Positions 1-64,000 of a stretch of DNA of 64,000 nucleotides are shown here, piece after piece. The stretch comes from an uncultured Alistipes sp. (GTDB taxonomy: Bacteria; Bacteroidota; Bacteroidia; Bacteroidales; Rikenellaceae), in contig CALVCS010000008.1 of assembly GCA_944326035.1 (NCBI GenBank), positions 35,637 through 99,636 on the forward strand, read 5' to 3'. A program made the position numbers and the translations under genes. Each line of letters starts with the position of its first letter. The first letter of the stretch is position 1. Below the pieces are notes generated by a model. The model was not told the origin of the DNA. It saw only the letters and a list, made by a program, of their open reading frames with translations, and searched no databases.

Positions 1-287
1 CCATGAAACTGGTGGGCGCCACCCGCTGGTTTATCATGAAGCCGTTCCTGGGCAGCAGCATTTTGCAAGGTATGTACGCCGGACTGATCTCCTGGGCCAT
101 GCTCCTGTTGATGATCATGGGCCTGAACGAAGGCCTGCCCGAAATCCATTTCCTCAGTGACCAACGCTATCTGATCGCCATCTTCGCGGCGCAAATGGTC
201 GGAGGTATTCTCATTTCACTGATTTTTACTACCTTCGCCGTACGGAAATTCTTGCGTATGCGCGCCGGAAGTATCCATATCTATTAA
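1..287 (+). CDS. ftsX: Cell division permease FtsX, C-terminal part (cut by window edge)
   Basis: This is the last part of an FtsX-type permease, the membrane partner of the FtsE ATPase, which signals to cell-wall hydrolases at the division site. The visible 94 residues begin with KLVGATRWFI, the conserved segment that precedes the third transmembrane helix in FtsX. Two hydrophobic segments follow, and the protein ends with a short basic tail. The ATG at base 3 is an internal methionine and not the true start, because the N-terminal membrane helix and the periplasmic domain are missing, so the gene continues to the left of the window. The downstream order DUF3098-uppP-truB is the usual Bacteroidota neighbourhood of ftsX, which supports the call. 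Confidence 0.88.
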   Translation, partial: MKLVGATRWFIMKPFLGSSILQGMYAGLISWAMLLLMIMGLNEGLPEIHFLSDQRYLIAIFAAQMVGGILISLIFTTFAVRKFLRMRAGSIHIY

Positions 288-306
288 ACCGTAATGACCC
301 TGCATC

Positions 307-582
307 ATGAATAAGGCGCAAAAACAATCCCCGGAAGCCCTCCGTGAAAAACAACGACAAATGCCGTTGACCTTCACCAACTATAAACTCATGCTGATCG
401 GCCTGGCCATCATCATCATCGGGTTCCTCCTCATGACCGGAGGCGGGAGCGACAACCCCAATGAGTTCAACTGGGAAATGTTCAGCTTCCGCCGTATTAC
501 CCTGGCTCCGATCGTCGTCCTGGCCGGATTCGCCTTCGAAATCTACGCCATCATGAAAAAACCAAAACCTAACAAAGAATAA
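307..582 (+). CDS. DUF3098 family small membrane protein
   Basis: This 91-residue protein has a polar, charged N-terminus, one hydrophobic helix around residues 28-44 and a second around residues 65-82, and a basic C-terminus (KKPKPNKE). The MTGGGSD-type loop after the first helix and the position between ftsX and uppP match the DUF3098 family, found almost only in Bacteroidota. No catalytic motif is visible. It probably sits in the inner membrane, and its constant linkage to ftsX and uppP suggests a role in envelope assembly or division, but no function is established. It starts 19 bases after the ftsX stop and ends 8 bases before uppP, so it is almost certainly co-transcribed with both. Confidence 0.8.
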   Translation: MNKAQKQSPEALREKQRQMPLTFTNYKLMLIGLAIIIIGFLLMTGGGSDNPNEFNWEMFSFRRITLAPIVVLAGFAFEIYAIMKKPKPNKE

Positions 583-590
583 CGCAGATT

Positions 591-1382
591 ATGGAATTGT
601 GGGAAGCTATCGTACTGGGCATCATTCAAGGTTTGACCGAATTTCTGCCCGTCTCCAGCAGCGGACATCTGGAAATCGCCAACGCCCTCTTCGGCATCCA
701 TGAAAGCAACAACCTGGCCTTTACCGTCGCCGTCCATGGGGCCACCGTCTTGAGTACCATCGTGGTGTTCTGGCGCGAAATCGGCCAACTGCTCAGCGGG
801 TTGTTCCGCTTCCAAATGAACGAACAAACCCGTTTCCTGATCAATATCGGCATCTCGATGATCCCCGTCCTGATCGTCGGCCTCTTCTTTAAAGATAGCG
901 TCGAAGCCCTCTTCACCAGCAACATGACCCTCGTCGGATGCACCCTGCTGGTCACCGCCGCCCTGCTGACGTTCTCACAATACGCTCCCCGTCGCAACCG
1001 CATGATGAGCCCGCTGAGCGCCCTGATGATGGGTATCGCGCAAGCCGTGGCCGTGTTGCCGGGACTTTCCCGCTCGGGATCGACCATCTCCACCGGCCTG
1101 ATCATGGGTGTTAAACCCGAAGAGGTCACCAAATTCTCCTTTCTCATGGTGTTGATCCCGATTCTGGGCATGAATTTCCTGAGTATCGTAAGCGGCAATT
1201 TCGCAGAAGGCGACAGCGTGGGAGCCCTCAACCTGATCGCCGGTTCCGTGGCGGCCTTCATCACCGGAACCCTCGCCTGCAAATGGATGATCGGCATCGT
1301 CAAACGCGGTAAACTGATTTGGTTCGCCCTCTACTGCCTGTGCGTAGGCGCCGGCGCCCTGATCTATTCCCTGATCCACTAA
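591..1382 (+). CDS. uppP: Undecaprenyl-diphosphatase UppP (BacA)
   Basis: UppP dephosphorylates undecaprenyl diphosphate at the membrane, regenerating the lipid carrier used for peptidoglycan and O-antigen building blocks. The 263-residue length is normal for the family. The first signature, QGLTEFLPVSSSGHL with its two key acidic/serine elements, lies at about residues 14-28, and the second, PGLSRSGSTI with the catalytic arginine, at about residues 156-165. Seven or eight hydrophobic segments are visible, as expected. The gene follows the DUF3098 gene by 8 bases and is followed by truB after a short gap, so it lies inside a ftsX-DUF3098-uppP-truB operon. Confidence 0.96.
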   Translation: MELWEAIVLGIIQGLTEFLPVSSSGHLEIANALFGIHESNNLAFTVAVHGATVLSTIVVFWREIGQLLSGLFRFQMNEQTRFLINIGISMIPVLIVGLFFKDSVEALFTSNMTLVGCTLLVTAALLTFSQYAPRRNRMMSPLSALMMGIAQAVAVLPGLSRSGSTISTGLIMGVKPEEVTKFSFLMVLIPILGMNFLSIVSGNFAEGDSVGALNLIAGSVAAFITGTLACKWMIGIVKRGKLIWFALYCLCVGAGALIYSLIH

Positions 1383-1393
1383 TCCCCGACGGC

Positions 1394-2173
1394 TTGAAAC
1401 AACCGCTCCACCCCGACATTCCCTTCGAGGAAGGGTATGTACTCCCCATCGATAAACCGCTGGGATGGACCTCCTCGGATGTGGTCCGCAAAATGAAAGT
1501 CGTCCTGCGCAAGTTGGGTTACCGCAAAATCAAAATCGGTCATGCCGGCACGTTGGATCCGCTGGCCACCGGGCTGTTGCTGATCTGTATCGGCAAGGCC
1601 ACCAAACAGGCCGAAGCCCTGCAGGCCGAAGAAAAAGAGTACCTCACCACCATCGAGTTGGGAGCCACGACCCCGAGTTTCGATCTGGAACACCCGATCG
1701 ATGAGACCTTCCCCTACGAACACATCACCCGAGAAGCTGTGGAACAGGCCCTGCGCGACATGCAAGGCGAACAGCTCCAGATACCTCCGCTCTATTCGGC
1801 CAAGATGATCGAAGGGAAACGCGCCTATGAATATGCCCGCCAAGGGGCCGAGGTCGAAATGCGTCGGGCCCTGATCCACATCTACGAAATGCGCCTCGAA
1901 GCCTTCGATCTGCCACGGGTGACGATTCGGATCCGTTGCAGCAAAGGAACTTATGTGCGCTCCATCGCCCGCGATCTGGGCCTACGACTGGCCAGTGGAG
2001 GTCACCTGACCGCTCTGCGACGTACCCGGAGTGGCGGCTTTCGGGTCGAAGAGGCCTACTCGCTCGAAGAGGCCGGACAAGCCTTGTTAGGAGAACAATG
2101 GAATCAAATGCAGGCCACCTTCACCGGCAAACGGTCGGACAGCGGCCGCATTTCCGAAGCCCTGCGACGCTAA
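1394..2173 (+). CDS. truB: tRNA pseudouridine-55 synthase TruB
   Basis: TruB isomerises uridine 55 in the T-loop of tRNAs. The conserved N-terminal block IDKPLGWTSSDVV appears near residue 19 of the chosen start, and the catalytic aspartate lies in HAGTLDPLATGLL near residue 47. The CSKGTYVRSIARDLG motif follows in the second half, then a short C-terminal PUA-like tail. The open frame extends back to base 1319, but that start would overlap uppP by 64 bases and prefix an unrelated arginine-rich stretch. I prefer the TTG at 1394, which lies 11 bases after the uppP stop and puts the N-terminus where TruB proteins normally begin. The start codon is the only uncertain point. Confidence 0.93.
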   Translation: MKQPLHPDIPFEEGYVLPIDKPLGWTSSDVVRKMKVVLRKLGYRKIKIGHAGTLDPLATGLLLICIGKATKQAEALQAEEKEYLTTIELGATTPSFDLEHPIDETFPYEHITREAVEQALRDMQGEQLQIPPLYSAKMIEGKRAYEYARQGAEVEMRRALIHIYEMRLEAFDLPRVTIRIRCSKGTYVRSIARDLGLRLASGGHLTALRRTRSGGFRVEEAYSLEEAGQALLGEQWNQMQATFTGKRSDSGRISEALRR

Positions 2174-2768
2174 AAATACCAAGCCAACCCTCCTCATCGA
2201 TAAACCCGAGCCACGACGCCCCGCTCTCGGTCATTTTCTGACAGGCTCTGCAAAACCAGCAACTCTTGTACTGTTTCAACCCAGACGATAATCTCCAGGC
2301 GAATTCCCTCCCTACAAGTTCTTCACGCCTGCTTGCCCTCAAGCCAAACCCTGCAAGATCGACCATCCCCAGGAGCAATCGCCCCATAAAAGCAGCCATT
2401 TCCCAGGAGCCACCGATCTCCCCAGAGTAGCCGTCCCGGTCTTCGAACCAAAACCCCTCCTACGGTAAGAGCAACCGGTCCCTTCTTCGAATCACAACTT
2501 GCCAACCGCAAGACCCGTCGCCCCTGCCCACGTCAAAACGCCACAACTCTTTTACTCTCACAAACGAATATGTATCAATTATTTAACAAACAATCTTCAA
2601 CCCGTCTGACAGCAAAAAATACAAAAAACAGCGAATCTTGAAACAAATTTCTCCTTTTTACGTATAATAAATACGATTTTTAGGCTTCGAAGGCTCCGAA
2701 ACCTCAGAGTTTCTGCAGATAAGGAGCGTTTCGAACAAACAGATAGTCTGGCAAATACTCATTCACTC
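2174..2768 (+). other. Long intergenic region upstream of queA with an AT-rich segment
   Basis: There is no convincing gene in these 595 bases. The first 380 bases are C-rich and hold only short frames without family resemblance. From about 2560 to 2680 the sequence turns strongly AT-rich. It contains an inverted repeat CGTAT-AATAA-ATACG at 2661-2675, and a TTGAAA (2638-2643) with a TATAAT (2663-2668) 19 bases later, a layout closer to a classical sigma-70 promoter than to the usual Bacteroidota box. Whether it is used is unknown. No tRNA or TAnnTTTG box is seen close to queA. Confidence 0.5.
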
Positions 2769-3818
2769 ATGAAACTTTCACAGTACAATTATCCCTTCTC
2801 AGCCGACATGTTGGCCAAGTATCCGGCTGAAAACCGCGACGAATCCCGTCTGATGGTCATCGACCGCAAAAGCGGAAAAATCAAACACCGGATATTCAAA
2901 GACATGATCGAATATTTCAAACAGGGAGATGTACTGGTTTTCAATGATACGAAAGTCTTCCCGGCCCGGCTGTACGGCAACAAGGAAAAAACCGGCGCCG
3001 AAATCGAAATCTTCCTGCTGCGAGAACTCAACCGAGACCTCAGACTCTGGGACGTACTGGTCGATCCCGCCCGCAAAATCCGGATCGGCAACAAACTCTA
3101 TTTCGGGGATGACGACCTGCTGGTCGCCGAAGTGATCGATAATACCACCTCCCGGGGCCGAACCCTGCGATTCCTGTTCGACGGCGATTACGACCAATTC
3201 AAAGAAACCCTCTATAAAATGGGGGAAACCCCGCTTCCGAAATGGATTCGCTCCAAAGTCGAACCCATTGACAAAGAACGTTATCAAACCATCTACGCCG
3301 CACACGAAGGCGCAGTCGCCGCCCCGACCGCCGGTCTCCACTTCAGCAAACACCTGATGAAACGCCTCGAAATCAAAGGCGTCGATCTGCAATTCCTGAC
3401 CCTCCATATCGGCTTGGGCAGCTTCCGCACCGTCGACGTGGAAGACCTGACCAAACACAAGATGGACTCCGAACAGTTCTTTATCCCGGAAAAAACCGCG
3501 GAAGCCGTCAACCGGGTCAAACGAGCCGGCGGAAAAGTCTGCGCCGTGGGAACCACTACCGTACGGGCCATGGAAAGTTCGGTCTCGACCGACGGTATGC
3601 TGAAACCTCACGAAGGCTGGACCAATAAATTCATCTTCTATCCCTATGAATTCAGCGTGCCCAACTGCATGATCACCAACTTCCACCTGCCCTACTCGAC
3701 CCACCTGATGATGGTCGCCGCCTTCACCGGCTACGACCTGCTGATGGAAGCCTACAAAGTGGCCAAAGAGGAAAAATACCGCTTCGGAACCTATGGCGAC
3801 GCCATGTTGATTCTCTAA
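2769..3818 (+). CDS. queA: S-adenosylmethionine:tRNA ribosyltransferase-isomerase QueA
   Basis: QueA transfers and isomerises the ribosyl part of S-adenosylmethionine onto 7-aminomethyl-7-deazaguanine in tRNA, making epoxyqueuosine. The 349-residue length is typical. Recognisable family blocks run through the protein: [13 protein letters not shown] near residue 19, [14 protein letters not shown] near residue 56, [11 protein letters not shown] near residue 184, [11 protein letters not shown] near residue 212 and the C-terminal [19 protein letters not shown] near residue 304. It stands alone after a 595-base gap. queG, which reduces the QueA product, lies at 28050-29009 in the same window, so the last two queuosine steps are both encoded here. 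Confidence 0.97.
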
Positions 3819-3850
3819 GCTCGCATACGCACCCTTCTTTTTGCAACGCG

Positions 3851-3881
3851 TTTGTATTCTCGGCAAAAATTCGTACCTTTG
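3851..3881 (+). promoter_or_regulatory. Bacteroidota-type promoter for the GT5-like/DUF4270 pair
   Basis: A TTTG at 3851-3854 is followed after exactly 19 bases by TACCTTTG at 3874-3881, a full match to the Bacteroidota -33/-7 consensus. Transcription would start near 3888, about 20 bases before the ATG at 3910. No other promoter is visible for the following two genes. Confidence 0.75.
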
Positions 3882-3909
3882 CCTTTGCCGTACTATTTAA
3901 CATAGCAGA

Positions 3910-4728
3910 ATGAGCAACGCCAGGATTTTATATGTTTGTCAGGAAATTACGCCTTACCTCCCGGAAACCGACATGTCGGTGCTCTGCCGGACCCTCTCAC
4001 AAAGCATGCAGGAACGAGGCTATGAAATCCGTACATTCATGCCCCGCTACGGCCTCATCAATGAACGGAGAAATCAACTCCACGAAGTGATCCGCCTCTC
4101 GGGGATGAATCTGATCATCGACGACAACGATCACCAACTGATCATCAAAGTCGCTTCGATCCCCTCGGCTCGCGTTCAAATCTATTTCATCGATAACGAA
4201 GACTATTTCCACCGAAAGGCGATCGTTTCCGACGAAAACGGATTCTTCGACGATAATGACGAACGGGCTATCTTCTTCGCCCGAGGCGTGCTGGAAACGG
4301 TCAAAAAACTGCGCTGGACCCCCGATATCGTCCATATCCACGGTTGGTTCTCCTCCATCGTGCCGATCTATCTGCGCAATACATTCGCCGATGACCCCGT
4401 CTTCAAAAAGGTGAAGATCATCGTATCCCTTTACGATGACGCCTTCCCCGGCACCTTAAACGAAAACTTTAAAGCCAAAATCGCCGGCGAAGGGGTCCCC
4501 CTGAAAAAATTGGAACTTTTATCGAATCCTACATACCAAAATCTGATGCAGTACGTTCTTAGCTATGCAGACGGTGTGATTCTGGAAACAGCCGCCCCCG
4601 ATGCACAGTTGATGGAATATTTGTCTCACAGCGGCAAACCCGTACTGCCCTATCAGCCGGACAAATCTTCATCGGCCTATCTGGATAGTTATCAAGCGTT
4701 TTACAACAAAATTCAGGCTCATGAGTAA
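3910..4728 (+). CDS. Half-size glycogen/starch synthase-like protein (GT5 N-terminal domain only)
   Basis: The 272 residues correspond to the N-terminal Rossmann domain of GT5 glycogen synthases. The protein begins with RILYVCQEITPY, continues with GYEIRTFMPRYG and has DIVHIHGWFSSIVPIYL near residue 139, equivalent to the DVVHAHDW segment of GlgA. The second GT-B domain is absent. The ADP-glucose-binding KTGGL element that should follow the first strand is replaced by PETDM at residues 18-22, so glucan synthesis looks unlikely. The stop overlaps the next gene by 8 bases, which implies translational coupling to the DUF4270 lipoprotein. It may be a scaffold or a glycan-binding derivative, but its true function is unknown. 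Confidence 0.7.
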   Translation: MSNARILYVCQEITPYLPETDMSVLCRTLSQSMQERGYEIRTFMPRYGLINERRNQLHEVIRLSGMNLIIDDNDHQLIIKVASIPSARVQIYFIDNEDYFHRKAIVSDENGFFDDNDERAIFFARGVLETVKKLRWTPDIVHIHGWFSSIVPIYLRNTFADDPVFKKVKIIVSLYDDAFPGTLNENFKAKIAGEGVPLKKLELLSNPTYQNLMQYVLSYADGVILETAAPDAQLMEYLSHSGKPVLPYQPDKSSSAYLDSYQAFYNKIQAHE

Positions 4729-6106
4729 GCGTTTCGCCCGTTTGGCGGCTCAGGGGGCTCTGCTCGGAATGGTGATCGGAGCTGCCGCTTGTACGGAAGT
4801 GAACAATGTGGAAGGCAATAGCCTGATTCCGCAGAATCAGCAATTAAGCATCGCCCAAATGGAGGTGACGGGGATCGACGCTTATCAAGCTAAAGTAGAC
4901 TCCATCCCGGCCGTTTATCACACCTATGGATATGTCGGGCGAACCGAAAGTCCGACCTTCGGCAAAACTCAAGCCATGTGGGTGGGACAATATGCCCCCG
5001 TGTGGTTCAGCGTGGCGGAACTCTCTTTCGGCGACAACCCGCAAGTCGACTCCTTGGTCTTATACCTTACCGTCAACTCTTCCGCCTATTTCGGTGACAC
5101 GACCGTCGCTCAAACTTTCCAGCTACACGAAGTGAAAACGCGTTTTCACTCCAACTCCATGTACTATACCAACCGCGATATTTCTAAAGATATCGACCCC
5201 GAACCATTGGCCACCTTCGAATACAAAGGCCATGGCAATATACGAATCCCCTTAACCAGCGCCAAAGCCAACGACCTCGCCACTCGACTGCTGGACACCT
5301 CCGGAGAGGTGTATCACAGTGGCAATGACTCGCTGTTCGTCAATCGCTTCCCGGGTTTCTGCATTCTCCCGGCCGACAACTCGAACTGGAATGCCGCGGC
5401 CATTCCGATCGAACCATCGTCGTCTACCGTGGGATTCTTCACCCATCACGCCCTCGACGCCCAAACTGATACCGCCGTCAGCGTCGTCTATGCCTTTGAC
5501 CCGACGACCCTGCCGCTGGTAAACTTCAACCTTTTCCAGCACGATTATAGCGGAACGGAATTGGCCGGTGTGACCTCTAACGATACACTGCCTACTTCGA
5601 ACACCGTCTCACTGGGCTATATTCAAGGGGCCGGCGGAGTCTCGACCTATCTCCGTTTCACCGAAGAGTTCATCCAGGCCCTCAAAGACAAAATCCAAGA
5701 CCCCTATCGCCTGATGCTGGTCAACGGAGCCTATCTCCAGATCGGGATCCATAATCCAACCCCGGAAACCTTGGATCAAGCGTTCAATCGCGTGGGCTCG
5801 TACGCCAATTACTCCAGCTTCACACCGATCACCGACTACGAATATACCGACGAATTAAATACCTATAATCCCATTACCCTCCCCTATGGCGGATACCTGA
5901 ACCGTACCCAAAACGGCTATTCGCTCAACATCACGCGTTTCGTACAAACCCTCGTCGATGCCAAAGAGGTCAAAAGTCGAACGTTTATGTTAGCCCCCGC
6001 TTTTGAAGAGCTGTATGGCCAGGACGGCGTGATATTGGAGGTGGGACCCACCGCGGAAAATCCAACCCCGTTAACCGTTACAATTACCTATACCTTACTA
6101 CACTAA
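4721..6106 (+). CDS. DUF4270 family lipoprotein
   Basis: This is a 461-residue secreted lipoprotein. A basic start (MSKRFAR), a hydrophobic stretch and the lipobox GAAAC near residue 24 mark export and lipid attachment. The rest is rich in beta-strand-like segments with the pattern of the Bacteroidota DUF4270 family, including SLVLYLTVNSSAYFGDT near residue 111 and a C-terminal region starting around LNITRFVQTLVD. DUF4270 proteins are thought to sit on the outer membrane surface or in the periplasm; their role is not known. The ATG lies inside the end of the preceding GT5-like gene (8-base overlap), and a terminator hairpin follows at 6121-6147, so the two genes form a closed unit. Confidence 0.82.
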   Translation: MSKRFARLAAQGALLGMVIGAAACTEVNNVEGNSLIPQNQQLSIAQMEVTGIDAYQAKVDSIPAVYHTYGYVGRTESPTFGKTQAMWVGQYAPVWFSVAELSFGDNPQVDSLVLYLTVNSSAYFGDTTVAQTFQLHEVKTRFHSNSMYYTNRDISKDIDPEPLATFEYKGHGNIRIPLTSAKANDLATRLLDTSGEVYHSGNDSLFVNRFPGFCILPADNSNWNAAAIPIEPSSSTVGFFTHHALDAQTDTAVSVVYAFDPTTLPLVNFNLFQHDYSGTELAGVTSNDTLPTSNTVSLGYIQGAGGVSTYLRFTEEFIQALKDKIQDPYRLMLVNGAYLQIGIHNPTPETLDQAFNRVGSYANYSSFTPITDYEYTDELNTYNPITLPYGGYLNRTQNGYSLNITRFVQTLVDAKEVKSRTFMLAPAFEELYGQDGVILEVGPTAENPTPLTVTITYTLLH

Positions 6107-6120
6107 ATCACCAAATAACC

Positions 6121-6147
6121 AAAACCTAAAGAGCCACTTTAGGTTTT
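6121..6147 (+). terminator. Intrinsic terminator after the DUF4270 gene
   Basis: An 11-base-pair stem (6121-6131 with 6137-6147) with a 5-base loop runs into a T-rich stretch. It separates the GT5-like/DUF4270 unit from topA. Confidence 0.8.
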
Positions 6148-6173
6148 TCTCTTTTTATATCGTACAGAAAACC

Positions 6174-8480
6174 ATGCAGGATAATCTGGTCATCGTCGAA
6201 TCTCCGGCCAAAGCCAAAACCATCGAAAAGTTTCTGGGCAAAGACTATGTCGTCAAGTCGAGCTTCGGTCATATCCGCGACCTGTCCAAAAAAGAGTTGG
6301 GCATCGATATCCAACACAACTTCACGCCGCACTACGAAATCTCGCCCGACAAGAAAAAAGTCGTCGCCGAGCTGGAAAAACTCGCAAAATCGGCCAAAAC
6401 CGTCTGGTTGGCGTCCGATGAAGACCGCGAAGGAGAGGCCATCTCGTGGCACCTGTCGCAGGTGCTGAACCTTGACCCCAAAACCACCAAACGAATCGTA
6501 TTCCACGAAATTACGAAAAACGCGATTCTGCACGCCGTCGAAAACCCTCGTTCGATCGACATGAACCTGGTCAACGCGCAACAAGCGCGTCGTATTCTGG
6601 ACCGGCTGGTGGGTTTTGAGCTCTCCCCGGTGCTGTGGAAAAAGATCAAACCCTCGCTCTCGGCCGGACGCGTCCAAAGCGTGGCCGTCCGTCTGATCGT
6701 CGAACGGGAACGCGAAATCATGGCCTTCCAACCGACCGAATATTATCGGGTCGTTGCCGATTTTACCCTGCAAGACGCGCAAGGTCAAACCACCACCTTC
6801 AAGGCCGAACTGAATAAACGCCTCGCTACGGAACAAGAGGCCCTGGCCCTGCTGGAACGCTGCAAAACCGCCACTTTCCAGGTGCTGCACGTCGACCAGA
6901 AACCCTCCAAACGCAATCCGCCCGCTCCGTTTACCACCTCAACGCTCCAACAGGAAGCCGGCCGTAAATTGGGCATGTCCGTTTCGCAGATCATGTCGGT
7001 CGCTCAACGACTTTACGAAGCGGGGTATATCACCTACATGCGTACCGACTCCGTCAACCTGTCGGGACAGGCCATCGCTGCCGCCAAAGAAGAAGTCATC
7101 CGGGAGTTCGGTGAAAAATACAGCGAAGTCCGCAACTTCAAAACCAAAACCAAAGGGGCTCAGGAGGCTCACGAAGCAATCCGCCCCTCTTACATGAATC
7201 GCTCGGAAATCGACGGCACCTCGCAGGAAAAACGCCTTTACAACCTGATCTGGAAGCGCACCATGGCCTCCCAAATGGCCTCGGCTCAGATCGAGCGTAC
7301 GATCGTGGATATCGCAATCGACGGAGCCCCCGAACGCTTCGTAGCAACGGGTGAGGTCATCAAATTCGACGGTTTCTTGCGGTTGTACTCCGAAGCGACC
7401 GAAGATGACAACTCGGAACACGAAACGGCCATTTTGCCGGTATTGCAGGTCGGTGACCGCCCCGAAGCCAAAACGATCACCGCCTCCCAACGCTTTACGC
7501 AATCCCCGGCCCGATACAGCGAAGCTTCGCTGGTGAAACACCTGGAAGAATTGGGTATCGGACGACCTTCCACCTACGCCCCGACTATCTCCACGATCAT
7601 CACCCGCGGGTATGTCGTCAAAGAAAATCGGGAGGGGGTCAAACGCGAATACCTGCAGTTGAAACTGGACAAAGGCAAACTGTCACGCAAAATGCTCAGC
7701 GAGCAGGTAGGAAAAGAGAAAAACAAGCTCTCCCCGACCGACATTGGCATGATTGTCACCGACTTCCTCGACGAACAATTCGCCGCCATCATGGACTACA
7801 ACTTCACGGCCACCGTCGAAAAACAGTTCGATGAAATCGCAGAAGGGACCAAAAGCTGGGTGGATATGTTGAAAGAATTTTACAGCGCCTTCCACCCCAA
7901 AGTCGATCAGGCCCTCGAAAGCCAACCGGTGAAGAGCAATCAACCCCGTCTGTTGGGCACCGATCCCAAAAGCGGTAAACCGGTCTTTGTGAAGGTCGGT
8001 CGGTTCGGACCCGTCGCCCAAATCGGTGGCGCCGAAGGCGATCCGGACAAACCCCGCTTCGCCAGCCTGAAAAAGGGACAACTCGTCGCCTCCATCACCT
8101 TAGAAGAGGCCCTGGATCTGTTTACCCTACCCCGCCATATCGGGTCGTTCGAAGACAAAGAGGTGGTGATCGGGATCGGTAAATTCGGTCCGTATGTCCG
8201 GCACGACGGCAAATTCGTCTCGCTGGCCCGTACTGACGATCCCTACACGATCGAACTGCCTCGAGCCATCGAACTGATCGAAGAAAAACGCCGCAAAGAT
8301 CAAAAAAGCAAAGAGCCGATCCAAACATTTGCAGAAGAGCCCGGTCTGCAGGTGCTCAACGGACGTTATGGACCGTACATCGCTTTCAACGGGAAAAATT
8401 ACCACATTCCCAAGAGTGAGGATCCCGCCACCCTGACGCTGGATCAGATTCGGGAAATCATCGCCAAATCGAAAAAATAA
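6174..8480 (+). CDS. topA: DNA topoisomerase I TopA
   Basis: Type IA topoisomerase that relaxes negative supercoils by cutting and rejoining one DNA strand. The N-terminal Toprim domain starts at once with LVIVESPAKAKTIEKFLG and carries the metal-binding DEDREGEAISWHL at about residues 82-94. The catalytic tyrosine is in YITYMRTDS near residue 288. The C-terminal part has glycine-rich repeats (GRFGPVAQIGG, GKFGPYVRHDG, GRYGPYIAFNG), which are topoisomerase C-terminal repeats, but no cysteine zinc fingers of the E. coli type, as is common in Bacteroidota. The 768-residue length is normal. It converges with rluD and shares a strong hairpin terminator with it. Confidence 0.97.
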   Translation: MQDNLVIVESPAKAKTIEKFLGKDYVVKSSFGHIRDLSKKELGIDIQHNFTPHYEISPDKKKVVAELEKLAKSAKTVWLASDEDREGEAISWHLSQVLNLDPKTTKRIVFHEITKNAILHAVENPRSIDMNLVNAQQARRILDRLVGFELSPVLWKKIKPSLSAGRVQSVAVRLIVEREREIMAFQPTEYYRVVADFTLQDAQGQTTTFKAELNKRLATEQEALALLERCKTATFQVLHVDQKPSKRNPPAPFTTSTLQQEAGRKLGMSVSQIMSVAQRLYEAGYITYMRTDSVNLSGQAIAAAKEEVIREFGEKYSEVRNFKTKTKGAQEAHEAIRPSYMNRSEIDGTSQEKRLYNLIWKRTMASQMASAQIERTIVDIAIDGAPERFVATGEVIKFDGFLRLYSEATEDDNSEHETAILPVLQVGDRPEAKTITASQRFTQSPARYSEASLVKHLEELGIGRPSTYAPTISTIITRGYVVKENREGVKREYLQLKLDKGKLSRKMLSEQVGKEKNKLSPTDIGMIVTDFLDEQFAAIMDYNFTATVEKQFDEIAEGTKSWVDMLKEFYSAFHPKVDQALESQPVKSNQPRLLGTDPKSGKPVFVKVGRFGPVAQIGGAEGDPDKPRFASLKKGQLVASITLEEALDLFTLPRHIGSFEDKEVVIGIGKFGPYVRHDGKFVSLARTDDPYTIELPRAIELIEEKRRKDQKSKEPIQTFAEEPGLQVLNGRYGPYIAFNGKNYHIPKSEDPATLTLDQIREIIAKSKK

Positions 8481-8517
8481 CCCCGGGAACCTCGTTTCCC
8501 GTTTCCCCTCATACGCC

Positions 8518-8546
8518 AGGAGGGGGTCTCAGAGAGACCCCCTCCT
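8518..8546. terminator. Hairpin between convergent topA and rluD
   Basis: A perfect 13-base-pair stem (8518-8530 with 8534-8546) with a 3-base loop is followed on the plus strand by a short T-rich run. It lies between the ends of topA and rluD and probably serves mainly topA, though it can also form on the minus strand. Confidence 0.8.
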
Positions 8547-8566
8547 GTTTTATTCGTCAGCCATGA

Positions 8567-8633
8567 CCTATTCCTCCTCGTCCAACCGACGATGAAGTTA
8601 TCCACGGCCTATTCCTCGTCCAGCCGACGATGG
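8567..8633. repeat. Duplicated 3' end of rluD
   Basis: Bases 8608-8633, covering the last codons and stop of rluD, recur with few changes at 8567-8595, about 41 bases further downstream. The second copy has a 3-base insertion and still encodes a tail RRLDEEE followed by a stop in its own frame, against RRLDEE-stop in the gene. This looks like a small tandem duplication of the gene tail that left an extra copy after the stop codon. Confidence 0.65.
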
Positions 8634-9709
8634 GCCGTGTAATTTTCCCACCGTTCCACCACCGTTCGCATATCGTCCGGCATCGGCGTTTCAAAGTAGA
8701 TCGATTTCCCGGTCGTCGGATGGACAAAGCCCAAACTCTGCGCATGCAATGCCTGTCGAGGCAACAGCTGGAAACAGTTCTCCACAAATTGGCGATACTT
8801 CGAGAAGGTCGTCCCCTTCAAAATACGGTCGCCCCCATAACGTTCGTCATTGAACAACGGATGCCCGATGTAGGCCATATGGACCCGGATTTGATGCGTA
8901 CGACCGGTCTCCAGGCGACATTCGATCAAATTGACATAACCCAACCGTTCAAGCACCCGATAGTGGGTCACGGCATGTTTTCCCTGATCGCCCTCGGGGA
9001 AAACCGCCATTTTCAACCGATCCCGTAGACTACGTCCGATATTTCCGGTAATCGTTCCTTCGTCTTCCGGCAAATTGCCCCACACCAATGCACAATATTT
9101 GCGTTGAATGGTGTGATCGAAAAACTGTTTGGCCAGTCGGGCATGGGCTCTTTCGGTTTTGGCGATCACCAAGAGCCCCGACGTATTCTTATCGATGCGA
9201 TGGACCAGCCCCGCCCGAATATCCCCCTGTTGAAACAACGGCAGATCTTTCAAATGATAGGTCAAGGCATTGACCAACGTCCCGCTGTAATTGCCGTGAC
9301 CGGGATGAACCACCATCCCTGCCGGCTTATTGACAATCAGCAGGTCGTCATCCTCATAGGGAATCTCCAAGGGAATATTCTCCGGCAGGATCTCCACCTC
9401 TCTGACCGGATAGGGCATCACGATCGAGATCTGATCGAGCGGTTTGACTTTATAACTCGATTTGACAGGCTGGCCACCGACCAAAATGCTGCCCGCATCC
9501 GCCGCCGTCTGAATCCGATGACGAGAGACGTGTTCCAGCCGATTGGTCAGAAACTTGTCGATCCGCAGCGGACTCTGCCCCTTATCGACCGTCAGGCTGA
9601 AATGTTCATACATCTCCTCCCCGGACTCGCTCTCTTCGTCCAAAAGCTCCTCCGTCAAATCCGGTTCAGCCCCGAGCGCCGGCTCTTCCTCCCAATAAGG
9701 TTTTTCCAT
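8609..9709 (-). CDS. rluD: RluD-family rRNA pseudouridine synthase
   Basis: The protein modifies uridines in helix 69 of 23S rRNA if it is true RluD; other RluA/C/D targets cannot be excluded. After an acidic N-terminal tail of about 35 residues comes an S4 RNA-binding domain (RIDKFL...SRHRIQTAADAGSILVGG). The catalytic domain has VHRIDKNTSGLLVIAK with the active-site aspartate and the family end motif TGRTHQIRVHMAYIGHPLFND. The open frame reaches back to a TTG at 9727 directly beside the PASTA gene stop; I chose the ATG at 9709 (366 residues). It follows the PASTA gene by 18 bases or less, the usual Bacteroidota pairing. Confidence 0.92.
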   Translation of the reverse strand: MEKPYWEEEPALGAEPDLTEELLDEESESGEEMYEHFSLTVDKGQSPLRIDKFLTNRLEHVSRHRIQTAADAGSILVGGQPVKSSYKVKPLDQISIVMPYPVREVEILPENIPLEIPYEDDDLLIVNKPAGMVVHPGHGNYSGTLVNALTYHLKDLPLFQQGDIRAGLVHRIDKNTSGLLVIAKTERAHARLAKQFFDHTIQRKYCALVWGNLPEDEGTITGNIGRSLRDRLKMAVFPEGDQGKHAVTHYRVLERLGYVNLIECRLETGRTHQIRVHMAYIGHPLFNDERYGGDRILKGTTFSKYRQFVENCFQLLPRQALHAQSLGFVHPTTGKSIYFETPMPDDMRTVVERWENYTAHRRLDEE

Positions 9710-9727
9710 CTCCACAGCTTCGTACAA

Positions 9728-10609
9728 TCAGGGTTCCTCCTTCAAATCGCGGGTCAACGAATCGGCATACGCCTTGGCAGCCGCTTTGGCCGCCCGTTCT
9801 GCCGCCGCACGCCCCTTTTCAATCTGCTCTTCATCCAAAGAGAGCGTAAAATTCACCGGCGTTCCATAATCCCGACGAGTCCCGACGCCCGGCGATTGAA
9901 CCCGAACCCGGGCATTCTTTTCATTCAACAGCGTCACCCCTTCGTCATAGGAGATCTTTCCGACATTGAATCCGGCTTCCCACAGGCGGCTCTTGGCCTC
10001 CCGGGCCGAAAATCCGACCACCCGAGGAACTGCTTGCGGAATGGCATCGGCCCCTTTACCGACCACCAACGTAATGCCGGAACCGATTTCGGCCTCCATT
10101 TTGCTGTTGGGCGAGATCAGCTTGCCATTGTAGCGTTCCTCCAACACATAGTTGGTGGCCAGATCACTCCGATACACCAACTTATCGATCCCCAACCCCG
10201 CCATTTCGAGGTTATTTTTGGCCTGACGCAACGAATATCCCGTCACGTAGGGAATCGGCACCATCTTCTGTTTAAACGAGTTGATCGTCACAAAGACCCG
10301 ACGTCCCGATTTCACTTTAGCCCCCGGCGAAGGATTCTGTTCCAAAATAATCCCCCCCGGATAGGCCGGTACATACAACGAGTCATTGATCTCGATCCGT
10401 AACGAGGCACTCTTGCCCGCCTGGGTCGCCTCCTCCACGCTCAATCCGCTCAAATCCGGCACCTCATGCACCTGCCCATGACGGGTAAAGAGATTGAGCA
10501 TCAAATTGACCACAAATACAAACACCAAAATGGCACAAACCGCCAACACCAAATTACGGGTAATGGGATTGGCGTTTATCTTTCGCACCAGATTAAGCAG
10601 ATAATCCAT
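9728..10609 (-). CDS. Membrane-anchored PASTA-domain protein
   Basis: The 293 residues hold a short cytoplasmic N-terminus, one membrane helix at about residues 18-40, and three PASTA repeats in the periplasm: VPDLSGLSVEEA from about residue 51, IPYVTGYSLRQA from about 119, and VPRVVGFSAREA from about 193. The tail is an alanine- and lysine-rich helix. PASTA domains bind peptidoglycan fragments or beta-lactam-like ligands in other proteins. No kinase or transpeptidase domain is attached, so this is a stand-alone sensor or anchor. The gene abuts rluD and follows mqnE by 52 bases, suggesting one minus-strand operon. Confidence 0.9.
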   Translation of the reverse strand: MDYLLNLVRKINANPITRNLVLAVCAILVFVFVVNLMLNLFTRHGQVHEVPDLSGLSVEEATQAGKSASLRIEINDSLYVPAYPGGIILEQNPSPGAKVKSGRRVFVTINSFKQKMVPIPYVTGYSLRQAKNNLEMAGLGIDKLVYRSDLATNYVLEERYNGKLISPNSKMEAEIGSGITLVVGKGADAIPQAVPRVVGFSAREAKSRLWEAGFNVGKISYDEGVTLLNEKNARVRVQSPGVGTRRDYGTPVNFTLSLDEEQIEKGRAAAERAAKAAAKAYADSLTRDLKEEP

Positions 10610-10661
10610 GATACTGTATTTTACTCCTTCTTAAAACCAGCGATCGTCCATCGCGTATGGG

Positions 10662-11783
10662 TTAAAGATAACCCTTTTTCACCGGATTATAAAATGTATC
10701 TCGTTCCACGGGTTGATATCCCGTCTCCCGGATGAGGGTTTCCATCTCCTGCGTCGTCATTGACGGCGTGCGATCCTCCGCTCCGGCCATCGAATAAATC
10801 CGGGTCGTATCGTCAATCGTACCATCCATGTCGTCGGCCCCGAACGCCAACGCCAACTGCGCCGTTGTCTTCCCAAACATCGGCCAATAGGCCTTCAGGT
10901 GCGGCACATTGTCCAAATAGAGCCGACTGAGCGCCATCACCCGCATATCCTCCACGATCCCGACTTCGGCAGAGAGACGCTCGCCCAACGGATTGTTACG
11001 GCGCCGATATTTGAGGGGGATAAAGGCATTGAATCCGCCCGTTTCATCCTGCAAACGACGCAAGCGATCCAGATGGTCGATCCGTTGCGCCCACGTTTCG
11101 ATATGACCGTACAGCATCGTCGCATTGGACGGAATCCCCAACCGATGCGCCTCCCGATGCAGCTCCAACCAATCTTCGGCCGTGCCCTTCTCCGGACACA
11201 GCTGTTGACGAACCGCAGGATCGAAAATCTCGGCTCCTCCACCGGGAATCGCCTCCATCCCCGCGGCCTTCAAACGGATCAACCCCTCCTGCAGGGATAA
11301 GCCCGCTTTCTCGATCATATATCGCAATTCGATCGCCGTAAACGCCTTGATGGCGGCCTGCGGCATCAGCTCCTTCACCGAACGGATCAACCGTTCATAG
11401 TAGGCCAGATCGTGTCCCGGATGCACGCCACCCACGATATGTACCTCCGTAGCGCCACTCGATTGACGGGCCCTCACCTGCGTTTCGATCTCCTCCAGCG
11501 ACAGATCCCAGGCTTCGGGCGACTCCGCCCCCTTCCGATACGAACAAAACCGACAATGGTACAGACAGATATTGGAGGGTTCGATATGAAAATTCCGGTT
11601 ATAATAAACCGTTTGCCCGCTCTGTCGTTCCTTGGCCCGAACGGCCAGCCATCCCAGCACATTCAACGGAACGGTTTCGATCAGCCCTAAGGCCGTCTCC
11701 GGCGTCAGACGCTCCCCCGCCAACACCGCCTCGACCCGCTGACGAGTCTCCTTCTCTAACACCTTCAGCACACCGTCTCCCAT
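10662..11783 (-). CDS. mqnE: Aminofutalosine synthase MqnE
   Basis: MqnE is a radical SAM enzyme that joins an adenosyl radical to the product of MqnA, giving aminofutalosine in the alternative (futalosine) route to menaquinone. The iron-sulfur motif CLYHCRFC at about residues 73-80 has the CxxxCxxC spacing. The block VHIVGGVHPG distinguishes MqnE from the related MqnC. The 373-residue length fits. It lies downstream of the rpmH terminator and upstream of the PASTA gene. Finding it indicates that this organism makes menaquinone through futalosine; no other mqn gene is present in the window. Confidence 0.92.
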   Translation of the reverse strand: MGDGVLKVLEKETRQRVEAVLAGERLTPETALGLIETVPLNVLGWLAVRAKERQSGQTVYYNRNFHIEPSNICLYHCRFCSYRKGAESPEAWDLSLEEIETQVRARQSSGATEVHIVGGVHPGHDLAYYERLIRSVKELMPQAAIKAFTAIELRYMIEKAGLSLQEGLIRLKAAGMEAIPGGGAEIFDPAVRQQLCPEKGTAEDWLELHREAHRLGIPSNATMLYGHIETWAQRIDHLDRLRRLQDETGGFNAFIPLKYRRRNNPLGERLSAEVGIVEDMRVMALSRLYLDNVPHLKAYWPMFGKTTAQLALAFGADDMDGTIDDTTRIYSMAGAEDRTPSMTTQEMETLIRETGYQPVERDTFYNPVKKGYL

Positions 11784-11808
11784 AAGATCGTCTCTCTTTT
11801 CAACACAA

Positions 11809-11835
11809 AAAGGCTGCTTGTGTCGAGCAGCCTTT
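11809..11835 (-). terminator. Intrinsic terminator after rpmH
   Basis: A 10-base-pair stem (11809-11818 with 11826-11835) with a 7-base loop is followed on the minus strand by five T residues. It lies just past the rpmH stop and before mqnE. Confidence 0.8.
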
Positions 11836-11862
11836 GTAGATTATCCTTCGATCAACGACGGC

Positions 11863-12018
11863 CTACTTGAAACGAGCGTCGTCCGATACGGTCAATTTTT
11901 TACGTCCTTTGGCGCGACGAGCGGCCAATACTTTACGTCCGTTTGCAGTGGACATTCTCTGACGGAAACCGTGTTTGTTGATCTTTTTCTTCTGAGAGGG
12001 TTGGAAAGTCCGTTTCAT
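11863..12018 (-). CDS. rpmH: 50S ribosomal protein bL34
   Basis: A 51-residue, very basic protein of the large ribosomal subunit. It opens with [12 protein letters not shown], continues through [13 protein letters not shown] and [10 protein letters not shown], the complete bL34 signature, and ends DDARFK, an extension typical of Bacteroidota. The gene has its own well-matched promoter at 12111-12141 and a terminator at 11809-11835, so it appears to be a single-gene transcription unit inside a run of minus-strand genes. Confidence 0.97.
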
Positions 12019-12110
12019 GGCTCTATCTTTTTTATTGTTTTTGCTGTAGGACGCTGACGCGGAGCTCTTCGGCCGTTCGGCTTGCGAACTAGTTCATGCG
12101 CAACGAGGTG

Positions 12111-12141
12111 CAAAGATATAACTTTTTTATTTGATCCCAAA
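12111..12141 (-). promoter_or_regulatory. Bacteroidota-type promoter of rpmH
   Basis: On the minus strand TTTG (12138-12141) is followed after exactly 19 bases by TATCTTTG (12111-12118), a full consensus match. The predicted transcript has a leader of roughly 85 bases before the rpmH ATG, long for such a small gene and possibly a site for leader control. Confidence 0.78.
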
Positions 12142-12163
12142 ATTTTCCCCGTTTTTTTACCTC

Positions 12164-12787
12164 TTACCGCGGCAGATAGACCACTTTTTTGGTCTCGAAA
12201 AACGGGTCGTCGAACCAATCGGCAATCGCATACAAGCGATACGGCCGTCCCGTCTCGGCTAGCTCTTCCGTCAAGTCGCCCCCCTTCAGGTACAAAATAC
12301 CCGCCGGTAAACTCCCCGCTGTATTCCCCGGTTCGATCTTCTCCCACACCCAGTCGACGAACGGTTTCATCCGCGTCACCGCCCGGCTCACCACAAAATC
12401 ATACCGCCCCGGCAACGTTTCGACCCGAGCATGCAGGGGCGTCACATTCTGCAAACCGATCGCCCGCGCCACCTCTTCCACAACCCGGATCTTTTTGCCG
12501 ATCGAATCGACCAACGTAAACCGAGCCTCCGGAAACAGAATCGCCAACGGAATGCCCGGAAATCCGCCCCCGGTCCCCACATCCAATACCCGGGCCCCCG
12601 CCCGGAAACGACACACCTTGGCGATCGCCAGCGAATGCAATACATGTCGCACCGCCAACTGATCGATATCTTTTCGCGAGATAACGTTGATCCGATCGTT
12701 CCACAACCGATACAGCTCCTCCAACGAGGCCAACTGTTCGAGTTGCCGCGTCGTCAAATCCGGAAAATAACGGGACACTATCTCCAT
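12164..12787 (-). CDS. rsmG: 16S rRNA (guanine527-N7)-methyltransferase RsmG
   Basis: RsmG methylates G527 of 16S rRNA with S-adenosylmethionine. The 207 residues carry the SAM-binding loop LDVGTGGGFPGIPLAI near residue 68, the LVDSIGKKIRVVEE helix region near residue 92 and the family motif SRAVTRM near residue 132. The N-terminal YRLWNDRINVISRKD stretch is also typical (WN..INLTS..). It ends just upstream of the rpmH promoter and starts after a 400-base region of decayed-looking sequence behind the ECF sigma gene. Confidence 0.94.
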   Translation of the reverse strand: MEIVSRYFPDLTTRQLEQLASLEELYRLWNDRINVISRKDIDQLAVRHVLHSLAIAKVCRFRAGARVLDVGTGGGFPGIPLAILFPEARFTLVDSIGKKIRVVEEVARAIGLQNVTPLHARVETLPGRYDFVVSRAVTRMKPFVDWVWEKIEPGNTAGSLPAGILYLKGGDLTEELAETGRPYRLYAIADWFDDPFFETKKVVYLPR

Positions 12788-13187
12788 AAACTTCTCTCTT
12801 CTAATTTCAGCGTCTTACCGCATCGGCCTCATTTCTGGGACTTCGCAGCATTCTCCATCACCTTCTCAGGATCTGTGCGGGGAGCTTTACCATTTTTCAG
12901 GCTCTTCACAGCGTTTCCATCGACTTCCAGAACCCTCACTGCGTCAACCTTCATCTTCTCAAGTTCTTTGCGGGATCCGGTACCGGTTCTCAGGATCTGT
13001 ACAGAGGTCCTCAGCGTCCTTTTTCAAAGCCTCTCCCGTGCTTCCTACGAATGTCAACCCACCATCTCCTGCGGATATTCGACCCATCCCCTAAAACAGG
13101 GCCTTCTCCTGCAGAAAACAGTCCACACCTCGAAAGTATGGCTTTCTGCAAAGTCAGCCCCACGATCCCTGCGGATGGCGGTCCCTC
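12788..13187 (-). other. 400-base gap with degenerate repeats behind the ECF sigma gene
   Basis: The stretch has no recognisable gene but is not random. Words such as TTCTCAGGATCTGT recur (12863-12876 and 12987-13000), and related words (CTCCTGCGGAT, CTCCTGCAGA, CCCTGCGGAT) recur at roughly 30-60 base intervals. This looks like an eroded repeat or the remains of a repetitive coding sequence on the minus strand. A 41-codon open frame lies within it (12829-12954). Confidence 0.5.
12829..12954 (-). CDS. Possible 41-residue small ORF (doubtful)
   Basis: An ATG at 12954 opens a lysine-rich frame of 41 codons ending with TGA at 12829. The frame stays open about 78 bases further upstream without another ATG. 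The predicted peptide is hydrophilic with no signal or motif, and resembles no family I know. It lies between the ECF sigma gene and rsmG, where many sigma genes have a partner gene, but the surrounding repeats suggest decay. It could be a gene remnant or chance. Confidence 0.2.
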   Translation of the reverse strand: MKVDAVRVLEVDGNAVKSLKNGKAPRTDPEKVMENAAKSQK

Positions 13188-13775
13188 TTAAAGCATGGCC
13201 TCCTGACTGTCCGTAATAAAGCGGCAAAGCTGTTCACGCGCCCGATGGATCTGGGTCTTCACCGTACCCATGGGCAACCCCAATTCGGCCGCAATCTCTT
13301 CGTACGAAAACTCCCGGAAAAAACGCAACTCGATCAACTTCCGATACCGCGGTGGCATCCGCAAAATAAACGCCTCCAACCGATCGCGGGTTTGATCGTT
13401 GATGAGCCGATCCTCCGGAGAGGGCGTATTATAGGCCGACAAAGCCCCCGACGAATCGGTCGTCTTATCGAGAGGTACCAGATCTTCCCGTTTCCGCCGC
13501 ACGTAATCGATGAACGTATTGCGGGCGATCGTGTAAATCCATTGACCGAACGTATAGTCCGGTTTATAGCGATGCAGATTCAGATAGGCCTTCACAAAAG
13601 CCTCCTGCAACAGGTCGTTCGTATCATCCACGTTGCCGCCGGTGCGTTGCAGATACAGCTGATAAATCGAGTCCCGGTAGCGATTGAACAGATGCTCGAA
13701 AGCAACCGAATCTCCCCCCAACACCTTTTCGACGAGTTGTTGGTCGGTGGCGACCATGTAGTTTTCTATCTCCAT
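13188..13775 (-). CDS. ECF-type RNA polymerase sigma factor
   Basis: The 195 residues form a two-domain ECF sigma factor. Region 2 runs from about residue 20 (AFEHLFNRYRDSIYQ...DLLQEAFVKAYLNLHRYKP...WIYTIARNTFIDYVRRKR). Region 4 holds MPPRYRKLIELRFFREFSYEEIAAELGLPMGTVKTQIHRARE, a helix-turn-helix that would read the -35 element. A 40-residue linker rich in Ser, Thr and Asp separates them. The first ten bases overlap the end of the upstream glycosyltransferase gene, so the two are probably translated together. No anti-sigma gene is next to it; the following 400 bases appear decayed. Confidence 0.93.
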   Translation of the reverse strand: MEIENYMVATDQQLVEKVLGGDSVAFEHLFNRYRDSIYQLYLQRTGGNVDDTNDLLQEAFVKAYLNLHRYKPDYTFGQWIYTIARNTFIDYVRRKREDLVPLDKTTDSSGALSAYNTPSPEDRLINDQTRDRLEAFILRMPPRYRKLIELRFFREFSYEEIAAELGLPMGTVKTQIHRAREQLCRFITDSQEAML

Positions 13776-14971
13776 ATAGCTTGGTCAGGGCGCAAACGAC
13801 GTCTGAGAGCCATAACAGCTTCTCCCAGCGGGGCATATAGGTCATAGAGCACATAGACCCACATGAGTTTTCTTTCTCCCAATCGCAGCGCGATCCGTTT
13901 CATTTTCGTGGTAACGATCCACAGCCTCAACAACAGGAAAATCAGCGGAATGAGAGGCCACGGCCAAGGTAACAGCGCCAAGATAACAATCACCGCGCCA
14001 AAAAACAAAAAACGGCTCCATAATTCGATCGCCGTCGTCCAGCGTGCCCGCCACGGATAGTAGCGATGCGCATAACTGAAATATCGACGAGCCCGATTCC
14101 ACCACCGCAAACCCCCATAAGAGATCTGGCGCATCGTGGCATGGGGGTTCATCACCACACTGACATTCTCCGGAGTGACAATCCGCTGGATGAACAAATC
14201 GTCGTCGCCGATATTCATATTCAGGAAATTAAATCCCTTATGCGAAAAATAGAGACTCTTCGTATAACCCAGATTATGGCTGATACCCCGATAGGCATGA
14301 CCTCGGATCGCCGCACTCAGCCACCGCACCGACGTCGACAGACGACTGCAACGCATCCACCGATTGCCTAATCCTTTCTGGGGCTCGATGCCACAATAGC
14401 CCAGCACCACATCGCCCGTAATGAAGCCTTTGGCCATCAGGGCGATCCATTTGTCGGATGTCGGATAACTGTCGGCCCGGGTCAACAACAGATGTTCGTA
14501 ACGAGCCGCCTTGATCCCCACGGTAATCGCCAGCTTGATGCTATGATCGTGATGGTGTGACGCTTTAATCTGCGTCAAATGCATCCGCTCGCCATACCGG
14601 GCCTGGATATCGGTGAGCATCTCTCCGATCTCTTCATCGTAACTACAATCGACCACAACCACCTCGAATTGGAGATAATCCTGTTCGAGCAGCTTCTGCA
14701 AGCCGTTTTCGACAAAAAAATAGTTATTTTCGCGTACGACCACGATCACCGAAATCGGCGGGGAGGGGATCTCCGGACGAATGCCCCGGTTGTTACGAAA
14801 CCGAGGCAACTTGCCGTATACGCCCAGGTAATACCACAACTGAATAAAAAAACAGAGGAGCATCAACCCCAACATTCCCAACGCAATATGACGAATCAGT
14901 TCCCCGTGTACGCCCAGGGTCTGACTGAAAAGATCGAAAATTTCCACCTCCGATAAGTTACTTTCCCACAA
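13766..14971 (-). CDS. Membrane-associated family 2 glycosyltransferase
   Basis: A GT2-type transferase of 401 residues. A membrane helix at about residues 28-50 precedes the GT-A domain, which opens with ISVIVVVRENN and carries EVVVVDCSYDEE near residue 104 and the LLLTRADSYP block with the metal-binding aspartate near residue 167. A second DDDLFIQRIV acidic motif near residue 255 and two C-terminal helices (about 322-350) follow. It probably builds an envelope polysaccharide or glycolipid; the sugar cannot be told. The frame begins with TTG at 14971, and a GTG at 14947 is an alternative. Its 3' end overlaps the ECF sigma gene by 10 bases. Confidence 0.85.
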   Translation of the reverse strand: MWESNLSEVEIFDLFSQTLGVHGELIRHIALGMLGLMLLCFFIQLWYYLGVYGKLPRFRNNRGIRPEIPSPPISVIVVVRENNYFFVENGLQKLLEQDYLQFEVVVVDCSYDEEIGEMLTDIQARYGERMHLTQIKASHHHDHSIKLAITVGIKAARYEHLLLTRADSYPTSDKWIALMAKGFITGDVVLGYCGIEPQKGLGNRWMRCSRLSTSVRWLSAAIRGHAYRGISHNLGYTKSLYFSHKGFNFLNMNIGDDDLFIQRIVTPENVSVVMNPHATMRQISYGGLRWWNRARRYFSYAHRYYPWRARWTTAIELWSRFLFFGAVIVILALLPWPWPLIPLIFLLLRLWIVTTKMKRIALRLGERKLMWVYVLYDLYAPLGEAVMALRRRLRPDQAIWR

Positions 14972-15120
14972 AGCTACAAGATTTTGCCTAAACCGCCAAG
15001 GAGAAACCGACTTTCTCCCTTCCCAAAAAGCCTTCTACCTTCCCTCACGTATTACCTCTTCCGAGACCCTGCGAAGATCCGTCTATTCGCCCTCCGGCCT
15101 TCCGCCATCCCTCCGCCGAC

Positions 15121-15152
15121 CCCCGCAACATCCCCGCAACATCCCCGCAACA
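15121..15152. repeat. Short tandem repeat, 11-base unit, three copies
   Basis: The unit CCCCGCAACAT occurs twice in full (15121-15131 and 15132-15142) and a third time without its last base (15143-15152). It lies in non-coding DNA and could vary in copy number between strains. Confidence 0.85.
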
Positions 15153-15345
15153 GTCCCCCTTTCATCCTCGGAGCGATACCAGCCAAGTTCGGTCTCCTTT
15201 CTCTCTTATTCTTGGCCTTCCTGCTAATTCTTTCTGATGCAATAAGCACTCTTCCGACCCGGACAGACTATCTTCCCACGTCCAAAGAGCTCGCTCACCC
15301 CGAGCTCTCCGACTCGAACCGCTTAGCTCCGTTTTCACAAAAAAA

Positions 15346-15362
15346 GGACGGTTTTCCCGTCC
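15346..15362 (-). terminator. Intrinsic terminator after the M20 amidohydrolase gene
   Basis: A 6-base-pair GC-rich stem (15346-15351 with 15357-15362) with a 5-base loop is followed on the minus strand by seven T residues, about 50 bases past the stop codon. Confidence 0.7.
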
Positions 15363-15408
15363 CTCTTTATGGAATTTGTCTTCGTGACAGGGCCCCTCTC
15401 TGCGAGAC

Positions 15409-16602
15409 TTATGCCCGATCCAGCTCCTGTAACGCCAAGGCCGACAAGGTTGCCACCCCCACCTCCAAAGCCTCCTCATTGGGGCAAAAAGTCGGCGTAT
15501 GCAACCCTCCGGCCTCGCGACCATCCGAATAACCTACCCCCAACCGATAAAAAACACTGGGGTAGTGCTGGGTATAGGAGCCGAAATCCTCGGCCGTCAT
15601 CCGTAACGACAATTCGGTGATGCGATCGGCTCCCCACAAGGCCGTAAACACCTCCCGCGCCCGGGCACTAACCACCGGATCGTTCACCACACACGGATAG
15701 CCTCCCGGGGCCACATTGACTTCGATCTGCACGCCATGAGCCTCACCCACCCCACGGGCTATCTCATGAATACGTTCCAGCGCCCGGGCTCGCCATCGTT
15801 CATCCATCGTCCGCAACGTCCCCTCCAGAAAGACCTCCGAAGGAATGACATTTGTCGCACCATCGGCCATCACCCGTCCGAACGACAACACCGTGGGAAT
15901 GGTCGTATCGATATTGCGGCTAGCCACCTGCTGTAATGCCATCAACAACGCGGCCATGGCCAGAACCGGATCCGCCAACAGATGAGGCAGTGCGGCATGT
16001 CCGCCTCGGCCCCGTACCGTGATCCGAATCTCATCGCTGGAGGCCATATACTTCCCGCTACGCAACCCCAGCTGTCCGGCCGGCAATTCCGGAGCCACAT
16101 GTTCGCCGATAAAAGCCCGAACATCATAGTCCCGGAACGGATCTTCCGCCAATACCTGAGAGGCTCCCCCCGGACTCAGCTCCTCGCCCGGTTGGAAGAG
16201 TCCGAAAACGGTTCCCTGGATCTGATCCCGATGGGCCTGCAGCAGATACATCGCGCCCAACAGACATGCTGTATGGATGTCATGTCCACAAGCATGCATC
16301 ACTCCCGGGTGTTGCGACGCAAATGGCACCGATACCTTTTCCTGAATCGGCAAAGCGTCCATATCCGCTCTTAACACCACACAACGTTTCCGGTCGCCCT
16401 GGCCTTCGATTCGGGCCAATAATCCCGTTCCGGCAATCGACTCATACGGAATTTCCGCCTGGGTCAAACATTCCGCCACATACTTCGACGTTTCATGCTC
16501 CTGAAACGACAGTTCCGGATAGGTATGCAGATGACGCCGAAAAGCCAACGTCTGCTCTCGCCCTTCATGGGCCGCTTTTTTAATCGATTCGTAATCCATC
16601 AT
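15409..16602 (-). CDS. M20-family amidohydrolase (N-acyl amino acid or dipeptide deacylase)
   Basis: A 397-residue zinc-dependent amidohydrolase of the M20D group, which removes acyl groups from amino acids (hippurate hydrolase, N-acetyl-diaminopimelate deacetylase and similar). Metal and catalytic residues are in place: VLRADMDALPIQE near residue 77, HACGHDIH (Cys105, His107) and GLFQPGEE with the general-base glutamate near residue 140. A second metal His lies in GGLHTPTFCPNEEAL near the C-terminus. The dimerisation domain (GRGGHAALPHLLADPVLAM) separates the catalytic halves. No signal peptide is seen, so it acts in the cytoplasm. The exact substrate cannot be read from sequence, and the neighbours do not narrow it. 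Confidence 0.9.
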   Translation of the reverse strand: MMDYESIKKAAHEGREQTLAFRRHLHTYPELSFQEHETSKYVAECLTQAEIPYESIAGTGLLARIEGQGDRKRCVVLRADMDALPIQEKVSVPFASQHPGVMHACGHDIHTACLLGAMYLLQAHRDQIQGTVFGLFQPGEELSPGGASQVLAEDPFRDYDVRAFIGEHVAPELPAGQLGLRSGKYMASSDEIRITVRGRGGHAALPHLLADPVLAMAALLMALQQVASRNIDTTIPTVLSFGRVMADGATNVIPSEVFLEGTLRTMDERWRARALERIHEIARGVGEAHGVQIEVNVAPGGYPCVVNDPVVSARAREVFTALWGADRITELSLRMTAEDFGSYTQHYPSVFYRLGVGYSDGREAGGLHTPTFCPNEEALEVGVATLSALALQELDRA

Positions 16603-16730
16603 GATTGTTTATCTTCCTTTCCTTGCCCTCTGGCTACTGTATCCATCTGCAAAGCTGCTCGGCACCCGCCGCAAACCTGCTTCCGTCTTTTTCTCCGCAG
16701 CCCCCGAGGGCAATCTCTTTCTCTGTATAG

Positions 16731-19313
16731 CTAAGCTAACTGTTGGTCCAAAATCGCCACAACATCGAGCGGCCCAGCCGCATAATAGACCGGAGCTCCA
16801 TATAACGGAGCCAACGTTTTTTCCACCCAAGCGGCATCGACGGCCGGGCCACTGACCACCAGTGGCACCCGCAAGCCCCGACGACGAGCTTCCATCCCTA
16901 TCCGGAGCATCTCTTCCCGGCCTCCTTCCAGGACAGCCTGCAAAACGAGCGCCATCGCCCCACAACGCAAGGTTTCATTTACTACTCGCAAAGCCAAAGG
17001 CCTTCCGCCGAGGTTTTCCACCTCATACCCCCACGCCTGCAAGATCGGCAACAAGGCATTTTTCCCGAAATCTTGTACGTCGCTTGCCAACGAGGGAAGC
17101 ATCACTCGCCCTTTGGGGTTCGTTATGGGATCAATCCGACGGCTCAAAAGCGTCGAAATCTGACGGATCACCTTACCGCTACGTACCCATTGCGGCACAA
17201 ACAACGCCCCGCTTTCGAACCACGCATACAGCTGTTTGATCGACTCATTCCACGGTCCCTCGAGTCCCTGACGAAGCTCGCCCCACGCCGCACAGAATGT
17301 TTCCACCAACGCCTGCGGATCCTCCGTCCGAGCCTGCACCAGGGTGCGAACCAACTGGGCCGACACCGTTTCGTTGTCGGGATCGGTTTTGAAACCCGTT
17401 TCGGACCGAGCGATGCCCGACCACGCTTTTAACCGGGAGGGAGCCTCCGAACGACGCCCCAACACCAAATCCTCACAACGTTCCCGCAAATCGGGATCCA
17501 TCTCTGTATAAACGAGCGTCAACGCCGCAGGATCTACCCAACCCAGGGTAACCCCGGCTGGTACCGCATGATATAACCACACGGTACTCAAGCCGGCACG
17601 AATCCGGGCATCATCCGCATAGGGTTCCGTAAATGCGTCCACATCCGCAAACAACCGTGCCTCGGGACAATGAATTCTCATCCACCGACACGCCTCGATA
17701 CAATCCACCGACGCGCTGACCTTCTGTCCATCCTCGGTGGCGGCCGGAGGCAGAATCGGATCGAAAATAAGCTCTTCAGGAGGCATGCCGGCGCCGGTCA
17801 ACAGTCCATACATTCGACCTGCTATCCCGATCCGCCGTGCATAACTGTCGGCTTCGCCCTGTTCATCCGCCAATCGTAAAATAGGCAGCGCCCCATAACG
17901 CAACACCTCCTGCACCTCTGTCAACAAAGCCCGATCGCCTTGCGCGAGCGACAGCGAGCGCACCAGCGATTTCCCCTGAATACAAGACAACGCAGCTTTC
18001 CACAGTGCCTCCCGACCGATATCGATCAGCCACGGTACCCGCGCTACGCCCGGATCGGACATAGCCAGATTTAGCAACTTCCTCACCTCCTCTGCACCTA
18101 TATCATCTCCGGCTTGCCATCGCAGACCCATGATCTGAGCCCCTTCTCCTACCTGAGCCGACAGCAACCCCAACGCGCTTTCATATTGCCCGGCACGCAC
18201 CTTCTCCTCGAAGGCCGCCCGTTGCGAACGGGCACCGGCCCCTATGACGATAAATGAGCCCTCTCCCGACCAGGAGAGATCTTCCAGTCCACTCAAACGC
18301 GTCACGCGAGAGGGGGCAGGAAGCGGACGGGGCGCATAACGCGCCGCCACGGCGGCCACGGCTTCGATGTGTGCCGGCGTCGTTCCGCAGCATCCTCCCA
18401 CGATATTGACCAACCCCTGTTGCAGGTAGGATTCCATCGCCGTCGCCATACTTTCCGGCGTCTCCGCATAGCCGCCATTGCCATCCGGCAATCCGGCGTT
18501 GGGATGTACCGAAACGGCGCAATCGGCCACCTGAGCGATGCGTTCTATAAACGGCAACATCTGTTCGGCCCCCAGGCCACAATTCAAGCCGACCGACAAG
18601 GTGTTGGCGCGCCGCACCGAGGTGTAAAATGCCTCCAAAGTCTGTCCGGAGAGGGTCCGTCCACTGCCATCGGTCAACGTCCCGGAGACCATCGCCGGAA
18701 TCCGCCCTTCGCGGTGTGCATTGACTTCATCCAGTGCATACAGCGCCGCTTTTGCATTGAGCGCATCGAAACACGTCTCGATGAGAATCACATCGACACC
18801 CCCATCAATCAACCCCCGAATCTGTTCACGATAGGTCTTCGCCAGCTCGTCGAATGTGACCGAACGGGCCGCCGGATCGTACAAATCGGGCGACAGCGAA
18901 GCCGTCCGATTGGTCGGCCCGACCGACCCCGCCACAAACCGCGGTTTCGAAGGCTGCTGAGCCGTATAGCGATCCGCCAACCCCCGAGCCAAGGCTGCTG
19001 CCTGCCGATTGATTTCATACACGAAGTCGACCAACCCATAATCGGCCAGCGAAATCGCATTGGCATTAAACGTATCGGTCGTGATGATGTCGGCCCCGGC
19101 CTGCAGATAGGCTTCATGTACCTGGGCCACCGCTTCGGGCCGCGTCAAGACCAGCAAGTCGTTGCACCCTTTGAGCGAAGCCGACCAGTCGGCAAATCGT
19201 TCGCCTCGATAATCAGCCTCTTCCAGGCCATAGCGTTGAATCATGGTTCCCAGCCCGCCATCCAATACCAGCAGGCGACGGGAAAGCTCGTCGTAAATAG
19301 AAAATGGAGACAT
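16731..19313 (-). CDS. Divergent MetH-like protein with intact homocysteine domain but altered folate and cobalamin sites
   Basis: The 860 residues follow the order of cobalamin-dependent methionine synthase: homocysteine domain (about 1-325), pterin domain (about 352-620), cap and cobalamin domain (about 640-860). The homocysteine domain is well conserved, including LDGGLGTMIQ and zinc cysteines Cys245 (GLNCGLG) and Cys308/Cys309 (GGCCGTTP). In the pterin domain the NVGERTNVTGS element of MetH is replaced by VIGAGARSQRA (residues 356-366) and the MIDSSKW element by LIDIGRE. The cobalamin DxHxxG motif reads DVQDFG (745-750), so the cobalt-ligand histidine is Gln747, and the SxL and GGA loops are also lost. 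The reactivation domain is absent. The frame is intact and lies 64 bases behind the cyclotransferase gene. It may be a homocysteine methyltransferase using another donor, or a non-catalytic derivative. Confidence 0.75.
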   Translation of the reverse strand: MSPFSIYDELSRRLLVLDGGLGTMIQRYGLEEADYRGERFADWSASLKGCNDLLVLTRPEAVAQVHEAYLQAGADIITTDTFNANAISLADYGLVDFVYEINRQAAALARGLADRYTAQQPSKPRFVAGSVGPTNRTASLSPDLYDPAARSVTFDELAKTYREQIRGLIDGGVDVILIETCFDALNAKAALYALDEVNAHREGRIPAMVSGTLTDGSGRTLSGQTLEAFYTSVRRANTLSVGLNCGLGAEQMLPFIERIAQVADCAVSVHPNAGLPDGNGGYAETPESMATAMESYLQQGLVNIVGGCCGTTPAHIEAVAAVAARYAPRPLPAPSRVTRLSGLEDLSWSGEGSFIVIGAGARSQRAAFEEKVRAGQYESALGLLSAQVGEGAQIMGLRWQAGDDIGAEEVRKLLNLAMSDPGVARVPWLIDIGREALWKAALSCIQGKSLVRSLSLAQGDRALLTEVQEVLRYGALPILRLADEQGEADSYARRIGIAGRMYGLLTGAGMPPEELIFDPILPPAATEDGQKVSASVDCIEACRWMRIHCPEARLFADVDAFTEPYADDARIRAGLSTVWLYHAVPAGVTLGWVDPAALTLVYTEMDPDLRERCEDLVLGRRSEAPSRLKAWSGIARSETGFKTDPDNETVSAQLVRTLVQARTEDPQALVETFCAAWGELRQGLEGPWNESIKQLYAWFESGALFVPQWVRSGKVIRQISTLLSRRIDPITNPKGRVMLPSLASDVQDFGKNALLPILQAWGYEVENLGGRPLALRVVNETLRCGAMALVLQAVLEGGREEMLRIGMEARRRGLRVPLVVSGPAVDAAWVEKTLAPLYGAPVYYAAGPLDVVAILDQQLA

Positions 19314-19377
19314 ACCTTCACGTATTACCCGGAGAAGCGCTCCGGCAGGTCAAACAGATAGCTCGCACACCCCGATT

Positions 19378-20469
19378 TTACTTTTTGAAAACTTCTACCT
19401 CAAAAAGCTTTTTCCAATACTTGCCGGTCACGAAAATGCGTCGGCGTTGAGCGTCATAGGCAATGCCATTGAACACATCGGTCTCGGGACCGATATCGGA
19501 TGGAGAGAGCAGTCCGCTCATGTCGATCACCCCGGTGACAGCTCCCGTATGGGGATCGATGCGAACGATCTTGTCGGTCGTGTAGACGTTGGCCCACAAC
19601 TCGCCGTCAATCCACTCCATCTCATTCAGATATACGATCTTGCTCTGATCCGTATACACTTCCAGGGTGCGAATCGTCTTGAAGGTTTCCGGATCCCGTA
19701 CTTTGATCTTTTCCGTACCGTCGCTCATATACAACCACCGGCCGTCGGTCGCCAATCCCCACCCCTCACCGGCATAATTGAACTCGCCGAGCTTTTCGAA
19801 GGTCGATCGGTCATACACCAACACTTTATTATTCTGCCACGTCAATTGATACAACTTATCCCCGAGCCGTTCCAGCCCCTCGCCGAAATAGTCGCGCGGC
19901 AGGTTGAGGTTCTGCAACACGACGCCCGTCGTCAGATCCACCTTCCGCAACGAGGATTGGCCCTGCACCCCGGTACTCTCATACAACGCACCCTTATACC
20001 AGAGCAACCCTTGTGTATAAGCCTCCTTATCATGGGGATAAACCCGTTTCACCCTATGCCCGTACAGTACCGGCGGATCGGCGGCCAAGACCGTAAATTC
20101 GCCCACCCGATCTTCCTTTTCTCCCGCCTGATAGGCCGTCAGCGTATAGATCAAACGTCCCGTCGGATGGTTCCGACGAACCCGGTAAAGATAACCGGTC
20201 GAATCCACAGCACACAATCGCTCTCCTTTGACCGACAGCACCACACTGTCGACCGGCGTATCCGACTCGAGCGCATAGCGAATCCGGATCGTATCGCCTT
20301 GCCGCACCTGCGTACCGTAAACGGGCCATACCGAAGCGATCAAATGCAACGGTTGCTGTTGCGTCGCACCTTTCGTCGCCGAATCCCCTCCGGCGCCGCC
20401 ACATGACAACATGACACCCATGGTCATCGCCACGGCTGCCACCCATCCGAGTCCTCCAGTTATTCGCAT
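19378..20469 (-). CDS. Glutaminyl-peptide cyclotransferase-like lipoprotein
   Basis: A beta-propeller glutamine cyclotransferase of the plant/bacterial type, which turns N-terminal glutamine of exported proteins into pyroglutamate. The chosen 363-residue protein has a lipoprotein signal ending in the lipobox GVMLSC near residue 23, then an Ig-like region and the propeller. The propeller carries HDKEAYTQGLLWYKGALYEST, YFGEGLERLGDKLYQLTW, GEGWGLATDGRWLYMSDG and the ELWANVYTTDKIVRIDP motif. It probably acts in the periplasm. The open frame extends to a TTG at 20493, but the -7 box at 20491-20498 overlaps that codon, so the ATG at 20469 is the start. Confidence 0.87.
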   Translation of the reverse strand: MRITGGLGWVAAVAMTMGVMLSCGGAGGDSATKGATQQQPLHLIASVWPVYGTQVRQGDTIRIRYALESDTPVDSVVLSVKGERLCAVDSTGYLYRVRRNHPTGRLIYTLTAYQAGEKEDRVGEFTVLAADPPVLYGHRVKRVYPHDKEAYTQGLLWYKGALYESTGVQGQSSLRKVDLTTGVVLQNLNLPRDYFGEGLERLGDKLYQLTWQNNKVLVYDRSTFEKLGEFNYAGEGWGLATDGRWLYMSDGTEKIKVRDPETFKTIRTLEVYTDQSKIVYLNEMEWIDGELWANVYTTDKIVRIDPHTGAVTGVIDMSGLLSPSDIGPETDVFNGIAYDAQRRRIFVTGKYWKKLFEVEVFKK

Positions 20470-20490
20470 CCCCAGGAATTTAGATTTACA

Positions 20491-20498
20491 CAAAGGTA
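20491..20498 (-). promoter_or_regulatory. -7 box of the cyclotransferase gene
   Basis: TACCTTTG on the minus strand, about 22 bases before the ATG at 20469. No clear TTTG lies at the expected -33 position, so only the -7 half is convincing. Its place rules out the longer TTG start. Confidence 0.55.
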
Positions 20499-20635
20499 GT
20501 AAAAAATAGCCATGCAGCGGTCTGTTTCGGTGTTTCCCGCCCTTTTTCCATCGGGAATTCCGCGGATCCGAGCCCCGAAACCGCCCGCCGTGAAAGATTA
20601 AACGTACGAAATGACCGATTTAGTGAGTTTCTTGC

Positions 20636-20643
20636 TATCTTTG
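20636..20643 (+). promoter_or_regulatory. -7 box of serS
   Basis: TATCTTTG matches the Bacteroidota -7 consensus about 37 bases before the serS ATG. The -33 element is weak. Confidence 0.55.
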
Positions 20644-20679
20644 TCGCATAGATTAAATTAACGAACCAAATTTTCAGTC

Positions 20680-21951
20680 ATGCTTACACTCAAGCAACTC
20701 CGTGAAAATCGCGCCTACGCGCTCGAACGCCTGGCCGTCAAAGGCGTGGATGCTGCCGCCACCCTGGATAAAATCGAACAACTGGATGATACCCGCAAGG
20801 CTCTTCAGGGAAAGCTGGATGCCAACCTCGCCCAGCAAAACGCTGTCGCCAAACAGGTAGGCATGCTGTTCAAGGCCGGGAAACAGGACGAAGCCAATGC
20901 CGCCAAAGCAACAACCGCCGCTCTGAAAGAAGAGTCGAAAACACTGGAAGCGCAATTGCGTGAAACCGAAACCAAACTGACCGAAACCATCGTGACGTTG
21001 CCCAACTTCCCGCACATTTCGGTTCCCAAAGGTTTGTCGGCCGCCGATAACGAAATCGTCCGCACCGGTGGCCCGATGCCCGAACTGCCCGCCGATGCCA
21101 AACCGCACTGGGAATTGGCCAGCCAATACGACATCATCGACTTCGAACTGGGCGTCAAACTGACCGGTGCCGGATTCCCGGTCTACAAAGGAAAAGGATC
21201 GGCACTGCAACGCGCCCTGATCTCGTTCTTCCTGGACTGCAACACCGCTGCCGGCTATACGGAAGTCATGCCGCCGCTGATGGTCAATGAAGCGTCGGGT
21301 TTCGGAACGGGACAGTTGCCCGACAAGGAAGGTCAGATGTATCACGTCAACCTCGATAATTTCTACCTGATTCCGACCGCCGAAGTCCCCGTAACGAATA
21401 TCTATCGCGACGTTATCCTCAACGAAAGCGACTTCCCCATCAAGCTGACCGCCTATACGCCCTGCTTCCGTCGGGAGGCCGGTTCGTATGGCAAGGATGT
21501 GCGCGGACTGAACCGTCTGCACCAGTTCGACAAGGTGGAAATCGTACAAATCAGCCACCCGGACGTCTCCTATCAAGCCCTGGACGGAATGGTGGCCCAT
21601 GTGGAAAGCATCGTGCAAAAACTCGAACTGCCTTACCGAATCGTTCGTCTGTGTGGCGGCGACTTGAGCTTCACCTCGGCCCTGACGTTCGACTTCGAAG
21701 TCTATTCGGCCGCACAGGGACGCTGGCTGGAAGTGTCGTCGGTATCGAACTTCGAGTCGTTCCAGGCCAACCGTCTGAAACTGCGCTGGAAAGACAGCAA
21801 CAAGAAAATGCACTTGGCCCACACCCTCAACGGCAGCTCGTTGGCCTTGCCGCGGATCGTAGCCGCCCTGCTGGAAAACAACCAGACCCCCGAAGGAATC
21901 CGCATTCCTAAAGTGCTGGTTCCCTACACCCGTTTCGACATGATCAAATAA
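20680..21951 (+). CDS. serS: Seryl-tRNA synthetase SerS
   Basis: SerS charges tRNA-Ser (and tRNA-Sec where present) with serine. The first about 110 residues form the long two-helix coiled coil that grips the tRNA. The class II core has motif 1 (GYTEVMPPLMVNEASGFGTGQLP), motif 2 (TPCFRREAGSYGKDVRGLNRLHQFDKVE, TxxFRxE type, near residue 260) and motif 3 (NGSSLALPRIVAALLENNQ, near residue 385). The 423-residue length is normal. It stands alone, with a -7 box upstream and a hairpin terminator at 21972-22000. Confidence 0.98.
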   Translation: MLTLKQLRENRAYALERLAVKGVDAAATLDKIEQLDDTRKALQGKLDANLAQQNAVAKQVGMLFKAGKQDEANAAKATTAALKEESKTLEAQLRETETKLTETIVTLPNFPHISVPKGLSAADNEIVRTGGPMPELPADAKPHWELASQYDIIDFELGVKLTGAGFPVYKGKGSALQRALISFFLDCNTAAGYTEVMPPLMVNEASGFGTGQLPDKEGQMYHVNLDNFYLIPTAEVPVTNIYRDVILNESDFPIKLTAYTPCFRREAGSYGKDVRGLNRLHQFDKVEIVQISHPDVSYQALDGMVAHVESIVQKLELPYRIVRLCGGDLSFTSALTFDFEVYSAAQGRWLEVSSVSNFESFQANRLKLRWKDSNKKMHLAHTLNGSSLALPRIVAALLENNQTPEGIRIPKVLVPYTRFDMIK

Positions 21952-21971
21952 CCTGCGATCACGCATGAGAT

Positions 21972-22000
21972 AAAAGCCGCCTCAGCCCGAGGCGGCTTTT
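21972..22000 (+). terminator. Intrinsic terminator of serS
   Basis: A perfect 12-base-pair stem (21972-21983 with 21989-22000) with a 5-base loop, ending in a run of T residues, lies 20 bases past the serS stop. Confidence 0.88.
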
Positions 22001-22242
22001 TTAGGCACATCGTCTAGGCCCGTCGGCCCGCACGGCCTTGGCTGCCCCTTTATTGAGCCCTCGTCACCCCTTTTGTCGCACCTTTATCTCACTTTGTTGC
22101 ACCCTCGTTTCGCCCTCATTGCGACTTCATACGCGCCTCCGAAAGGTCCATTCTCTTCTTGTGCCTCCGTGCCTGTGAGGGGCAGATTCTCTACTTCGAG
22201 GTGAAATGATCTCCGTCCCAGCTCGAAAAGAAAGCCGCGGAA

Positions 22243-22274
22243 TTTGCTCTTCCGCCAAAGTATCGCTACCTTTG
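22243..22274 (+). promoter_or_regulatory. Bacteroidota-type promoter of the GH106 gene
   Basis: TTTG at 22243-22246 and TACCTTTG at 22267-22274 are separated by 20 bases, a good consensus match. Transcription would begin near 22281, so the upstream in-frame TTG at 22244 cannot be the start codon, and the ATG at 22322 is used. Confidence 0.75.
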
Positions 22275-22321
22275 AAAAAGGCTTCGGCCCCGATACGTTC
22301 TTTTTTCCTCTATCGTATACC

Positions 22322-25300
22322 ATGAAAAACTACCTACCCAAAAAACAGACTTTTTATCGTTGGGCTTTCCTTTCGTGCCTTCTGTTCGGAAGCACCGCCT
22401 GTGGGCCTACCCGCACCGACCAACCCGAACCGCTACCCCCTCAATGCAGCGTCACGGAGGCCCAGAATCTCACCCAACTCTCCGAAAACTTTCTGCACCC
22501 CGGCACCGAAAATCAAGCCTGGGTCTACTGGTTCGTTATGGACGGGAACCTCTCTCGGGAGGGCATTAAAGCCGACCTGGACGCGATGAAACGAGCCGGC
22601 ATCGGCGGCGTCATCTTCCTGGAAGTGAACGTCGGCATTCCCCGTGGTCCGGTCGATTTCATGAGCCCCGAATGGATCGAACTGTTCAAATATGCCTGCG
22701 AAGAGAGCGAACGCCTGGGTTTATCGCTTTCGTTGATTACCGGCCCCGGATGGACTGGCAGCGGTGGTCCCTGGGTCAAACCCGAAGATGCCATGCACTT
22801 CATCGTCGCCGATACACTCACCGTGCACGGAGGGCAAACCATCCGGGTACAGCTTCCCCGGCCTCAACCCCGTACGCCCTATTTTGGCATGAACAACCTG
22901 ACCGACAGCATGAAACAACAGCGTGCAGCATACTACCAAGACCTGTTCGTGCTGGCCTACCCCAAAAACAAACCCGGCACTCCCCTCGAAGATATTGACC
23001 GTAAAGCCTTTTATGTCCGTCATCCCTACTCCTCGTCACCGCTGGCAAAACCCTACCTGCCCGTTCGGGCCACCTACCCAGCCCTGCCGGAAGGTGTCGC
23101 CCTGCAAACCGATCGGTGTATCGATCTGAGTGAACATGTTTCCGCGGACGGGCTGCTCGAATGGGAGGCTCCGGCCGGCGAATGGATCGTGTACCGTTTC
23201 GGACAGACGCTGACCGGCGCCAACACCCGTCCTTCGCCTCATGCCGGCGTCGGCTTCGAGTGCAGCAAAATGGATACAACCGCCCTCAACCACCATTTGG
23301 ATGCCTATATCGGCGCCCTGATGAAGGCCGTAGGCAAACAACCGGGCTATCAGACCAGCGGCTGGAACATGTTACACATCGACAGCTGGGAGATGGGACC
23401 CGAAAACTGGAGCGACGATTTCTACGACGAATTCCAGAAACGACGCGGTTACGATCCCCGTCCCTACCTGCCCACCCTCACCGGACAAGTCGTCGACAAT
23501 ACGGAAATCTCGGAACGGTTTCTGTGGGATCTGCGCCAGACGGTGCAGGAACTGATGCTGGAAAATCATGCCGAACATCTACGTCGGTACGCCCACCAAT
23601 ATGGCTTCGGACTGTCGATCGAGCCCTATGACATGAGCCCTAACAACGATATCGCCCTGGGAAGCATCGCCGATGTCCCGATGTGCGAGACCTGGGAAAA
23701 AGACGACCTGTTCAATACGGCCTTCAGTTGCATCGAAGCCGTTTCGGCAGCCAATCTGTACGGCCGACCCATCGTGGGCGCCGAAGCCTTCACCAGCCAC
23801 AACAAAAAATTCTGGAGAGTACACCCGGGCAATATGAAAAATCAAGCCGACTGGGCCTTCTGTATCGGCATCAACCGGTTGGTTTTCCATCGCTACGCTC
23901 ATCAACCCTGGACCGACCGCTATCCGGGTATGACCATGGGCCCGTACGGCATGAACTATGAACGCACGCAAACCTGGTGGGAACTCTCCCAAAGCTGGCA
24001 CACCTACCTGGCTCGTTGTCAATACCTGTTACGACAAGGTCGTGGCGTGGCCGACATTCTGTTCCTGACCCCGGAAGGGGCCCCGATGGCCTTCATGCCA
24101 CCCGAAAGCGCTTTGTCCGGTTCCAAACGGCTGCCCTTCAAGAAAGGGTACAATTTCGACGGGTGCGACCCGAAAACCTTGCTCAGTGCACAGGTTCGGG
24201 ACGGCAAGATCGTCTTCCCCAGCGGCATGGAATACCGCATTTTGGTGTTGCCCACCGAAGAGACCATGACCCCGACCCTCTTGACCAAAATCGAAAGCCT
24301 GGTGCGCGACGGAGCGACCGTCATGGGCTTTGCGCCCCAGAAATCTCCCAGCCTCCAGAACTATCCCCAAGCCGATCAGGAGGTCGAACAGTTGACCGCA
24401 CGACTCTGGGGCGATAGCCAACCGGGGACCATTCGCTCGATCGGGAAGGGAAGGCTGATTCACAGCGCTGCATCCGACACCACGGGAAATGAGCCCAGTG
24501 TCCGGGGCTATCTGCCGCCCTATGTTCGCTATGAGGTGATCGCCGAAGCTCTTCGTGCACAGGGCGTTCAGCCCGACTTCGAAGCCGACGCGCCCTTGCG
24601 ATACATCCACCGGACTCTTCCTGCGATGGATATCTACATGGTTTCAAACCCCGATACGACCTCCCGTTTCGAAGGTTCGGCCACCTTCCGCATCCAGGGC
24701 AAAAAGGCCTCCCTGTGGGATGCCTCCACCGGACAGATCGCCCCGATCTCCGTCGAGGCTACCCATGACGGACGTTCGCGGATCGCGCTCTCGCTGGATC
24801 CCAGCGGATCGCTGTTCGTTATCTTCAGCGACGAAGATCCCGCCGACCGCTGCAACACCCAAACCCTCTGGTCGACATGGCAACCAGTCAAAACCCTCAC
24901 AGGACCCTGGAATGTCCAGTTCCAAGCCGGCCGCAAAGCTCCCGAGCAAGCGACCTTCGACACGTTGATCGACTGGAGTCAGCACGCCGATCCGGGCATT
25001 CGGTACTTCAGCGGCATCGCCGACTACACCCTCACCTTTACCCTGACCGACCAGGAACGCGCCGCCTACTCGAACTGGAGTCTGGATTTAGGGAAGGTCG
25101 CCGTCATCGCCCGGGTCGAACTCAACGGACATCCCATTACCGAACTCTGGAAAGCCCCCTATCGCTGCGACATCACCCCCTATCTGCAAACGGGTGAAAA
25201 CAGCCTACGTATCTCGGTGGCCAATGAATGGCCCAACCGTCTGGCCGGTGATCAACGCCTGCCGGAATCCGAACGGGTCACCTTCGCCACCTACTCTCCC

Positions 25301-25369
25301 ATCACCCGAGACTTTACCCTGCTGCCCTCGGGTCTCCTCGGGCCCGTCGTTCTCTGCGGCGCAAAATAG
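22322..25369 (+). CDS. Glycoside hydrolase family 106 lipoprotein (alpha-L-rhamnosidase type)
   Basis: A 1015-residue exported enzyme of the GH106 group, whose studied members release alpha-L-rhamnose from pectin-type glycans. A signal peptide with lipobox STAC near residue 27 places it on the outer membrane or in the periplasm. The catalytic barrel opens with WFVMDGNLSREGIKADLDAM and GIGGVIFLEV. Further GH106-like blocks are LSLITGPGWTGSGGPWV and a long central region rich in Trp and Glu, including HIDSWEMGPENWS. A C-terminal beta-sandwich (WSLDLGKVAVIARVELNG...) ends the protein, as in related enzymes. No SusC/SusD pair or regulator adjoins it, so it is not in a classic utilisation locus. 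The activity on rhamnose is inferred from the family only. Confidence 0.85.
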   Translation: MKNYLPKKQTFYRWAFLSCLLFGSTACGPTRTDQPEPLPPQCSVTEAQNLTQLSENFLHPGTENQAWVYWFVMDGNLSREGIKADLDAMKRAGIGGVIFLEVNVGIPRGPVDFMSPEWIELFKYACEESERLGLSLSLITGPGWTGSGGPWVKPEDAMHFIVADTLTVHGGQTIRVQLPRPQPRTPYFGMNNLTDSMKQQRAAYYQDLFVLAYPKNKPGTPLEDIDRKAFYVRHPYSSSPLAKPYLPVRATYPALPEGVALQTDRCIDLSEHVSADGLLEWEAPAGEWIVYRFGQTLTGANTRPSPHAGVGFECSKMDTTALNHHLDAYIGALMKAVGKQPGYQTSGWNMLHIDSWEMGPENWSDDFYDEFQKRRGYDPRPYLPTLTGQVVDNTEISERFLWDLRQTVQELMLENHAEHLRRYAHQYGFGLSIEPYDMSPNNDIALGSIADVPMCETWEKDDLFNTAFSCIEAVSAANLYGRPIVGAEAFTSHNKKFWRVHPGNMKNQADWAFCIGINRLVFHRYAHQPWTDRYPGMTMGPYGMNYERTQTWWELSQSWHTYLARCQYLLRQGRGVADILFLTPEGAPMAFMPPESALSGSKRLPFKKGYNFDGCDPKTLLSAQVRDGKIVFPSGMEYRILVLPTEETMTPTLLTKIESLVRDGATVMGFAPQKSPSLQNYPQADQEVEQLTARLWGDSQPGTIRSIGKGRLIHSAASDTTGNEPSVRGYLPPYVRYEVIAEALRAQGVQPDFEADAPLRYIHRTLPAMDIYMVSNPDTTSRFEGSATFRIQGKKASLWDASTGQIAPISVEATHDGRSRIALSLDPSGSLFVIFSDEDPADRCNTQTLWSTWQPVKTLTGPWNVQFQAGRKAPEQATFDTLIDWSQHADPGIRYFSGIADYTLTFTLTDQERAAYSNWSLDLGKVAVIARVELNGHPITELWKAPYRCDITPYLQTGENSLRISVANEWPNRLAGDQRLPESERVTFATYSPITRDFTLLPSGLLGPVVLCGAK

Positions 25370-25385
25370 GGCTTCCTGTTCTCAA

Positions 25386-25425
25386 AACAACGAGCGACGT
25401 CTTTTTGAAGACGTCGCTCGTTGTT
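25386..25425. terminator. Long bidirectional hairpin between GH106 and the ThiF/MoeB gene
   Basis: A perfect 18-base-pair stem (25386-25403 with 25408-25425) with a 4-base loop lies between two convergent genes. Short A and T runs on both sides let it act in both directions. Confidence 0.85.
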
Positions 25426-25446
25426 ATTACGTTTAAAAACGCAAGC

Positions 25447-26154
25447 CTATCCGCCGATTTCGAAACGGTTGAATTGCAGGGTACGGCCATCCACCACCAA
25501 CAACACACCTTCCACGGCTGAATGGCCCGTCGTCAACCACTGCAAGGTCTCCAGCGCCTGCAGGGAACCAATCAGGCCGACCATCGGCGGAAATACGCCG
25601 ACCGCCTCCTTCGAGCTCATCGGCTGAGGATACAAAGCCCGATAGCTGCCAGCCGTTTTCGTATGGAAGAGCGACACCTGACCGTCCATCTGTTCGGCCG
25701 TGCCATACATCATCGGGAGGGATAGTTCCCCGCAAAGATCGTCGATCAGGTAGCGGGTCTCATAGTTGTCCGTACAGTCGACCACCATATCCTGTCCCAT
25801 CAGGATATCCCGTCCATTTTCCGCCGTCAAACGTCGATTCTCCACCCGAAGGTCACAGCCCGGAAACAATCGAGACAACCGCATGGCGGCCACTTCGGCC
25901 TTGGGGGCTCCCAAATCGGCCGTTGTATACAGAATCTGCCGCTGCAGGTTACTCAACGAGACCCGATCGAACTCCACCACCGTCACATGCCCGACACCGG
26001 CCGCCACCAAGTAACTCAATGCCGCCGACCCCAGTCCTCCAGCTCCAACCACCACCACTCGGCTTTGCAACAAACGTTGCTGATCGTCCGGGCCAAAACC
26101 GTCGACCTTCAAACTCCGTTGAAAACGTTCCGTCTGTTCTTGTGTCAATTTCAT
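25447..26154 (-). CDS. ThiF/MoeB/HesA-family adenylyltransferase
   Basis: An E1-like enzyme of 235 residues that would adenylate the C-terminus of a small sulfur carrier (ThiS or MoaD type). The nucleotide-binding loop VVGAGGLGSAALSYL is at about residues 35-49, followed by DRVSLSNLQRQILY with the conserved Asp, Asn, Gln and Arg. The CTDNYETRYLIDD block comes at about residues 128-140. The four cysteines that bind zinc in MoeB are missing: the usual CxxC places read YRAL and SSKE. No thi or mo gene adjoins it, so the carrier protein is unknown. It converges on the GH106 gene. Confidence 0.85.
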   Translation of the reverse strand: MKLTQEQTERFQRSLKVDGFGPDDQQRLLQSRVVVVGAGGLGSAALSYLVAAGVGHVTVVEFDRVSLSNLQRQILYTTADLGAPKAEVAAMRLSRLFPGCDLRVENRRLTAENGRDILMGQDMVVDCTDNYETRYLIDDLCGELSLPMMYGTAEQMDGQVSLFHTKTAGSYRALYPQPMSSKEAVGVFPPMVGLIGSLQALETLQWLTTGHSAVEGVLLVVDGRTLQFNRFEIGG

Positions 26155-26221
26155 CTCAGTCTCCTTCTGTCGGTTTGCTCGCTGACTTCTGCCCCTCCCC
26201 GAAAAGCGGCTCCGATAAAAA

Positions 26222-26246
26222 TTCCCGTTTGCGAGGCAAACGGGAA
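26222..26246 (-). terminator. Intrinsic terminator after the acyl-CoA ligase gene
   Basis: An 11-base-pair stem (26222-26232 with 26236-26246) with a 3-base loop is followed on the minus strand by five T residues, 26 bases beyond the stop codon. Confidence 0.85.
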
Positions 26247-26271
26247 CATTTTATATTCGGCTCTGTTCTCC

Positions 26272-27900
26272 TTAGGAATGGCTCCGCGAAGAATGATGTT
26301 TTTTCGTATACAAAAAGCGCTTGATCTTATGGGTCGGGGTCTTTTCAAAATCTTCACTGCGCTCTTCCACCACCGATATACGGGAGAATTTACTCACTTT
26401 GGAATTGACGTACTTGATCAAATCCTGCTTGATCCCATCCATCTTCTGTTCCAACTCCTCTCGCACCGCATGGTACTTACGCTCTAGCGCCTCCCGATCG
26501 AAACGAACAATCGCCACCAACTTACCCATATCCTCTTTTACCAGCGAATCACTCACCAGCGCATGCCCGTTGATCACATTTTCGATCTCTTCGGGATAGA
26601 TATTCTCGCCGCTCGGGCCCAAAATCATATTACTCAAACGCCCCTTGATATACAGATACCCATCCTGATCGAAAACGCCCAGATCTTTGGTCCGGAACCA
26701 TCCGTCTTCCGTAAACGAATCGGCCGTAGCTTCGGGATTTTTGTAATACCCCATCATCACATTGGGGCCCTTCACCACGATCTCACCCTCTCCCGACACC
26801 GGATTCACCTGATCCAATCGCGCCTCAATGCCCTGCAGCATCGGACCCGTCGACTGATGACGCACCATCGAAGGATTGACCCCCGCCAATACCGGGGCGG
26901 TTTCCGTCAACCCATACCCGATCGCATACGGGAATTTGGCTTCCATCAGAAACTGTTCGACACGGGGGTCGAGTTTGGCGCCGCCGATGCCGAAAAAGCG
27001 TATCCGACCCCCAAACATGGCGCGCAGCCGTTTTCCCACTTTGCGATTCAAAAACCGACGACCGGCCGGTATCCGATACAAATGTGACAAAAACCAGTTT
27101 TTCTGGATTTGAGGCAGGATCTTGTTTTTGTAAATCTTCTCGATAATCAACGGCACACTCAACATGACCGTCGGACGAACGCTTTTCAACACCGGCAACA
27201 AAACCGATGCCGTAGGCGGTTTGTCGAGATAGACGACCGACGCCCCCCACATCACCGGCAGCAACATCCCCAACGAACACTCATAGGTATGCGCCAAGGG
27301 GAGAATCGAGAGAAAAACATCCGTCGCGTAAACCGGCTGCAACACACTCACCATCTCCAGCTCACTGCATAGATTGCGATGGGACAACATCACGCCTTTC
27401 GGTTGAGAGGTGGTTCCCGAGGTATAAATAATCGCCGCCAGATCTTCCGCTGCGGGTTCTCGGATCACCCCGGGCGCACTCTCTTTGTGCGCAATGATGC
27501 CCAGGTTTTTACTCCGAATCACCAATTGCAACCGATCGAGGGTGGTCCGGGCGATTTTCCCATACAATTTATCGGACACCACCAACGCTTTGGCTTCGCT
27601 GTGGGTAATGATTTTATCGAGTTCCGGACCTGAGAAATCGGGCAAAATCGGCACAATCACCATGCCCGAAATCGTTGCGGCAAAATAGGTCACCCCCCAG
27701 TTGGGCATATTGTTACTCAGCAGCGCGATCTTGTCACCGCTACTCAAACCGGCCTCGACCAACGTTTGCACCAAGCCCTCCACCCGGGCCGCAAAATCGG
27801 CATAGGTCAACGTCTCCCCCTCATACATCGAGAAGCAGCGATTGTCCCGAAAGGCCTCAATACTGTGTTGATATATTTCTCGTAATGTCTGAAATGTCAT
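26272..27900 (-). CDS. AMP-dependent acyl-CoA synthetase/ligase
   Basis: A 542-residue adenylate-forming enzyme that most likely activates long-chain fatty acids to acyl-CoA through acyl-AMP. The phosphate-binding loop is IIYTSGTTSQPKGVMLSH near residue 158. The A5-type motif GYGLTETAPVLAG lies near residue 327, and the hinge/adenylate motif DGWFRTKDLGVFDQDGYLYIKGR near residue 417. The GRLSNMILGPSGENIYPEEIE stretch is characteristic of the Bacteroidota long-chain ligases. The frame extends to a TTG at 27906, but the ATG at 27900 is a better start. It is transcribed divergently from queG. Confidence 0.9.
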   Translation of the reverse strand: MTFQTLREIYQHSIEAFRDNRCFSMYEGETLTYADFAARVEGLVQTLVEAGLSSGDKIALLSNNMPNWGVTYFAATISGMVIVPILPDFSGPELDKIITHSEAKALVVSDKLYGKIARTTLDRLQLVIRSKNLGIIAHKESAPGVIREPAAEDLAAIIYTSGTTSQPKGVMLSHRNLCSELEMVSVLQPVYATDVFLSILPLAHTYECSLGMLLPVMWGASVVYLDKPPTASVLLPVLKSVRPTVMLSVPLIIEKIYKNKILPQIQKNWFLSHLYRIPAGRRFLNRKVGKRLRAMFGGRIRFFGIGGAKLDPRVEQFLMEAKFPYAIGYGLTETAPVLAGVNPSMVRHQSTGPMLQGIEARLDQVNPVSGEGEIVVKGPNVMMGYYKNPEATADSFTEDGWFRTKDLGVFDQDGYLYIKGRLSNMILGPSGENIYPEEIENVINGHALVSDSLVKEDMGKLVAIVRFDREALERKYHAVREELEQKMDGIKQDLIKYVNSKVSKFSRISVVEERSEDFEKTPTHKIKRFLYTKKHHSSRSHS

Positions 27901-27997
27901 AAGCAAAAATTAGCGGATGTCTGCCACAACTCCCCTTATAAAGCCCACCCCCGGTGGGCGGAGAGTCCCCTTTAAAACAGCCATACTGCAGGCGTTA

Positions 27998-28005
27998 CAA
28001 AGATA
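27998..28005 (-). promoter_or_regulatory. -7 box of the acyl-CoA ligase gene
   Basis: TATCTTTG on the minus strand, about 98 bases before the ATG at 27900. The -33 part is weak. It lies only 20 bases from the divergent queG -7 box. Confidence 0.5.
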
Positions 28006-28025
28006 ATTTTATTCTGAATAATTCG

Positions 28026-28033
28026 TACCTTTG
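28026..28033 (+). promoter_or_regulatory. -7 box of queG
   Basis: TACCTTTG lies 16 bases before the queG ATG, giving a very short leader. A clear -33 element is not seen. The box faces away from the acyl-CoA ligase promoter. Confidence 0.6.
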
Positions 28034-28049
28034 AGGGGGTAATATTTTC

Positions 28050-29009
28050 ATGAATCAACCTTTCTCCATACGCCAACGAGCTCTTGAGCTGGGTTTTGAC
28101 GACTGCCGCATCGCCCACAGCCGCGAACTGACCGAACAACGCGAACGGTTGTCGGAGTGGCTCTCCTCCGGACGATACGGCGGGCTGCACTACATGCAAC
28201 GCAACGTCGACAAACGTATCGATCCCGGCCTCTTAATGAAGGGGACCCGCAGCGTGATCGTCTGCGCCATGGGATATAAACGCGCACCGGCTCCTCAACC
28301 CTTTCTGAACCACATCGCGTCCTATGCCTGGGGAAAAGATTATCATCTCGTCATCCGCGAAAAGCTGAAACAACTGCTGCACGACCTACAAACGGCATAT
28401 CCGGGCAGCGCCGGGCGCGTTTTCGTCGATACGGCCCCGTTACTCGAAAAAGCCTGGGCGGTCGAAGCCGGTTTAGGTTGGATCGGTCGCAATTCGTTGT
28501 TGATTCATCCGGTGCTGGGCTCTTATCTGCTGCTAGGGGTGATTCTCACCACGGTCGAGCTACCGCCCGACGCCCCGATAAACGGCAGTTGTGGAAGCTG
28601 TCGTCGTTGCCTCGACGCCTGTCCGTCCGGAGCTTTAGGCGAGGATCGGATGCTGGACGCCCGTCGCTGCATCGCCCGCCGCACCATCGAAGAGGCCACT
28701 CCGGGCGAGGAAGGCGAACTGCATGGATGGATTTTCGGCTGCGATGTCTGCCAACGTGTCTGCCCCTATAACCGGCAAGCCCCTGAAAGCCGACATCCGG
28801 AACTGGACCCCCTGCCCGACCTCCTCACCCTCTCTCCGCAAGCGTGGCTGAGCCTCGACGAAGAGACGTTCCGGAGCCGTTTCCACGACAGTCCCCTCGC
28901 CCGCTGCGGGCTATCCCGTTTTCAATACCGTATCCGCGCCTATCTCCATTCGACCGATCCGTCCAAAGAGGCCCCGCTTGACGACGTGATCCGTTCATCC
29001 CAGGAGTAA
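28050..29009 (+). CDS. queG: Epoxyqueuosine reductase QueG
   Basis: QueG is the cobalamin- and iron-sulfur-dependent enzyme that reduces epoxyqueuosine to queuosine in tRNA, the step after QueA. The 319-residue length fits. The N-terminal half carries VFVDTAPLLEKAWAVEAGLGWIGRNSLLI near residues 129-157. Two ferredoxin-like clusters follow: CGSCRRCLDACP near residues 180-191 and CDVCQRVCPYN near residues 231-241. If this enzyme is active, the organism must obtain a cobamide, which matters when judging the altered cobalamin site of the MetH-like protein at 16731-19313. It is divergent from the acyl-CoA ligase gene. Confidence 0.95.
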   Translation: MNQPFSIRQRALELGFDDCRIAHSRELTEQRERLSEWLSSGRYGGLHYMQRNVDKRIDPGLLMKGTRSVIVCAMGYKRAPAPQPFLNHIASYAWGKDYHLVIREKLKQLLHDLQTAYPGSAGRVFVDTAPLLEKAWAVEAGLGWIGRNSLLIHPVLGSYLLLGVILTTVELPPDAPINGSCGSCRRCLDACPSGALGEDRMLDARRCIARRTIEEATPGEEGELHGWIFGCDVCQRVCPYNRQAPESRHPELDPLPDLLTLSPQAWLSLDEETFRSRFHDSPLARCGLSRFQYRIRAYLHSTDPSKEAPLDDVIRSSQE

Positions 29010-29038
29010 GGGCTGGTCTCTCTTTGAGCCAACAAAAA

Positions 29039-29066
29039 AGGGCGGATACAGGATCGTATCCGCCCT
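29039..29066 (-). terminator. Terminator after mdh (convergent with queG)
   Basis: An 11-base-pair stem (29039-29049 with 29056-29066) with a 6-base loop is followed on the minus strand by six T residues. It closes the gcvH-mdh unit and may also stop queG transcripts. Confidence 0.82.
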
Positions 29067-29085
29067 CTCGTACCAGGCCGTTCTT

Positions 29086-30027
29086 TTACAACGCCTTGAT
29101 CTCTTTCAGCACCGAATTGGTTTTGCGAACAGCTTCGGCACTCTTGGCAAAGAGCGCTTTTTCTTCGTCCGTCAACTTGATTTCGAGCACTTTTTCGGCT
29201 CCGTTCTTCCCGATTACGGTCGGCACCCCGATACAAATGTCGCTCTGTCCGTACTCCCCGTCCAAAGCTACACACGAGGCAATCACCTTCTTCTGGTCAC
29301 GGATGATGGACTCTACCACGTAAGCAGCTGCAGCTCCCGGCGCATACCAGGCCGAAGTTCCCAACAGTTTGGTCAACGTTGCACCGCCCACCATCGTGTC
29401 AGCAACCACCTTGTCGATCTCTTCTTTGCTCAACAAATCCGCTACCGGAATCCCTTTATACGTGGCTTTCAACCACAAAGGTATCATCGTCGTGTCACCA
29501 TGACCGCCGATCACCATCCCTTCCACTTCGTTCGAGTTGGCACCCAGCGCCTTGGCCAGATAGCATTTGAACCGCGAAGAGTCGAGGTTGCCCCCCATCC
29601 CGAAGATCTGGTTTTTCGGCAGACCGCTCTTTTTCAGCGCCAGATAGGTCATCGTGTCCATCGGGTTGGAGACGATCAGAATAATGGCTTTCGGAGAGTA
29701 TTGCAGCACGCTCGACACCACATTCGCTACGATGCCGGCATTCACGCCAATGAGTTCTTCACGAGTCATCCCCGGTTTACGCGGCATCCCCGACGTAATC
29801 ACCACCACATCCGAATTGGCCGTAGCGGCATAATCGTTGGTTACCCCGACCAGCTTGGTGTCGAAATCCAACAAGGTGGCGGTTTGATAGATATCCAACA
29901 TCTTGCCTTCGGATACCCCTTCCTTGATATCCAACAAGACCAGTTCGTCGGCGATTTCGCGGGTCGCGATCACATTGGCGCAGGTAGCACCCACGTTGCC
30001 TGCACCCACCACAGTCACTTTACTCAT
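29086..30027 (-). CDS. mdh: Malate dehydrogenase
   Basis: An NAD-dependent malate dehydrogenase of the lactate/malate dehydrogenase superfamily, 313 residues. The dinucleotide loop VVGAGNVGATCA starts at residue 5, and the acidic residue in LLDIKEG indicates preference for NAD. Substrate-binding arginines are in SGMPRKPGMTREEL near residue 80, the block IVSNPMDTMTYLALKKSG follows near residue 118, and the catalytic His is in GGHGDTTMIPLW near residue 175. In anaerobic Bacteroidota it usually reduces oxaloacetate on the way to fumarate and succinate. It follows gcvH by 26 bases. Confidence 0.96.
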   Translation of the reverse strand: MSKVTVVGAGNVGATCANVIATREIADELVLLDIKEGVSEGKMLDIYQTATLLDFDTKLVGVTNDYAATANSDVVVITSGMPRKPGMTREELIGVNAGIVANVVSSVLQYSPKAIILIVSNPMDTMTYLALKKSGLPKNQIFGMGGNLDSSRFKCYLAKALGANSNEVEGMVIGGHGDTTMIPLWLKATYKGIPVADLLSKEEIDKVVADTMVGGATLTKLLGTSAWYAPGAAAAYVVESIIRDQKKVIASCVALDGEYGQSDICIGVPTVIGKNGAEKVLEIKLTDEEKALFAKSAEAVRKTNSVLKEIKAL

Positions 30028-30053
30028 AACGTATCTCCCTTAGTCTTGGCGGA

Positions 30054-30431
30054 TTAACCGATCAATTTGGCATAATCATCGGGAGACAACAAGCTGTCGA
30101 GTTCAGCCGGGTTGGTCATTTTGATCTTGACCATCCAGCCTTCGCCATAAGGATCCTTGTTCACCTGATCCGGCGCATCATTGAGGGCTTCGTTAAATTC
30201 CAACACTTCCCCGCCTACCGGCAAAAAGGCATCGGATACCGTTTTAACGGCTTCAACCGTTCCGAAAACTTCGCCCTGAGCGAGCGTTTCCCCTACGGTG
30301 GTCACGTCTACAAAGACGATATCGCCCAATTGGCTCTGGGCAAAATCGGTAATCCCTACATAGGCTTCATCGCCTTCGACCCGGATCCATTCGTGATCTT
30401 TCGAGTACTTCAAGTTGGATGGAATGTTCAT
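30054..30431 (-). CDS. gcvH: Glycine cleavage system H protein
   Basis: A 125-residue lipoyl carrier that shuttles the aminomethyl group between the P, T and L proteins of glycine cleavage. The block [34 protein letters not shown] begins near residue 9. The lipoylated lysine lies in [13 protein letters not shown] near residue 63. No gcvP, gcvT or lipoyl synthase gene lies in this window. It has its own promoter and is co-transcribed with mdh. It could also carry lipoate for other complexes, as known for some H proteins. Confidence 0.96.
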
Positions 30432-30506
30432 CGTTTATGGTTTTAAGATTTTTATGATAGATTGACTTTTCTCGAAGAAGGGCCGCACCCGTTTTGTACG
30501 GCCGTT

Positions 30507-30537
30507 CAAAGGTAGCCTTTTTTGGGGATTAAAAAAA
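30507..30537 (-). promoter_or_regulatory. Promoter of gcvH-mdh
   Basis: TACCTTTG on the minus strand (30507-30514) is preceded after 19 bases by TTTT (30534-30537), a near match to the -33 element. The leader would be about 70 bases. Confidence 0.6.
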
Positions 30538-30580
30538 GGTTTGTGATCTTTTTCACCCAAAATGTCAAGCGGGCGGTTCG

Positions 30581-31642
30581 TCACCGGGACGCTCTTGCCA
30601 GACGCACCAAAACGGGATTGTGATCGCTGGCCACGAACGCTTCCGGCAAGGTCTGCACCGAGAGCACCTGCCACTGATCGGAGAGCAGGAAAAAGTCGGT
30701 CAGCGTTGTCAGCGATTCGGGCCCGTAGGGACGATCCAGATAACGCAGCGACGGCGACAACGTGTCGTACACAAAATGGGCCCACGGTTCGAACCCACGG
30801 GCATCGATGCCTTCCGGTTGGAAATAGGGGTTCGTCAGCTCTTCGGGGCGGGGCACATACCCCTGCGGGTATTGGTTCCAGTCGCCGCCGACCACAAAAG
30901 GCCGACCATCGGCGGCCACATCCGCCAGCCAATCGCGCAGAAACTGCATCTCTTGTGTGCGCATGCCCCCTGTATCATACGCCGTATTATGGGTATTCGC
31001 CAGGATCAGTGTATCCCCCCGGGCCGACAAAAATGAAGCCGCCAGCAAACAACGTTTTAGATTGAACATCCGCTCTGGGAAAGGAAATGCCGAAGGATAT
31101 TGCAGCCGGAGCGTTCGGAGCGGTTTCACCCGCGAAAGCATCACCAGTCCGCTCTCGATCCGACCCAACGGACGACCCACGGGAATCGGCACCCATCGAG
31201 CCTTATAATTATAGGCAAACGTCAACGTATAAGTCGGAAAGGCAGCCTGCAGACAATCTACCTCCGAAAGGCGATAGGTGCGTTTGGAACAGCGGTCCAC
31301 CTCTTGTAATAACATCACGTCGGCATCCGTCGCCTGTAAAACGGCCACGATATGTTCGAGATTGGCCTCCGTGCGTTCCCGCGTGTCTCGAACCCGCGTA
31401 CCCCCGTCATAGAAGAAATCCATATTGTCGCCCAGGCCTGCATAACCAATATTCCACGTCAGGATCGTCAAGGTATCGGGCAACCGCCCCGGCGTCTCGC
31501 TTCGATAGACCTCTTCCCGATCCATCGGTCGGTATTCCAGTGCCCAGGCCAGGCCGAAAAACAGCACGACGATCCCCAGGAAACTCCACAGAACCACCCA
31601 AAAACCCTTTCGGAAAAATCGGATCGTTTTCATCGTAACCAT
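30581..31642 (-). CDS. Membrane-anchored endonuclease/exonuclease/phosphatase family protein
   Basis: A 353-residue EEP-fold hydrolase. An N-terminal membrane helix (about residues 13-33) anchors it, with the catalytic domain most likely in the periplasm. Motifs of the fold are present: LTILTWNIGYAG near residue 58, LLQEVDRCSKRTY near residue 115, LANTHNTAYDTGGMRTQEMQFL near residue 217, VVGGDWNQYP near residue 248 and the final SDHNPVLV near residue 341. The fold serves nucleases, sphingomyelinases and inositol phosphatases, so the substrate is open. It lies 27 bases behind the GT9 gene and is probably co-transcribed with it. Confidence 0.85.
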   Translation of the reverse strand: MVTMKTIRFFRKGFWVVLWSFLGIVVLFFGLAWALEYRPMDREEVYRSETPGRLPDTLTILTWNIGYAGLGDNMDFFYDGGTRVRDTRERTEANLEHIVAVLQATDADVMLLQEVDRCSKRTYRLSEVDCLQAAFPTYTLTFAYNYKARWVPIPVGRPLGRIESGLVMLSRVKPLRTLRLQYPSAFPFPERMFNLKRCLLAASFLSARGDTLILANTHNTAYDTGGMRTQEMQFLRDWLADVAADGRPFVVGGDWNQYPQGYVPRPEELTNPYFQPEGIDARGFEPWAHFVYDTLSPSLRYLDRPYGPESLTTLTDFFLLSDQWQVLSVQTLPEAFVASDHNPVLVRLARASR

Positions 31643-31669
31643 CAGACGTTGCCCTCCTTTCTCCGGCCG

Positions 31670-32728
31670 CTATGCTTCCGGGCAGGCGATCCCCAATCGT
31701 CGGCAAACCTTCTCTACCACCATCTGGGGCCGCAGATTCATCATACAGGGATACTCATCGAAGGCACACGGTTTATTGCCATAAATAGAGCACGGCCGGC
31801 ACCACATATCGAGCTGAACGGCATCTTTCGGATCTTGACCCCAGCCGTAAAAGCCGGCATACGGGTGGGTCGCACCCCAAATCGAGACCACCGGAACCCC
31901 CACCAACGACGCCATATGCATCCCAGAAGAGTCCATGCTGACCATGACGTCCAACTGGGAAATCAGCTCCATCTCCTGCGCCAGACGCATCCGTCCGATC
32001 ACCGACACCACCTGAGGATACGTGCTCTCCATCCGTTCGGCATAGGCTCGCTCCTCCGGCCCGCCGCCAAACAGAAAAAGTTTTGTTTCGGGTAACCGGG
32101 AGAGCTGAGCGATAACCTGTTCCATCCGATCCAACGGATAGATCTTACCCCGATGTTGGGCAAACGGCGAGATACCGATCCAATGTCGGGTACGCGCCCC
32201 CGCCAACGCCTCGACCTCAGGAGTCATCGGATAGCGGATCCGAACCGGCATCTCGATCGGCGGCAAATCAAAACCCAACGACAAGAAAACCTCCCGATAG
32301 CGTTCGATGGTACTTTTCAACGGCCGTTTGACCTTCTCTTCCAAGGAGACCAAGGCGCGTTTTTCCTCCCGACCCTTATCGATATACGCCACCCGGGAGC
32401 CCCGACGCTCCAGCATCCGACGCAACATTTTGGATCGGATCACATCATGCAGGTCAGCCACCATATCGAACGAACCCAAATCGCGACTCAACCGCCAAAT
32501 GCCGGGCAAGCCCTTATGACGTTTTTTGAAATCGGGCGCAAAAAACTCGAGCCCTTCGATCTCCCGAAAAAAAGGTTGTAAAAAAGAGGGCGTCAGCATC
32601 ACGATCCGGGCGTCCGGAGCCACCCGACGCAACGCTCCCACAACCGGTACAGTCATCGCCACATCGCCCATCGCGGAGAGGCGTATGACTAAAATACGCA
32701 ACGGCGCAGAGGCACTATTCTCAGACAT
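31670..32728 (-). CDS. Family 9 glycosyltransferase (heptosyltransferase-like)
   Basis: A GT-B enzyme of 352 residues related to the ADP-heptose:LPS heptosyltransferases. It starts with ILVIRLSAMGDVAMTVPVV near residue 12, the usual N-terminal signature, has HWIGISPFAQHRGKIYPLDRM near residue 182, and VSMDSSGMHMASLVGVPVVSIWGATHPYAGFYGW near residue 263 in the nucleotide-sugar domain. A C-terminal cysteine-rich patch (CRPCSIYGNKPC) is common in Bacteroidota members. It probably adds a sugar to lipopolysaccharide core. The DUF4254 gene ends 4 bases upstream, so the two are tightly coupled. Confidence 0.9.
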   Translation of the reverse strand: MSENSASAPLRILVIRLSAMGDVAMTVPVVGALRRVAPDARIVMLTPSFLQPFFREIEGLEFFAPDFKKRHKGLPGIWRLSRDLGSFDMVADLHDVIRSKMLRRMLERRGSRVAYIDKGREEKRALVSLEEKVKRPLKSTIERYREVFLSLGFDLPPIEMPVRIRYPMTPEVEALAGARTRHWIGISPFAQHRGKIYPLDRMEQVIAQLSRLPETKLFLFGGGPEERAYAERMESTYPQVVSVIGRMRLAQEMELISQLDVMVSMDSSGMHMASLVGVPVVSIWGATHPYAGFYGWGQDPKDAVQLDMWCRPCSIYGNKPCAFDEYPCMMNLRPQMVVEKVCRRLGIACPEA

Positions 32729-32732
32729 ACAA

Positions 32733-33335
32733 TTACTTGGATGCGTATAGAACCGGATTGAGTTCGGGGTCGTTGTACATTTTCATCTGTTTATAGACCT
32801 TCATGTACTTCCGGCCCGCAGCCATATCTTCCAGCAGCTCTTCGATGGCCGTCGACAAATCTTCCCGCTGCTGCAACAAAATCGCCAATTTACGTTCGCA
32901 TTCGTCCCGATGCTTCTGCGAGACATCCTGACGTTCCGTCTCCTTTTGCATATGATAGATCTTCAAGGCCAAAATCGACAAACGATCGATCGCCCAGGCG
33001 GGGCTTTCGGTATTGATGCGCGCATCGGGTTGCGGGGTCACCTCCTTGAACTTATCCAAAAACCAACTGTCGATATACTCCACCAGATCGGTCCGTTCCT
33101 GATTGGAGGCGTCGATCCGACGTTTCAGCGCCAGCGCCGCCACCGGATCGATCTGCGGATCCCGAATGATATCTTCCAAATGCCATTGTACCGTATCGAT
33201 CCAGTTTTTCCAATAGAGCAGGTATTCGATAGACCCTTTTTCATAAGGATTGACCAGGGGATGATCCACATCGTCAAAACGGTGATAGGTATCGATCACC
33301 TCGGCAAAGATCCGATTACAGAGTGCGGTAAACAT
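32733..33335 (-). CDS. DUF4254 family protein
   Basis: A 200-residue, mainly helical cytoplasmic protein of the DUF4254 family. It has HPLVNPYEKGSIEYLLYWKNWIDTVQWHLEDIIRDP near residue 24 and WAIDRLSILALKIYHM near residue 112, followed by a coiled-coil-like segment. Function is not established. Family members are repeatedly found beside GT9 transferases, here with a 4-base gap, suggesting a partner role in LPS core synthesis (inference). The open frame extends to a TTG at 33410, but the promoter at 33381-33411 lies inside that extension, so the ATG at 33335 is used. Confidence 0.82.
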   Translation of the reverse strand: MFTALCNRIFAEVIDTYHRFDDVDHPLVNPYEKGSIEYLLYWKNWIDTVQWHLEDIIRDPQIDPVAALALKRRIDASNQERTDLVEYIDSWFLDKFKEVTPQPDARINTESPAWAIDRLSILALKIYHMQKETERQDVSQKHRDECERKLAILLQQREDLSTAIEELLEDMAAGRKYMKVYKQMKMYNDPELNPVLYASK

Positions 33336-33380
33336 AAAATAAAGGAGGAATTTAGCGGTCTCAACCGGCAGGTTATTGTA

Positions 33381-33411
33381 CAAAGCTAAAGATTTTTGTT
33401 CAATTTGCAAT
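33381..33411 (-). promoter_or_regulatory. Promoter of the DUF4254-GT9-EEP genes
   Basis: TAGCTTTG on the minus strand (33381-33388) is preceded after 19 bases by ATTG (33408-33411). It interleaves with the opposing promoter at 33395-33426. Confidence 0.6.
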
Positions 33412-33426
33412 AAAATACTACATTTG
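33395..33426 (+). promoter_or_regulatory. Promoter of the LysM glucosaminidase gene
   Basis: TTTG (33395-33398) and TACATTTG (33419-33426) are separated by 20 bases. The leader would be about 20 bases. The site overlaps the divergent promoter of the DUF4254 gene almost completely, so both cannot easily bind polymerase at once. Confidence 0.7.
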
Positions 33427-33453
33427 CCCCAAAGCGATTAGAACCCTTCGACT

Positions 33454-34464
33454 ATGAAATGGACTCGGATTGTAGGGCTGGTTTTGGCACTCGGACTCGG
33501 CTGTGCCCTCGAAAGCTCAGCACAGGAACGCATGACCCGCGAAGAATACATCCAAAAATACAAGAAACTGGCGGTCGAACAGATGGAAATCTACGGCATC
33601 CCCGCCAGCATCAAACTGGCCCAGGCGCTGCACGAATCCGACAACGGAAACAGCCGGCTGGCTCGTTTGGCCAATAACCATTTCGGCATCAAGTGTAAAA
33701 GTACCTGGACCGGCCCCACCATCGAGCACGATGACGACGCCCCGGGCGAATGCTTCCGCAAATACGGTTCCGTCGAAGAGTCCTACCTCGATCATTCGGA
33801 ATTTCTCGACAAGTCGGCCCGGTATCAGGACCTGTTCAAGCTCGACCCCAAAGATTATAAAGGGTGGGCGTACGGGCTGAAAAAAGCCGGCTATGCCACC
33901 AACCCCAAATATGCCGAAATCCTGATCAAGATCATCGAAGACAACCGGCTCTATCTGCTCGACGAAGGGCAGGACATCAACGCTCCGTTGCTGGCCGAAG
34001 AAAAACCGCAACCGCAACAACCTGTTCCGGTCCGCGAACCGGAACCCGTCCGTCATGATCCGCAGCCCCAAGCTCCGACGGTAGACATCGACAACTATTC
34101 GGTTTCGGTGAGCGGACGCGGCGGCAACCACACCGTCTATCACAACAATGGCAGCGAGTTTATTCTGACTGCCGCCGGAGATACCTATGCCTCGATTGCG
34201 GCCGAATTCGGACTGACCGTTTCCAAGCTGATCAAATACAACGACCTGGATGGAGCCGGCGACCTGCGTCCGGGAACCATGCTCTACTTGAAGACCAAGG
34301 CCAAACGGAGCGAAAACGGCAAATTGATCCATATCGCCAAAGAGGGTGAAACCATGCACAGCATTTCGCAGGCCTACGGGATTCGGCTGAAAAACCTGTG
34401 CAACATCAACCGTAGAACCAAAGACAGTGCCGTCAAAGCTGGACAACAGATCCGCCTGATGTAA
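33454..34464 (+). CDS. Secreted glucosaminidase (GH73 type) with two LysM domains
   Basis: A 336-residue cell-wall hydrolase. The signal peptide ends near SSAQ at residue 25. The GH73/N-acetylglucosaminidase domain spans about residues 28-165 and includes the catalytic-glutamate region IKLAQALHESDNGNSRLA and NNHFGIKCKSTWTG. A proline- and glutamine-rich linker (about 185-210) leads to two LysM modules: FILTAAGDTYASIAAEFGLTVSKLIKYND, and GKLIHIAKEGETMHSISQAYGIRLKNLCNIN near the end. These anchor the enzyme on peptidoglycan. It probably cuts glycan strands during growth or division. The unknown gene at 34500 follows by 35 bases. Confidence 0.9.
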   Translation: MKWTRIVGLVLALGLGCALESSAQERMTREEYIQKYKKLAVEQMEIYGIPASIKLAQALHESDNGNSRLARLANNHFGIKCKSTWTGPTIEHDDDAPGECFRKYGSVEESYLDHSEFLDKSARYQDLFKLDPKDYKGWAYGLKKAGYATNPKYAEILIKIIEDNRLYLLDEGQDINAPLLAEEKPQPQQPVPVREPEPVRHDPQPQAPTVDIDNYSVSVSGRGGNHTVYHNNGSEFILTAAGDTYASIAAEFGLTVSKLIKYNDLDGAGDLRPGTMLYLKTKAKRSENGKLIHIAKEGETMHSISQAYGIRLKNLCNINRRTKDSAVKAGQQIRLM

Positions 34465-34499
34465 ACGGCCTCATACATGTATAACTTTAATTTGCAACT

Positions 34500-35195
34500 A
34501 TGGACGGCGACCCTTCCACCACGGTGCGTGAAGGCATCGTAAACAAACTGAGCGCCAAATCGGCGCTGACCCAAACCGTATTCAACAACACCTTTACCGT
34601 ATTCGGTCAGCTCAAAGAGCTGTTACACGAGCTATCCTCCGAATTAGACGACGCACTCGAAGGTCGTGGACAAGAGGATGTGCGGATCGAATACCGCGAC
34701 CGCGGGAAATTCGAAGCACAACTGCATGTGGCCGACGACATTCTGATCTTCAGCATGCACACCAACGTGTTCGAATTCAACCGCGAACACATCATCTGGC
34801 AAAACTCGTACGTAGCGAAAAACAAGGCCAACTCCTACTGTGGGATGATCAACATCTACAACTTTCTGGCCGATTCGTTCAAATACAACCGCAGCTCCGA
34901 CGAAGGCTACCTGATCGGACGTATTTTCGTCAATCGCGAAATGCAATACTTCGTCGAAGGGAAACGCCAGATCAGCATGCGGCATAATAACTTCGGCACC
35001 CAGACGATTGACAAAGAGGCGCTGAACAACATCGTGGAAACGGCCATCGACTACACCATCGATTTCGACCTGCTGGTTCCGCCATACGACACCGCCAAAA
35101 TCGTGACGGTCGATCAACTCAACACCAAGATCGAAAACTCCAAACTGCAAACCGGGAAACGGCTCGGGTATAAATTCAACTCGGACGACATTTAG
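34500..35195 (+). CDS. Conserved protein of unknown function
   Basis: A soluble 231-residue protein with no signal peptide or membrane helix. I recognise no domain. It looks like a compact alpha/beta protein: an N-terminal helical half (about 1-60, with NTFTVFGQLKELLHELSSELDDAL), a central strand-rich part (HVADDILIFSMHTNVFEF), and a C-terminal helix ending with a basic-acidic tail. The composition and codon use match its neighbours, so it is a genuine gene. It follows the glucosaminidase gene by 35 bases and may be read with it, but a role in wall metabolism would be a guess. Confidence 0.75.
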   Translation: MDGDPSTTVREGIVNKLSAKSALTQTVFNNTFTVFGQLKELLHELSSELDDALEGRGQEDVRIEYRDRGKFEAQLHVADDILIFSMHTNVFEFNREHIIWQNSYVAKNKANSYCGMINIYNFLADSFKYNRSSDEGYLIGRIFVNREMQYFVEGKRQISMRHNNFGTQTIDKEALNNIVETAIDYTIDFDLLVPPYDTAKIVTVDQLNTKIENSKLQTGKRLGYKFNSDDI

Positions 35196-35344
35196 CCCCG
35201 ACCCCGAGGAGGCCTCGCGAGAACCCGCTTTCATCGGACTCTCTTGAGAATTCTCTTTCATCGGCCCCTCCCGAGGTCAGACTCTCCGACCCGGAGTCCT
35301 CCACACGACGCACGAAAAAACGGCTCACGACGACGCAGAACGAG

Positions 35345-35400
35345 AAACGCCACACGGCACAGACACGCACGAAAACGCCACACGGCACAGACACGCGCGA
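35345..35400. repeat. 28-base tandem repeat, two near-identical copies plus decayed copies
   Basis: Copy 1 is 35345-35372 and copy 2 is 35373-35400, differing at one base. Further, poorer copies of the core CACACGGCAC and AAACGCCACACG continue to about 35435. The copies are contiguous with no spacers, so this is not a CRISPR array. Confidence 0.85.
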
Positions 35401-35434
35401 AAACGATACACGGCACACAAAACGCCACACGACG

Positions 35435-35467
35435 ACGAGCCCGTTCCTTTCCTGGGAACGGGCTCGT
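35435..35467. terminator. GC-rich hairpin past the 34500-35195 gene
   Basis: A 13-base-pair stem (35435-35447 with 35455-35467) with a 7-base loop. The T-tract behind it is weak on the plus strand, so it is a possible terminator only. Confidence 0.5.
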
Positions 35468-35542
35468 TCGTGTAGGTCCTCTTTTACAGAAGCTACGGGA
35501 GCCCCCTTTTCAACGCGGCTTTCGAATACTCCCCTCAACACA

Positions 35543-35572
35543 CCGGGCGCTCCATTCTCATGGAGCGCCCGG
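35543..35572. terminator. GC-rich hairpin past the MFS gene
   Basis: A perfect 13-base-pair stem (35543-35555 with 35560-35572) with a 4-base loop lies 25 bases beyond the MFS stop. It lacks a T-tract, so it may stabilise the mRNA end as much as terminate. Confidence 0.5.
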
Positions 35573-35596
35573 CTATGACAACGTATAAACTGCGGT

Positions 35597-37009
35597 TTAT
35601 TTCTGGATATTGGGCAATTCGAGGCCATATCCCTTGCGGGCGTCTTCCCGCCGCAACAGATAGGCGAATACAATCGCCAAAATACCCAACCCGGCAAAGA
35701 TCAGCATCGGAATCGTATAATCATACGCCACACGCGTCGCGGCTTCCACTCCGACCATTCCGGTGATATCTTCCGTGACGGCCTGGCTATTGTCGATCAC
35801 GCAATAGTTGTCCAACACCTTCCCGATCAAATAGGGGACACCCATCAAGCCCCAGTTCTGAATCCAGAAGATCAGGGCATAGGCGGTTCCCAACTTATTT
35901 TCCGGGATGATTTTGGGCACCGAAGGCCACATAGCCGAAGGCACCAGCGAAAAGGCGATCCCCAACAACAGAATCAACACCAACGCCAAGATCCAGTTGG
36001 TCAAGGCCGGTACTGCAAACAACAGGTGCACGACCACGATCATCACCGACCCCAGTAACATGATGGAGGCACCTTTTCCCCGACGGTCATACAGATTGCC
36101 GAAAAACGGCGTCAGCAGAATCGTTCCGAACGGCAACAACGAAGGAATGATGCCCGAAAGATTTTCAGAAATTCCGAATTTGTTATACATCAGATCCGGC
36201 GCATATTTCAAGAAGGGGAAGACCGCCGAATAGAACAGCACGCACAAGATGGCGATATACCAGAACCCCTTCAACCGAACGATGTCGAAAATATCGCGCG
36301 CCCGGAACGGCTCCTCTTTCTGTTGGGTTTCCTGCAGTTCGCGATCGCGGCGGGTATCCATCACCACAAAGACCAAAAACGAGATCAACCCGATGCACAA
36401 CAGCGCCAAACCCAACAACACCGGTGCGCTGACCGACTTTCCGAAAGCTTCGCTGATCAGCGGGGTCACCGCCAGAGCCAAGGCCGTACCGATACGTGCA
36501 CAAGCCATTTCGAGTCCCATGGCCAAAGCCAACTCACGTCCTTTGAACCATTTGACGATAATCTTCGAAACCGTAATGCCGGCAATTTCGATCCCTACCC
36601 CGAATATGGCATATCCGACCGAAGCCCACAGCACCTGGGTCGAGATGACCGCGCCCAAAATCGAGACGCTGGCTCCTCCGAAATCGCTCGAAACGGCCCA
36701 ATATTTAATGGCCACGCCGACCACCATGATGCCGGCCGCCATCACGCCGGTAAAACGTACCCCCATTTTATCGAGGATCATCCCCCCGAAAATCAACATC
36801 AACAGGAAAACGTTGAACCAACCGTACGCACTGGTGAAAAATCCATAGTCACTGCTGCTCCACCCCAACTGAGATTCGAGCAGAGATTTGAGCGGCGCCA
36901 TCACATCCGTGATAAAATAGCCGCACAACATGGTGAACGCGACCAGCGCCAACACCAACCAACGGGCTACGGCCGATTCACTGATTTTCTTTTGTAAAGC
37001 TGCTACCAT
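35597..37009 (-). CDS. Major facilitator superfamily transporter
   Basis: A 470-residue integral membrane protein with about twelve hydrophobic segments in two halves. The first half carries the MFS loop motif GGMILDKMGVRFTG (about residues 75-88) between helices 2 and 3, and the related GNLYDRRGKGASIMLLG (about residue 309) opens the second half. A long central loop (about residues 215-240) is charged, as usual. The family moves sugars, organic acids or other anions, but nothing in the sequence or neighbours fixes the substrate. It lies 33 bases behind the TPR gene and is probably in one transcript with it. Confidence 0.87.
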   Translation of the reverse strand: MVAALQKKISESAVARWLVLALVAFTMLCGYFITDVMAPLKSLLESQLGWSSSDYGFFTSAYGWFNVFLLMLIFGGMILDKMGVRFTGVMAAGIMVVGVAIKYWAVSSDFGGASVSILGAVISTQVLWASVGYAIFGVGIEIAGITVSKIIVKWFKGRELALAMGLEMACARIGTALALAVTPLISEAFGKSVSAPVLLGLALLCIGLISFLVFVVMDTRRDRELQETQQKEEPFRARDIFDIVRLKGFWYIAILCVLFYSAVFPFLKYAPDLMYNKFGISENLSGIIPSLLPFGTILLTPFFGNLYDRRGKGASIMLLGSVMIVVVHLLFAVPALTNWILALVLILLLGIAFSLVPSAMWPSVPKIIPENKLGTAYALIFWIQNWGLMGVPYLIGKVLDNYCVIDNSQAVTEDITGMVGVEAATRVAYDYTIPMLIFAGLGILAIVFAYLLRREDARKGYGLELPNIQK

Positions 37010-37042
37010 GATATAGAATTAAGAATGATTCGCTGCAAGAGC

Positions 37043-39031
37043 TCATTCGAGTCCGTGATCATACCGTTTCAACACCTCGTAGGCTTCACGGATCCCCAAT
37101 TCGCCCGCCTTGCTCACATCGAGACACCCCTTGCGGGTATCTTTCAGGAAAATCTGCAACAGTCCCCGATTAAAATAGGCCTCCCCGAACGAAGGATTGA
37201 GTTCGATCGCCCGGGTATAGTCTTCCAACGCTTCGGGCATCATCCCCGAACGACAATACAGATTGGCCCGGTTATAATAGATGTAAGCAAAGTTCGGCAA
37301 TAATTTCGCGGCCTTGTTCAAATCGGCAATCGCCTCGTCATAATCGTACGTACGATTGGTGGTGTGTTTGAGCCGACTGGCCGGATCGCTGTCGATCGTA
37401 ATCCGCTGATAGCCGTTGTCGATCGACGAGATAAAATCGATCATCTCACTCTGGGTCGTACTGCGGTTCAGATACAAAAACGGATTGGAGGGATCCCGAT
37501 CGATCGCGGCCGTATAAGAGGCGATCGAACTGGTGTACTGACGGATCAGCGATTGCGTCACCCCTCGCTTGAACAACATCTGCCAGGTCGAAGGCCCGAA
37601 ACGCAACGAATCTTCCAACCGGGCATCCATACGGAAGAGCGTGTCGGCCGGCAAATCGCTATCCCGATTGACCAGCTGCAAATAGGGCATCGATACGCTC
37701 GCCAGGAACTCCGTCATCTCCGGCACATAGTAACGATAGGGATTGACGACCGTCTGCACTGAATCCGGTTTGACCAGCGAGAACTTGAACATCGGCAACA
37801 ACGTAATCTCCGAACCGTTCGTCGCCATGCGTTCCGCTTCGGAGCGACTGTCCTCCGTGGCTTCGAACGAGAGCAACTGATTGAATCGTTTGCTCGTATC
37901 GGCATAGATCGAGAAGGTACTGTCGTTGAGTTTGGCGCGATATTCGGCGATTTTCTGATCGGCGATCTGTTTGTCTTCCTGAGAGCCGGCCAGATCTCGC
38001 AACATATAACGCAAGGCCGAACGTCTCAAATAGGCATTGGCAAAATCCGGATAGAGATCGATGGCCGTCGTGTAATCCCGGACCGCCGACTCATAATCGC
38101 CCAGCTGGGTATACAACCCTCCGCGGTTATAATAGAGCAGCACATTGTTCGGCGAATAGAACTCCACCCGATCGTAATCCTCCAGCGCCTTATTGTAGTC
38201 TCCGATCTGCGTGCGCAAGATCGCCCGGTTGAAGTAGGTCTGCGCGCTGGTCGTATCCAGCTTCAAGACCCGCGAAAAATCGTCGATCGCCGCCAACGGC
38301 CGATTGGTCGAGGCATATACCAACGCCCGATTGAAATAGGAAGGAATGTAGGTGGAGTCGCATGCGATGGATTGATCGAAATCGGCCAAGGCCCGGTCAT
38401 ACTGTTTCTGCTGCATATAGACCGTTCCCCGACGGGCATAACTGTCGGGGCGTTCCCGATTGGTTCGGATAGCCTCTTCGAAATCCTCCATGCCCCGCAC
38501 GGTATCCTTCATCATGAGATAGGCCATTCCCCGATTCAGATACGCATCCGGAACCTTCTTCTCGTACCGCAGAAAAATCGTAAAATCCGACACCGCCTTC
38601 TCGGGCTGGTCGCTCAACAGAAAGGTGACCCCCCGACTGAAATAGGGCCCCGGCAGATCGGGTCGCAAATCGATCGCCTCCTGGAAATCCTTCAGGGCGT
38701 CGTCATAATTGCCCAGACGGGAACGTGTAATGGCCCGATACTGATAGGCTTGCGTAAAAACGGGATTGGTTTCGATGGCGCGGGTAAAATCCTGTTCGGC
38801 TCCCAGCAGGTCATCCAGATTATACTTCGCAATGCCCCGCAGGAAATACCCCTCGTGAGCCTTTTCATCGACCTTCAACAGAATATTGAGGGTTTCGATG
38901 GCATCCTGATATTTGTCTTCGATGATAAATCCCCGACCCACCCAGAAAAAGTAAGCCTTGTCGAGCTGTGCCGAAGCCCGATGCCCCAGCAACAGGCACA
39001 ACCATACCATCAACCATATCCACTTACGCAT
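37043..39031 (-). CDS. Large exported tetratricopeptide repeat protein
   Basis: A 662-residue protein with a Sec signal peptide (MRKWIWLMVW... ending ASAQ) and then a long run of more than ten TPR units, each about 34 residues, seen as repeated AYYNRG/AYLRRS/AQTYFNRA and ALEDYTRAIELNP-type blocks. A break without clear repeats spans about residues 385-500, and two or three TPRs close the protein. Such proteins act as periplasmic or surface scaffolds for complexes; a specific partner is not evident. The open frame extends to 39220, but the signal peptide marks the ATG at 39031 as the start. Confidence 0.85.
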   Translation of the reverse strand: MRKWIWLMVWLCLLLGHRASAQLDKAYFFWVGRGFIIEDKYQDAIETLNILLKVDEKAHEGYFLRGIAKYNLDDLLGAEQDFTRAIETNPVFTQAYQYRAITRSRLGNYDDALKDFQEAIDLRPDLPGPYFSRGVTFLLSDQPEKAVSDFTIFLRYEKKVPDAYLNRGMAYLMMKDTVRGMEDFEEAIRTNRERPDSYARRGTVYMQQKQYDRALADFDQSIACDSTYIPSYFNRALVYASTNRPLAAIDDFSRVLKLDTTSAQTYFNRAILRTQIGDYNKALEDYDRVEFYSPNNVLLYYNRGGLYTQLGDYESAVRDYTTAIDLYPDFANAYLRRSALRYMLRDLAGSQEDKQIADQKIAEYRAKLNDSTFSIYADTSKRFNQLLSFEATEDSRSEAERMATNGSEITLLPMFKFSLVKPDSVQTVVNPYRYYVPEMTEFLASVSMPYLQLVNRDSDLPADTLFRMDARLEDSLRFGPSTWQMLFKRGVTQSLIRQYTSSIASYTAAIDRDPSNPFLYLNRSTTQSEMIDFISSIDNGYQRITIDSDPASRLKHTTNRTYDYDEAIADLNKAAKLLPNFAYIYYNRANLYCRSGMMPEALEDYTRAIELNPSFGEAYFNRGLLQIFLKDTRKGCLDVSKAGELGIREAYEVLKRYDHGLE

Positions 39032-39252
39032 CTGGCTACGCTTCTCTGTCAATCGATTAAACATCCAACGCACCCTACCCCCGTTACGTTCGGGTTCGTG
39101 CGCGCGATTTTCGAGGTGCAAGATACGCATTCTCCCGCAGATTTTCCCCTCCTCCCCCCTAAAAATCGCCCGTAAAAGCCTCTCTTCCCTCTGTACGGGC
39201 ATTTTGTCCGCAAAAAACAACCCGGGTTCTTCCGGTTTAAGAAAAAGTTACG

Positions 39253-39260
39253 TACCTTTG
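39253..39260 (+). promoter_or_regulatory. -7 box of purA
   Basis: TACCTTTG lies 34 bases before the purA ATG. A -33 TTTG is not clear. Confidence 0.6.
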
Positions 39261-39261
39261 A

Positions 39262-40560
<1,299 letters not shown>

Positions 40561-40585
40561 GCCATCTTCCCGAGGTGTTCACTCC

Positions 40586-40610
40586 AACAGACCGCCCCTG
40601 GCGGTCTGTT
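40586..40610 (+). terminator. Intrinsic terminator of purA
   Basis: An 11-base-pair stem (40586-40596 with 40600-40610) with a 3-base loop, GC-rich and followed by a short T-containing run, lies 25 bases past the stop. Confidence 0.8.
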
Positions 40611-40657
40611 TCATTAAACAGCCTTCCCCTTCTGCTTTTTCCCCTCGAAAAAGCACT

Positions 40658-40687
40658 TTTGGATTTTCAAAAAAAAGCTTAATTTTG
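40658..40687 (+). promoter_or_regulatory. Promoter of the etfBA-acyl-CoA dehydrogenase genes
   Basis: TTTG (40658-40661) and TAATTTTG (40680-40687) are separated by 18 bases, one less than usual. The leader to etfB would be about 125 bases. Confidence 0.55.
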
Positions 40688-40819
40688 TCAAGATATGCGA
40701 CTTCCGAGCCGAAACACCGCTCCCGACGCAGATCGACAACAACCGACGTAACGACCTGGAGCGACTCGTTTCTCCTCCACCGACGTACGAAGTATCACAC
40801 CTAAAATACACAATCAATA

Positions 40820-41698
40820 ATGAAGAAAACGTTGAAAATCGTCGTGCTGGCCAAACAGGTGCCCGATACCCGCAATGTGGGTAAAGACGCCATGAAAGCC
40901 GACGGCACCGTAAACCGGGCCGCCCTGCCCGCTATCTTCAACCCTGAAGACCTCAACGCCCTGGAACAAGCACTGGTGCTCAAAGACCGATTCCCCGGCA
41001 GCGAAGTAACGTTGCTGACCATGGGCCCCGGCCGTGCAGCCGAAATCATCCGTGAAGCCATGTTCCGTGGGGCCGATGGCGGTGTTCTGCTCTCGGATCG
41101 CAAATTCGCCGGATCGGATACCCTGGCCACCTCTTACGCCCTTTCTCGCGCCATCCTCAAACTCAATCCCGACATCATCGTCGCCGGCCGTCAAGCCATC
41201 GACGGCGATACCGCTCAGGTCGGTCCGCAGGTCGCCGAAAAATTAGGGTGGCCCCAGATCACCTACGTCGAAGAGATCGTCGGTACGGAAGGCGATGAGC
41301 TCATCATCAAACGCCGCCTGGAACAGGGTGTCGAAACCGTGGCCTGCCCGCTGCCGTTGTTGATGACCGTCAACGCCTCGGCCCCCGAATGCCGTCCGCG
41401 CCACGCCAAACGCGTGATGAAATACAAATATGCCAAAACCGCCAGTGAAGCCCAGTCGGCCTCGACCGATTACGACGACACCCTGCGCAAAGAACGTCCC
41501 TACCTCAACATCACCGAATGGAGCGTAGCCGATGTGGATGCCGATGACGCCCAACTGGGGCTGGCCGGTTCGCCTACCAAAGTGAAAAAGATCGAAAACG
41601 TGGTCTTTGCCGCCAAAGAAGCCAAACGCCTCACCGCCGCAGACAGCGATATCGATGGCTTGATGAAAGAGTTGATTGCCAGCCATACGCTGGGATAG
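40820..41698 (+). CDS. etfB: Electron transfer flavoprotein subunit beta
   Basis: EtfB pairs with EtfA to carry electrons between acyl-CoA dehydrogenase and another redox partner. The 292 residues open with IVVLAKQVPDT, and the family segment AGRQAIDGDTAQVGPQVAE near residue 124 forms the nucleotide/flavin site. This GDTAQVGP form is shared with the anaerobe type of EtfB that can bifurcate electrons, but bifurcation cannot be proved from sequence. The genes etfB, etfA and an acyl-CoA dehydrogenase follow in order with gaps of 86 and 81 bases, a classic functional set. Confidence 0.94.
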   Translation: MKKTLKIVVLAKQVPDTRNVGKDAMKADGTVNRAALPAIFNPEDLNALEQALVLKDRFPGSEVTLLTMGPGRAAEIIREAMFRGADGGVLLSDRKFAGSDTLATSYALSRAILKLNPDIIVAGRQAIDGDTAQVGPQVAEKLGWPQITYVEEIVGTEGDELIIKRRLEQGVETVACPLPLLMTVNASAPECRPRHAKRVMKYKYAKTASEAQSASTDYDDTLRKERPYLNITEWSVADVDADDAQLGLAGSPTKVKKIENVVFAAKEAKRLTAADSDIDGLMKELIASHTLG

Positions 41699-41784
41699 TC
41701 GACCCGAGGGATCCCTCCAAGGCGGATCCCCCCGCAACGCCGGACCTCGGTCCGGAACCACCAAATTAAAAAACCAAAAAACAC

Positions 41785-42804
41785 ATGAATAACGTATTCG
41801 TATATTGTGAAATAGAGAGCGGGAAAGTGGCCGACGTATCACTGGAACTGCTCACCAAAGGCCGGGTGCTGGCCAATACCCTGGGTTGCGACCTGGAAGC
41901 GGTGGCCATCGGCCATCAGCTGGACGGCATCGAAAAAGAACTGGCCCTCTATGGGGCCGACACCATCCATGTGGCCGATGCTCCGGAACTCGCTCCGTTC
42001 CGCACCCTTCCTCATGCCGCCATCGTCTGCGGTCTGTTCAAAGAAGAAAAACCCCAGATCGCCCTCTTCGGCGCTTCGTCCGTCGGTCGTGACCTGGCAC
42101 CGCGGGTCAGCTCGGCCCTGCACAGCGGTCTGACCGCCGACTGTACCAGCCTGGAAATCGGGGACCATACCGATGCCAAAAGCGGTACCACCTACACCAA
42201 TCTGCTCTATCAGATCCGTCCCGCTTTCGGGGGGAACATCATCGCCACGATCATCAACCCCGACCACCGTCCGCAAATGGCGACGGTTCGTGAAGGCGTC
42301 ATGAAAAAAGAACCCGCCCAAACCCCGGGAAAAGGAATCGTCAAAAAAATCGACGCTTCGAAATACCTCAACGATACCGATTTCGTGGTGCGCATCATCG
42401 ACCGTCAGATCGAAGATCGTAAAATCAACATCAAGAACGCACCGGTCATCGTCGCCGGCGGATACGGCATGGGCAGCAAGGAAAACTTCGCCATTCTGTA
42501 TGAACTGGCCGAAGTGCTCGGCGGAGAAGTGGGCGCATCGCGTGCCGCGGTCGACGCCGGCATGACCGACCACGCCCGGCAGGTAGGACAAACCGGCGTA
42601 ACGGTTCGACCCAAACTCTACATCGCCTGCGGGATCTCCGGACAGATCCAACACACCGCCGGCATGGACGGGTCTTCGATGGTCATCTCGATCAATACCG
42701 ACCCCAACGCCCCAATCAACAAGATCGCCGACTACGCCATTGTGGGCGACGTCATGGAAGTCGTCCCCAAGATGATCAAATATTATAAACAAAATTCGAA
42801 ATAG
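41785..42804 (+). CDS. etfA: Electron transfer flavoprotein subunit alpha
   Basis: EtfA holds the FAD of the ETF dimer. The 339 residues include an N-terminal Rossmann-like domain and the C-terminal FAD-binding region with GASRAAVDAGMTDHARQVGQTGVTVRPKLYIACGISGQIQHTAGM (from about residue 250), the family signature. It is the partner of the EtfB encoded just upstream and of the acyl-CoA dehydrogenase downstream. No ferredoxin-like extension is present. Confidence 0.96.
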   Translation: MNNVFVYCEIESGKVADVSLELLTKGRVLANTLGCDLEAVAIGHQLDGIEKELALYGADTIHVADAPELAPFRTLPHAAIVCGLFKEEKPQIALFGASSVGRDLAPRVSSALHSGLTADCTSLEIGDHTDAKSGTTYTNLLYQIRPAFGGNIIATIINPDHRPQMATVREGVMKKEPAQTPGKGIVKKIDASKYLNDTDFVVRIIDRQIEDRKINIKNAPVIVAGGYGMGSKENFAILYELAEVLGGEVGASRAAVDAGMTDHARQVGQTGVTVRPKLYIACGISGQIQHTAGMDGSSMVISINTDPNAPINKIADYAIVGDVMEVVPKMIKYYKQNSK

Positions 42805-42885
42805 TGCTCCTCGCACCGTGGGCCGTACCCGACAACGGCTACGACCCTACGAAAATCGGGAACCATCGAAAAAAATAACGAAATT

Positions 42886-44613
42886 ATGGCTAATTTCTTT
42901 TCAGATAATAAAGACCTCCAGTTCCACCTGAACCATCCGCTGATGAAGAAAATCGTGGAACTCAAGGAACGGGGGTATGCCGACAAAGGCAAATACGATT
43001 ACGCCCCGCTGGATTTCGAAGATGCGATGGACAGCTATCGTCGCGTCATGGAAATCACCGGGGAAATTTGCGGGGACGTCATCGCGCCCAACGCCGAAGG
43101 CGTCGATCACGAAGGCCCCAAAGTGGTCAACGACCACGTGGTCTATGCCCCGGGCACCGCTCAGAATATCGACGTACTCAAGAAGGCCGGGCTGTTCGGA
43201 CTGACGCTGCCCCGAAAATACGACGGGCTTAATTTCCCGCTGCCCCTGTTTGTCATGGCCAACGAAATGGTGGCTCGGGCTGATGCCGGCTTCGAAAACA
43301 TCTGGGGGCTGCAGGACTGCGCCGAAACCCTCAACGAATTCGCTTCCGACGAGCTCAAAGCCAAATACCTGCCCCGTGTCTCGGCCGGCGAAACCTGCGC
43401 AATGGACCTGACCGAACCCGATGCCGGTAGCGACCTGCAGGCCGTCATGCTCAAAGCCCATTGGGACGAAGCCAAAGGCACCTGGTTGCTGAACGGCGTC
43501 AAACGGTTTATCACCAACGGGGATGGCGATATCTCCCTGGTTCTGGCCCGCTCGGAAGAAGGCACGACCGATGCCCGCGGGTTGTCGATGTTCGTCTACG
43601 ACCGCACCAGCATGGCCGTTAAAGTTCGCCGTATCGAAAACAAACTGGGGATCAAAGGATCGCCCACCTGCGAACTGGTCTTCACCAACGCCCCGGCCGA
43701 ACTGGTCGGCGACCGCAAAATGGGGCTGATCAAATACGTGATGTCGTTGATGAACGCCGCACGTTTGGGAATCGGGGCACAATCGACCGGTCTCTCGGAA
43801 GCCGCCTACCGTGAAGCCCTCAAATACGCCAACGAACGGCAACAATTCGGCAAACCGATTATCCAATTCCCGGCCGTCTACGAGATGCTCTCCAACATGA
43901 AGGCCAAGTTGTACGGTTCGCGTGCCATGCTGTATGAAACCACGCGCTTCGTCAGCATCTACAAAGAGTACCAACACATTGCCAAGGAACGTTCGCTCAC
44001 CGGTGAAGAACGTGCCGAAATGAAGCTCTACAGCAAACTGGCCGATGCCTTCACCCCGCTGTTGAAACTCATGGCCAGCGAATATTGCAACCAGTTGGCT
44101 TACGACGCCATCCAGATCTTCGGGGGGTCGGGTTACATGAAAGACTACCCCATCGAACGCATCTATCGCGACGCCCGTATCACCAACATCTACGAAGGGA
44201 CCTCTCAGTTGCAGGTTGTAGCCGCCATTCGTCACGTGACCACCGGTACCTACCTGCACAAAATCAAAGAGTACGAAACCCTGGCTTACGCACCGGAAAT
44301 GGAAAACACCTTCAAACGTCTGGTTGCCATGCGGGAAGCGTTTGAAAAAGCGGTCGAAAAAGTAACCGCTACGGCCGACAACGAAGTGATCGACTTCCAT
44401 GCCCGCCGTATGGTGGAAATGGCCGGACATATCATCCTGGGACACCTGCTGCTGCAACAGGCCATGGTGGATGAAGAAGCTTATCGCAGTTCCGCCGAAA
44501 TTTATGTCAAATACGGACAGGCTCAGATCGCTGCCGCCGCCACCTATATCGAAAGTTCGTGTGTGGCCGATATCGGGCTCTTCAAAGCCGTACAAGACGA
44601 AAAATACGAGTAA
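42886..44613 (+). CDS. Acyl-CoA dehydrogenase, extended form
   Basis: A flavin-dependent dehydrogenase of 575 residues that would desaturate a short-chain acyl-CoA at C2-C3, passing electrons to the EtfAB encoded next to it. The central domain has CAMDLTEPDAGSDLQAV near residue 167 and the C-terminal helix bundle carries YANERQQFGKPIIQFPA, QIFGGSGYMKDYPIERIYRDARITNIYEGTSQLQ near residue 419. Normal family length is about 380; the extra about 130 residues after the bundle form an additional helical region, as in the larger bacterial ACAD group. The substrate (butyryl-, propionyl- or branched-chain CoA) is open. Confidence 0.92.
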   Translation: MANFFSDNKDLQFHLNHPLMKKIVELKERGYADKGKYDYAPLDFEDAMDSYRRVMEITGEICGDVIAPNAEGVDHEGPKVVNDHVVYAPGTAQNIDVLKKAGLFGLTLPRKYDGLNFPLPLFVMANEMVARADAGFENIWGLQDCAETLNEFASDELKAKYLPRVSAGETCAMDLTEPDAGSDLQAVMLKAHWDEAKGTWLLNGVKRFITNGDGDISLVLARSEEGTTDARGLSMFVYDRTSMAVKVRRIENKLGIKGSPTCELVFTNAPAELVGDRKMGLIKYVMSLMNAARLGIGAQSTGLSEAAYREALKYANERQQFGKPIIQFPAVYEMLSNMKAKLYGSRAMLYETTRFVSIYKEYQHIAKERSLTGEERAEMKLYSKLADAFTPLLKLMASEYCNQLAYDAIQIFGGSGYMKDYPIERIYRDARITNIYEGTSQLQVVAAIRHVTTGTYLHKIKEYETLAYAPEMENTFKRLVAMREAFEKAVEKVTATADNEVIDFHARRMVEMAGHIILGHLLLQQAMVDEEAYRSSAEIYVKYGQAQIAAAATYIESSCVADIGLFKAVQDEKYE

Positions 44614-44631
44614 ACCGCTCGATTTTCCACA

Positions 44632-44667
44632 AAATAAGGGGTTCAGCGATGGCTGAACCCCTTATTT
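44632..44667 (+). terminator. Long intrinsic terminator after the acyl-CoA dehydrogenase gene
   Basis: A perfect 16-base-pair stem (44632-44647 with 44652-44667) with a 4-base loop lies 18 bases past the stop, closing the etf operon. A-runs on the left also make it usable in the opposite direction. Confidence 0.88.
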
Positions 44668-44767
44668 GTTTCTGGACGAATCTCCGGGAACCGTGCTAAA
44701 ACTCAAAGTCAATCGGGTCGTACTTTCCCTTTCTTTCCCGGTTTGATTTCCCCGTAGCCTATACCCG

Positions 44768-44914
44768 TCAGCGATAAGCTCGGAACACTTCGCTTAACAA
44801 GGTATCGATCAGCAACAAATCCTCATCCTCTCCGATCACCTCTTGCTCAAATAGTTCCTGATCCTCACGCCGGGTCATGTCGTCGGTTTCTTCCTCTTGG
44901 TAATAATCCTCCAT
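44768..44914 (-). CDS. Small very acidic ORF downstream of the ECF sigma gene
   Basis: An ATG at 44914 opens a 48-codon frame ending with TGA at 44768, 57 bases behind the sigma stop. The peptide (start MEDYYQEEETDD, end EVFRAYR) has about 18 acidic residues and four arginines, no cysteine and no membrane helix. It contains an EDEDLLLIDTLLSEVF stretch that could form an amphipathic helix. The position suits a small regulator of the sigma factor, but no family is recognised, and a soluble acidic peptide differs from a typical anti-sigma factor. It may also be a chance frame. Confidence 0.45.
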   Translation of the reverse strand: MEDYYQEEETDDMTRREDQELFEQEVIGEDEDLLLIDTLLSEVFRAYR

Positions 44915-44971
44915 AGGCTACTTTCACTAACGTTTACATCTTTCAAACGTCACCTCCGGAGGAAATATTGC

Positions 44972-45559
44972 CTACTGACTCAGAATTAATTGATTTTCTT
45001 GAATCAACTTGCGCAAATTGATCAGCGCATAACGCATTCGACCCAAGGCCGTATTGATACTCACGTCGGTCTGATCGGCAATCTCCTTGAACGTCAGCCC
45101 CATATAGTATCGCATCATCACCACATCCTTCTGTTCCTGCGGCAAATAGTCGATCAACTTACGGACATCGGCCTCGATTTGTTGCGTCACGAGATCCTCT
45201 TCCACGGTCGGTTCGGAAAACTTCTTATTATTCAGCAAGTCGTAACCCGCCTCGCTTTCCGACACGTTGTTCTGTTGCTTTTTCTGTCTGAAATGGTCGA
45301 TCACCTGATTATGGGCGATGCGTAACACCCACGATAAAAACCGTCCATTCTCCGTGTAACGACCCTCCCGCAGAAAACGCACGACCTTAATCAATGTCTC
45401 CTGGAGAATGTCGTCCGCCGTATCCGCATCCTTGACCATCATTCGAATATAGTCCAAGATACGTTTATGATGACGATTAATCAGATCGGTAATGGCTTGT
45501 TCGTCGCCCGAAAGATACTTAGTAAGCAACTGGTGATCGCTTAACTTTTTTCGATTCAT
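44972..45559 (-). CDS. ECF-type RNA polymerase sigma factor
   Basis: The protein of 195 residues has region 2 (HHKRILDYIRMMVKDADTADDILQETLIKVVRFL, with RFLSWVLRIAHNQVIDHFRQKK) and region 4 (YLPQEQKDVVMMRYYMGLTFKEIADQTDVSINTALGRMRYAL). The TALGRMRYAL form of the recognition helix is characteristic of a widespread Bacteroidota sigma factor family that has no obvious anti-sigma partner. The frame extends 17 codons upstream of the ATG at 45559, but that ATG (MNRKKLSDHQLL) matches the usual start. It differs clearly from the sigma factor at 13188-13775. Confidence 0.92.
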   Translation of the reverse strand: MNRKKLSDHQLLTKYLSGDEQAITDLINRHHKRILDYIRMMVKDADTADDILQETLIKVVRFLREGRYTENGRFLSWVLRIAHNQVIDHFRQKKQQNNVSESEAGYDLLNNKKFSEPTVEEDLVTQQIEADVRKLIDYLPQEQKDVVMMRYYMGLTFKEIADQTDVSINTALGRMRYALINLRKLIQENQLILSQ

Positions 45560-45881
45560 AATCCTACTCTTTCTGTTGGTATGAGTAGAGGTTTTTCGAT
45601 AGGCTAACAAACATTAAGGTTGGACAATCGGATGCAAGATAGAGATATTTTTTAAAAAATCAAATCCTCTCCTGCAATTTTTTCTTCCTGTTGCGTTTTC
45701 GTTTTCTTTGTTTTCCCCTCTGATTTCTTCAAGATATATGCCATTTCCTATCTTCTTGGCGCTTTTTTCACCGCCACGGAGCCTAAAAAATTGCGGCTCA
45801 AGGCATTCAATACCTTGAGCCGCTTTAGACTTTTCCTGACAAAATGTCACTTTTCGTTGTCAGGCCCAAACCACGACCAAC
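45560..45881. other. Gap upstream of the second ECF sigma gene
   Basis: Mostly AT-rich non-coding sequence of 322 bases, expected to hold the sigma gene's promoter and leader, though no clear TAnnTTTG box is seen. It contains the terminator of the zinc-ribbon gene (45793-45823) and a weaker stem of 8 base pairs (45835-45842 with 45857-45864). A short minus-strand frame here gives a mixed-composition peptide that I do not call a gene. Confidence 0.5.
45793..45823 (-). terminator. Terminator after the zinc-ribbon protein gene
   Basis: An 11-base-pair stem (45793-45803 with 45813-45823) with a 9-base loop is followed on the minus strand by two A and six T residues. It closes the MerR-Nif3-zinc-ribbon unit. 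Confidence 0.8.
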
Positions 45882-46649
45882 TTATTGGGGATCTTTATCC
45901 AAGTCGCTCGACACCAAAATACGACCGCAATATTCACAAACGATCACTTTTTTATTGGTCCGAATATCCAACTGGCGCTGAGGCGGGATCCGATTGAAAC
46001 AGCCCCCACAGGCATCGCGTTTCACCGTAACAACCGCTAAACCGTTCCGCACATTGTGACGAATCCGATTATAGGCCGTCAACAAACGTTCGTCGATTTT
46101 GGCTGCGGCAGCCGCCGATTGAGCCTGCAACGCTGCCAGTTCGCTCGCCGTTTCCTGATCGATACTGTTCAGTTCCGCCTGCTTAGCCTCCAGATCCACT
46201 TTCCGATCTGCGATCTGGGCTTCACTGTCCTCGATCATCTTTTTCTTGACCTTCACATCGGCCGTAGCTTCCTTGATCTTCTTTTCGTACAGTTCGATCT
46301 CCAGCTTCTGGTATTCAACCTCTTTGGACAAGGCGTCGAACTCGCGATTGTTGCGCACATTGTCCAACTGACTTTCATATTTGGCAATGAGCGCTTTGGC
46401 CTTTTCAATCTCGTCCTTGTTGTTTTTGATTCCGGCGGTCAGTTCGTCTGCTTCCGCCGCAATATTGGCCTTGCGGGTTTCCAGTCCGGCAATTTCGTCC
46501 TCCAGGTCCTGTACCTCGAGGGGCAACTCGCCTTTGAGTTTATTGATCTCATCGATTTTAGAATCGATTTTCTGAAGCTCATACAACGTAATGATCTTCT
46601 CCTCCATGGAGAAATCCGATTCGTTGCTCTTTCTGCTTGATATTGCCAT
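45882..46649 (-). CDS. Coiled-coil protein with C-terminal C4 zinc ribbon
   Basis: Residues 15-185 of this 255-residue protein are a long helical hairpin, rich in Glu, Lys and Ala (LQKIDSKIDEINKLKGELPLEVQDLEDEI...). The end forms a C4 zinc ribbon: CGGCFNRIPPQRQ near residue 215 and CEYCGRIL near residue 240. This is the CT398/FlgZ-like group, implicated in other bacteria in binding RNA polymerase or nucleic acids, but the role here is unproven. It follows the Nif3-like gene by 4 bases, a pairing seen across Bacteroidota and other phyla. Confidence 0.88.
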   Translation of the reverse strand: MAISSRKSNESDFSMEEKIITLYELQKIDSKIDEINKLKGELPLEVQDLEDEIAGLETRKANIAAEADELTAGIKNNKDEIEKAKALIAKYESQLDNVRNNREFDALSKEVEYQKLEIELYEKKIKEATADVKVKKKMIEDSEAQIADRKVDLEAKQAELNSIDQETASELAALQAQSAAAAAKIDERLLTAYNRIRHNVRNGLAVVTVKRDACGGCFNRIPPQRQLDIRTNKKVIVCEYCGRILVSSDLDKDPQ

Positions 46650-46653
46650 AGGA

Positions 46654-47439
46654 TTACACTAAATAATTGACAGGGTTGATCGAATGCTCACTCTTGTGAA
46701 CTGCAAAAGTAGCGATTTTTTTTGTAATAATTGCATACAACAGGTCGATTGCGCAATATTCACTCTCAAAATGACCTACATCGGCTACCACCATCGAAGG
46801 GGAAGGCACAAAAAAGTCATTATAGCGCAGATCGGCGGAGAGATAGAGGTCTGCGTCCACCTCCAGGGCTTTCCGGATCAATGAGCCTCCGGCACCCGTA
46901 CAGAGCGCCACCCGTTGGACCTGGTCGCGACAGAGGTCGCTATGTCGAATGGCCCCCACCGACAACGTACGTTTCACCTGAAGCAGAAAGTCTCTCATCG
47001 GCATCGGGTTGGTCAACTCACCCACCACGCCGAAACCGGCGTCCGGACAGTCGGGCCGAGGATCCAAGACCCGCATAGCGGTCAGCCCCAGCCATTCGCC
47101 CAAACAGAAACTCATCCCCCCCGGTGCACTATCCAGCGAGGTATGGGCCGCATAGAGCGACACCCCTTCCCGGACGGCTCGGGCCGCGATACGTTGCGCA
47201 TCATCGGCATCGACCAACTGGCGAAGCGGATGGAACAACAACGGATGATGCGAAACAATCAGATTGGCCCCCAAGGCTTTCGCCTCATCCAGGACCGCCT
47301 CGGTCACATCCACACACAACAAAATGCCGGTCACCTCCGCCTCATACGAGCCGATATTCAGTCCGCTGTTATCATACGTTTCCTGCAGGGTCAACGGAGC
47401 GAACTGCTCAATCAACGCCGCAACCTCTTTTACTTTCAC
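46654..47439 (-). CDS. Nif3-like dinuclear metal centre protein
   Basis: A 261-residue protein of the Nif3/YbgI group, toroid-forming proteins with two metals whose reaction is unsettled; folding of GTP cyclohydrolase-like activities has been suggested for relatives. Metal-binding motifs are in place: SHHPLLFHPLRQL near residue 63, AAHTSLDSAPGGMSFCLGEWLG near residue 97 and the C-terminal GHFESEY near residue 221. The start codon is GTG at 47439. It is coupled to the zinc-ribbon gene (4-base gap) and lies 12 bases behind the MerR gene, so the three form one minus-strand operon. Confidence 0.92.
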   Translation of the reverse strand: MKVKEVAALIEQFAPLTLQETYDNSGLNIGSYEAEVTGILLCVDVTEAVLDEAKALGANLIVSHHPLLFHPLRQLVDADDAQRIAARAVREGVSLYAAHTSLDSAPGGMSFCLGEWLGLTAMRVLDPRPDCPDAGFGVVGELTNPMPMRDFLLQVKRTLSVGAIRHSDLCRDQVQRVALCTGAGGSLIRKALEVDADLYLSADLRYNDFFVPSPSMVVADVGHFESEYCAIDLLYAIITKKIATFAVHKSEHSINPVNYLV

Positions 47440-47451
47440 GGTTTGTATCGT

Positions 47452-48216
47452 TTAAAACAGGGTTTGTTCAATGATTTGCATGCGTTTTCCCACCGTAGGG
47501 TCTTCGTCGAGGGAGACCGCATCTTCTCCCTGCGATGTCCCGGACACCTTCTCCGACGCGATCGAGCCTTCCGCCGACCGTTCACTCTCTCCGGTGGTGA
47601 TCGCCGATTCGGGCGTCACATACTCCGGGAACAGCGGCTGCTCCTGCGGTCTGAACGATTGGGGTCCCGACCCTCTCTCCAAGGAAGCAGGCGTCTCCGT
47701 CGTAACGGCCGACATCGATTCCTCTTGCCGAGAGGTCTCCGGCTGGGCTGTCGTAGCTACCGACGGGGATACCGAACCCGACGCTGCCGACTCCATCATC
47801 TCCAGGGCGTCGTTGTCCTCCGGCCACTCGTTCGACGAATCCGCATCCACCCGAATCTCATCCACCCGGACTTCCGCCTCCTTCAGCTCCTGACGCACCT
47901 CCAGCAGCAAGGTTTTGATCGACTGCAATCGCTCGATGATCTCCAGATTGCGTTCAAGCCCCTCCCGATTCTCTTTCAGGCGTTTCTGAGCCCCGGCCAA
48001 CGTCATGCCGTTCTCCTTGACCAAATGATAGATCAACTTGAGATTGTCCACATCCTGCTGGGTGAACAATCGATTGCCTTTTTTGTTTTTCTCGGGCTTG
48101 AGGATGGAAAACTTCTGCTCCCAAAAACGAATCAACGAGGGATTGACGTCGAACATCTCCGACACCTCCCCCATCGAATAATAGATTTTTCTGGTTTTGC
48201 GATCCGTCTCGCTCAT
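47452..48216 (-). CDS. MerR-family transcriptional regulator with long acidic tail
   Basis: A 254-residue regulator. The winged-helix MerR domain occupies about residues 10-80 (KIYYSMGEVSEMFDVNPSLIRFWEQKF...NRLFTQQDVDNLKLIYHLVKE), followed by the coiled-coil dimer helix (RLKENREGLERNLEIIERLQSIKTLLLEVRQEL). The last 120 residues are Ser-, Glu-, Pro- and Thr-rich and probably disordered, unusual for MerR proteins. No cysteine metal site is seen, so it is not a mercury-type sensor. The frame extends to 48303, but the ATG at 48216 (MSETDRKTRK) fits the family start. It heads the operon with the Nif3-like and zinc-ribbon genes. Confidence 0.88.
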   Translation of the reverse strand: MSETDRKTRKIYYSMGEVSEMFDVNPSLIRFWEQKFSILKPEKNKKGNRLFTQQDVDNLKLIYHLVKENGMTLAGAQKRLKENREGLERNLEIIERLQSIKTLLLEVRQELKEAEVRVDEIRVDADSSNEWPEDNDALEMMESAASGSVSPSVATTAQPETSRQEESMSAVTTETPASLERGSGPQSFRPQEQPLFPEYVTPESAITTGESERSAEGSIASEKVSGTSQGEDAVSLDEDPTVGKRMQIIEQTLF

Positions 48217-48284
48217 AAATCTGCTCTCCAAATGCAGAGCAAGGTACGAATTCCAATCGGTTTTCACAAGTAAATTATTCTTGC

Positions 48285-48292
48285 TACCTTTG
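48285..48292 (+). promoter_or_regulatory. -7 box of the riboflavin kinase-ahcY unit
   Basis: TACCTTTG lies 23 bases before the riboflavin kinase ATG. A TTTT at 48261-48264, 20 bases upstream, is a weak -33 candidate. The divergent MerR gene starts at 48216, so the intergenic stretch probably holds promoters for both directions. Confidence 0.6.
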
Positions 48293-48315
48293 CCTTTCGA
48301 CAAACTTCTTTAGGC

Positions 48316-48693
48316 ATGAACCCTGTGATCACGGGACCCGTGATCGGCGGTCATCAACTCGGCCGTCGACTCGGATATCCAACCGCTAACCTCGCTATCC
48401 CGGCCGATTGGCCTGTGCAAGACGGCGTGTGGGCCGCCCGAGTGACCGTGAACGGCCAAACCTACGGCGCTTTGGGCTATGTGGGCCGCAAACCGACCGT
48501 CGAACACGAAGGCAAACGGATCCTGGAAGTACATTTACTGGATTTCAGCGGCAATCTGTATGGACGATCCCTGCGGGTGGAACTGGTGCAATTCGTCCGA
48601 AGCGATCAGCAATTCGACTCCACCGACAGCCTGCTCCGACAAATCGATCGCGATAAACAAGACATCATTCAAATTCTAACATCATGTGGATAA
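48316..48693 (+). CDS. Stand-alone riboflavin kinase domain
   Basis: The 125 residues match only the C-terminal kinase half of bifunctional RibF, which phosphorylates riboflavin to FMN. The start is [20 protein letters not shown], with the family's G-x-x-x-G-R-x-L-G-x-P-T-A-N signature at residues 12-25, and the catalytic glutamate is in [14 protein letters not shown] near residue 74. The N-terminal FAD-synthetase domain (with HxGH-type nucleotidyl motifs) is absent. The gene's last 10 bases overlap the start of ahcY. It may complement a separate FAD synthetase elsewhere, or be a second kinase; a C-terminal helix ends the protein. Confidence 0.85.
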
Positions 48694-50096
48694 ATCAGGA
48701 ACTCCCGTATAAGGTCGCTGACATCGACCTGGCCGGCTGGGGACGCCGGGAAATCGAAATGGCCGAAAAAGAGATGCCCGGTCTGATGGCCGTCCGTCGT
48801 AAATACAGCGCTTCGAAACCCCTGAAAGGCGTCCGGATCATGGGCTCGCTGCACATGACCATCCAAACCGCCGTATTGATCGAAACCCTGGTCGAACTGG
48901 GCGCCAACGTTCGCTGGTGCAGTTGCAATATCTTCTCGACCCAGGACCATGCTGCGGCCGCCATCGCAAAAACCGGCGTGCCGGTTTTTGCCTGGAAAGG
49001 CGAAACGCTGGAAGATTATTGGTGGTGCACGGCCATGGCCATGAGCTTTCCCGGAGGACTGGGACCTCAACTGATCGTCGATGACGGCGGGGATGCCACT
49101 CTGCTGATTCATAAGGGGTATCGTGGAGAAAACGACCCCACAAGTTTGAAATATGAACCCTCCAACCACGAAGAAGCCGTCATTCTGGACACCCTGCTCC
49201 GCCTCCAACAGGAGGACCCGACCAAATGGCATCGTACGGTCGCCGAGTGGAAAGGCGTGTCGGAAGAGACGACCACCGGGGTACACCGCCTTTATCAAAT
49301 GCAGGCTCGCGGCGAGTTGCTCGTGCCGGCCATCAATGTCAACGACTCCGTTACCAAAAGCAAATTCGACAACCTGTACGGCTGCCGCGAATCGCTGGCC
49401 GACGGGATCAAACGCGCAACGGACGTGATGCTCGCCGGGAAAGTCGTTGTCGTGTGCGGTTATGGCGATGTAGGGAAAGGATGCGCCATGAGCATGCGCT
49501 CGTACGGTGCTCGGGTCATCGTCACCGAAATCGACCCGATCTGTGCCCTGCAGGCCGCCATGGAGGGATTCGAAGTACGCACCGTCGAAGATGTACTGGA
49601 CGAAGGCAACATCTATGTCACCACAACCGGTAACTGCGACATCATCCGCATCGAACACATGGAACGCATGCGCGACCAAGCCATCGTCTGCAACATCGGC
49701 CACTTCGACAACGAAATCCAGGTCGACAAACTGATCGCCTTCCCCGGAATCGTCAAAACCGAAATCAAACCACAGGTCGACAAATATACCTTCCCCGACG
49801 GACACTCGATCTTCCTGCTGGCCGAAGGACGTCTAGTCAATCTGGGCTGTGCCACCGGTCACTCGTCGTTCGTGATGAGCAACTCGTTCACCAACCAGGT
49901 GCTGGCCCAAATCGAACTGTGGACCAAACCGCTCGATGTCGACGTCTACCGTCTGCCCAAACAGCTGGACGAAGAGGTGGCTCGTCTGCATCTGGATGCA
50001 CTGGGTGTTCACCTGACCCGTCTCACCCCCAAACAGGCCGCTTACATCGGGGTCGAAGTGGATGGGCCCTACAAAGCCGATTTTTACCGTTATTAA
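48684..50096 (+). CDS. ahcY: Adenosylhomocysteinase AhcY
   Basis: AhcY splits S-adenosylhomocysteine to adenosine and homocysteine, keeping methylation reactions running. The 470-residue length is standard. The substrate domain has [20 protein letters not shown] near residue 53, [15 protein letters not shown] and [26 protein letters not shown] carries the catalytic Lys and Asp near residue 222. The NAD domain has [14 protein letters not shown] near residue 256. The C-terminal KADFYRY is the family end motif that completes the partner's NAD site. The homocysteine it produces is the natural substrate of MetH-type enzymes; the MetH-like protein at 16731-19313 is distant in sequence and position. 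It overlaps the riboflavin kinase gene by 10 bases. Confidence 0.98.
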
Positions 50097-50108
50097 ACCC
50101 TCGGGGAG

Positions 50109-52001
50109 ATGGTCAGCTATCTGCAGGTTGAAGGGTTGAGCAAATCGTTCGGGGATCTGACGCTCTTCGAAAATCTCTCGTTGAGCGTGGGTGAAGGACA
50201 GCGCATCGGCCTGATCGCACGTAACGGATCGGGCAAAACCACGCTGTTGAACATCATCGCCGGTCGCGAAGATTATCAGGCGGGGAAAATCACCTTCCGC
50301 CGCGACCTGAAAGTCGCCTATCTGGAACAGGACCCCCGTTATCCGGACGGAACGACCGTGTTGGACGCCTGTTTCATGAGCGATTCTCCGGCCGTGGCCG
50401 CCATCGCCGCCTACGAACAGGCCGTCAACCAGAATGACCCCGATGCCCTGCATGAAGCGATGACCCGCATGGATCGACTCGATGCCTGGAACTACGAATC
50501 CCGCATCAAGCAGATTCTCTCCCAACTGCACATTACCCGCTTCGATCAACCGACCCGCGAACTGTCGGGCGGCCAGATCAAACGGGTGGCGCTGGCCAAT
50601 GCCCTGATCACCGAACCCGAGCTGTTGATTCTGGACGAACCGACCAACCATCTCGATCTGGAGATGACCCAATGGCTCGAAGAGTACCTTTCCCGCGCCC
50701 GATTGAGTCTGTTGATGGTGACACACGACCGCTATTTTCTGGATCGGGTATGCACCGATATCGTCGAAATCGACCACCGTCAAGCCTACCTGTACAAAGG
50801 GAATTACAGCTATTACCTCGAAAAACGGCAGGAGCGGCTCGATGCCGCCGAAGCCAAACGCGAAAGCGACCGCAATCTGTATCGGCAAGAGCTGGAGTGG
50901 ATGCGCCGCCAACCTCAGGCCCGGGGCACCAAAGCACGTTCCCGCATCGAATCGTTTCACGAACTCGAAGAGCGGCTGCGCAAAGAGCGCGAAAAAGGGC
51001 CCGTTCGGATCGACGTCAAAGCCTCCTACATCGGCAAGAAAATTTTTGAGGTCAAAGGTCTTTCCAAACGCTTCGGGGATAAAGTTATTCTGGACCATTT
51101 CGACTACACCTTCGCCCGTTATGAAAAAATGGGAATCATCGGCGGAAACGGCACCGGGAAATCGACCTTCCTCAAAATATTGATGGGACAGGTGGCGCCC
51201 GACAGCGGATCGATCGACATCGGTGAAACGGTTCGTTTCGGCTACTATTCCCAAGAGGGGATCACCTTCGACGAACAGGCCAAAGTGATCGATGTAGTGA
51301 GCGAAATCGCCGACCATATCGAATTGAATGACGGCCGGAAGATGACTGCCTCGCAATTTTTGCAATACTTTCTGTTCACCCCCCAGACCCAACACAATTT
51401 CGTGGCCAAGCTCAGCGGGGGAGAACGGAGGCGGCTCTATCTGTGTACGATTCTGATGCGCAATCCCAATTTCCTGGTCATGGACGAACCGACCAACGAT
51501 CTGGATATCATGACGCTCCAAGTCTTGGAAGCGTATCTGAAAGATTATGGAGGGTGTCTGATCGTGGTCTCTCACGACCGCTACTTCATGGACAAAGTGG
51601 TCGACCATCTGCTGGTCTTCGAAGGGGAGGGCCGCATCAAAGACTTCCCGTCGGGCTACAGCGACTACCTGCAATGGAAAAGAGGGAAGGCCGAACAAGA
51701 AGCTGCCCAGGCCGCGGCTACCGCTCGGGAATCGACGAAATCGGCCGAATCTCCGAAACCGACCCGTCCGGCCTCTCCCACCAAACGGAAACTTTCGTTC
51801 AACGAAAAACGGGAGCTGGAACAACTGGACCGGCAAATTCCGGAAATGGAGGCTGAAAAAGCGGCCTTGGAAACCGAAATGAGCAGCGGAACTCTTCCCA
51901 TCGATGAATTGACCGCCAAGTCGCTCCGTGTGGCCGAACTCATCAAACGCATCGATGAGGCCAGTATGCGTTGGCTGGAACTCAGCGACATCGGATCCTA
52001 A
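50109..52001 (+). CDS. ABC-F family ATPase
   Basis: A soluble protein of 630 residues with two ATPase domains, no membrane part. Domain 1 has Walker A GLIARNGSGKTTLLN near residue 35, signature TRELSGGQIKRVALANAL, and Walker B LLILDEPTNHLDLEMTQWLEEYL near residue 177. Domain 2 has GIIGGNGTGKSTFLKILMGQ near residue 343 and KLSGGERRRLYLCTILMRNPNFLVMDEPTNDLD near residue 436. A charged coiled coil ends the protein. ABC-F proteins bind the ribosome and help it through stalls or resist antibiotics; the Uup-like layout is the closest match, but the exact role is open. It follows ahcY by 12 bases. Confidence 0.92.
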   Translation: MVSYLQVEGLSKSFGDLTLFENLSLSVGEGQRIGLIARNGSGKTTLLNIIAGREDYQAGKITFRRDLKVAYLEQDPRYPDGTTVLDACFMSDSPAVAAIAAYEQAVNQNDPDALHEAMTRMDRLDAWNYESRIKQILSQLHITRFDQPTRELSGGQIKRVALANALITEPELLILDEPTNHLDLEMTQWLEEYLSRARLSLLMVTHDRYFLDRVCTDIVEIDHRQAYLYKGNYSYYLEKRQERLDAAEAKRESDRNLYRQELEWMRRQPQARGTKARSRIESFHELEERLRKEREKGPVRIDVKASYIGKKIFEVKGLSKRFGDKVILDHFDYTFARYEKMGIIGGNGTGKSTFLKILMGQVAPDSGSIDIGETVRFGYYSQEGITFDEQAKVIDVVSEIADHIELNDGRKMTASQFLQYFLFTPQTQHNFVAKLSGGERRRLYLCTILMRNPNFLVMDEPTNDLDIMTLQVLEAYLKDYGGCLIVVSHDRYFMDKVVDHLLVFEGEGRIKDFPSGYSDYLQWKRGKAEQEAAQAAATARESTKSAESPKPTRPASPTKRKLSFNEKRELEQLDRQIPEMEAEKAALETEMSSGTLPIDELTAKSLRVAELIKRIDEASMRWLELSDIGS

Positions 52002-52133
52002 ATGCCGCCTGGCGGATCTCGATCGATCGCCACCGTCCTCATTCCTCACCACTTCTCCCTGCCCCTGCGAATCGAATAGCCCGACCTGCCCCGAAAGGCC
52101 CTTCCTGCTCTGCCTTCCAAACCCTCTCCATCC

Positions 52134-52183
52134 AAAACGATTCGGGCGATGCTTAGAAAGATAAGCATCGCCCGAATCGTTTT
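52134..52183. terminator. Very long bidirectional terminator between ABC-F and GH97 genes
   Basis: A perfect 22-base-pair stem (52134-52155 with 52162-52183) with a 6-base loop; runs of A and T at its ends suit both directions. It lies between two convergent genes. Confidence 0.9.
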
Positions 52184-52198
52184 TACGGTCTCGTTGGC

Positions 52199-54052
52199 TT
52201 ACGGCTTAACCGTTGGCGGGATCGGTTGCAACCGAACCACATAGCCTCCTCCGGGGCGCAAGGTAATCTTCCACCGTTCCCCGGGAGACACCACCCGTAA
52301 CGTCCGCACAACCGCATCATCAACCCCTTCGCGATCGGCAATCACCGTGGCCATCATCGGGGCTTTTAGCTCATCGAACGGCAATTCGATCGAGGAGGTT
52401 TCAGCCCCATTGACCACCCCAATCCAATACTCTTCCCCACTCCGGCGGGCAAAGGCGGCCACTTTCCCGATCCGGCTGTCCGGCAAAACCCGGGTCTCAT
52501 CCCATACCACCGGCAAATCGCGCAAAAGATCTTCGACCGGACTGTTCAGATAATAGATGTAATTATCGGCAAAGTGAGTCAACGGAGAGAGATAGACGAT
52601 CGCTTGGGCCAACTCGTGCGGCCAGGTATATCCCAACAACTCCTCCGGCACAAAAGCCGTCGGCGTAAAGTCCGCCGGCCCGGCCAGTAAACGCGTAAAG
52701 GGCTTGATTGCATCCTGCTCCTTGGGCATCACCCGGTCGTAGCGACTGATATGGAACTCGTGTCCCCGTACCGCTTCGCGGGTCAGCTCGTGCGGCCACG
52801 TCCGGCGTAATCCCGACGGCTTGACACATCCGTGAAAGTTGCACAACAACCCCAACGCATAGGTCTCCTCTAAAGCATCCTGATACCAGCGAATCACAGC
52901 CGGCGTCGCTTCGGGAATAAAGTCGATCTTGATCCCGACGGCTCCTGTCGCTTTCACCTTTTCCAAATACATCCGAATGCTGTCCCGGGTCCGCATTTCT
53001 TCGGAATTGACCCAGATCAAGGTCTCTACCCCTTTCGATTTCCCGTAATCGACCACCTCTTTGAGGCATTGCCATTGGTCTTTCCCAGGCTGGCGCCACA
53101 CGCGCCACCCATCGTCGATCAGATAATATTCCCAGCCCAAACGTGCTGCCGCATCGTACCAGGCCTGCTGATCCTCCATCCGCGGAGAACCGACACTCCA
53201 CCATTGCCACAACACCCGACCGGGACGTACCCAACTGAAATCGCGTCCCGGAACCGGATCTTCGCACAGATTGGTCACCAGATCACTATTGACCAGCGCA
53301 TTGAGGTCTTTCGCCACAATCATCGCCCGCCAAGGAGAGACAATCTCTCCGGAGGCAACCCAACCTTCCGAAGAGGCCGGGAAATAGGCCGAAACGCCAT
53401 TTGCCTCCCGACGCACGCCCATATCCGGGAAGGTGCGACAATCCGCTTCGGTAATCGCCAGGAAACGTCCTCCCAACTCCAGCGTCAAAGGCACCGTCAT
53501 CACCTGTCCGAGCGGGATCTCGCCAAAAGAAGTCTGTTGATGCAGCTGTTCATAGTCCAGCGTATAGTTCGACCAATAGGCATCGGCATCCGCAGGCAAG
53601 GTCCATCCCGTCCGATCGGCCTCGATCCGACAAATGCCCCGGTCCGGCACCCGGTAGCGGAAGGCCAGCCCATCGTTATAGACCCTCACCTGCAATACAT
53701 AGGCGCGGCCCGATCCTTTTAAAGGAATGGAGTACTGCCGGCAATAATCGTGAGCTTCGGCATGATGACCGTAAATCGGATAATGTGTATCGATCAACGT
53801 GTCTGTTACCGGACCGTTCGCATGTACCCGCTGACCTAAATCACGACCATCGATCACCAACCCCAGCGGCGAAGAGGCCAACACCGTTTCGCCCCGTTGT
53901 TCCACCCGATAGCATAACGGGGTCGAACGATCGTACGTAACAATCACTTGTAAATTTCCATCGGGACTTTGGGCGGTGATCTCCGCTCCCGAAGCCGTTA
54001 ACCCCCCGAACAGGCAGGCACCCAGCCATCCAAAAAGTTGGTTCAATTTCAT
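52199..54052 (-). CDS. Glycoside hydrolase family 97 protein
   Basis: A 617-residue exported enzyme with a Sec signal peptide (about residues 1-23). The N-terminal beta-sandwich begins ITAQSPDGNLQVIV. The catalytic barrel carries RPGRVLWQWWSVGSPR, YYLIDDGW and GIKIDFIPEA with Asp377 near the active site. In studied GH97 enzymes, those with an aspartate at this point tend to be retaining alpha-galactosidases rather than inverting alpha-glucosidases such as SusB, so I lean to that activity. A C-terminal beta-sandwich follows. The gene is 51 bases behind the AI-2E-family permease gene, with no Sus genes near it. Confidence 0.88.
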   Translation of the reverse strand: MKLNQLFGWLGACLFGGLTASGAEITAQSPDGNLQVIVTYDRSTPLCYRVEQRGETVLASSPLGLVIDGRDLGQRVHANGPVTDTLIDTHYPIYGHHAEAHDYCRQYSIPLKGSGRAYVLQVRVYNDGLAFRYRVPDRGICRIEADRTGWTLPADADAYWSNYTLDYEQLHQQTSFGEIPLGQVMTVPLTLELGGRFLAITEADCRTFPDMGVRREANGVSAYFPASSEGWVASGEIVSPWRAMIVAKDLNALVNSDLVTNLCEDPVPGRDFSWVRPGRVLWQWWSVGSPRMEDQQAWYDAAARLGWEYYLIDDGWRVWRQPGKDQWQCLKEVVDYGKSKGVETLIWVNSEEMRTRDSIRMYLEKVKATGAVGIKIDFIPEATPAVIRWYQDALEETYALGLLCNFHGCVKPSGLRRTWPHELTREAVRGHEFHISRYDRVMPKEQDAIKPFTRLLAGPADFTPTAFVPEELLGYTWPHELAQAIVYLSPLTHFADNYIYYLNSPVEDLLRDLPVVWDETRVLPDSRIGKVAAFARRSGEEYWIGVVNGAETSSIELPFDELKAPMMATVIADREGVDDAVVRTLRVVSPGERWKITLRPGGGYVVRLQPIPPTVKP

Positions 54053-54103
54053 CGGTTATCATTTAGGTTGTGCTTTCCACGGAGATACAATCCGTCGAAA
54101 GTT

Positions 54104-55207
54104 TCAGATTTTTTCCGTCAATTTCTGTACGACCCGGAAGTTGTTGAAAAACTCTTTCGCAAAAACCCGGATCACATTATAGGATGGGATGGCCAACAAC
54201 ATGCCCAACACCCCCGCCAGACTACCCGCGATCAGGATGACCAGAAAAATTTCCAACGGATGGGCTTTGGCCCGATTGGAATACAGCACCGGCTGCAGCA
54301 CGAAGTTATCGACACCTTGGGCAAAAAGAATCGTCCCGGCAATCCGGACGACCACTCCCAAGGTCGTGACCTCATAAATGCCGCCGCCAACCACCCCGAT
54401 CAAGATCCCGATCGCCATCCCTATGATGGGCCCCAGATAGGGAATCACATTGAGTACCCCAACGATCAGCCCGATAATCAAAGCGGTCTGCCAGCCAAAT
54501 CCCAACAACAACAAGCCCCCCGAAACAATGACGATCATAATGCTCGATTCGGTCACAATGCCCGTAAAATAACGGATCAATAAGGTTGTAATCGAGTCTA
54601 GGGCTCGGGTGATATTCCCTTCATACTTCTTGGGGAACATAATGATCACCATGTTGGAGAACAGATTGCTCTCCTTCAAGAAGAAAAAGGTAATAAACGA
54701 AATGGAAAACGCCGCGACGACCGCTCCGCTGACCGTACTCACAATCGACGAGAGCAGATTGTTGATCAGATTCAGGTCCAACAACGGGGTGATCTGACGG
54801 GAAATTGCCTCCATCAACGAGAAATCGCTGTCGTGCAACGAAAAGACCTTCTCGATGAAACGTTCCAGCACCGACAACGGTTCCTGAAACGACTGTATGA
54901 CATGGGTAATATCCAGCGAGGAAAATTGTTTGATCGTCTGGAACACGATCGGCACAAACAGCCAAAACAGCCCGACCAAAATCAACCAGATCAGAATCAA
55001 TGTCAACAACGCCGCCGCCCAACGCGGAATACGGATCCGAGCCCGACCTACATGCAGCGCACTGAGAAAGTCCGTCAACGGCTTTCCCAAGATCGCCAAC
55101 ACCGCCGCCACCAGAATATAAACGACAATATTACTGAAATACCATACCAGAAAAAGTATGATAGCCGTTACGGCTGCGGCCACTATGTAGCGATATATCT
55201 TCGACAT
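54104..55207 (-). CDS. AI-2E family permease
   Basis: An integral membrane protein of 367 residues with about eight hydrophobic segments: a pair at the N-terminus (residues 8-45 and 63-88) and a cluster from about residue 150 onward. A long soluble loop lies at about 90-150. The C-terminal block with GVLNVIPYLGPIIGMAIGILIGV (from about residue 250) and PVLYSNRAKAHPLEIFLVIL is the family signature. Family members have been linked to export of autoinducer-2 or to sodium/proton exchange; the substrate here is unknown. It ends 51 bases before the GH97 start and could share its transcript. Confidence 0.9.
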   Translation of the reverse strand: MSKIYRYIVAAAVTAIILFLVWYFSNIVVYILVAAVLAILGKPLTDFLSALHVGRARIRIPRWAAALLTLILIWLILVGLFWLFVPIVFQTIKQFSSLDITHVIQSFQEPLSVLERFIEKVFSLHDSDFSLMEAISRQITPLLDLNLINNLLSSIVSTVSGAVVAAFSISFITFFFLKESNLFSNMVIIMFPKKYEGNITRALDSITTLLIRYFTGIVTESSIMIVIVSGGLLLLGFGWQTALIIGLIVGVLNVIPYLGPIIGMAIGILIGVVGGGIYEVTTLGVVVRIAGTILFAQGVDNFVLQPVLYSNRAKAHPLEIFLVILIAGSLAGVLGMLLAIPSYNVIRVFAKEFFNNFRVVQKLTEKI

Positions 55208-55550
55208 CCCCGCAGGGTATTAACTCCATGTATTACACGCATTCCCCGCTCTATTCCTCTTCCTCGTTCCTCTCCCTTCTCCTCGCTCTCCCCCTCGCGC
55301 TCCCCACTATTGCCCCTCTATCGTCATTCCTCCTCTCTCGTCCACCTCTGGCTGGCTCCACGTCCGCGGCCTCTCGCCCGCCCCCTCTCTTTCTCCGAGA
55401 GAGCAGCTTCTCGGCCTTTCGTGGTTCCCGAGCCTTTTTTCATATCCCTCTTCGCCCCTTGTTTTAGAGTGGTCTGCGACACGGGGTCTGTCATTCCGAC
55501 GATTTGCAACGGCGCCCTCTTCCGCTCCGGGGATCCAACCGCGGTTCGGC
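55208..55550. other. Intergenic low-complexity C/T-rich region
   Basis: 343 bases between the permease and psd genes, strongly pyrimidine-rich on the plus strand, with no gene, hairpin or box recognised. The short frames in it give Ser/Leu/Arg-rich strings. Confidence 0.5.
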
Positions 55551-56201
55551 CTATTTCAGCCGGGCAATGCAACTCTGCGATCCGGTCACCTTATCGCCCA
55601 GACGAACCTGGACATCGGCATCGACCGGCAGATAAATATCGACCCTCGACCCGAATTTGATAAAACCGCATTGACTATTTTGGGCCACCGGCTCCCCAAC
55701 TCGAGCGTACGAAACGATCCGTCGTGCCACCAACCCGGCGATCTGACGAAACATCACCTTCCGACCGCCCATATCCACAACCGTCGTGGTCCGTTCGTTG
55801 TCCTCCGATGACTTAGGGTGCCAAGCCACCAAAAAACGACCATGATGGTGACGGAAATATTCCACCGTCCCCGCTACCGGGAACCAATTGATGTGAACAT
55901 TCCAGATCGACATAAAGACCGACACTTGTAAGCGCCGTTCGTGAAAATATTCGTTCTCCTGCACCTCTTCGATGGCGACAATCTTTCCATCAGCCGGAGA
56001 AAACACAATATCGGGATCCGTATAGGCCGGTCGGGAGGGACTGCGGAAAAAGGCCGACACAAACAGCAAAAAGCCTAAGGCGAGCAACCCTACCGCCCAT
56101 ACCACCAGGCCCGAAAAAAGCCACGCACATAAAGCCACCACGACGATCAACAGCAAAGCCGTCGTTCGAATGATGCCATATCCCTCTTTATGAATCTTCA
56201 T
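55551..56201 (-). CDS. psd: Phosphatidylserine decarboxylase family protein
   Basis: The enzyme forms phosphatidylethanolamine from phosphatidylserine. The 216 residues have two N-terminal membrane helices (about residues 12-46), then FSPADGKIVAIEE near residue 67, SVFMSIWNVHINWFPVAG near residue 93, and the self-cleavage serine in KFGSRVDIYLP near residue 184, where processing would create the pyruvoyl group. The short form without the eukaryotic-type extension is usual in Bacteroidota. It follows cdsA by 57 bases, completing a phospholipid gene pair. Confidence 0.92.
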   Translation of the reverse strand: MKIHKEGYGIIRTTALLLIVVVALCAWLFSGLVVWAVGLLALGFLLFVSAFFRSPSRPAYTDPDIVFSPADGKIVAIEEVQENEYFHERRLQVSVFMSIWNVHINWFPVAGTVEYFRHHHGRFLVAWHPKSSEDNERTTTVVDMGGRKVMFRQIAGLVARRIVSYARVGEPVAQNSQCGFIKFGSRVDIYLPVDADVQVRLGDKVTGSQSCIARLK

Positions 56202-56258
56202 GACAGATCGTTGGGTAAAAATTCGATTTCCGAACCGCCGATCCGGAAATCCGTATCG

Positions 56259-57095
56259 TTATGCAAAGATAAGCAAATAGGTGAAAATAAAGGGTACCGC
56301 CATAAACAAAGCGTCAAAGCGATCGAGGAAGCCCCCATGGCCCGGCATCATCCGACCCGAATCTTTCACCCCGACCGAGCGTTTGAGCATCGATTCAACC
56401 AGATCGCCGGCAACCCCCGTCAGCGCAATCACCAAGGCGCCTCCGATCCACAGTCCGATCGACATGTGTTCCAGATAGGCCAACAGCCACCCGACCAGCA
56501 CCGCACATAACAGTCCGCCGACAAACCCTTCCCACGTCTTTTTCGGGGAGATTCGTTCCGCCATTTTATGACGGCCCAACAGCATGCCCAGCAAATAGGC
56601 CCCCACATCGTTGGCCCACACCAGCACGAAAATATTCAGCACAATCAACGGGCGATAGACCACATACCCGTACATGGCCGGCTGAACCGGCATATAGGCC
56701 AATAGGGCCATCGGCAACGCGATATAAATGATCCCGAGGACCGACCAGGCAATGTTGGCAATCGGATTTTCCTGCTTGCGGAACAGTTCGGCGATGAAAA
56801 GCAGAAACAGCATCGGCAACAGCGCCACATAACCGAAGGTCGGGACCTTATGCAGCTTGACAAAAAACGCCAACAGAATCAGCAAACACCCGATCAGCGC
56901 CGGCCATACATCCAACGGCTTGACCCCACGCAAAGCGGCCAACTTATAAAATTCGAGCATCCCGCCGATGCAGATGATCAGCAAAAGCGACAAAAAAGCA
57001 TACGGCGACAAGAAGATACAACCCAGCACGATCGCCAGGAAAACGATTCCACTCAAAGAGCGGACGATCAGATTATTATGCAGCAGGTTGGTCAT
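56259..57095 (-). CDS. cdsA: Phosphatidate cytidylyltransferase CdsA
   Basis: CdsA makes CDP-diacylglycerol, the common precursor of bacterial phospholipids. The 278-residue membrane protein has about eight hydrophobic segments and the C-terminal signature SVGVKDSGRMMPGHGGFLDRFDALFMAVPFIF, preceded by SPKKTWEGFVGGLL near residue 183. Its start lies 20 bases inside the ftsH gene, implying translational coupling, and psd follows, so the operon runs rsfS-ftsH-cdsA-psd. Confidence 0.96.
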   Translation of the reverse strand: MTNLLHNNLIVRSLSGIVFLAIVLGCIFLSPYAFLSLLLIICIGGMLEFYKLAALRGVKPLDVWPALIGCLLILLAFFVKLHKVPTFGYVALLPMLFLLFIAELFRKQENPIANIAWSVLGIIYIALPMALLAYMPVQPAMYGYVVYRPLIVLNIFVLVWANDVGAYLLGMLLGRHKMAERISPKKTWEGFVGGLLCAVLVGWLLAYLEHMSIGLWIGGALVIALTGVAGDLVESMLKRSVGVKDSGRMMPGHGGFLDRFDALFMAVPFIFTYLLIFA

Positions 57096-59046
57096 CTGAG
57101 GTAGTATTGGTCGGTTCTTCGTAGGTTACATTCATCTCTTTGGGCGCGCTCCCCGGGCGTTTCCCGAAAATCTTCTCGAGATCCTCCGAAAAGATCACTT
57201 CACGTTCCAACAACAATTCGGCCAAACGCGTCAACCCTTCGCGATGTTCTTCCAACGTCCGCAAAGCCCGCGCATAAGCCCCTTCGATCATGGTTTTCAC
57301 TTCAGCATCGATCTTTTCAGCCGTATTTTCGCTATACGGTTTGGTCAACGACATGTCCGACTGTCCGGTCGAATCGTAGTAGCTCAGATTGCCGACCTCT
57401 TCGCTCATGCCATAGTAGGCCACCATCGCATAAGCCATCTTGGTCACCCGTTCCAGATCGTTGAGCGCACCTGTCGATACTTTCCCGAAATTCATCATCT
57501 CGGACGCCCGGCCCCCTAACAACGATGCCATCTCGTCGAGCAACTGCTCTTTGGTCGTAATCTGACGCTCCTCGGGCAGATACCATGCAGCCCCCAGAGC
57601 CTTCCCTCGCGGAATGATCGTCACCTTAATCAACGGGTTGGCATGTTCCAAAATCCAGCTGACCGTCGCGTGACCCGCTTCGTGGTAGGCAATGGTCCGT
57701 TTTTCTTCCGGCGAGATAATCTTGTTGCGGCGTTCCAGACCCCCTACGATGCGGTCGATCGCACTCAGGAAATCCTCCTTCTCAATCTGGGTCTTATTGT
57801 GTCGGGCGGCAATCAGCGCAGCCTCGTTGCACACATTGGCAATATCCGCCCCCGAAAAGCCCGGGGTCTGCTTGGCCAAAAAGGATCGGTCGAGATTGGG
57901 ATCCAGCTTCAAATTTTTCAGATGCACATCGAAAATTTCACCGCGTTCTTTCAGGTCGGGCAAATCGACATTGATCTGACGGTCGAAACGTCCCGCACGC
58001 ATCAACGCCTTATCCAAAATATCGGCACGGTTCGTGGCCGCCAAAACGATCACCCCGGCATTGGTCCCGAAACCATCCATTTCGGTCAACAACTGATTGA
58101 GGGTGTTTTCCCGTTCGTCATTCGACGAAAACCCGGCATTCTTCCCACGAGCACGTCCGATCGCATCGATTTCATCGATGAAGACGATACACGGGGCTTT
58201 TTCCTTCGCCTGGCGGAACAGATCGCGCACCCGCGAGGCACCGACCCCCACAAACATCTCTACAAAATCCGACCCGCTGATCGAGAAAAACGGCACATTC
58301 GCCTCACCGGCCACTGCCTTGGCCAACAACGTTTTCCCCGTTCCCGGAGGGCCTACCAACAGCGCACCTTTGGGAATCTTACCCCCCAGATTTTTATACT
58401 TATCCGGGTTTTTCAGAAAATCGACGATCTCCATCACTTCGACCTTGGCCTCTTCCAAACCGGCCACGTCTTTAAACGTGATATGCACCGACGAATCTTT
58501 GTCGAACATCTGCGCTTTGGCCTTCCCGACATTGAAAATACCGCCCTGTGCGCCCCCCTGTCCGCGAGACATGCTCCGCATGATGATGATCCAAACCACG
58601 ATCAAGATCACAAACGGCAACACCGAGCCCAAAAAGTCGCTCCACATATTCCGACGACTTTCGAAACTCAACGGCACATTCTGTTTGGTTTCAGACAGGG
58701 TACTTTCAAAATCGGACTGGAAATACTCCAACGACCCGATATTGAAGACAAACTGCGGCCCCTGTTTCGAGAGCGATTTATACTCCTTCTGTTGCGTATA
58801 CGACTCCAACTTATCGGGTTTGAGGTAGACTTCGGCCACCTCTTTGTTGACAATGTCGATCTTTTGGATATCGCCCTTCGCAATCATCTCCTTGACCGCA
58901 TCCCAGTTGGTCGTCTGGGCAACATCACCGCTACCCAAAATACTCCAGGCCAATAAAATGACGGCTATAGCCGCCCAGATCCAATAAATATTGAATTTCG
59001 GTCTCCCCCCTAACCGCGGAGAAAGATTGTTTTGATTAAAAGCCAT
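57076..59046 (-). CDS. ftsH: ATP-dependent zinc protease FtsH
   Basis: Membrane-bound AAA+ protease that degrades damaged or regulatory membrane and cytoplasmic proteins. The 656 residues show an N-terminal helix (about 22-42), a periplasmic part and a second helix (about 127-147). The AAA domain has Walker [20 protein letters not shown] near residue 231 and Walker [16 protein letters not shown], with the second region of homology [10 protein letters not shown]. The zinc site HEAGH is near residue 456. The C-terminus ends in polar residues. It precedes cdsA with a 20-base overlap. Confidence 0.98.
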
Positions 59047-59111
59047 CTTTTACTTGTTCCGATTAATTAGCATTGTGCATTCTGTAAACGCATAAAAGCC
59101 CCCAAATCGTA

Positions 59112-59462
59112 TCACAACGAATCTTCATAATGCGTGGCCGGGGCATCTCCCCACAACGCATCCAGCTGATAGAAATCCCGCTGTTCGGTCTGGAAAATAT
59201 GAACCAGGACGTCCCCATAGTCCATGACTACCCATACGCTGTTGCCGATTCCTTCCACGCGCCACACTTTTTCGCCCAACTCCTTGAGCACTTTCTCTTC
59301 CACGCCCCGAGCGATCGCTTCCACCTGGGTCGTCGAATCCGCATTGCAAATCACGAAGGCCGGAGCAACCGCCCCGTCGAACTGACTCAAGTCCAGAGAG
59401 ACGATATTCTTGCCTTTTTTATCCTGTATCGCCGAAGCGATGGTCTCAATCAATTTACTCAT
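59112..59462 (-). CDS. rsfS: Ribosome silencing factor RsfS
   Basis: RsfS binds ribosomal protein uL14 and keeps the subunits apart in slow growth. The 116 residues have the family motifs VICNADSTTQVEAIARGVEEKV near residue 35, WRVEGIGNSVWVVMDYGDVLVHIFQ near residue 66 and a C-terminal RDFYQLDALWGDAP. The length is normal. It leads the rsfS-ftsH-cdsA-psd operon, 65 bases before ftsH. Confidence 0.95.
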   Translation of the reverse strand: MSKLIETIASAIQDKKGKNIVSLDLSQFDGAVAPAFVICNADSTTQVEAIARGVEEKVLKELGEKVWRVEGIGNSVWVVMDYGDVLVHIFQTEQRDFYQLDALWGDAPATHYEDSL

Positions 59463-59546
59463 ACCTATTTTTCATTTCAAGAGGATAAAGATACGGAAAA
59501 GATCGCAATTTCCGGCTCTATCGCCCAAATATCTTGTATCTACACC

Positions 59547-60434
59547 CTATTTAGCCGCGGCAATGATCGACTCTTTCAGCGCCGCGATCAAAGAACGTTT
59601 GACATACGTCCGACGAACCGCAATGGTAATCTTCCGTGAAGTCGCCCCCTTGGCCAGGGTTTTGATCTGCGCATGTTTCTCCTTGGGAATAAAATCGATG
59701 ACCATTTCCGGAATAATCGTCATGCTGGACGTATTGTCCACCAAACGCATCAACGTCTCCAGAGATCCGCTCTCGAACGAATACGGTACGCTGATCTTAC
59801 GCTGCGCCTGGCATAACTCGATCACCTGATCCCGCAAACAGTTCCCTTCGGTAAGGAGTAACAAATGCCGCACATCGATATCTTCGATCCGGATATTGCT
59901 CCGTTCGAACAAGGGATGCTGCGTCGAAACGTAGGCATAAAATCGGTCATCGAACAGCTCCTCTTCGACGATCTCCCCCGGAGAGGTCCCTCCGGCCAGA
60001 ATCGCCGCATCGAGCCGATCGTGATTCAGTGCCTCGATAATCTCCGAGGTCATCATTTCCCGAATCTGCAACTCCACCTTCGGATACCGCCGCATAAAAT
60101 CCGGAATAAACCGATGCAACAAATAGGGGGCAATGGTCGGAATGGCCCCCAAACGCAAAACCCCCGATACCTCGCCCTTGAGATCGTTCACCGACTCCTT
60201 CACCCGTCGAAAGGCACTGATCGCCTCCCGGGCCTGTGCCAGCACAACCTGACCTGCCTCGGTCGGAATGACCGGTTTTTTGCTCCGATCCAGTAGAATC
60301 ACCCCCAGCTCCTCCTCCAGGTTCTTCACCTGCATGCTCAACGAGGGTTGGGTCACGTAACACTTCTCGGCCGCTTGCGAAAAACTTCCGTAATTGGCTA
60401 CCGCCACCAAATACTCCAACTGTACAATCGTCAT
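59547..60434 (-). CDS. oxyR: OxyR-type peroxide-sensing LysR regulator
   Basis: A 295-residue LysR-family regulator. The winged helix-turn-helix is N-terminal (EYLVAVANYGSFSQAAEKCYVTQPSLSMQVKNLEEELGVILLDR). The effector domain has the sensing pair Cys199 and Cys208 in TEGNCLRDQVIELCQ, the same positions and spacing as the disulfide cysteines of E. coli OxyR, so hydrogen peroxide is the likely signal. A flanking GSLETLMRLVDNTSSMTIIPE block is typical. No antioxidant gene adjoins it. A possible promoter with GATCTTTG (60524-60531) lies about 90 bases upstream. Confidence 0.93.
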   Translation of the reverse strand: MTIVQLEYLVAVANYGSFSQAAEKCYVTQPSLSMQVKNLEEELGVILLDRSKKPVIPTEAGQVVLAQAREAISAFRRVKESVNDLKGEVSGVLRLGAIPTIAPYLLHRFIPDFMRRYPKVELQIREMMTSEIIEALNHDRLDAAILAGGTSPGEIVEEELFDDRFYAYVSTQHPLFERSNIRIEDIDVRHLLLLTEGNCLRDQVIELCQAQRKISVPYSFESGSLETLMRLVDNTSSMTIIPEMVIDFIPKEKHAQIKTLAKGATSRKITIAVRRTYVKRSLIAALKESIIAAAK

Positions 60435-60584
60435 CGAATAAAAGGCTTATCTCGAGAAAGTCCGTTCGTTCCTGTTTCCTGTTTCTGGCCCGACTGATCT
60501 GCTCGAATACTTATAGTTCATAGCAAAGATCATCAAAAAAAACTATCTGCAAAAATATTTTGTTAGAAAAAGTATCCCGTCGGT

Positions 60585-61526
60585 TTATCCTTGAAACAGA
60601 CGCCCCTGAAAGGTGTCCCGCTCCTGCAAGCGACGTTCGAACATCGCCAATAACTGTTCATTACGCACCAGACCCCAAGTCGGACCGGCCTGGTAACGAG
60701 GAGGAGCTTCACCGGCAAAACGTTCCACCACCAACGACGGCCGTAAGCGTTCCAACAGATCGATAAAAAGATCGATGTATTCGTCCAGGGCAAAGAACGT
60801 ATAGTGCTCCGGATGCGCGGCATAATCGGCCGCCATGGGTGTTCCTTTAAAAATTTGCAGCTGGTGAAACTTGACCGTATTCAACGGTAGGGCATTGAGG
60901 CGATCGACCGCCGATAACCACATCGCCCGATTTTCGCCCGGCAGCCCCAAAATAAAATGGGCCCCTACATGCAATCCCCGGGCCGCTGTCCGCTCCACGG
61001 CTTGCTGGGCGGTGGCAAAATCGTGCCCCCGATGCACCCGACGCAAGGTCTCGTCGTAACAGGACTCGATCCCGTACTCGATCGCCACATAATGATCCTG
61101 AGCGAGCGTTGCAAAAAAATCCAGTTTCTCCTCATCGATACAATCCGGACGGGTACCGATGATCAACCCCGCCACCTCCGGCAGCTCGAAAGCCTGCAGA
61201 AACACAGCACGCAATCGATCCAACGAAGCATACGTATTGGAAAAAGATTGGAAATAGGCCAGATAGCGATCCGCCTGTCGATAACGATTGCGATGAAATT
61301 CAATGCCCTCCTCCAACTGTTGACGGACACTCTTGGTCGGCTGACAATAGGAGGGCGTAAAGGCGGCATTGCTGCAAAACGTACAACCTCCTACCCCCAA
61401 CGTACCGTCCCGGTTCGGACAGGTAAAGCCCGCATTGACCGACAGCTTCTGCATCCGCCCCCCGAACTGACGGCGGAAATAGTTGGAATAGCTATTGAAA
61501 CGTCTGTCGTCTCCCCAAGGATACAT
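60585..61526 (-). CDS. Radical SAM protein (TIGR01212-like)
   Basis: A 313-residue radical SAM protein with the distinctive long cluster CPNRDGTLGVGGCTFC: the three cysteines span a wider interval than the usual CxxxCxxC, which is typical of the TIGR01212/YhcC group. Further blocks are RYLAYFQSFSNTYAS, GLIIGTRPDCIDEEKLDFF and VGAHFILGLPGENRAMW. No radical SAM accessory domain is attached. The reaction is not known for the family. The open frame extends to 61595, but the ATG at 61526 (MYPWGDDRRF) starts two bases after the upstream gene's stop and is preferred; the two genes are coupled. Confidence 0.88.
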   Translation of the reverse strand: MYPWGDDRRFNSYSNYFRRQFGGRMQKLSVNAGFTCPNRDGTLGVGGCTFCSNAAFTPSYCQPTKSVRQQLEEGIEFHRNRYRQADRYLAYFQSFSNTYASLDRLRAVFLQAFELPEVAGLIIGTRPDCIDEEKLDFFATLAQDHYVAIEYGIESCYDETLRRVHRGHDFATAQQAVERTAARGLHVGAHFILGLPGENRAMWLSAVDRLNALPLNTVKFHQLQIFKGTPMAADYAAHPEHYTFFALDEYIDLFIDLLERLRPSLVVERFAGEAPPRYQAGPTWGLVRNEQLLAMFERRLQERDTFQGRLFQG

Positions 61527-61528
61527 GC

Positions 61529-62236
61529 TCAGCAGGCTTTGAGGGCCTCGATAAAGCCGGGAAATTGAGCCCACAAATGCTCGGTCTGTAACCACAACTC
61601 CCGCGCCAGGGTCTCTTTCGAAGGGTGGTCCCGCTCGATGTCCTGCAAATATTCGGGCGAAACCGCATGGTCGTCGGCCGTAAATTCCCGATAGAACACC
61701 GGAAAATTCTTCTTAAAATAGATAAACTCGCCCGACGGAATCCGTCCCGTTTTCCGAAATTCGCTCCACATCTTCAGGATCTCTTTTTCGGGATACTTAT
61801 CGCTGATATCGTTGACCACCTCGTCGAACAGTTCATACTCTTCGAGCGCCACATAACAATAGGCCAACGGTTTCGTGATCTCCAAATGATCCTCCGGGTC
61901 CAGATCGAGCAACATCTCCATCATCCCGGCCGCCATTTCGAAATCCCCGACCAAATATTGATCGATCGAACAGTCCCCAATCAGTTTCAACACCTCCTGA
62001 CTCGGTTCATCGTCCCAATCGAGCACCACTTCGTCTTCGTCGGGAATCAGGTCCATCAGCTTCTTGAAAGCTTCATAACGCATATTGCACGCCTTCTCGA
62101 ACTCGCCCTTCCGTTGACACACATGCGAATGGTGACGAATGGCAGAAAAATCATACTCCGCACCCACATGCTCGGGATAGGAAATGACATACATATTTTC
62201 AGCAGTCGGAACGAAACGTGGAAGGGTTGTGGTCAT
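61529..62236 (-). CDS. Uncharacterised TPR-like protein
   Basis: A soluble 235-residue acidic protein without a signal peptide. No family is recognised, but short helix pairs with TPR-like spacing (for example HHSHVCQRKGEFEKACNMRYEAF near residue 36 and YCYVALEEYELFDEVVND near residue 127) suggest a helical repeat fold. It lies two bases upstream of the radical SAM start, so the two are probably translated together and may work together. A function would be a guess. Confidence 0.7.
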   Translation of the reverse strand: MTTTLPRFVPTAENMYVISYPEHVGAEYDFSAIRHHSHVCQRKGEFEKACNMRYEAFKKLMDLIPDEDEVVLDWDDEPSQEVLKLIGDCSIDQYLVGDFEMAAGMMEMLLDLDPEDHLEITKPLAYCYVALEEYELFDEVVNDISDKYPEKEILKMWSEFRKTGRIPSGEFIYFKKNFPVFYREFTADDHAVSPEYLQDIERDHPSKETLARELWLQTEHLWAQFPGFIEALKAC

Positions 62237-62289
62237 CCTGAAAACGAATCGATTAAATTGAATACAACCGTATAGCGTAAAGCAGACGC

Positions 62290-62297
62290 AAATGTAG
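62290..62297 (-). promoter_or_regulatory. -7 box of the TPR-like/radical SAM genes
   Basis: TACATTTG on the minus strand lies about 54 bases before the start at 62236. A -33 match is not clear. Confidence 0.5.
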
Positions 62298-62490
62298 TAT
62301 TTTTTAAAGAATTATCGGCCGTCCAACCCCCAAAAAATACGCATCGACCCGCGATTCCCACCTAAAAAAGGAAACGCTTCGGCCCTCGCGTTTTCTCTCT
62401 CCGACCGAATCCCCCGATCCACATTTGGGCTTCCGCGAAAATAGCCCTATTTTTATCCTTATTATACGAGGTTACTACGCTTTTTTGATT

Positions 62491-63579
62491 ATGAAACTCG
62501 ACCCGATTATCGACCTGATTCATCAACACTACCGTCCGGAAGAGTATCCCGCCCTGCACGCTCAAATCGAACTGTGGCGAAAGACCCGTCCCTTGGCCGG
62601 ACTCCACCTCTTAGACGCAACGCCGCTCTATCGAAATACCCTGGTCAAACATCTCGCCTTGCTCGCAGCCGGCGCCGATCTCGCGATCGGGCTCTCCGAC
62701 AGCATCCAGCACGACCCGGCCATCGCTCAACTCGTCCAGCGTGCCGCATTGCCCCTCTATCACGCCCGCACCTCGAAGCCTCAGCCCTTCGACCTGATTT
62801 TGGATTGCGCCGGGGCCTTCTGTCGCTGGCCGGCCAGGATCGGATATGTCGAACTGACTCGCTCCGGAGTAGCACCATATGTCGGCAACCCCCGACCGGT
62901 CTATGTCGCCGACAGCGGACGCATCAAACGCATCGAAACGCTTTTAGGTACCGGAGAAAGCTATTTCCGAGCGATGGCACAATTGGGCTACCGCGATTGG
63001 AACGAGCGCCGGGTCGTTATTTTCGGCAGCGGGAAGGTCGGCAGCGGACTCATTCTATACGCCCATCGAGCCGGTGCCTACCTCACCGTCATCACAGACC
63101 CGGCTACCTTAACCCCCTCCCTACAAACCGCGGTAAACGAAGTGATCGACTATCGAGACCATACGGCCATCGGTCGTGCCGTACGATCGGCCTATGCCAT
63201 CATTACCGCCACCGGCCATCCCGCGAACTTTCAACAAGAGTGTCCCAGCGCCGATTGGCAGGCCTCTTCAGCCCTGATGGCCAATATGGGTGTCGAAGAC
63301 GAATTCGGTCCGGAGATTCCGCCCGAACGGGTGCTCAATCGAAAAGAGACCCTGAATTTCATTCTGGAAGAGCCGACGCATCTCAAATACATCGACGCCA
63401 CTATGGCCCTTCACAACGAAGGAGCGCTCTATCTGAGGCAACATCCAGACGCACACGGATTGCTCGACCCCGATCCAGAAGCCGAAGAACGACTGTTGAG
63501 CATCAGTCGTACATACGGCATCGCCGGCGAAGAGATCGCTTTCTTACTACCGCCGGACACCCATGATTCCGTTCTCTAA
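62491..63579 (+). CDS. AhcY-like protein with altered catalytic site (SAHH-fold paralog)
   Basis: The 362 residues align along their length with adenosylhomocysteinase, but weakly. LAGLHLLDATPLYRNTLVKHL corresponds to the [21 protein letters not shown] region, IGYVELTRSGVAPY to [14 protein letters not shown], and VADSGRIKRIETLL to the [14 protein letters not shown] block that holds the catalytic Lys and Asp, both changed here. The NAD-loop VIFGSGKVGSG (about residues 177-186) is intact, so NAD is probably bound. The C-terminal KADFYRY tail is missing. It may bind a nucleoside-type ligand or hydrolyse a different one. The frame extends to 62425, but the ATG at 62491 is preferred. No terminator is clear. 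Confidence 0.6.
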   Translation: MKLDPIIDLIHQHYRPEEYPALHAQIELWRKTRPLAGLHLLDATPLYRNTLVKHLALLAAGADLAIGLSDSIQHDPAIAQLVQRAALPLYHARTSKPQPFDLILDCAGAFCRWPARIGYVELTRSGVAPYVGNPRPVYVADSGRIKRIETLLGTGESYFRAMAQLGYRDWNERRVVIFGSGKVGSGLILYAHRAGAYLTVITDPATLTPSLQTAVNEVIDYRDHTAIGRAVRSAYAIITATGHPANFQQECPSADWQASSALMANMGVEDEFGPEIPPERVLNRKETLNFILEEPTHLKYIDATMALHNEGALYLRQHPDAHGLLDPDPEAEERLLSISRTYGIAGEEIAFLLPPDTHDSVL

Positions 63580-63860
63580 CATCATAGACCTTCCCCGAAA
63601 AGTCACATAATCCATCCTAAAACCTGGATTTCTCCGCCACCCATAAGGAATCAGCCCATTGTGCGGAGAAATATCCGGGTTTTCCAGGCGATTTCTTTCC
63701 GGGGGTCGGGCGGATGAAGGAGGTGACCAGGACAGGGAGGCTGCAGTAGGGAGATAAAATGAGGCAGGTAATGTGGAGGCAGTGGATAGAGGATTGTGGG
63801 GCGGATAAAGCGGGATGAGGGGAGGTGATGGTGCCCGTTTCCGATAACTTCACACAAAAA
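63580..63860. other. G-rich intergenic region before the 5S rRNA terminator
   Basis: 281 bases with strong G-richness on the plus strand from about 63700 to 63830, including several runs of three or four G. No gene or regulatory site is recognised; short minus-strand frames here give Pro/Ser/Leu-rich strings and are not called. Confidence 0.5.
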
Positions 63861-63888
63861 AAGGAGCTCAGCGCTAACTGAGCTCCTT
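63861..63888 (-). terminator. Terminator of the rRNA operon
   Basis: An 11-base-pair stem (63861-63871 with 63878-63888) with a 6-base loop is followed on the minus strand by five T residues. It lies 4 bases past the 5S rRNA 3' end and closes the operon. Confidence 0.9.
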
Positions 63889-63892
63889 GAAG

Positions 63893-64000
<108 letters not shown>

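Follow-up and report, generated by a model that had tools for sequence, protein, structure and literature searches.

The 860-codon reading frame described here is a diverged metH gene at the usual metH locus and not a paralogue. Its product keeps the homocysteine-binding module of the cobalamin-dependent methionine synthase MetH, and the residues that usually bind folate and cobalamin are gone. By analogy with MtgC/MtgE and core-MetE, on which our proposal rests, we put at about 0.5 the probability that the protein is still a zinc-dependent homocysteine methyltransferase, that it has been cut off from folate, and that it likely receives its methyl group from a separate methyl-corrinoid protein whose gene lies elsewhere in the genome. 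The gene lies in a window (the whole stretch of DNA that was analysed, 64,000 nucleotides) from an uncultured Alistipes sp. whose assembly (G000) comprises 2.31 Mb and is 99% complete; G003 (record CALVFO010000025.1), also an uncultured Alistipes sp., is its closest relative in the genome set. The features of the window are collected in Table 1.

Table 1. Features of the metH region and related genes in the window
Feature	Position	Strand	Basis
M20-family peptidase/amidohydrolase gene, downstream neighbour	15409..16602	-	PF01546; synteny
128-bp gap between the altered metH and the M20 gene; site of metF in intact relatives	16603..16730	-	metF in L057, L058, L060; none in the window, L055, L056
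MetH-derived gene, 860 aa, usual folate/cobalamin binding residues gone	16731..19313	-	open frame; collinear with MetH
Cobalamin-like Rossmann module (residues 733-860, with the stop codon); the reactivation domain that follows in relatives is missing	16731..17117	-	15/47 columns; 3iva match
Gln747, replacing the cobalt-ligand His of DxHxxG	17073..17075	-	alignment
Helical region resembling the cap (residues 631-732), under the weakest constraint	17118..17423	-	8/29 invariant columns; dN/dS 0.41
Folate-barrel module (residues 340-630); predicted to retain its fold, folate-binding motifs lost	17424..18296	-	52/104 invariant columns; 3k13 match
Homocysteine-binding module, residues 1-339, intact	18297..19313	-	PF02574, 324 bits; 51/51 invariant columns kept
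Zinc ligand span (Cys245 18579-18581, Cys308 18390-18392, Cys309 18387-18389)	18387..18581	-	alignment
Glutamine cyclotransferase-like gene, upstream neighbour	19378..20493	-	PF05096; synteny
QueG	28050..29009	+	TIGR00276, 286 bits, cut-off 200
GcvH	30057-30431
Adenosylhomocysteinase, expected homocysteine source	48708..50090	+	TIGR00936, 624 bits, cut-off 498

The metH locus and the absence of metF

The frame runs for 860 codons without stops on the minus strand (16731-19313); an earlier note on this DNA had recognised the open frame and left out the strand. The protein aligns collinearly with human MetH over residues 10-854, and therefore the motif changes described below, which the earlier note had reported with a warning about alignment, are not the product of misalignment; the match of the predicted fold also excluded this cause. 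In Pfam, S-methyl_trans (PF02574) scored 324 bits, Pterin_bind 30.1 bits (cut-off 25.5) and B12-binding 27.5 bits, below its cut-off of 32.1, and Met_synt_B12 gave no match on the protein. The TIGR02082 metH model gave 726 bits, below the cut-off of 1010.85 (about 1011), and its match stops at model position 856 of 1182. Comparison with PHROGs gave no match. The sole Rfam match in the window, the corrinoid operon L040 and the locus L056 was a 5S rRNA, and no riboswitch was found in these three regions.

In G001, G004 and G005 the gene order is glutamine cyclotransferase, metH, metF and M20 gene; in G000, G003 and G006 metF is missing from an otherwise equal order. In G008, G002 and G007 metF directly follows metH by match coordinates, the frame listing of G008 containing no separate metF frame. 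MTHFR (PF02219) was not found in the G000 genome. Among the nine same-genus genomes, the three without MTHFR all have an altered metH, and the six with it all have intact motifs; the metH of G002 is split over two contigs, both pieces having intact motifs. Over the complete set, MTHFR is missing in eight of 41 genomes: G000, G003, G006 and five without any MetH match. MetE (PF01717) was detected in none of the 41 genomes, G000 included, and in 10 of 14 control genomes. The earlier note had proposed a genome search for a second MetH or a metE; both were ruled out in G000 by the PF02574 and PF01717 searches, the former finding no second homocysteine methyltransferase domain. The adenosylhomocysteinase gene in the window implies that homocysteine should arise in the source organism, and GcvH points to continued production of one-carbon folate. 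Cobamide use by the organism, as had been argued from QueG, which we take to be a cobamide-dependent enzyme, is further supported by a corrinoid protein with the motif DLHDIGKN.

Three protein searches, each covering at most the best 120 of 7,998-7,999 candidates pre-selected by shared words, gave at least 13 distinct variants, after the 99% duplicates P0002 and P0124, the 601-aa fragment P0131 and the disrupted P0122 had been dropped. Among the matches listed, the short variants (P0002-P0007, 801-862 aa) resemble the window protein, and the long ones (P0124-P0130 and that of G006, 1182-1254 aa) keep the reactivation domain. Each group was monophyletic with a support of 100 in a wider tree of the homocysteine module. 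A narrower tree of this module joined G006 and the short clade with a support of 0.22; independent origins were considered on this account and overturned by a tree of three neighbouring genes, rooted with outgroups, which unites G000, G003 and G006 (95 with and 88 without the homocysteine module), and by the wider homocysteine-module tree uniting G006 and the short clade (76). Since the three genomes form one clade, metF loss and metH alteration among the nine genomes are most simply explained by one event, not three. It is likely that metF and the binding sites were lost first, and the reactivation domain later in one subclade only. A related-locus DNA search returned the contig of G003 itself and one ordinary alphaproteobacterial MetH, and thus added nothing to the DNA available for the variant clade. 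That the clade with the altered metH also lacks metF in that very operon strengthens the case made in the earlier note.

Retained and lost binding sites

The protein has the homocysteine module of a MetH with its three zinc cysteines. Cys245, Cys308 and Cys309 are present as had been described, and all three occur in the 13 distinct variants (13/13) and in the intact relatives (26/26). Counts of the columns that do not vary among 25 intact relatives, being whole-module counts, are free of the selection effect mentioned below; they bear out the conserved homocysteine domain: 51/51 are kept in G000, 51/51 in G006 and 47/51 jointly in six short variants. The corresponding values are 52/104, 50/104 and 38/104 for the folate module, 8/29, 6/29 and 2/29 for the cap (residues 631-725), and 15/47, 19/47 and 6/47 for the cobalamin module (residues 726-840). 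G002, with its split gene, G015 and G035 were left out of the 25 intact genomes. The intact rows had been preselected by a three-motif test that G000, G003 and G006 failed, so that the invariance of those motifs partly reflects this choice of rows. Realignment of the 13 variants with 25 full-length intact rows, for which P0035 was added as a 26th intact relative, gave 73-80 of 81 columns kept for the homocysteine module, 46-67 of 109 for the folate module, 3-10 of 28 for the cap and 15-21 of 49 for the cobalamin module. Over the 300 pairs of the 25 intact relatives, mean identity is higher in the folate module (0.756) than in the homocysteine module (0.624); in the 21 variant pairs listed this is reversed, the homocysteine module being the more conserved.

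Compared with human MetH, NVGERTNV has become VIGAGARS and IDSSKW has become IDIGRE, in agreement with the replaced NVGERTNVTGS and MIDSSKW elements of the earlier note; DVHDIG has become DVQDFG, and the altered SxL and GGA loops were seen as VLQAVLEGG for GLSGLITPS and SGPAVD for GGATTS. The methyl-folate motifs of MetH (GERTNV, IDSS, NS, DPN, SN) are thus not found, D483 and D518 remaining. E359, N452, N520 and N560 are replaced in 13/13 distinct variants, and D483, D518, D745, G750 and K751 are retained in the six short variants. How the lost residues individually contribute to folate binding is assumed here from knowledge of the MetH family. At the cobalt-ligand position, where Gln747 was confirmed, the 13 variants have Q, G or Y and all 26 intact relatives have His; the DxHxxG histidine is given as the cobalt ligand in excerpts of PMC10567725. 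No residue of the folate or cobalamin module is both new with respect to the intact set and fixed across the 13 variants. Shared new conserved residues were considered as a mark of a new function: the short clade has some, none of them common with the long clade in these two modules.

The protein has no AdoMet reactivation domain, as the earlier note had said, and no full domain (PF02965) was found in the genomes of G000 or G003; thus G000 has it neither in the protein nor elsewhere, its other match being a partial one (26 bits to PF02965) in the corrinoid operon. Since Bacteroides thetaiotaomicron carries a reactivation domain on a separate protein (excerpts of PMC7311316), this absence is not odd by itself in the phylum. 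Among the long variants, an ordinary evolutionary rate is kept by the reactivation module and not by the folate and cobalamin modules; this is expected if the reactivation module serves a separate corrinoid protein, but the replacement of its GY tyrosine by I or M in 7/7 long variants speaks against such action.

The predicted structure of the protein had a pLDDT of 89.3 and a pTM of 0.89, and it superposed on 9ssp at 2.0 Å over 630 and on 9cbp at 3.8 Å over 811. Taken separately, the folate module matched 3k13 (2.0 Å over 282 residues) and the cobalamin module 3iva (1.5 Å over 133 residues). The overall fold is predicted to be still that of MetH and, given these predicted folds, the folate and cobalamin modules seem to be kept as shapes that have lost their ligands.

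Possible methyl donors and constraint on the gene

A stand-alone corrinoid protein with an intact DxHxxG motif (DLHDIGKN) is encoded at G000:C4:67496-68128. It belongs to the operon L040 on contig C4, whose genes stand in a row on one strand. Their products are a GntR-type regulator, an aldo/keto reductase, a URO-D-type protein, an MFS transporter, the corrinoid protein, a partly MetH-activation-like protein and a second protein of the URO-D type, which carries a His-Cys...Cys motif. The corrinoid protein shares 33-41% identity with the cap-cobalamin module of each intact MetH (25/25), and its best NCBIfam match was an MtgC model with 228 bits, below the cut-off of 370. All three MTHFR-less genomes carry such a separate intact protein (93% identity in G003, 82% in G006). 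It also occurs in G001, G002 and G005, that is, in three of the six relatives with intact MetH and MTHFR, and none was found in G004, G007 (69% complete) or G008. Of the L040 genes, just three are clustered in G006, G001 and G005, namely those for the corrinoid, the activation-like and the second URO-D-type protein. URO-D matches numbered six in G000, nine in G003 and five in G006; the MTHFR-bearing genomes had two (G001), five in four frames (G002), none (G004), two (G005), none (G007) and none (G008). The altered metH and the corrinoid gene lie on different contigs (C8 and C4), without genetic linkage.

In the proposed pathway, outside methylated compounds, instead of methyl-folate, would charge the stand-alone corrinoid protein through MtaA/URO-D-type methyltransferases. 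This protein would dock on the homocysteine module, replacing the disabled internal cobalamin module, and would hand the methyl group to zinc-bound homocysteine to give methionine, the folate and cobalamin modules possibly acting as a structural or docking scaffold. More tentatively, a lineage of gut Bacteroidales may have turned MetH into a folate-independent 'core' synthase with dead scaffold modules, charged in trans by a stand-alone corrinoid protein that a set of URO-D-type demethylases would feed with methyl groups from outside compounds. Several observations speak against a corrinoid-fed enzyme. The corrinoid genes are unlinked and are shared with three relatives that have intact MetH and MTHFR, and the MTHFR-bearing G002 has about as many URO-D matches as G006. 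The His-Cys-Cys URO-D methyltransferase of the corrinoid operon could itself be the thiol methylator. The GY tyrosine is lost in the long variants and, with no new residue common to the 13 variants, no sign is seen of a new function shared by the variants in their folate and cobalamin modules. The disrupted P0122 and the distribution of differences between P0001 and P0002, both described below, point the same way.

The homocysteine module might instead use a small-molecule donor (S-methylmethionine, AdoMet or betaine) in the manner of MmuM or BHMT, with the remainder of the protein as a scaffold. MmuM and BHMT have a three-cysteine zinc site and share the homocysteine barrel, but they use small-molecule donors and have no folate- or cobalamin-like modules. 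Likeness to them is expected of any MetH homocysteine barrel, and the scores of the protein were far under the cut-offs (121 bits against 215 for the MmuM-type model, 134 against 338 for the BHMT model). A new site might also have altered some of the 51 invariant positions, which are unchanged in G000 and G006. We consider a donor of this kind unlikely.

Methionine could also be made by the second URO-D-type protein (L040:10858-11862), the MetH-derived protein then being a non-catalytic homocysteine-binding or regulatory protein. The URO-D-type protein scored 108-134 bits, below the cut-offs, with MtaA/MtbA-type thiol methyltransferase models, and it has the zinc motif H-N-C...C; its gene is present in all three MTHFR-less genomes, with 79% identity between G000 and G006. 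Related Mlp proteins of the URO-D superfamily are likely S- or Se-methyltransferases (excerpts of PMC10418091). But the same kind of gene is found in G001, G002 and G005, which have MetH and MTHFR, and such a role would give no reason for the zinc cysteines kept in every variant; we regard it as rather improbable. The earlier note had read the gene as undecayed and without folate and cobalamin sites, which stands; its 'non-catalytic partner' becomes less likely, the protein having the sole homocysteine-methyltransferase domain found in a genome with a SAH hydrolase gene.

A third possibility is slow decay, methionine synthesis having been abandoned after metF loss and metH being a relic. The losses of metF, of the folate and cobalamin residues and, in the short clade, of the reactivation domain would fit it, and HTS (PF04204) is absent in 9/9 genomes, but it is equally absent from the relatives with intact MetH. 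Between G000 and G003, dN/dS was 0.08 for the homocysteine module, 0.18 for the folate-like module, 0.41 for the cap (residues 640-725) and 0.12 for the cobalamin-like module, values that are rough at a dS of about 1.35, near saturation; four intact metH pairs gave module values of 0.05-0.16. This comparison, a per-domain check suggested in the earlier note, indicates purifying selection in all modules, weakest in the cap, and the low dN/dS outside the cap argues against decay of the altered metH. In neutral simulations of the 522 codons that follow the homocysteine module, 4/1000 runs were stop-free at 0.1 substitutions per site and 0/1000 at 0.2. Because neutral runs gain stops by 0.2 substitutions per site, compared with a pairwise dS of 1.35, the stop-free frame is beyond chance. 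Open frames were found as DNA in G000, G003 and G006 and as full-length proteins in ten further variants; the marks of a pseudogene (stops, frameshifts or a dN/dS near 1) were not seen, the G000-G003 values being 0.08-0.41. The exception is P0122 from another assembly, a 358-aa, 99% identical piece of the altered gene with a changed end, which may reflect a broken allele or a faulty assembly; it is a result of the sort that the earlier note had named as evidence against its reading. P0001 and P0002 have 10 differences, every one after residue 356, as expected under weaker constraint on the later modules. P0122, these differences and the cap value favour decay. Against it stand 13 distinct normal-length variants in two subclades, the values of 0.08-0.18 outside the cap, the stop-free frame and the nearly unchanged homocysteine columns, so that we hold decay to be improbable and the view that the gene is not decayed is maintained.

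That the protein is an ordinary MetH which tolerates unusual folate loops and a Gln at the place of the cobalt-ligand His is hardly credible: D483, D518, D745, G750 and K751 in the six short variants and the predicted MetH fold would suit it, but E359, N452, N520 and N560 are lost throughout, the His column has Q, G or Y, no MTHFR was found for methyl-folate, and no full reactivation domain was found in G000 or G003.

Known systems and meaning

With cobalamin-dependent MetH (TIGR02082) the altered protein shares the orthologous locus, the collinear modules, the zinc-homocysteine module and the predicted overall fold; it differs in the lost folate and cobalamin residues, the reactivation domain missing from the short clade, the missing metF and a score below the cut-off. 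The MtgC/MtgD/MtgE system of Ruegeria and Phaeobacter combines a homocysteine module with a separate corrinoid protein, as is proposed here, but MtgE is a separate homocysteine subunit, whereas the module studied here forms one chain with folate-like and cobalamin-like modules and is not a stand-alone PF02574 protein (excerpts of PMC12478193). According to the same excerpts, methyl-folate still feeds methionine synthesis through MtgD, unlike in our proposal, and the split Mtg system did not separate from MetH. Of the features of an MtgE-type system, the genome has the stand-alone corrinoid protein and not the genetic linkage. The MesA-MesD and core-MetE proteins synthesise methionine independently of folate, with a corrinoid donor proposed, similarly to the proposal made here (PMC7857596 and PMC7005905, both in excerpt), and Dehalococcoides has a core-MetE and no metF (same excerpt of PMC7005905). 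These proteins belong to the MetE superfamily, of which no PF01717 member was found in the genome (0/41 genomes). The altered MetH is outside both the MtgE and the core-MetE families. Type I mlp gene clusters, for which methionine salvage has been proposed, resemble L040 in having URO-D-type methyltransferases and a corrinoid protein without a folate methyltransferase, but they contain a Ram/RACE activator, where L040 has a partial MetH-activation-like protein, and the altered metH lies on another contig (excerpts of PMC10418091).

Among the matches listed from the open-licence literature, in the excerpts consulted, neither a MetH-derived folate-independent synthase nor metF loss in the Rikenellaceae was found; the folate-independent methionine synthases described in these excerpts are of the MetE type, and the split B12 systems are described as not derived from MetH (PMC7857596, PMC7005905, PMC12478193). 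If the proposal is true, MetH itself would have lost folate and its own B12 with most of its chain kept, and the gene for methyl-folate supply would have gone from the operon. The intact enzyme, the long variant and the short variant would form a natural series for the rewiring of a modular enzyme, and a metH annotation alone would not establish that a gut bacterium makes methionine with B12 and folate.

Reactivation domain in the long variants

The long variants of the diverged metH gene (locus L055:6504-10235 and proteins P0124-P0130) retained the reactivation domain, which scored 269 bits in G006, a same-genus genome without MTHFR. In these long variants the domain has evolved at an ordinary rate, despite the lost cobalamin site, and each of the seven aligned sequences carries I or M in place of the tyrosine of its GY motif. 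Relatives with an in-frame stop codon inside the matched domain or in the modules preceding it are included in the table.

Coordinates of the features, in the window or in fetched genomes and loci
Feature	Location	Remark
Large gene adjoining serS	window 22244-25369
5S rRNA gene	window 63890-64000	minus strand
O-acetylhomoserine sulfhydrylase, stand-alone gene	G000:C12, L078:6658-7947	599 bits, cut-off 495
In-frame TGA inside matched reactivation domain	G016:C89:14942-15724
In-frame TAA inside matched reactivation domain	G018:C33:7810-8571
In-frame TAG inside modules before reactivation domain	G020:C1:2888285-2890747
Cluster of three URO-D-type genes	G000:C11 (L079:7650-11365)
Cluster of four URO-D-type genes	G003:C17 (L081:6249-11541)

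Methyltransferase-like genes, sulfhydrylase substrate and other features

The three URO-D-type (methyltransferase-like) genes clustered in G000, the genome of the window, contain H-x-C or H-x-D, without the third cysteine. Regarding the source of the substrate for the O-acetylhomoserine sulfhydrylase, the HTS family PF04204 was found in none of the nine same-genus genomes searched.

The large gene beside serS occupies the same position in G000, G003 and G006, and none was seen in the neighbourhoods of intact relatives (L057-L060). The 5S rRNA gene lies at the window terminus, which is also that of the contig.

Split and disrupted genes

In an Alphaproteobacteria MAG, MetH with normal motifs is encoded by two overlapping frames (L042:8681-12649) that join at the border between the homocysteine and folate modules. 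Protein P0122, encoded on a contig of 81426 bases, is a 358-aa fragment of the diverged metH gene (99% identity) that starts at residue 502 and has an altered C-terminal end; it may represent a broken allele, or else an assembly error, in a different strain.
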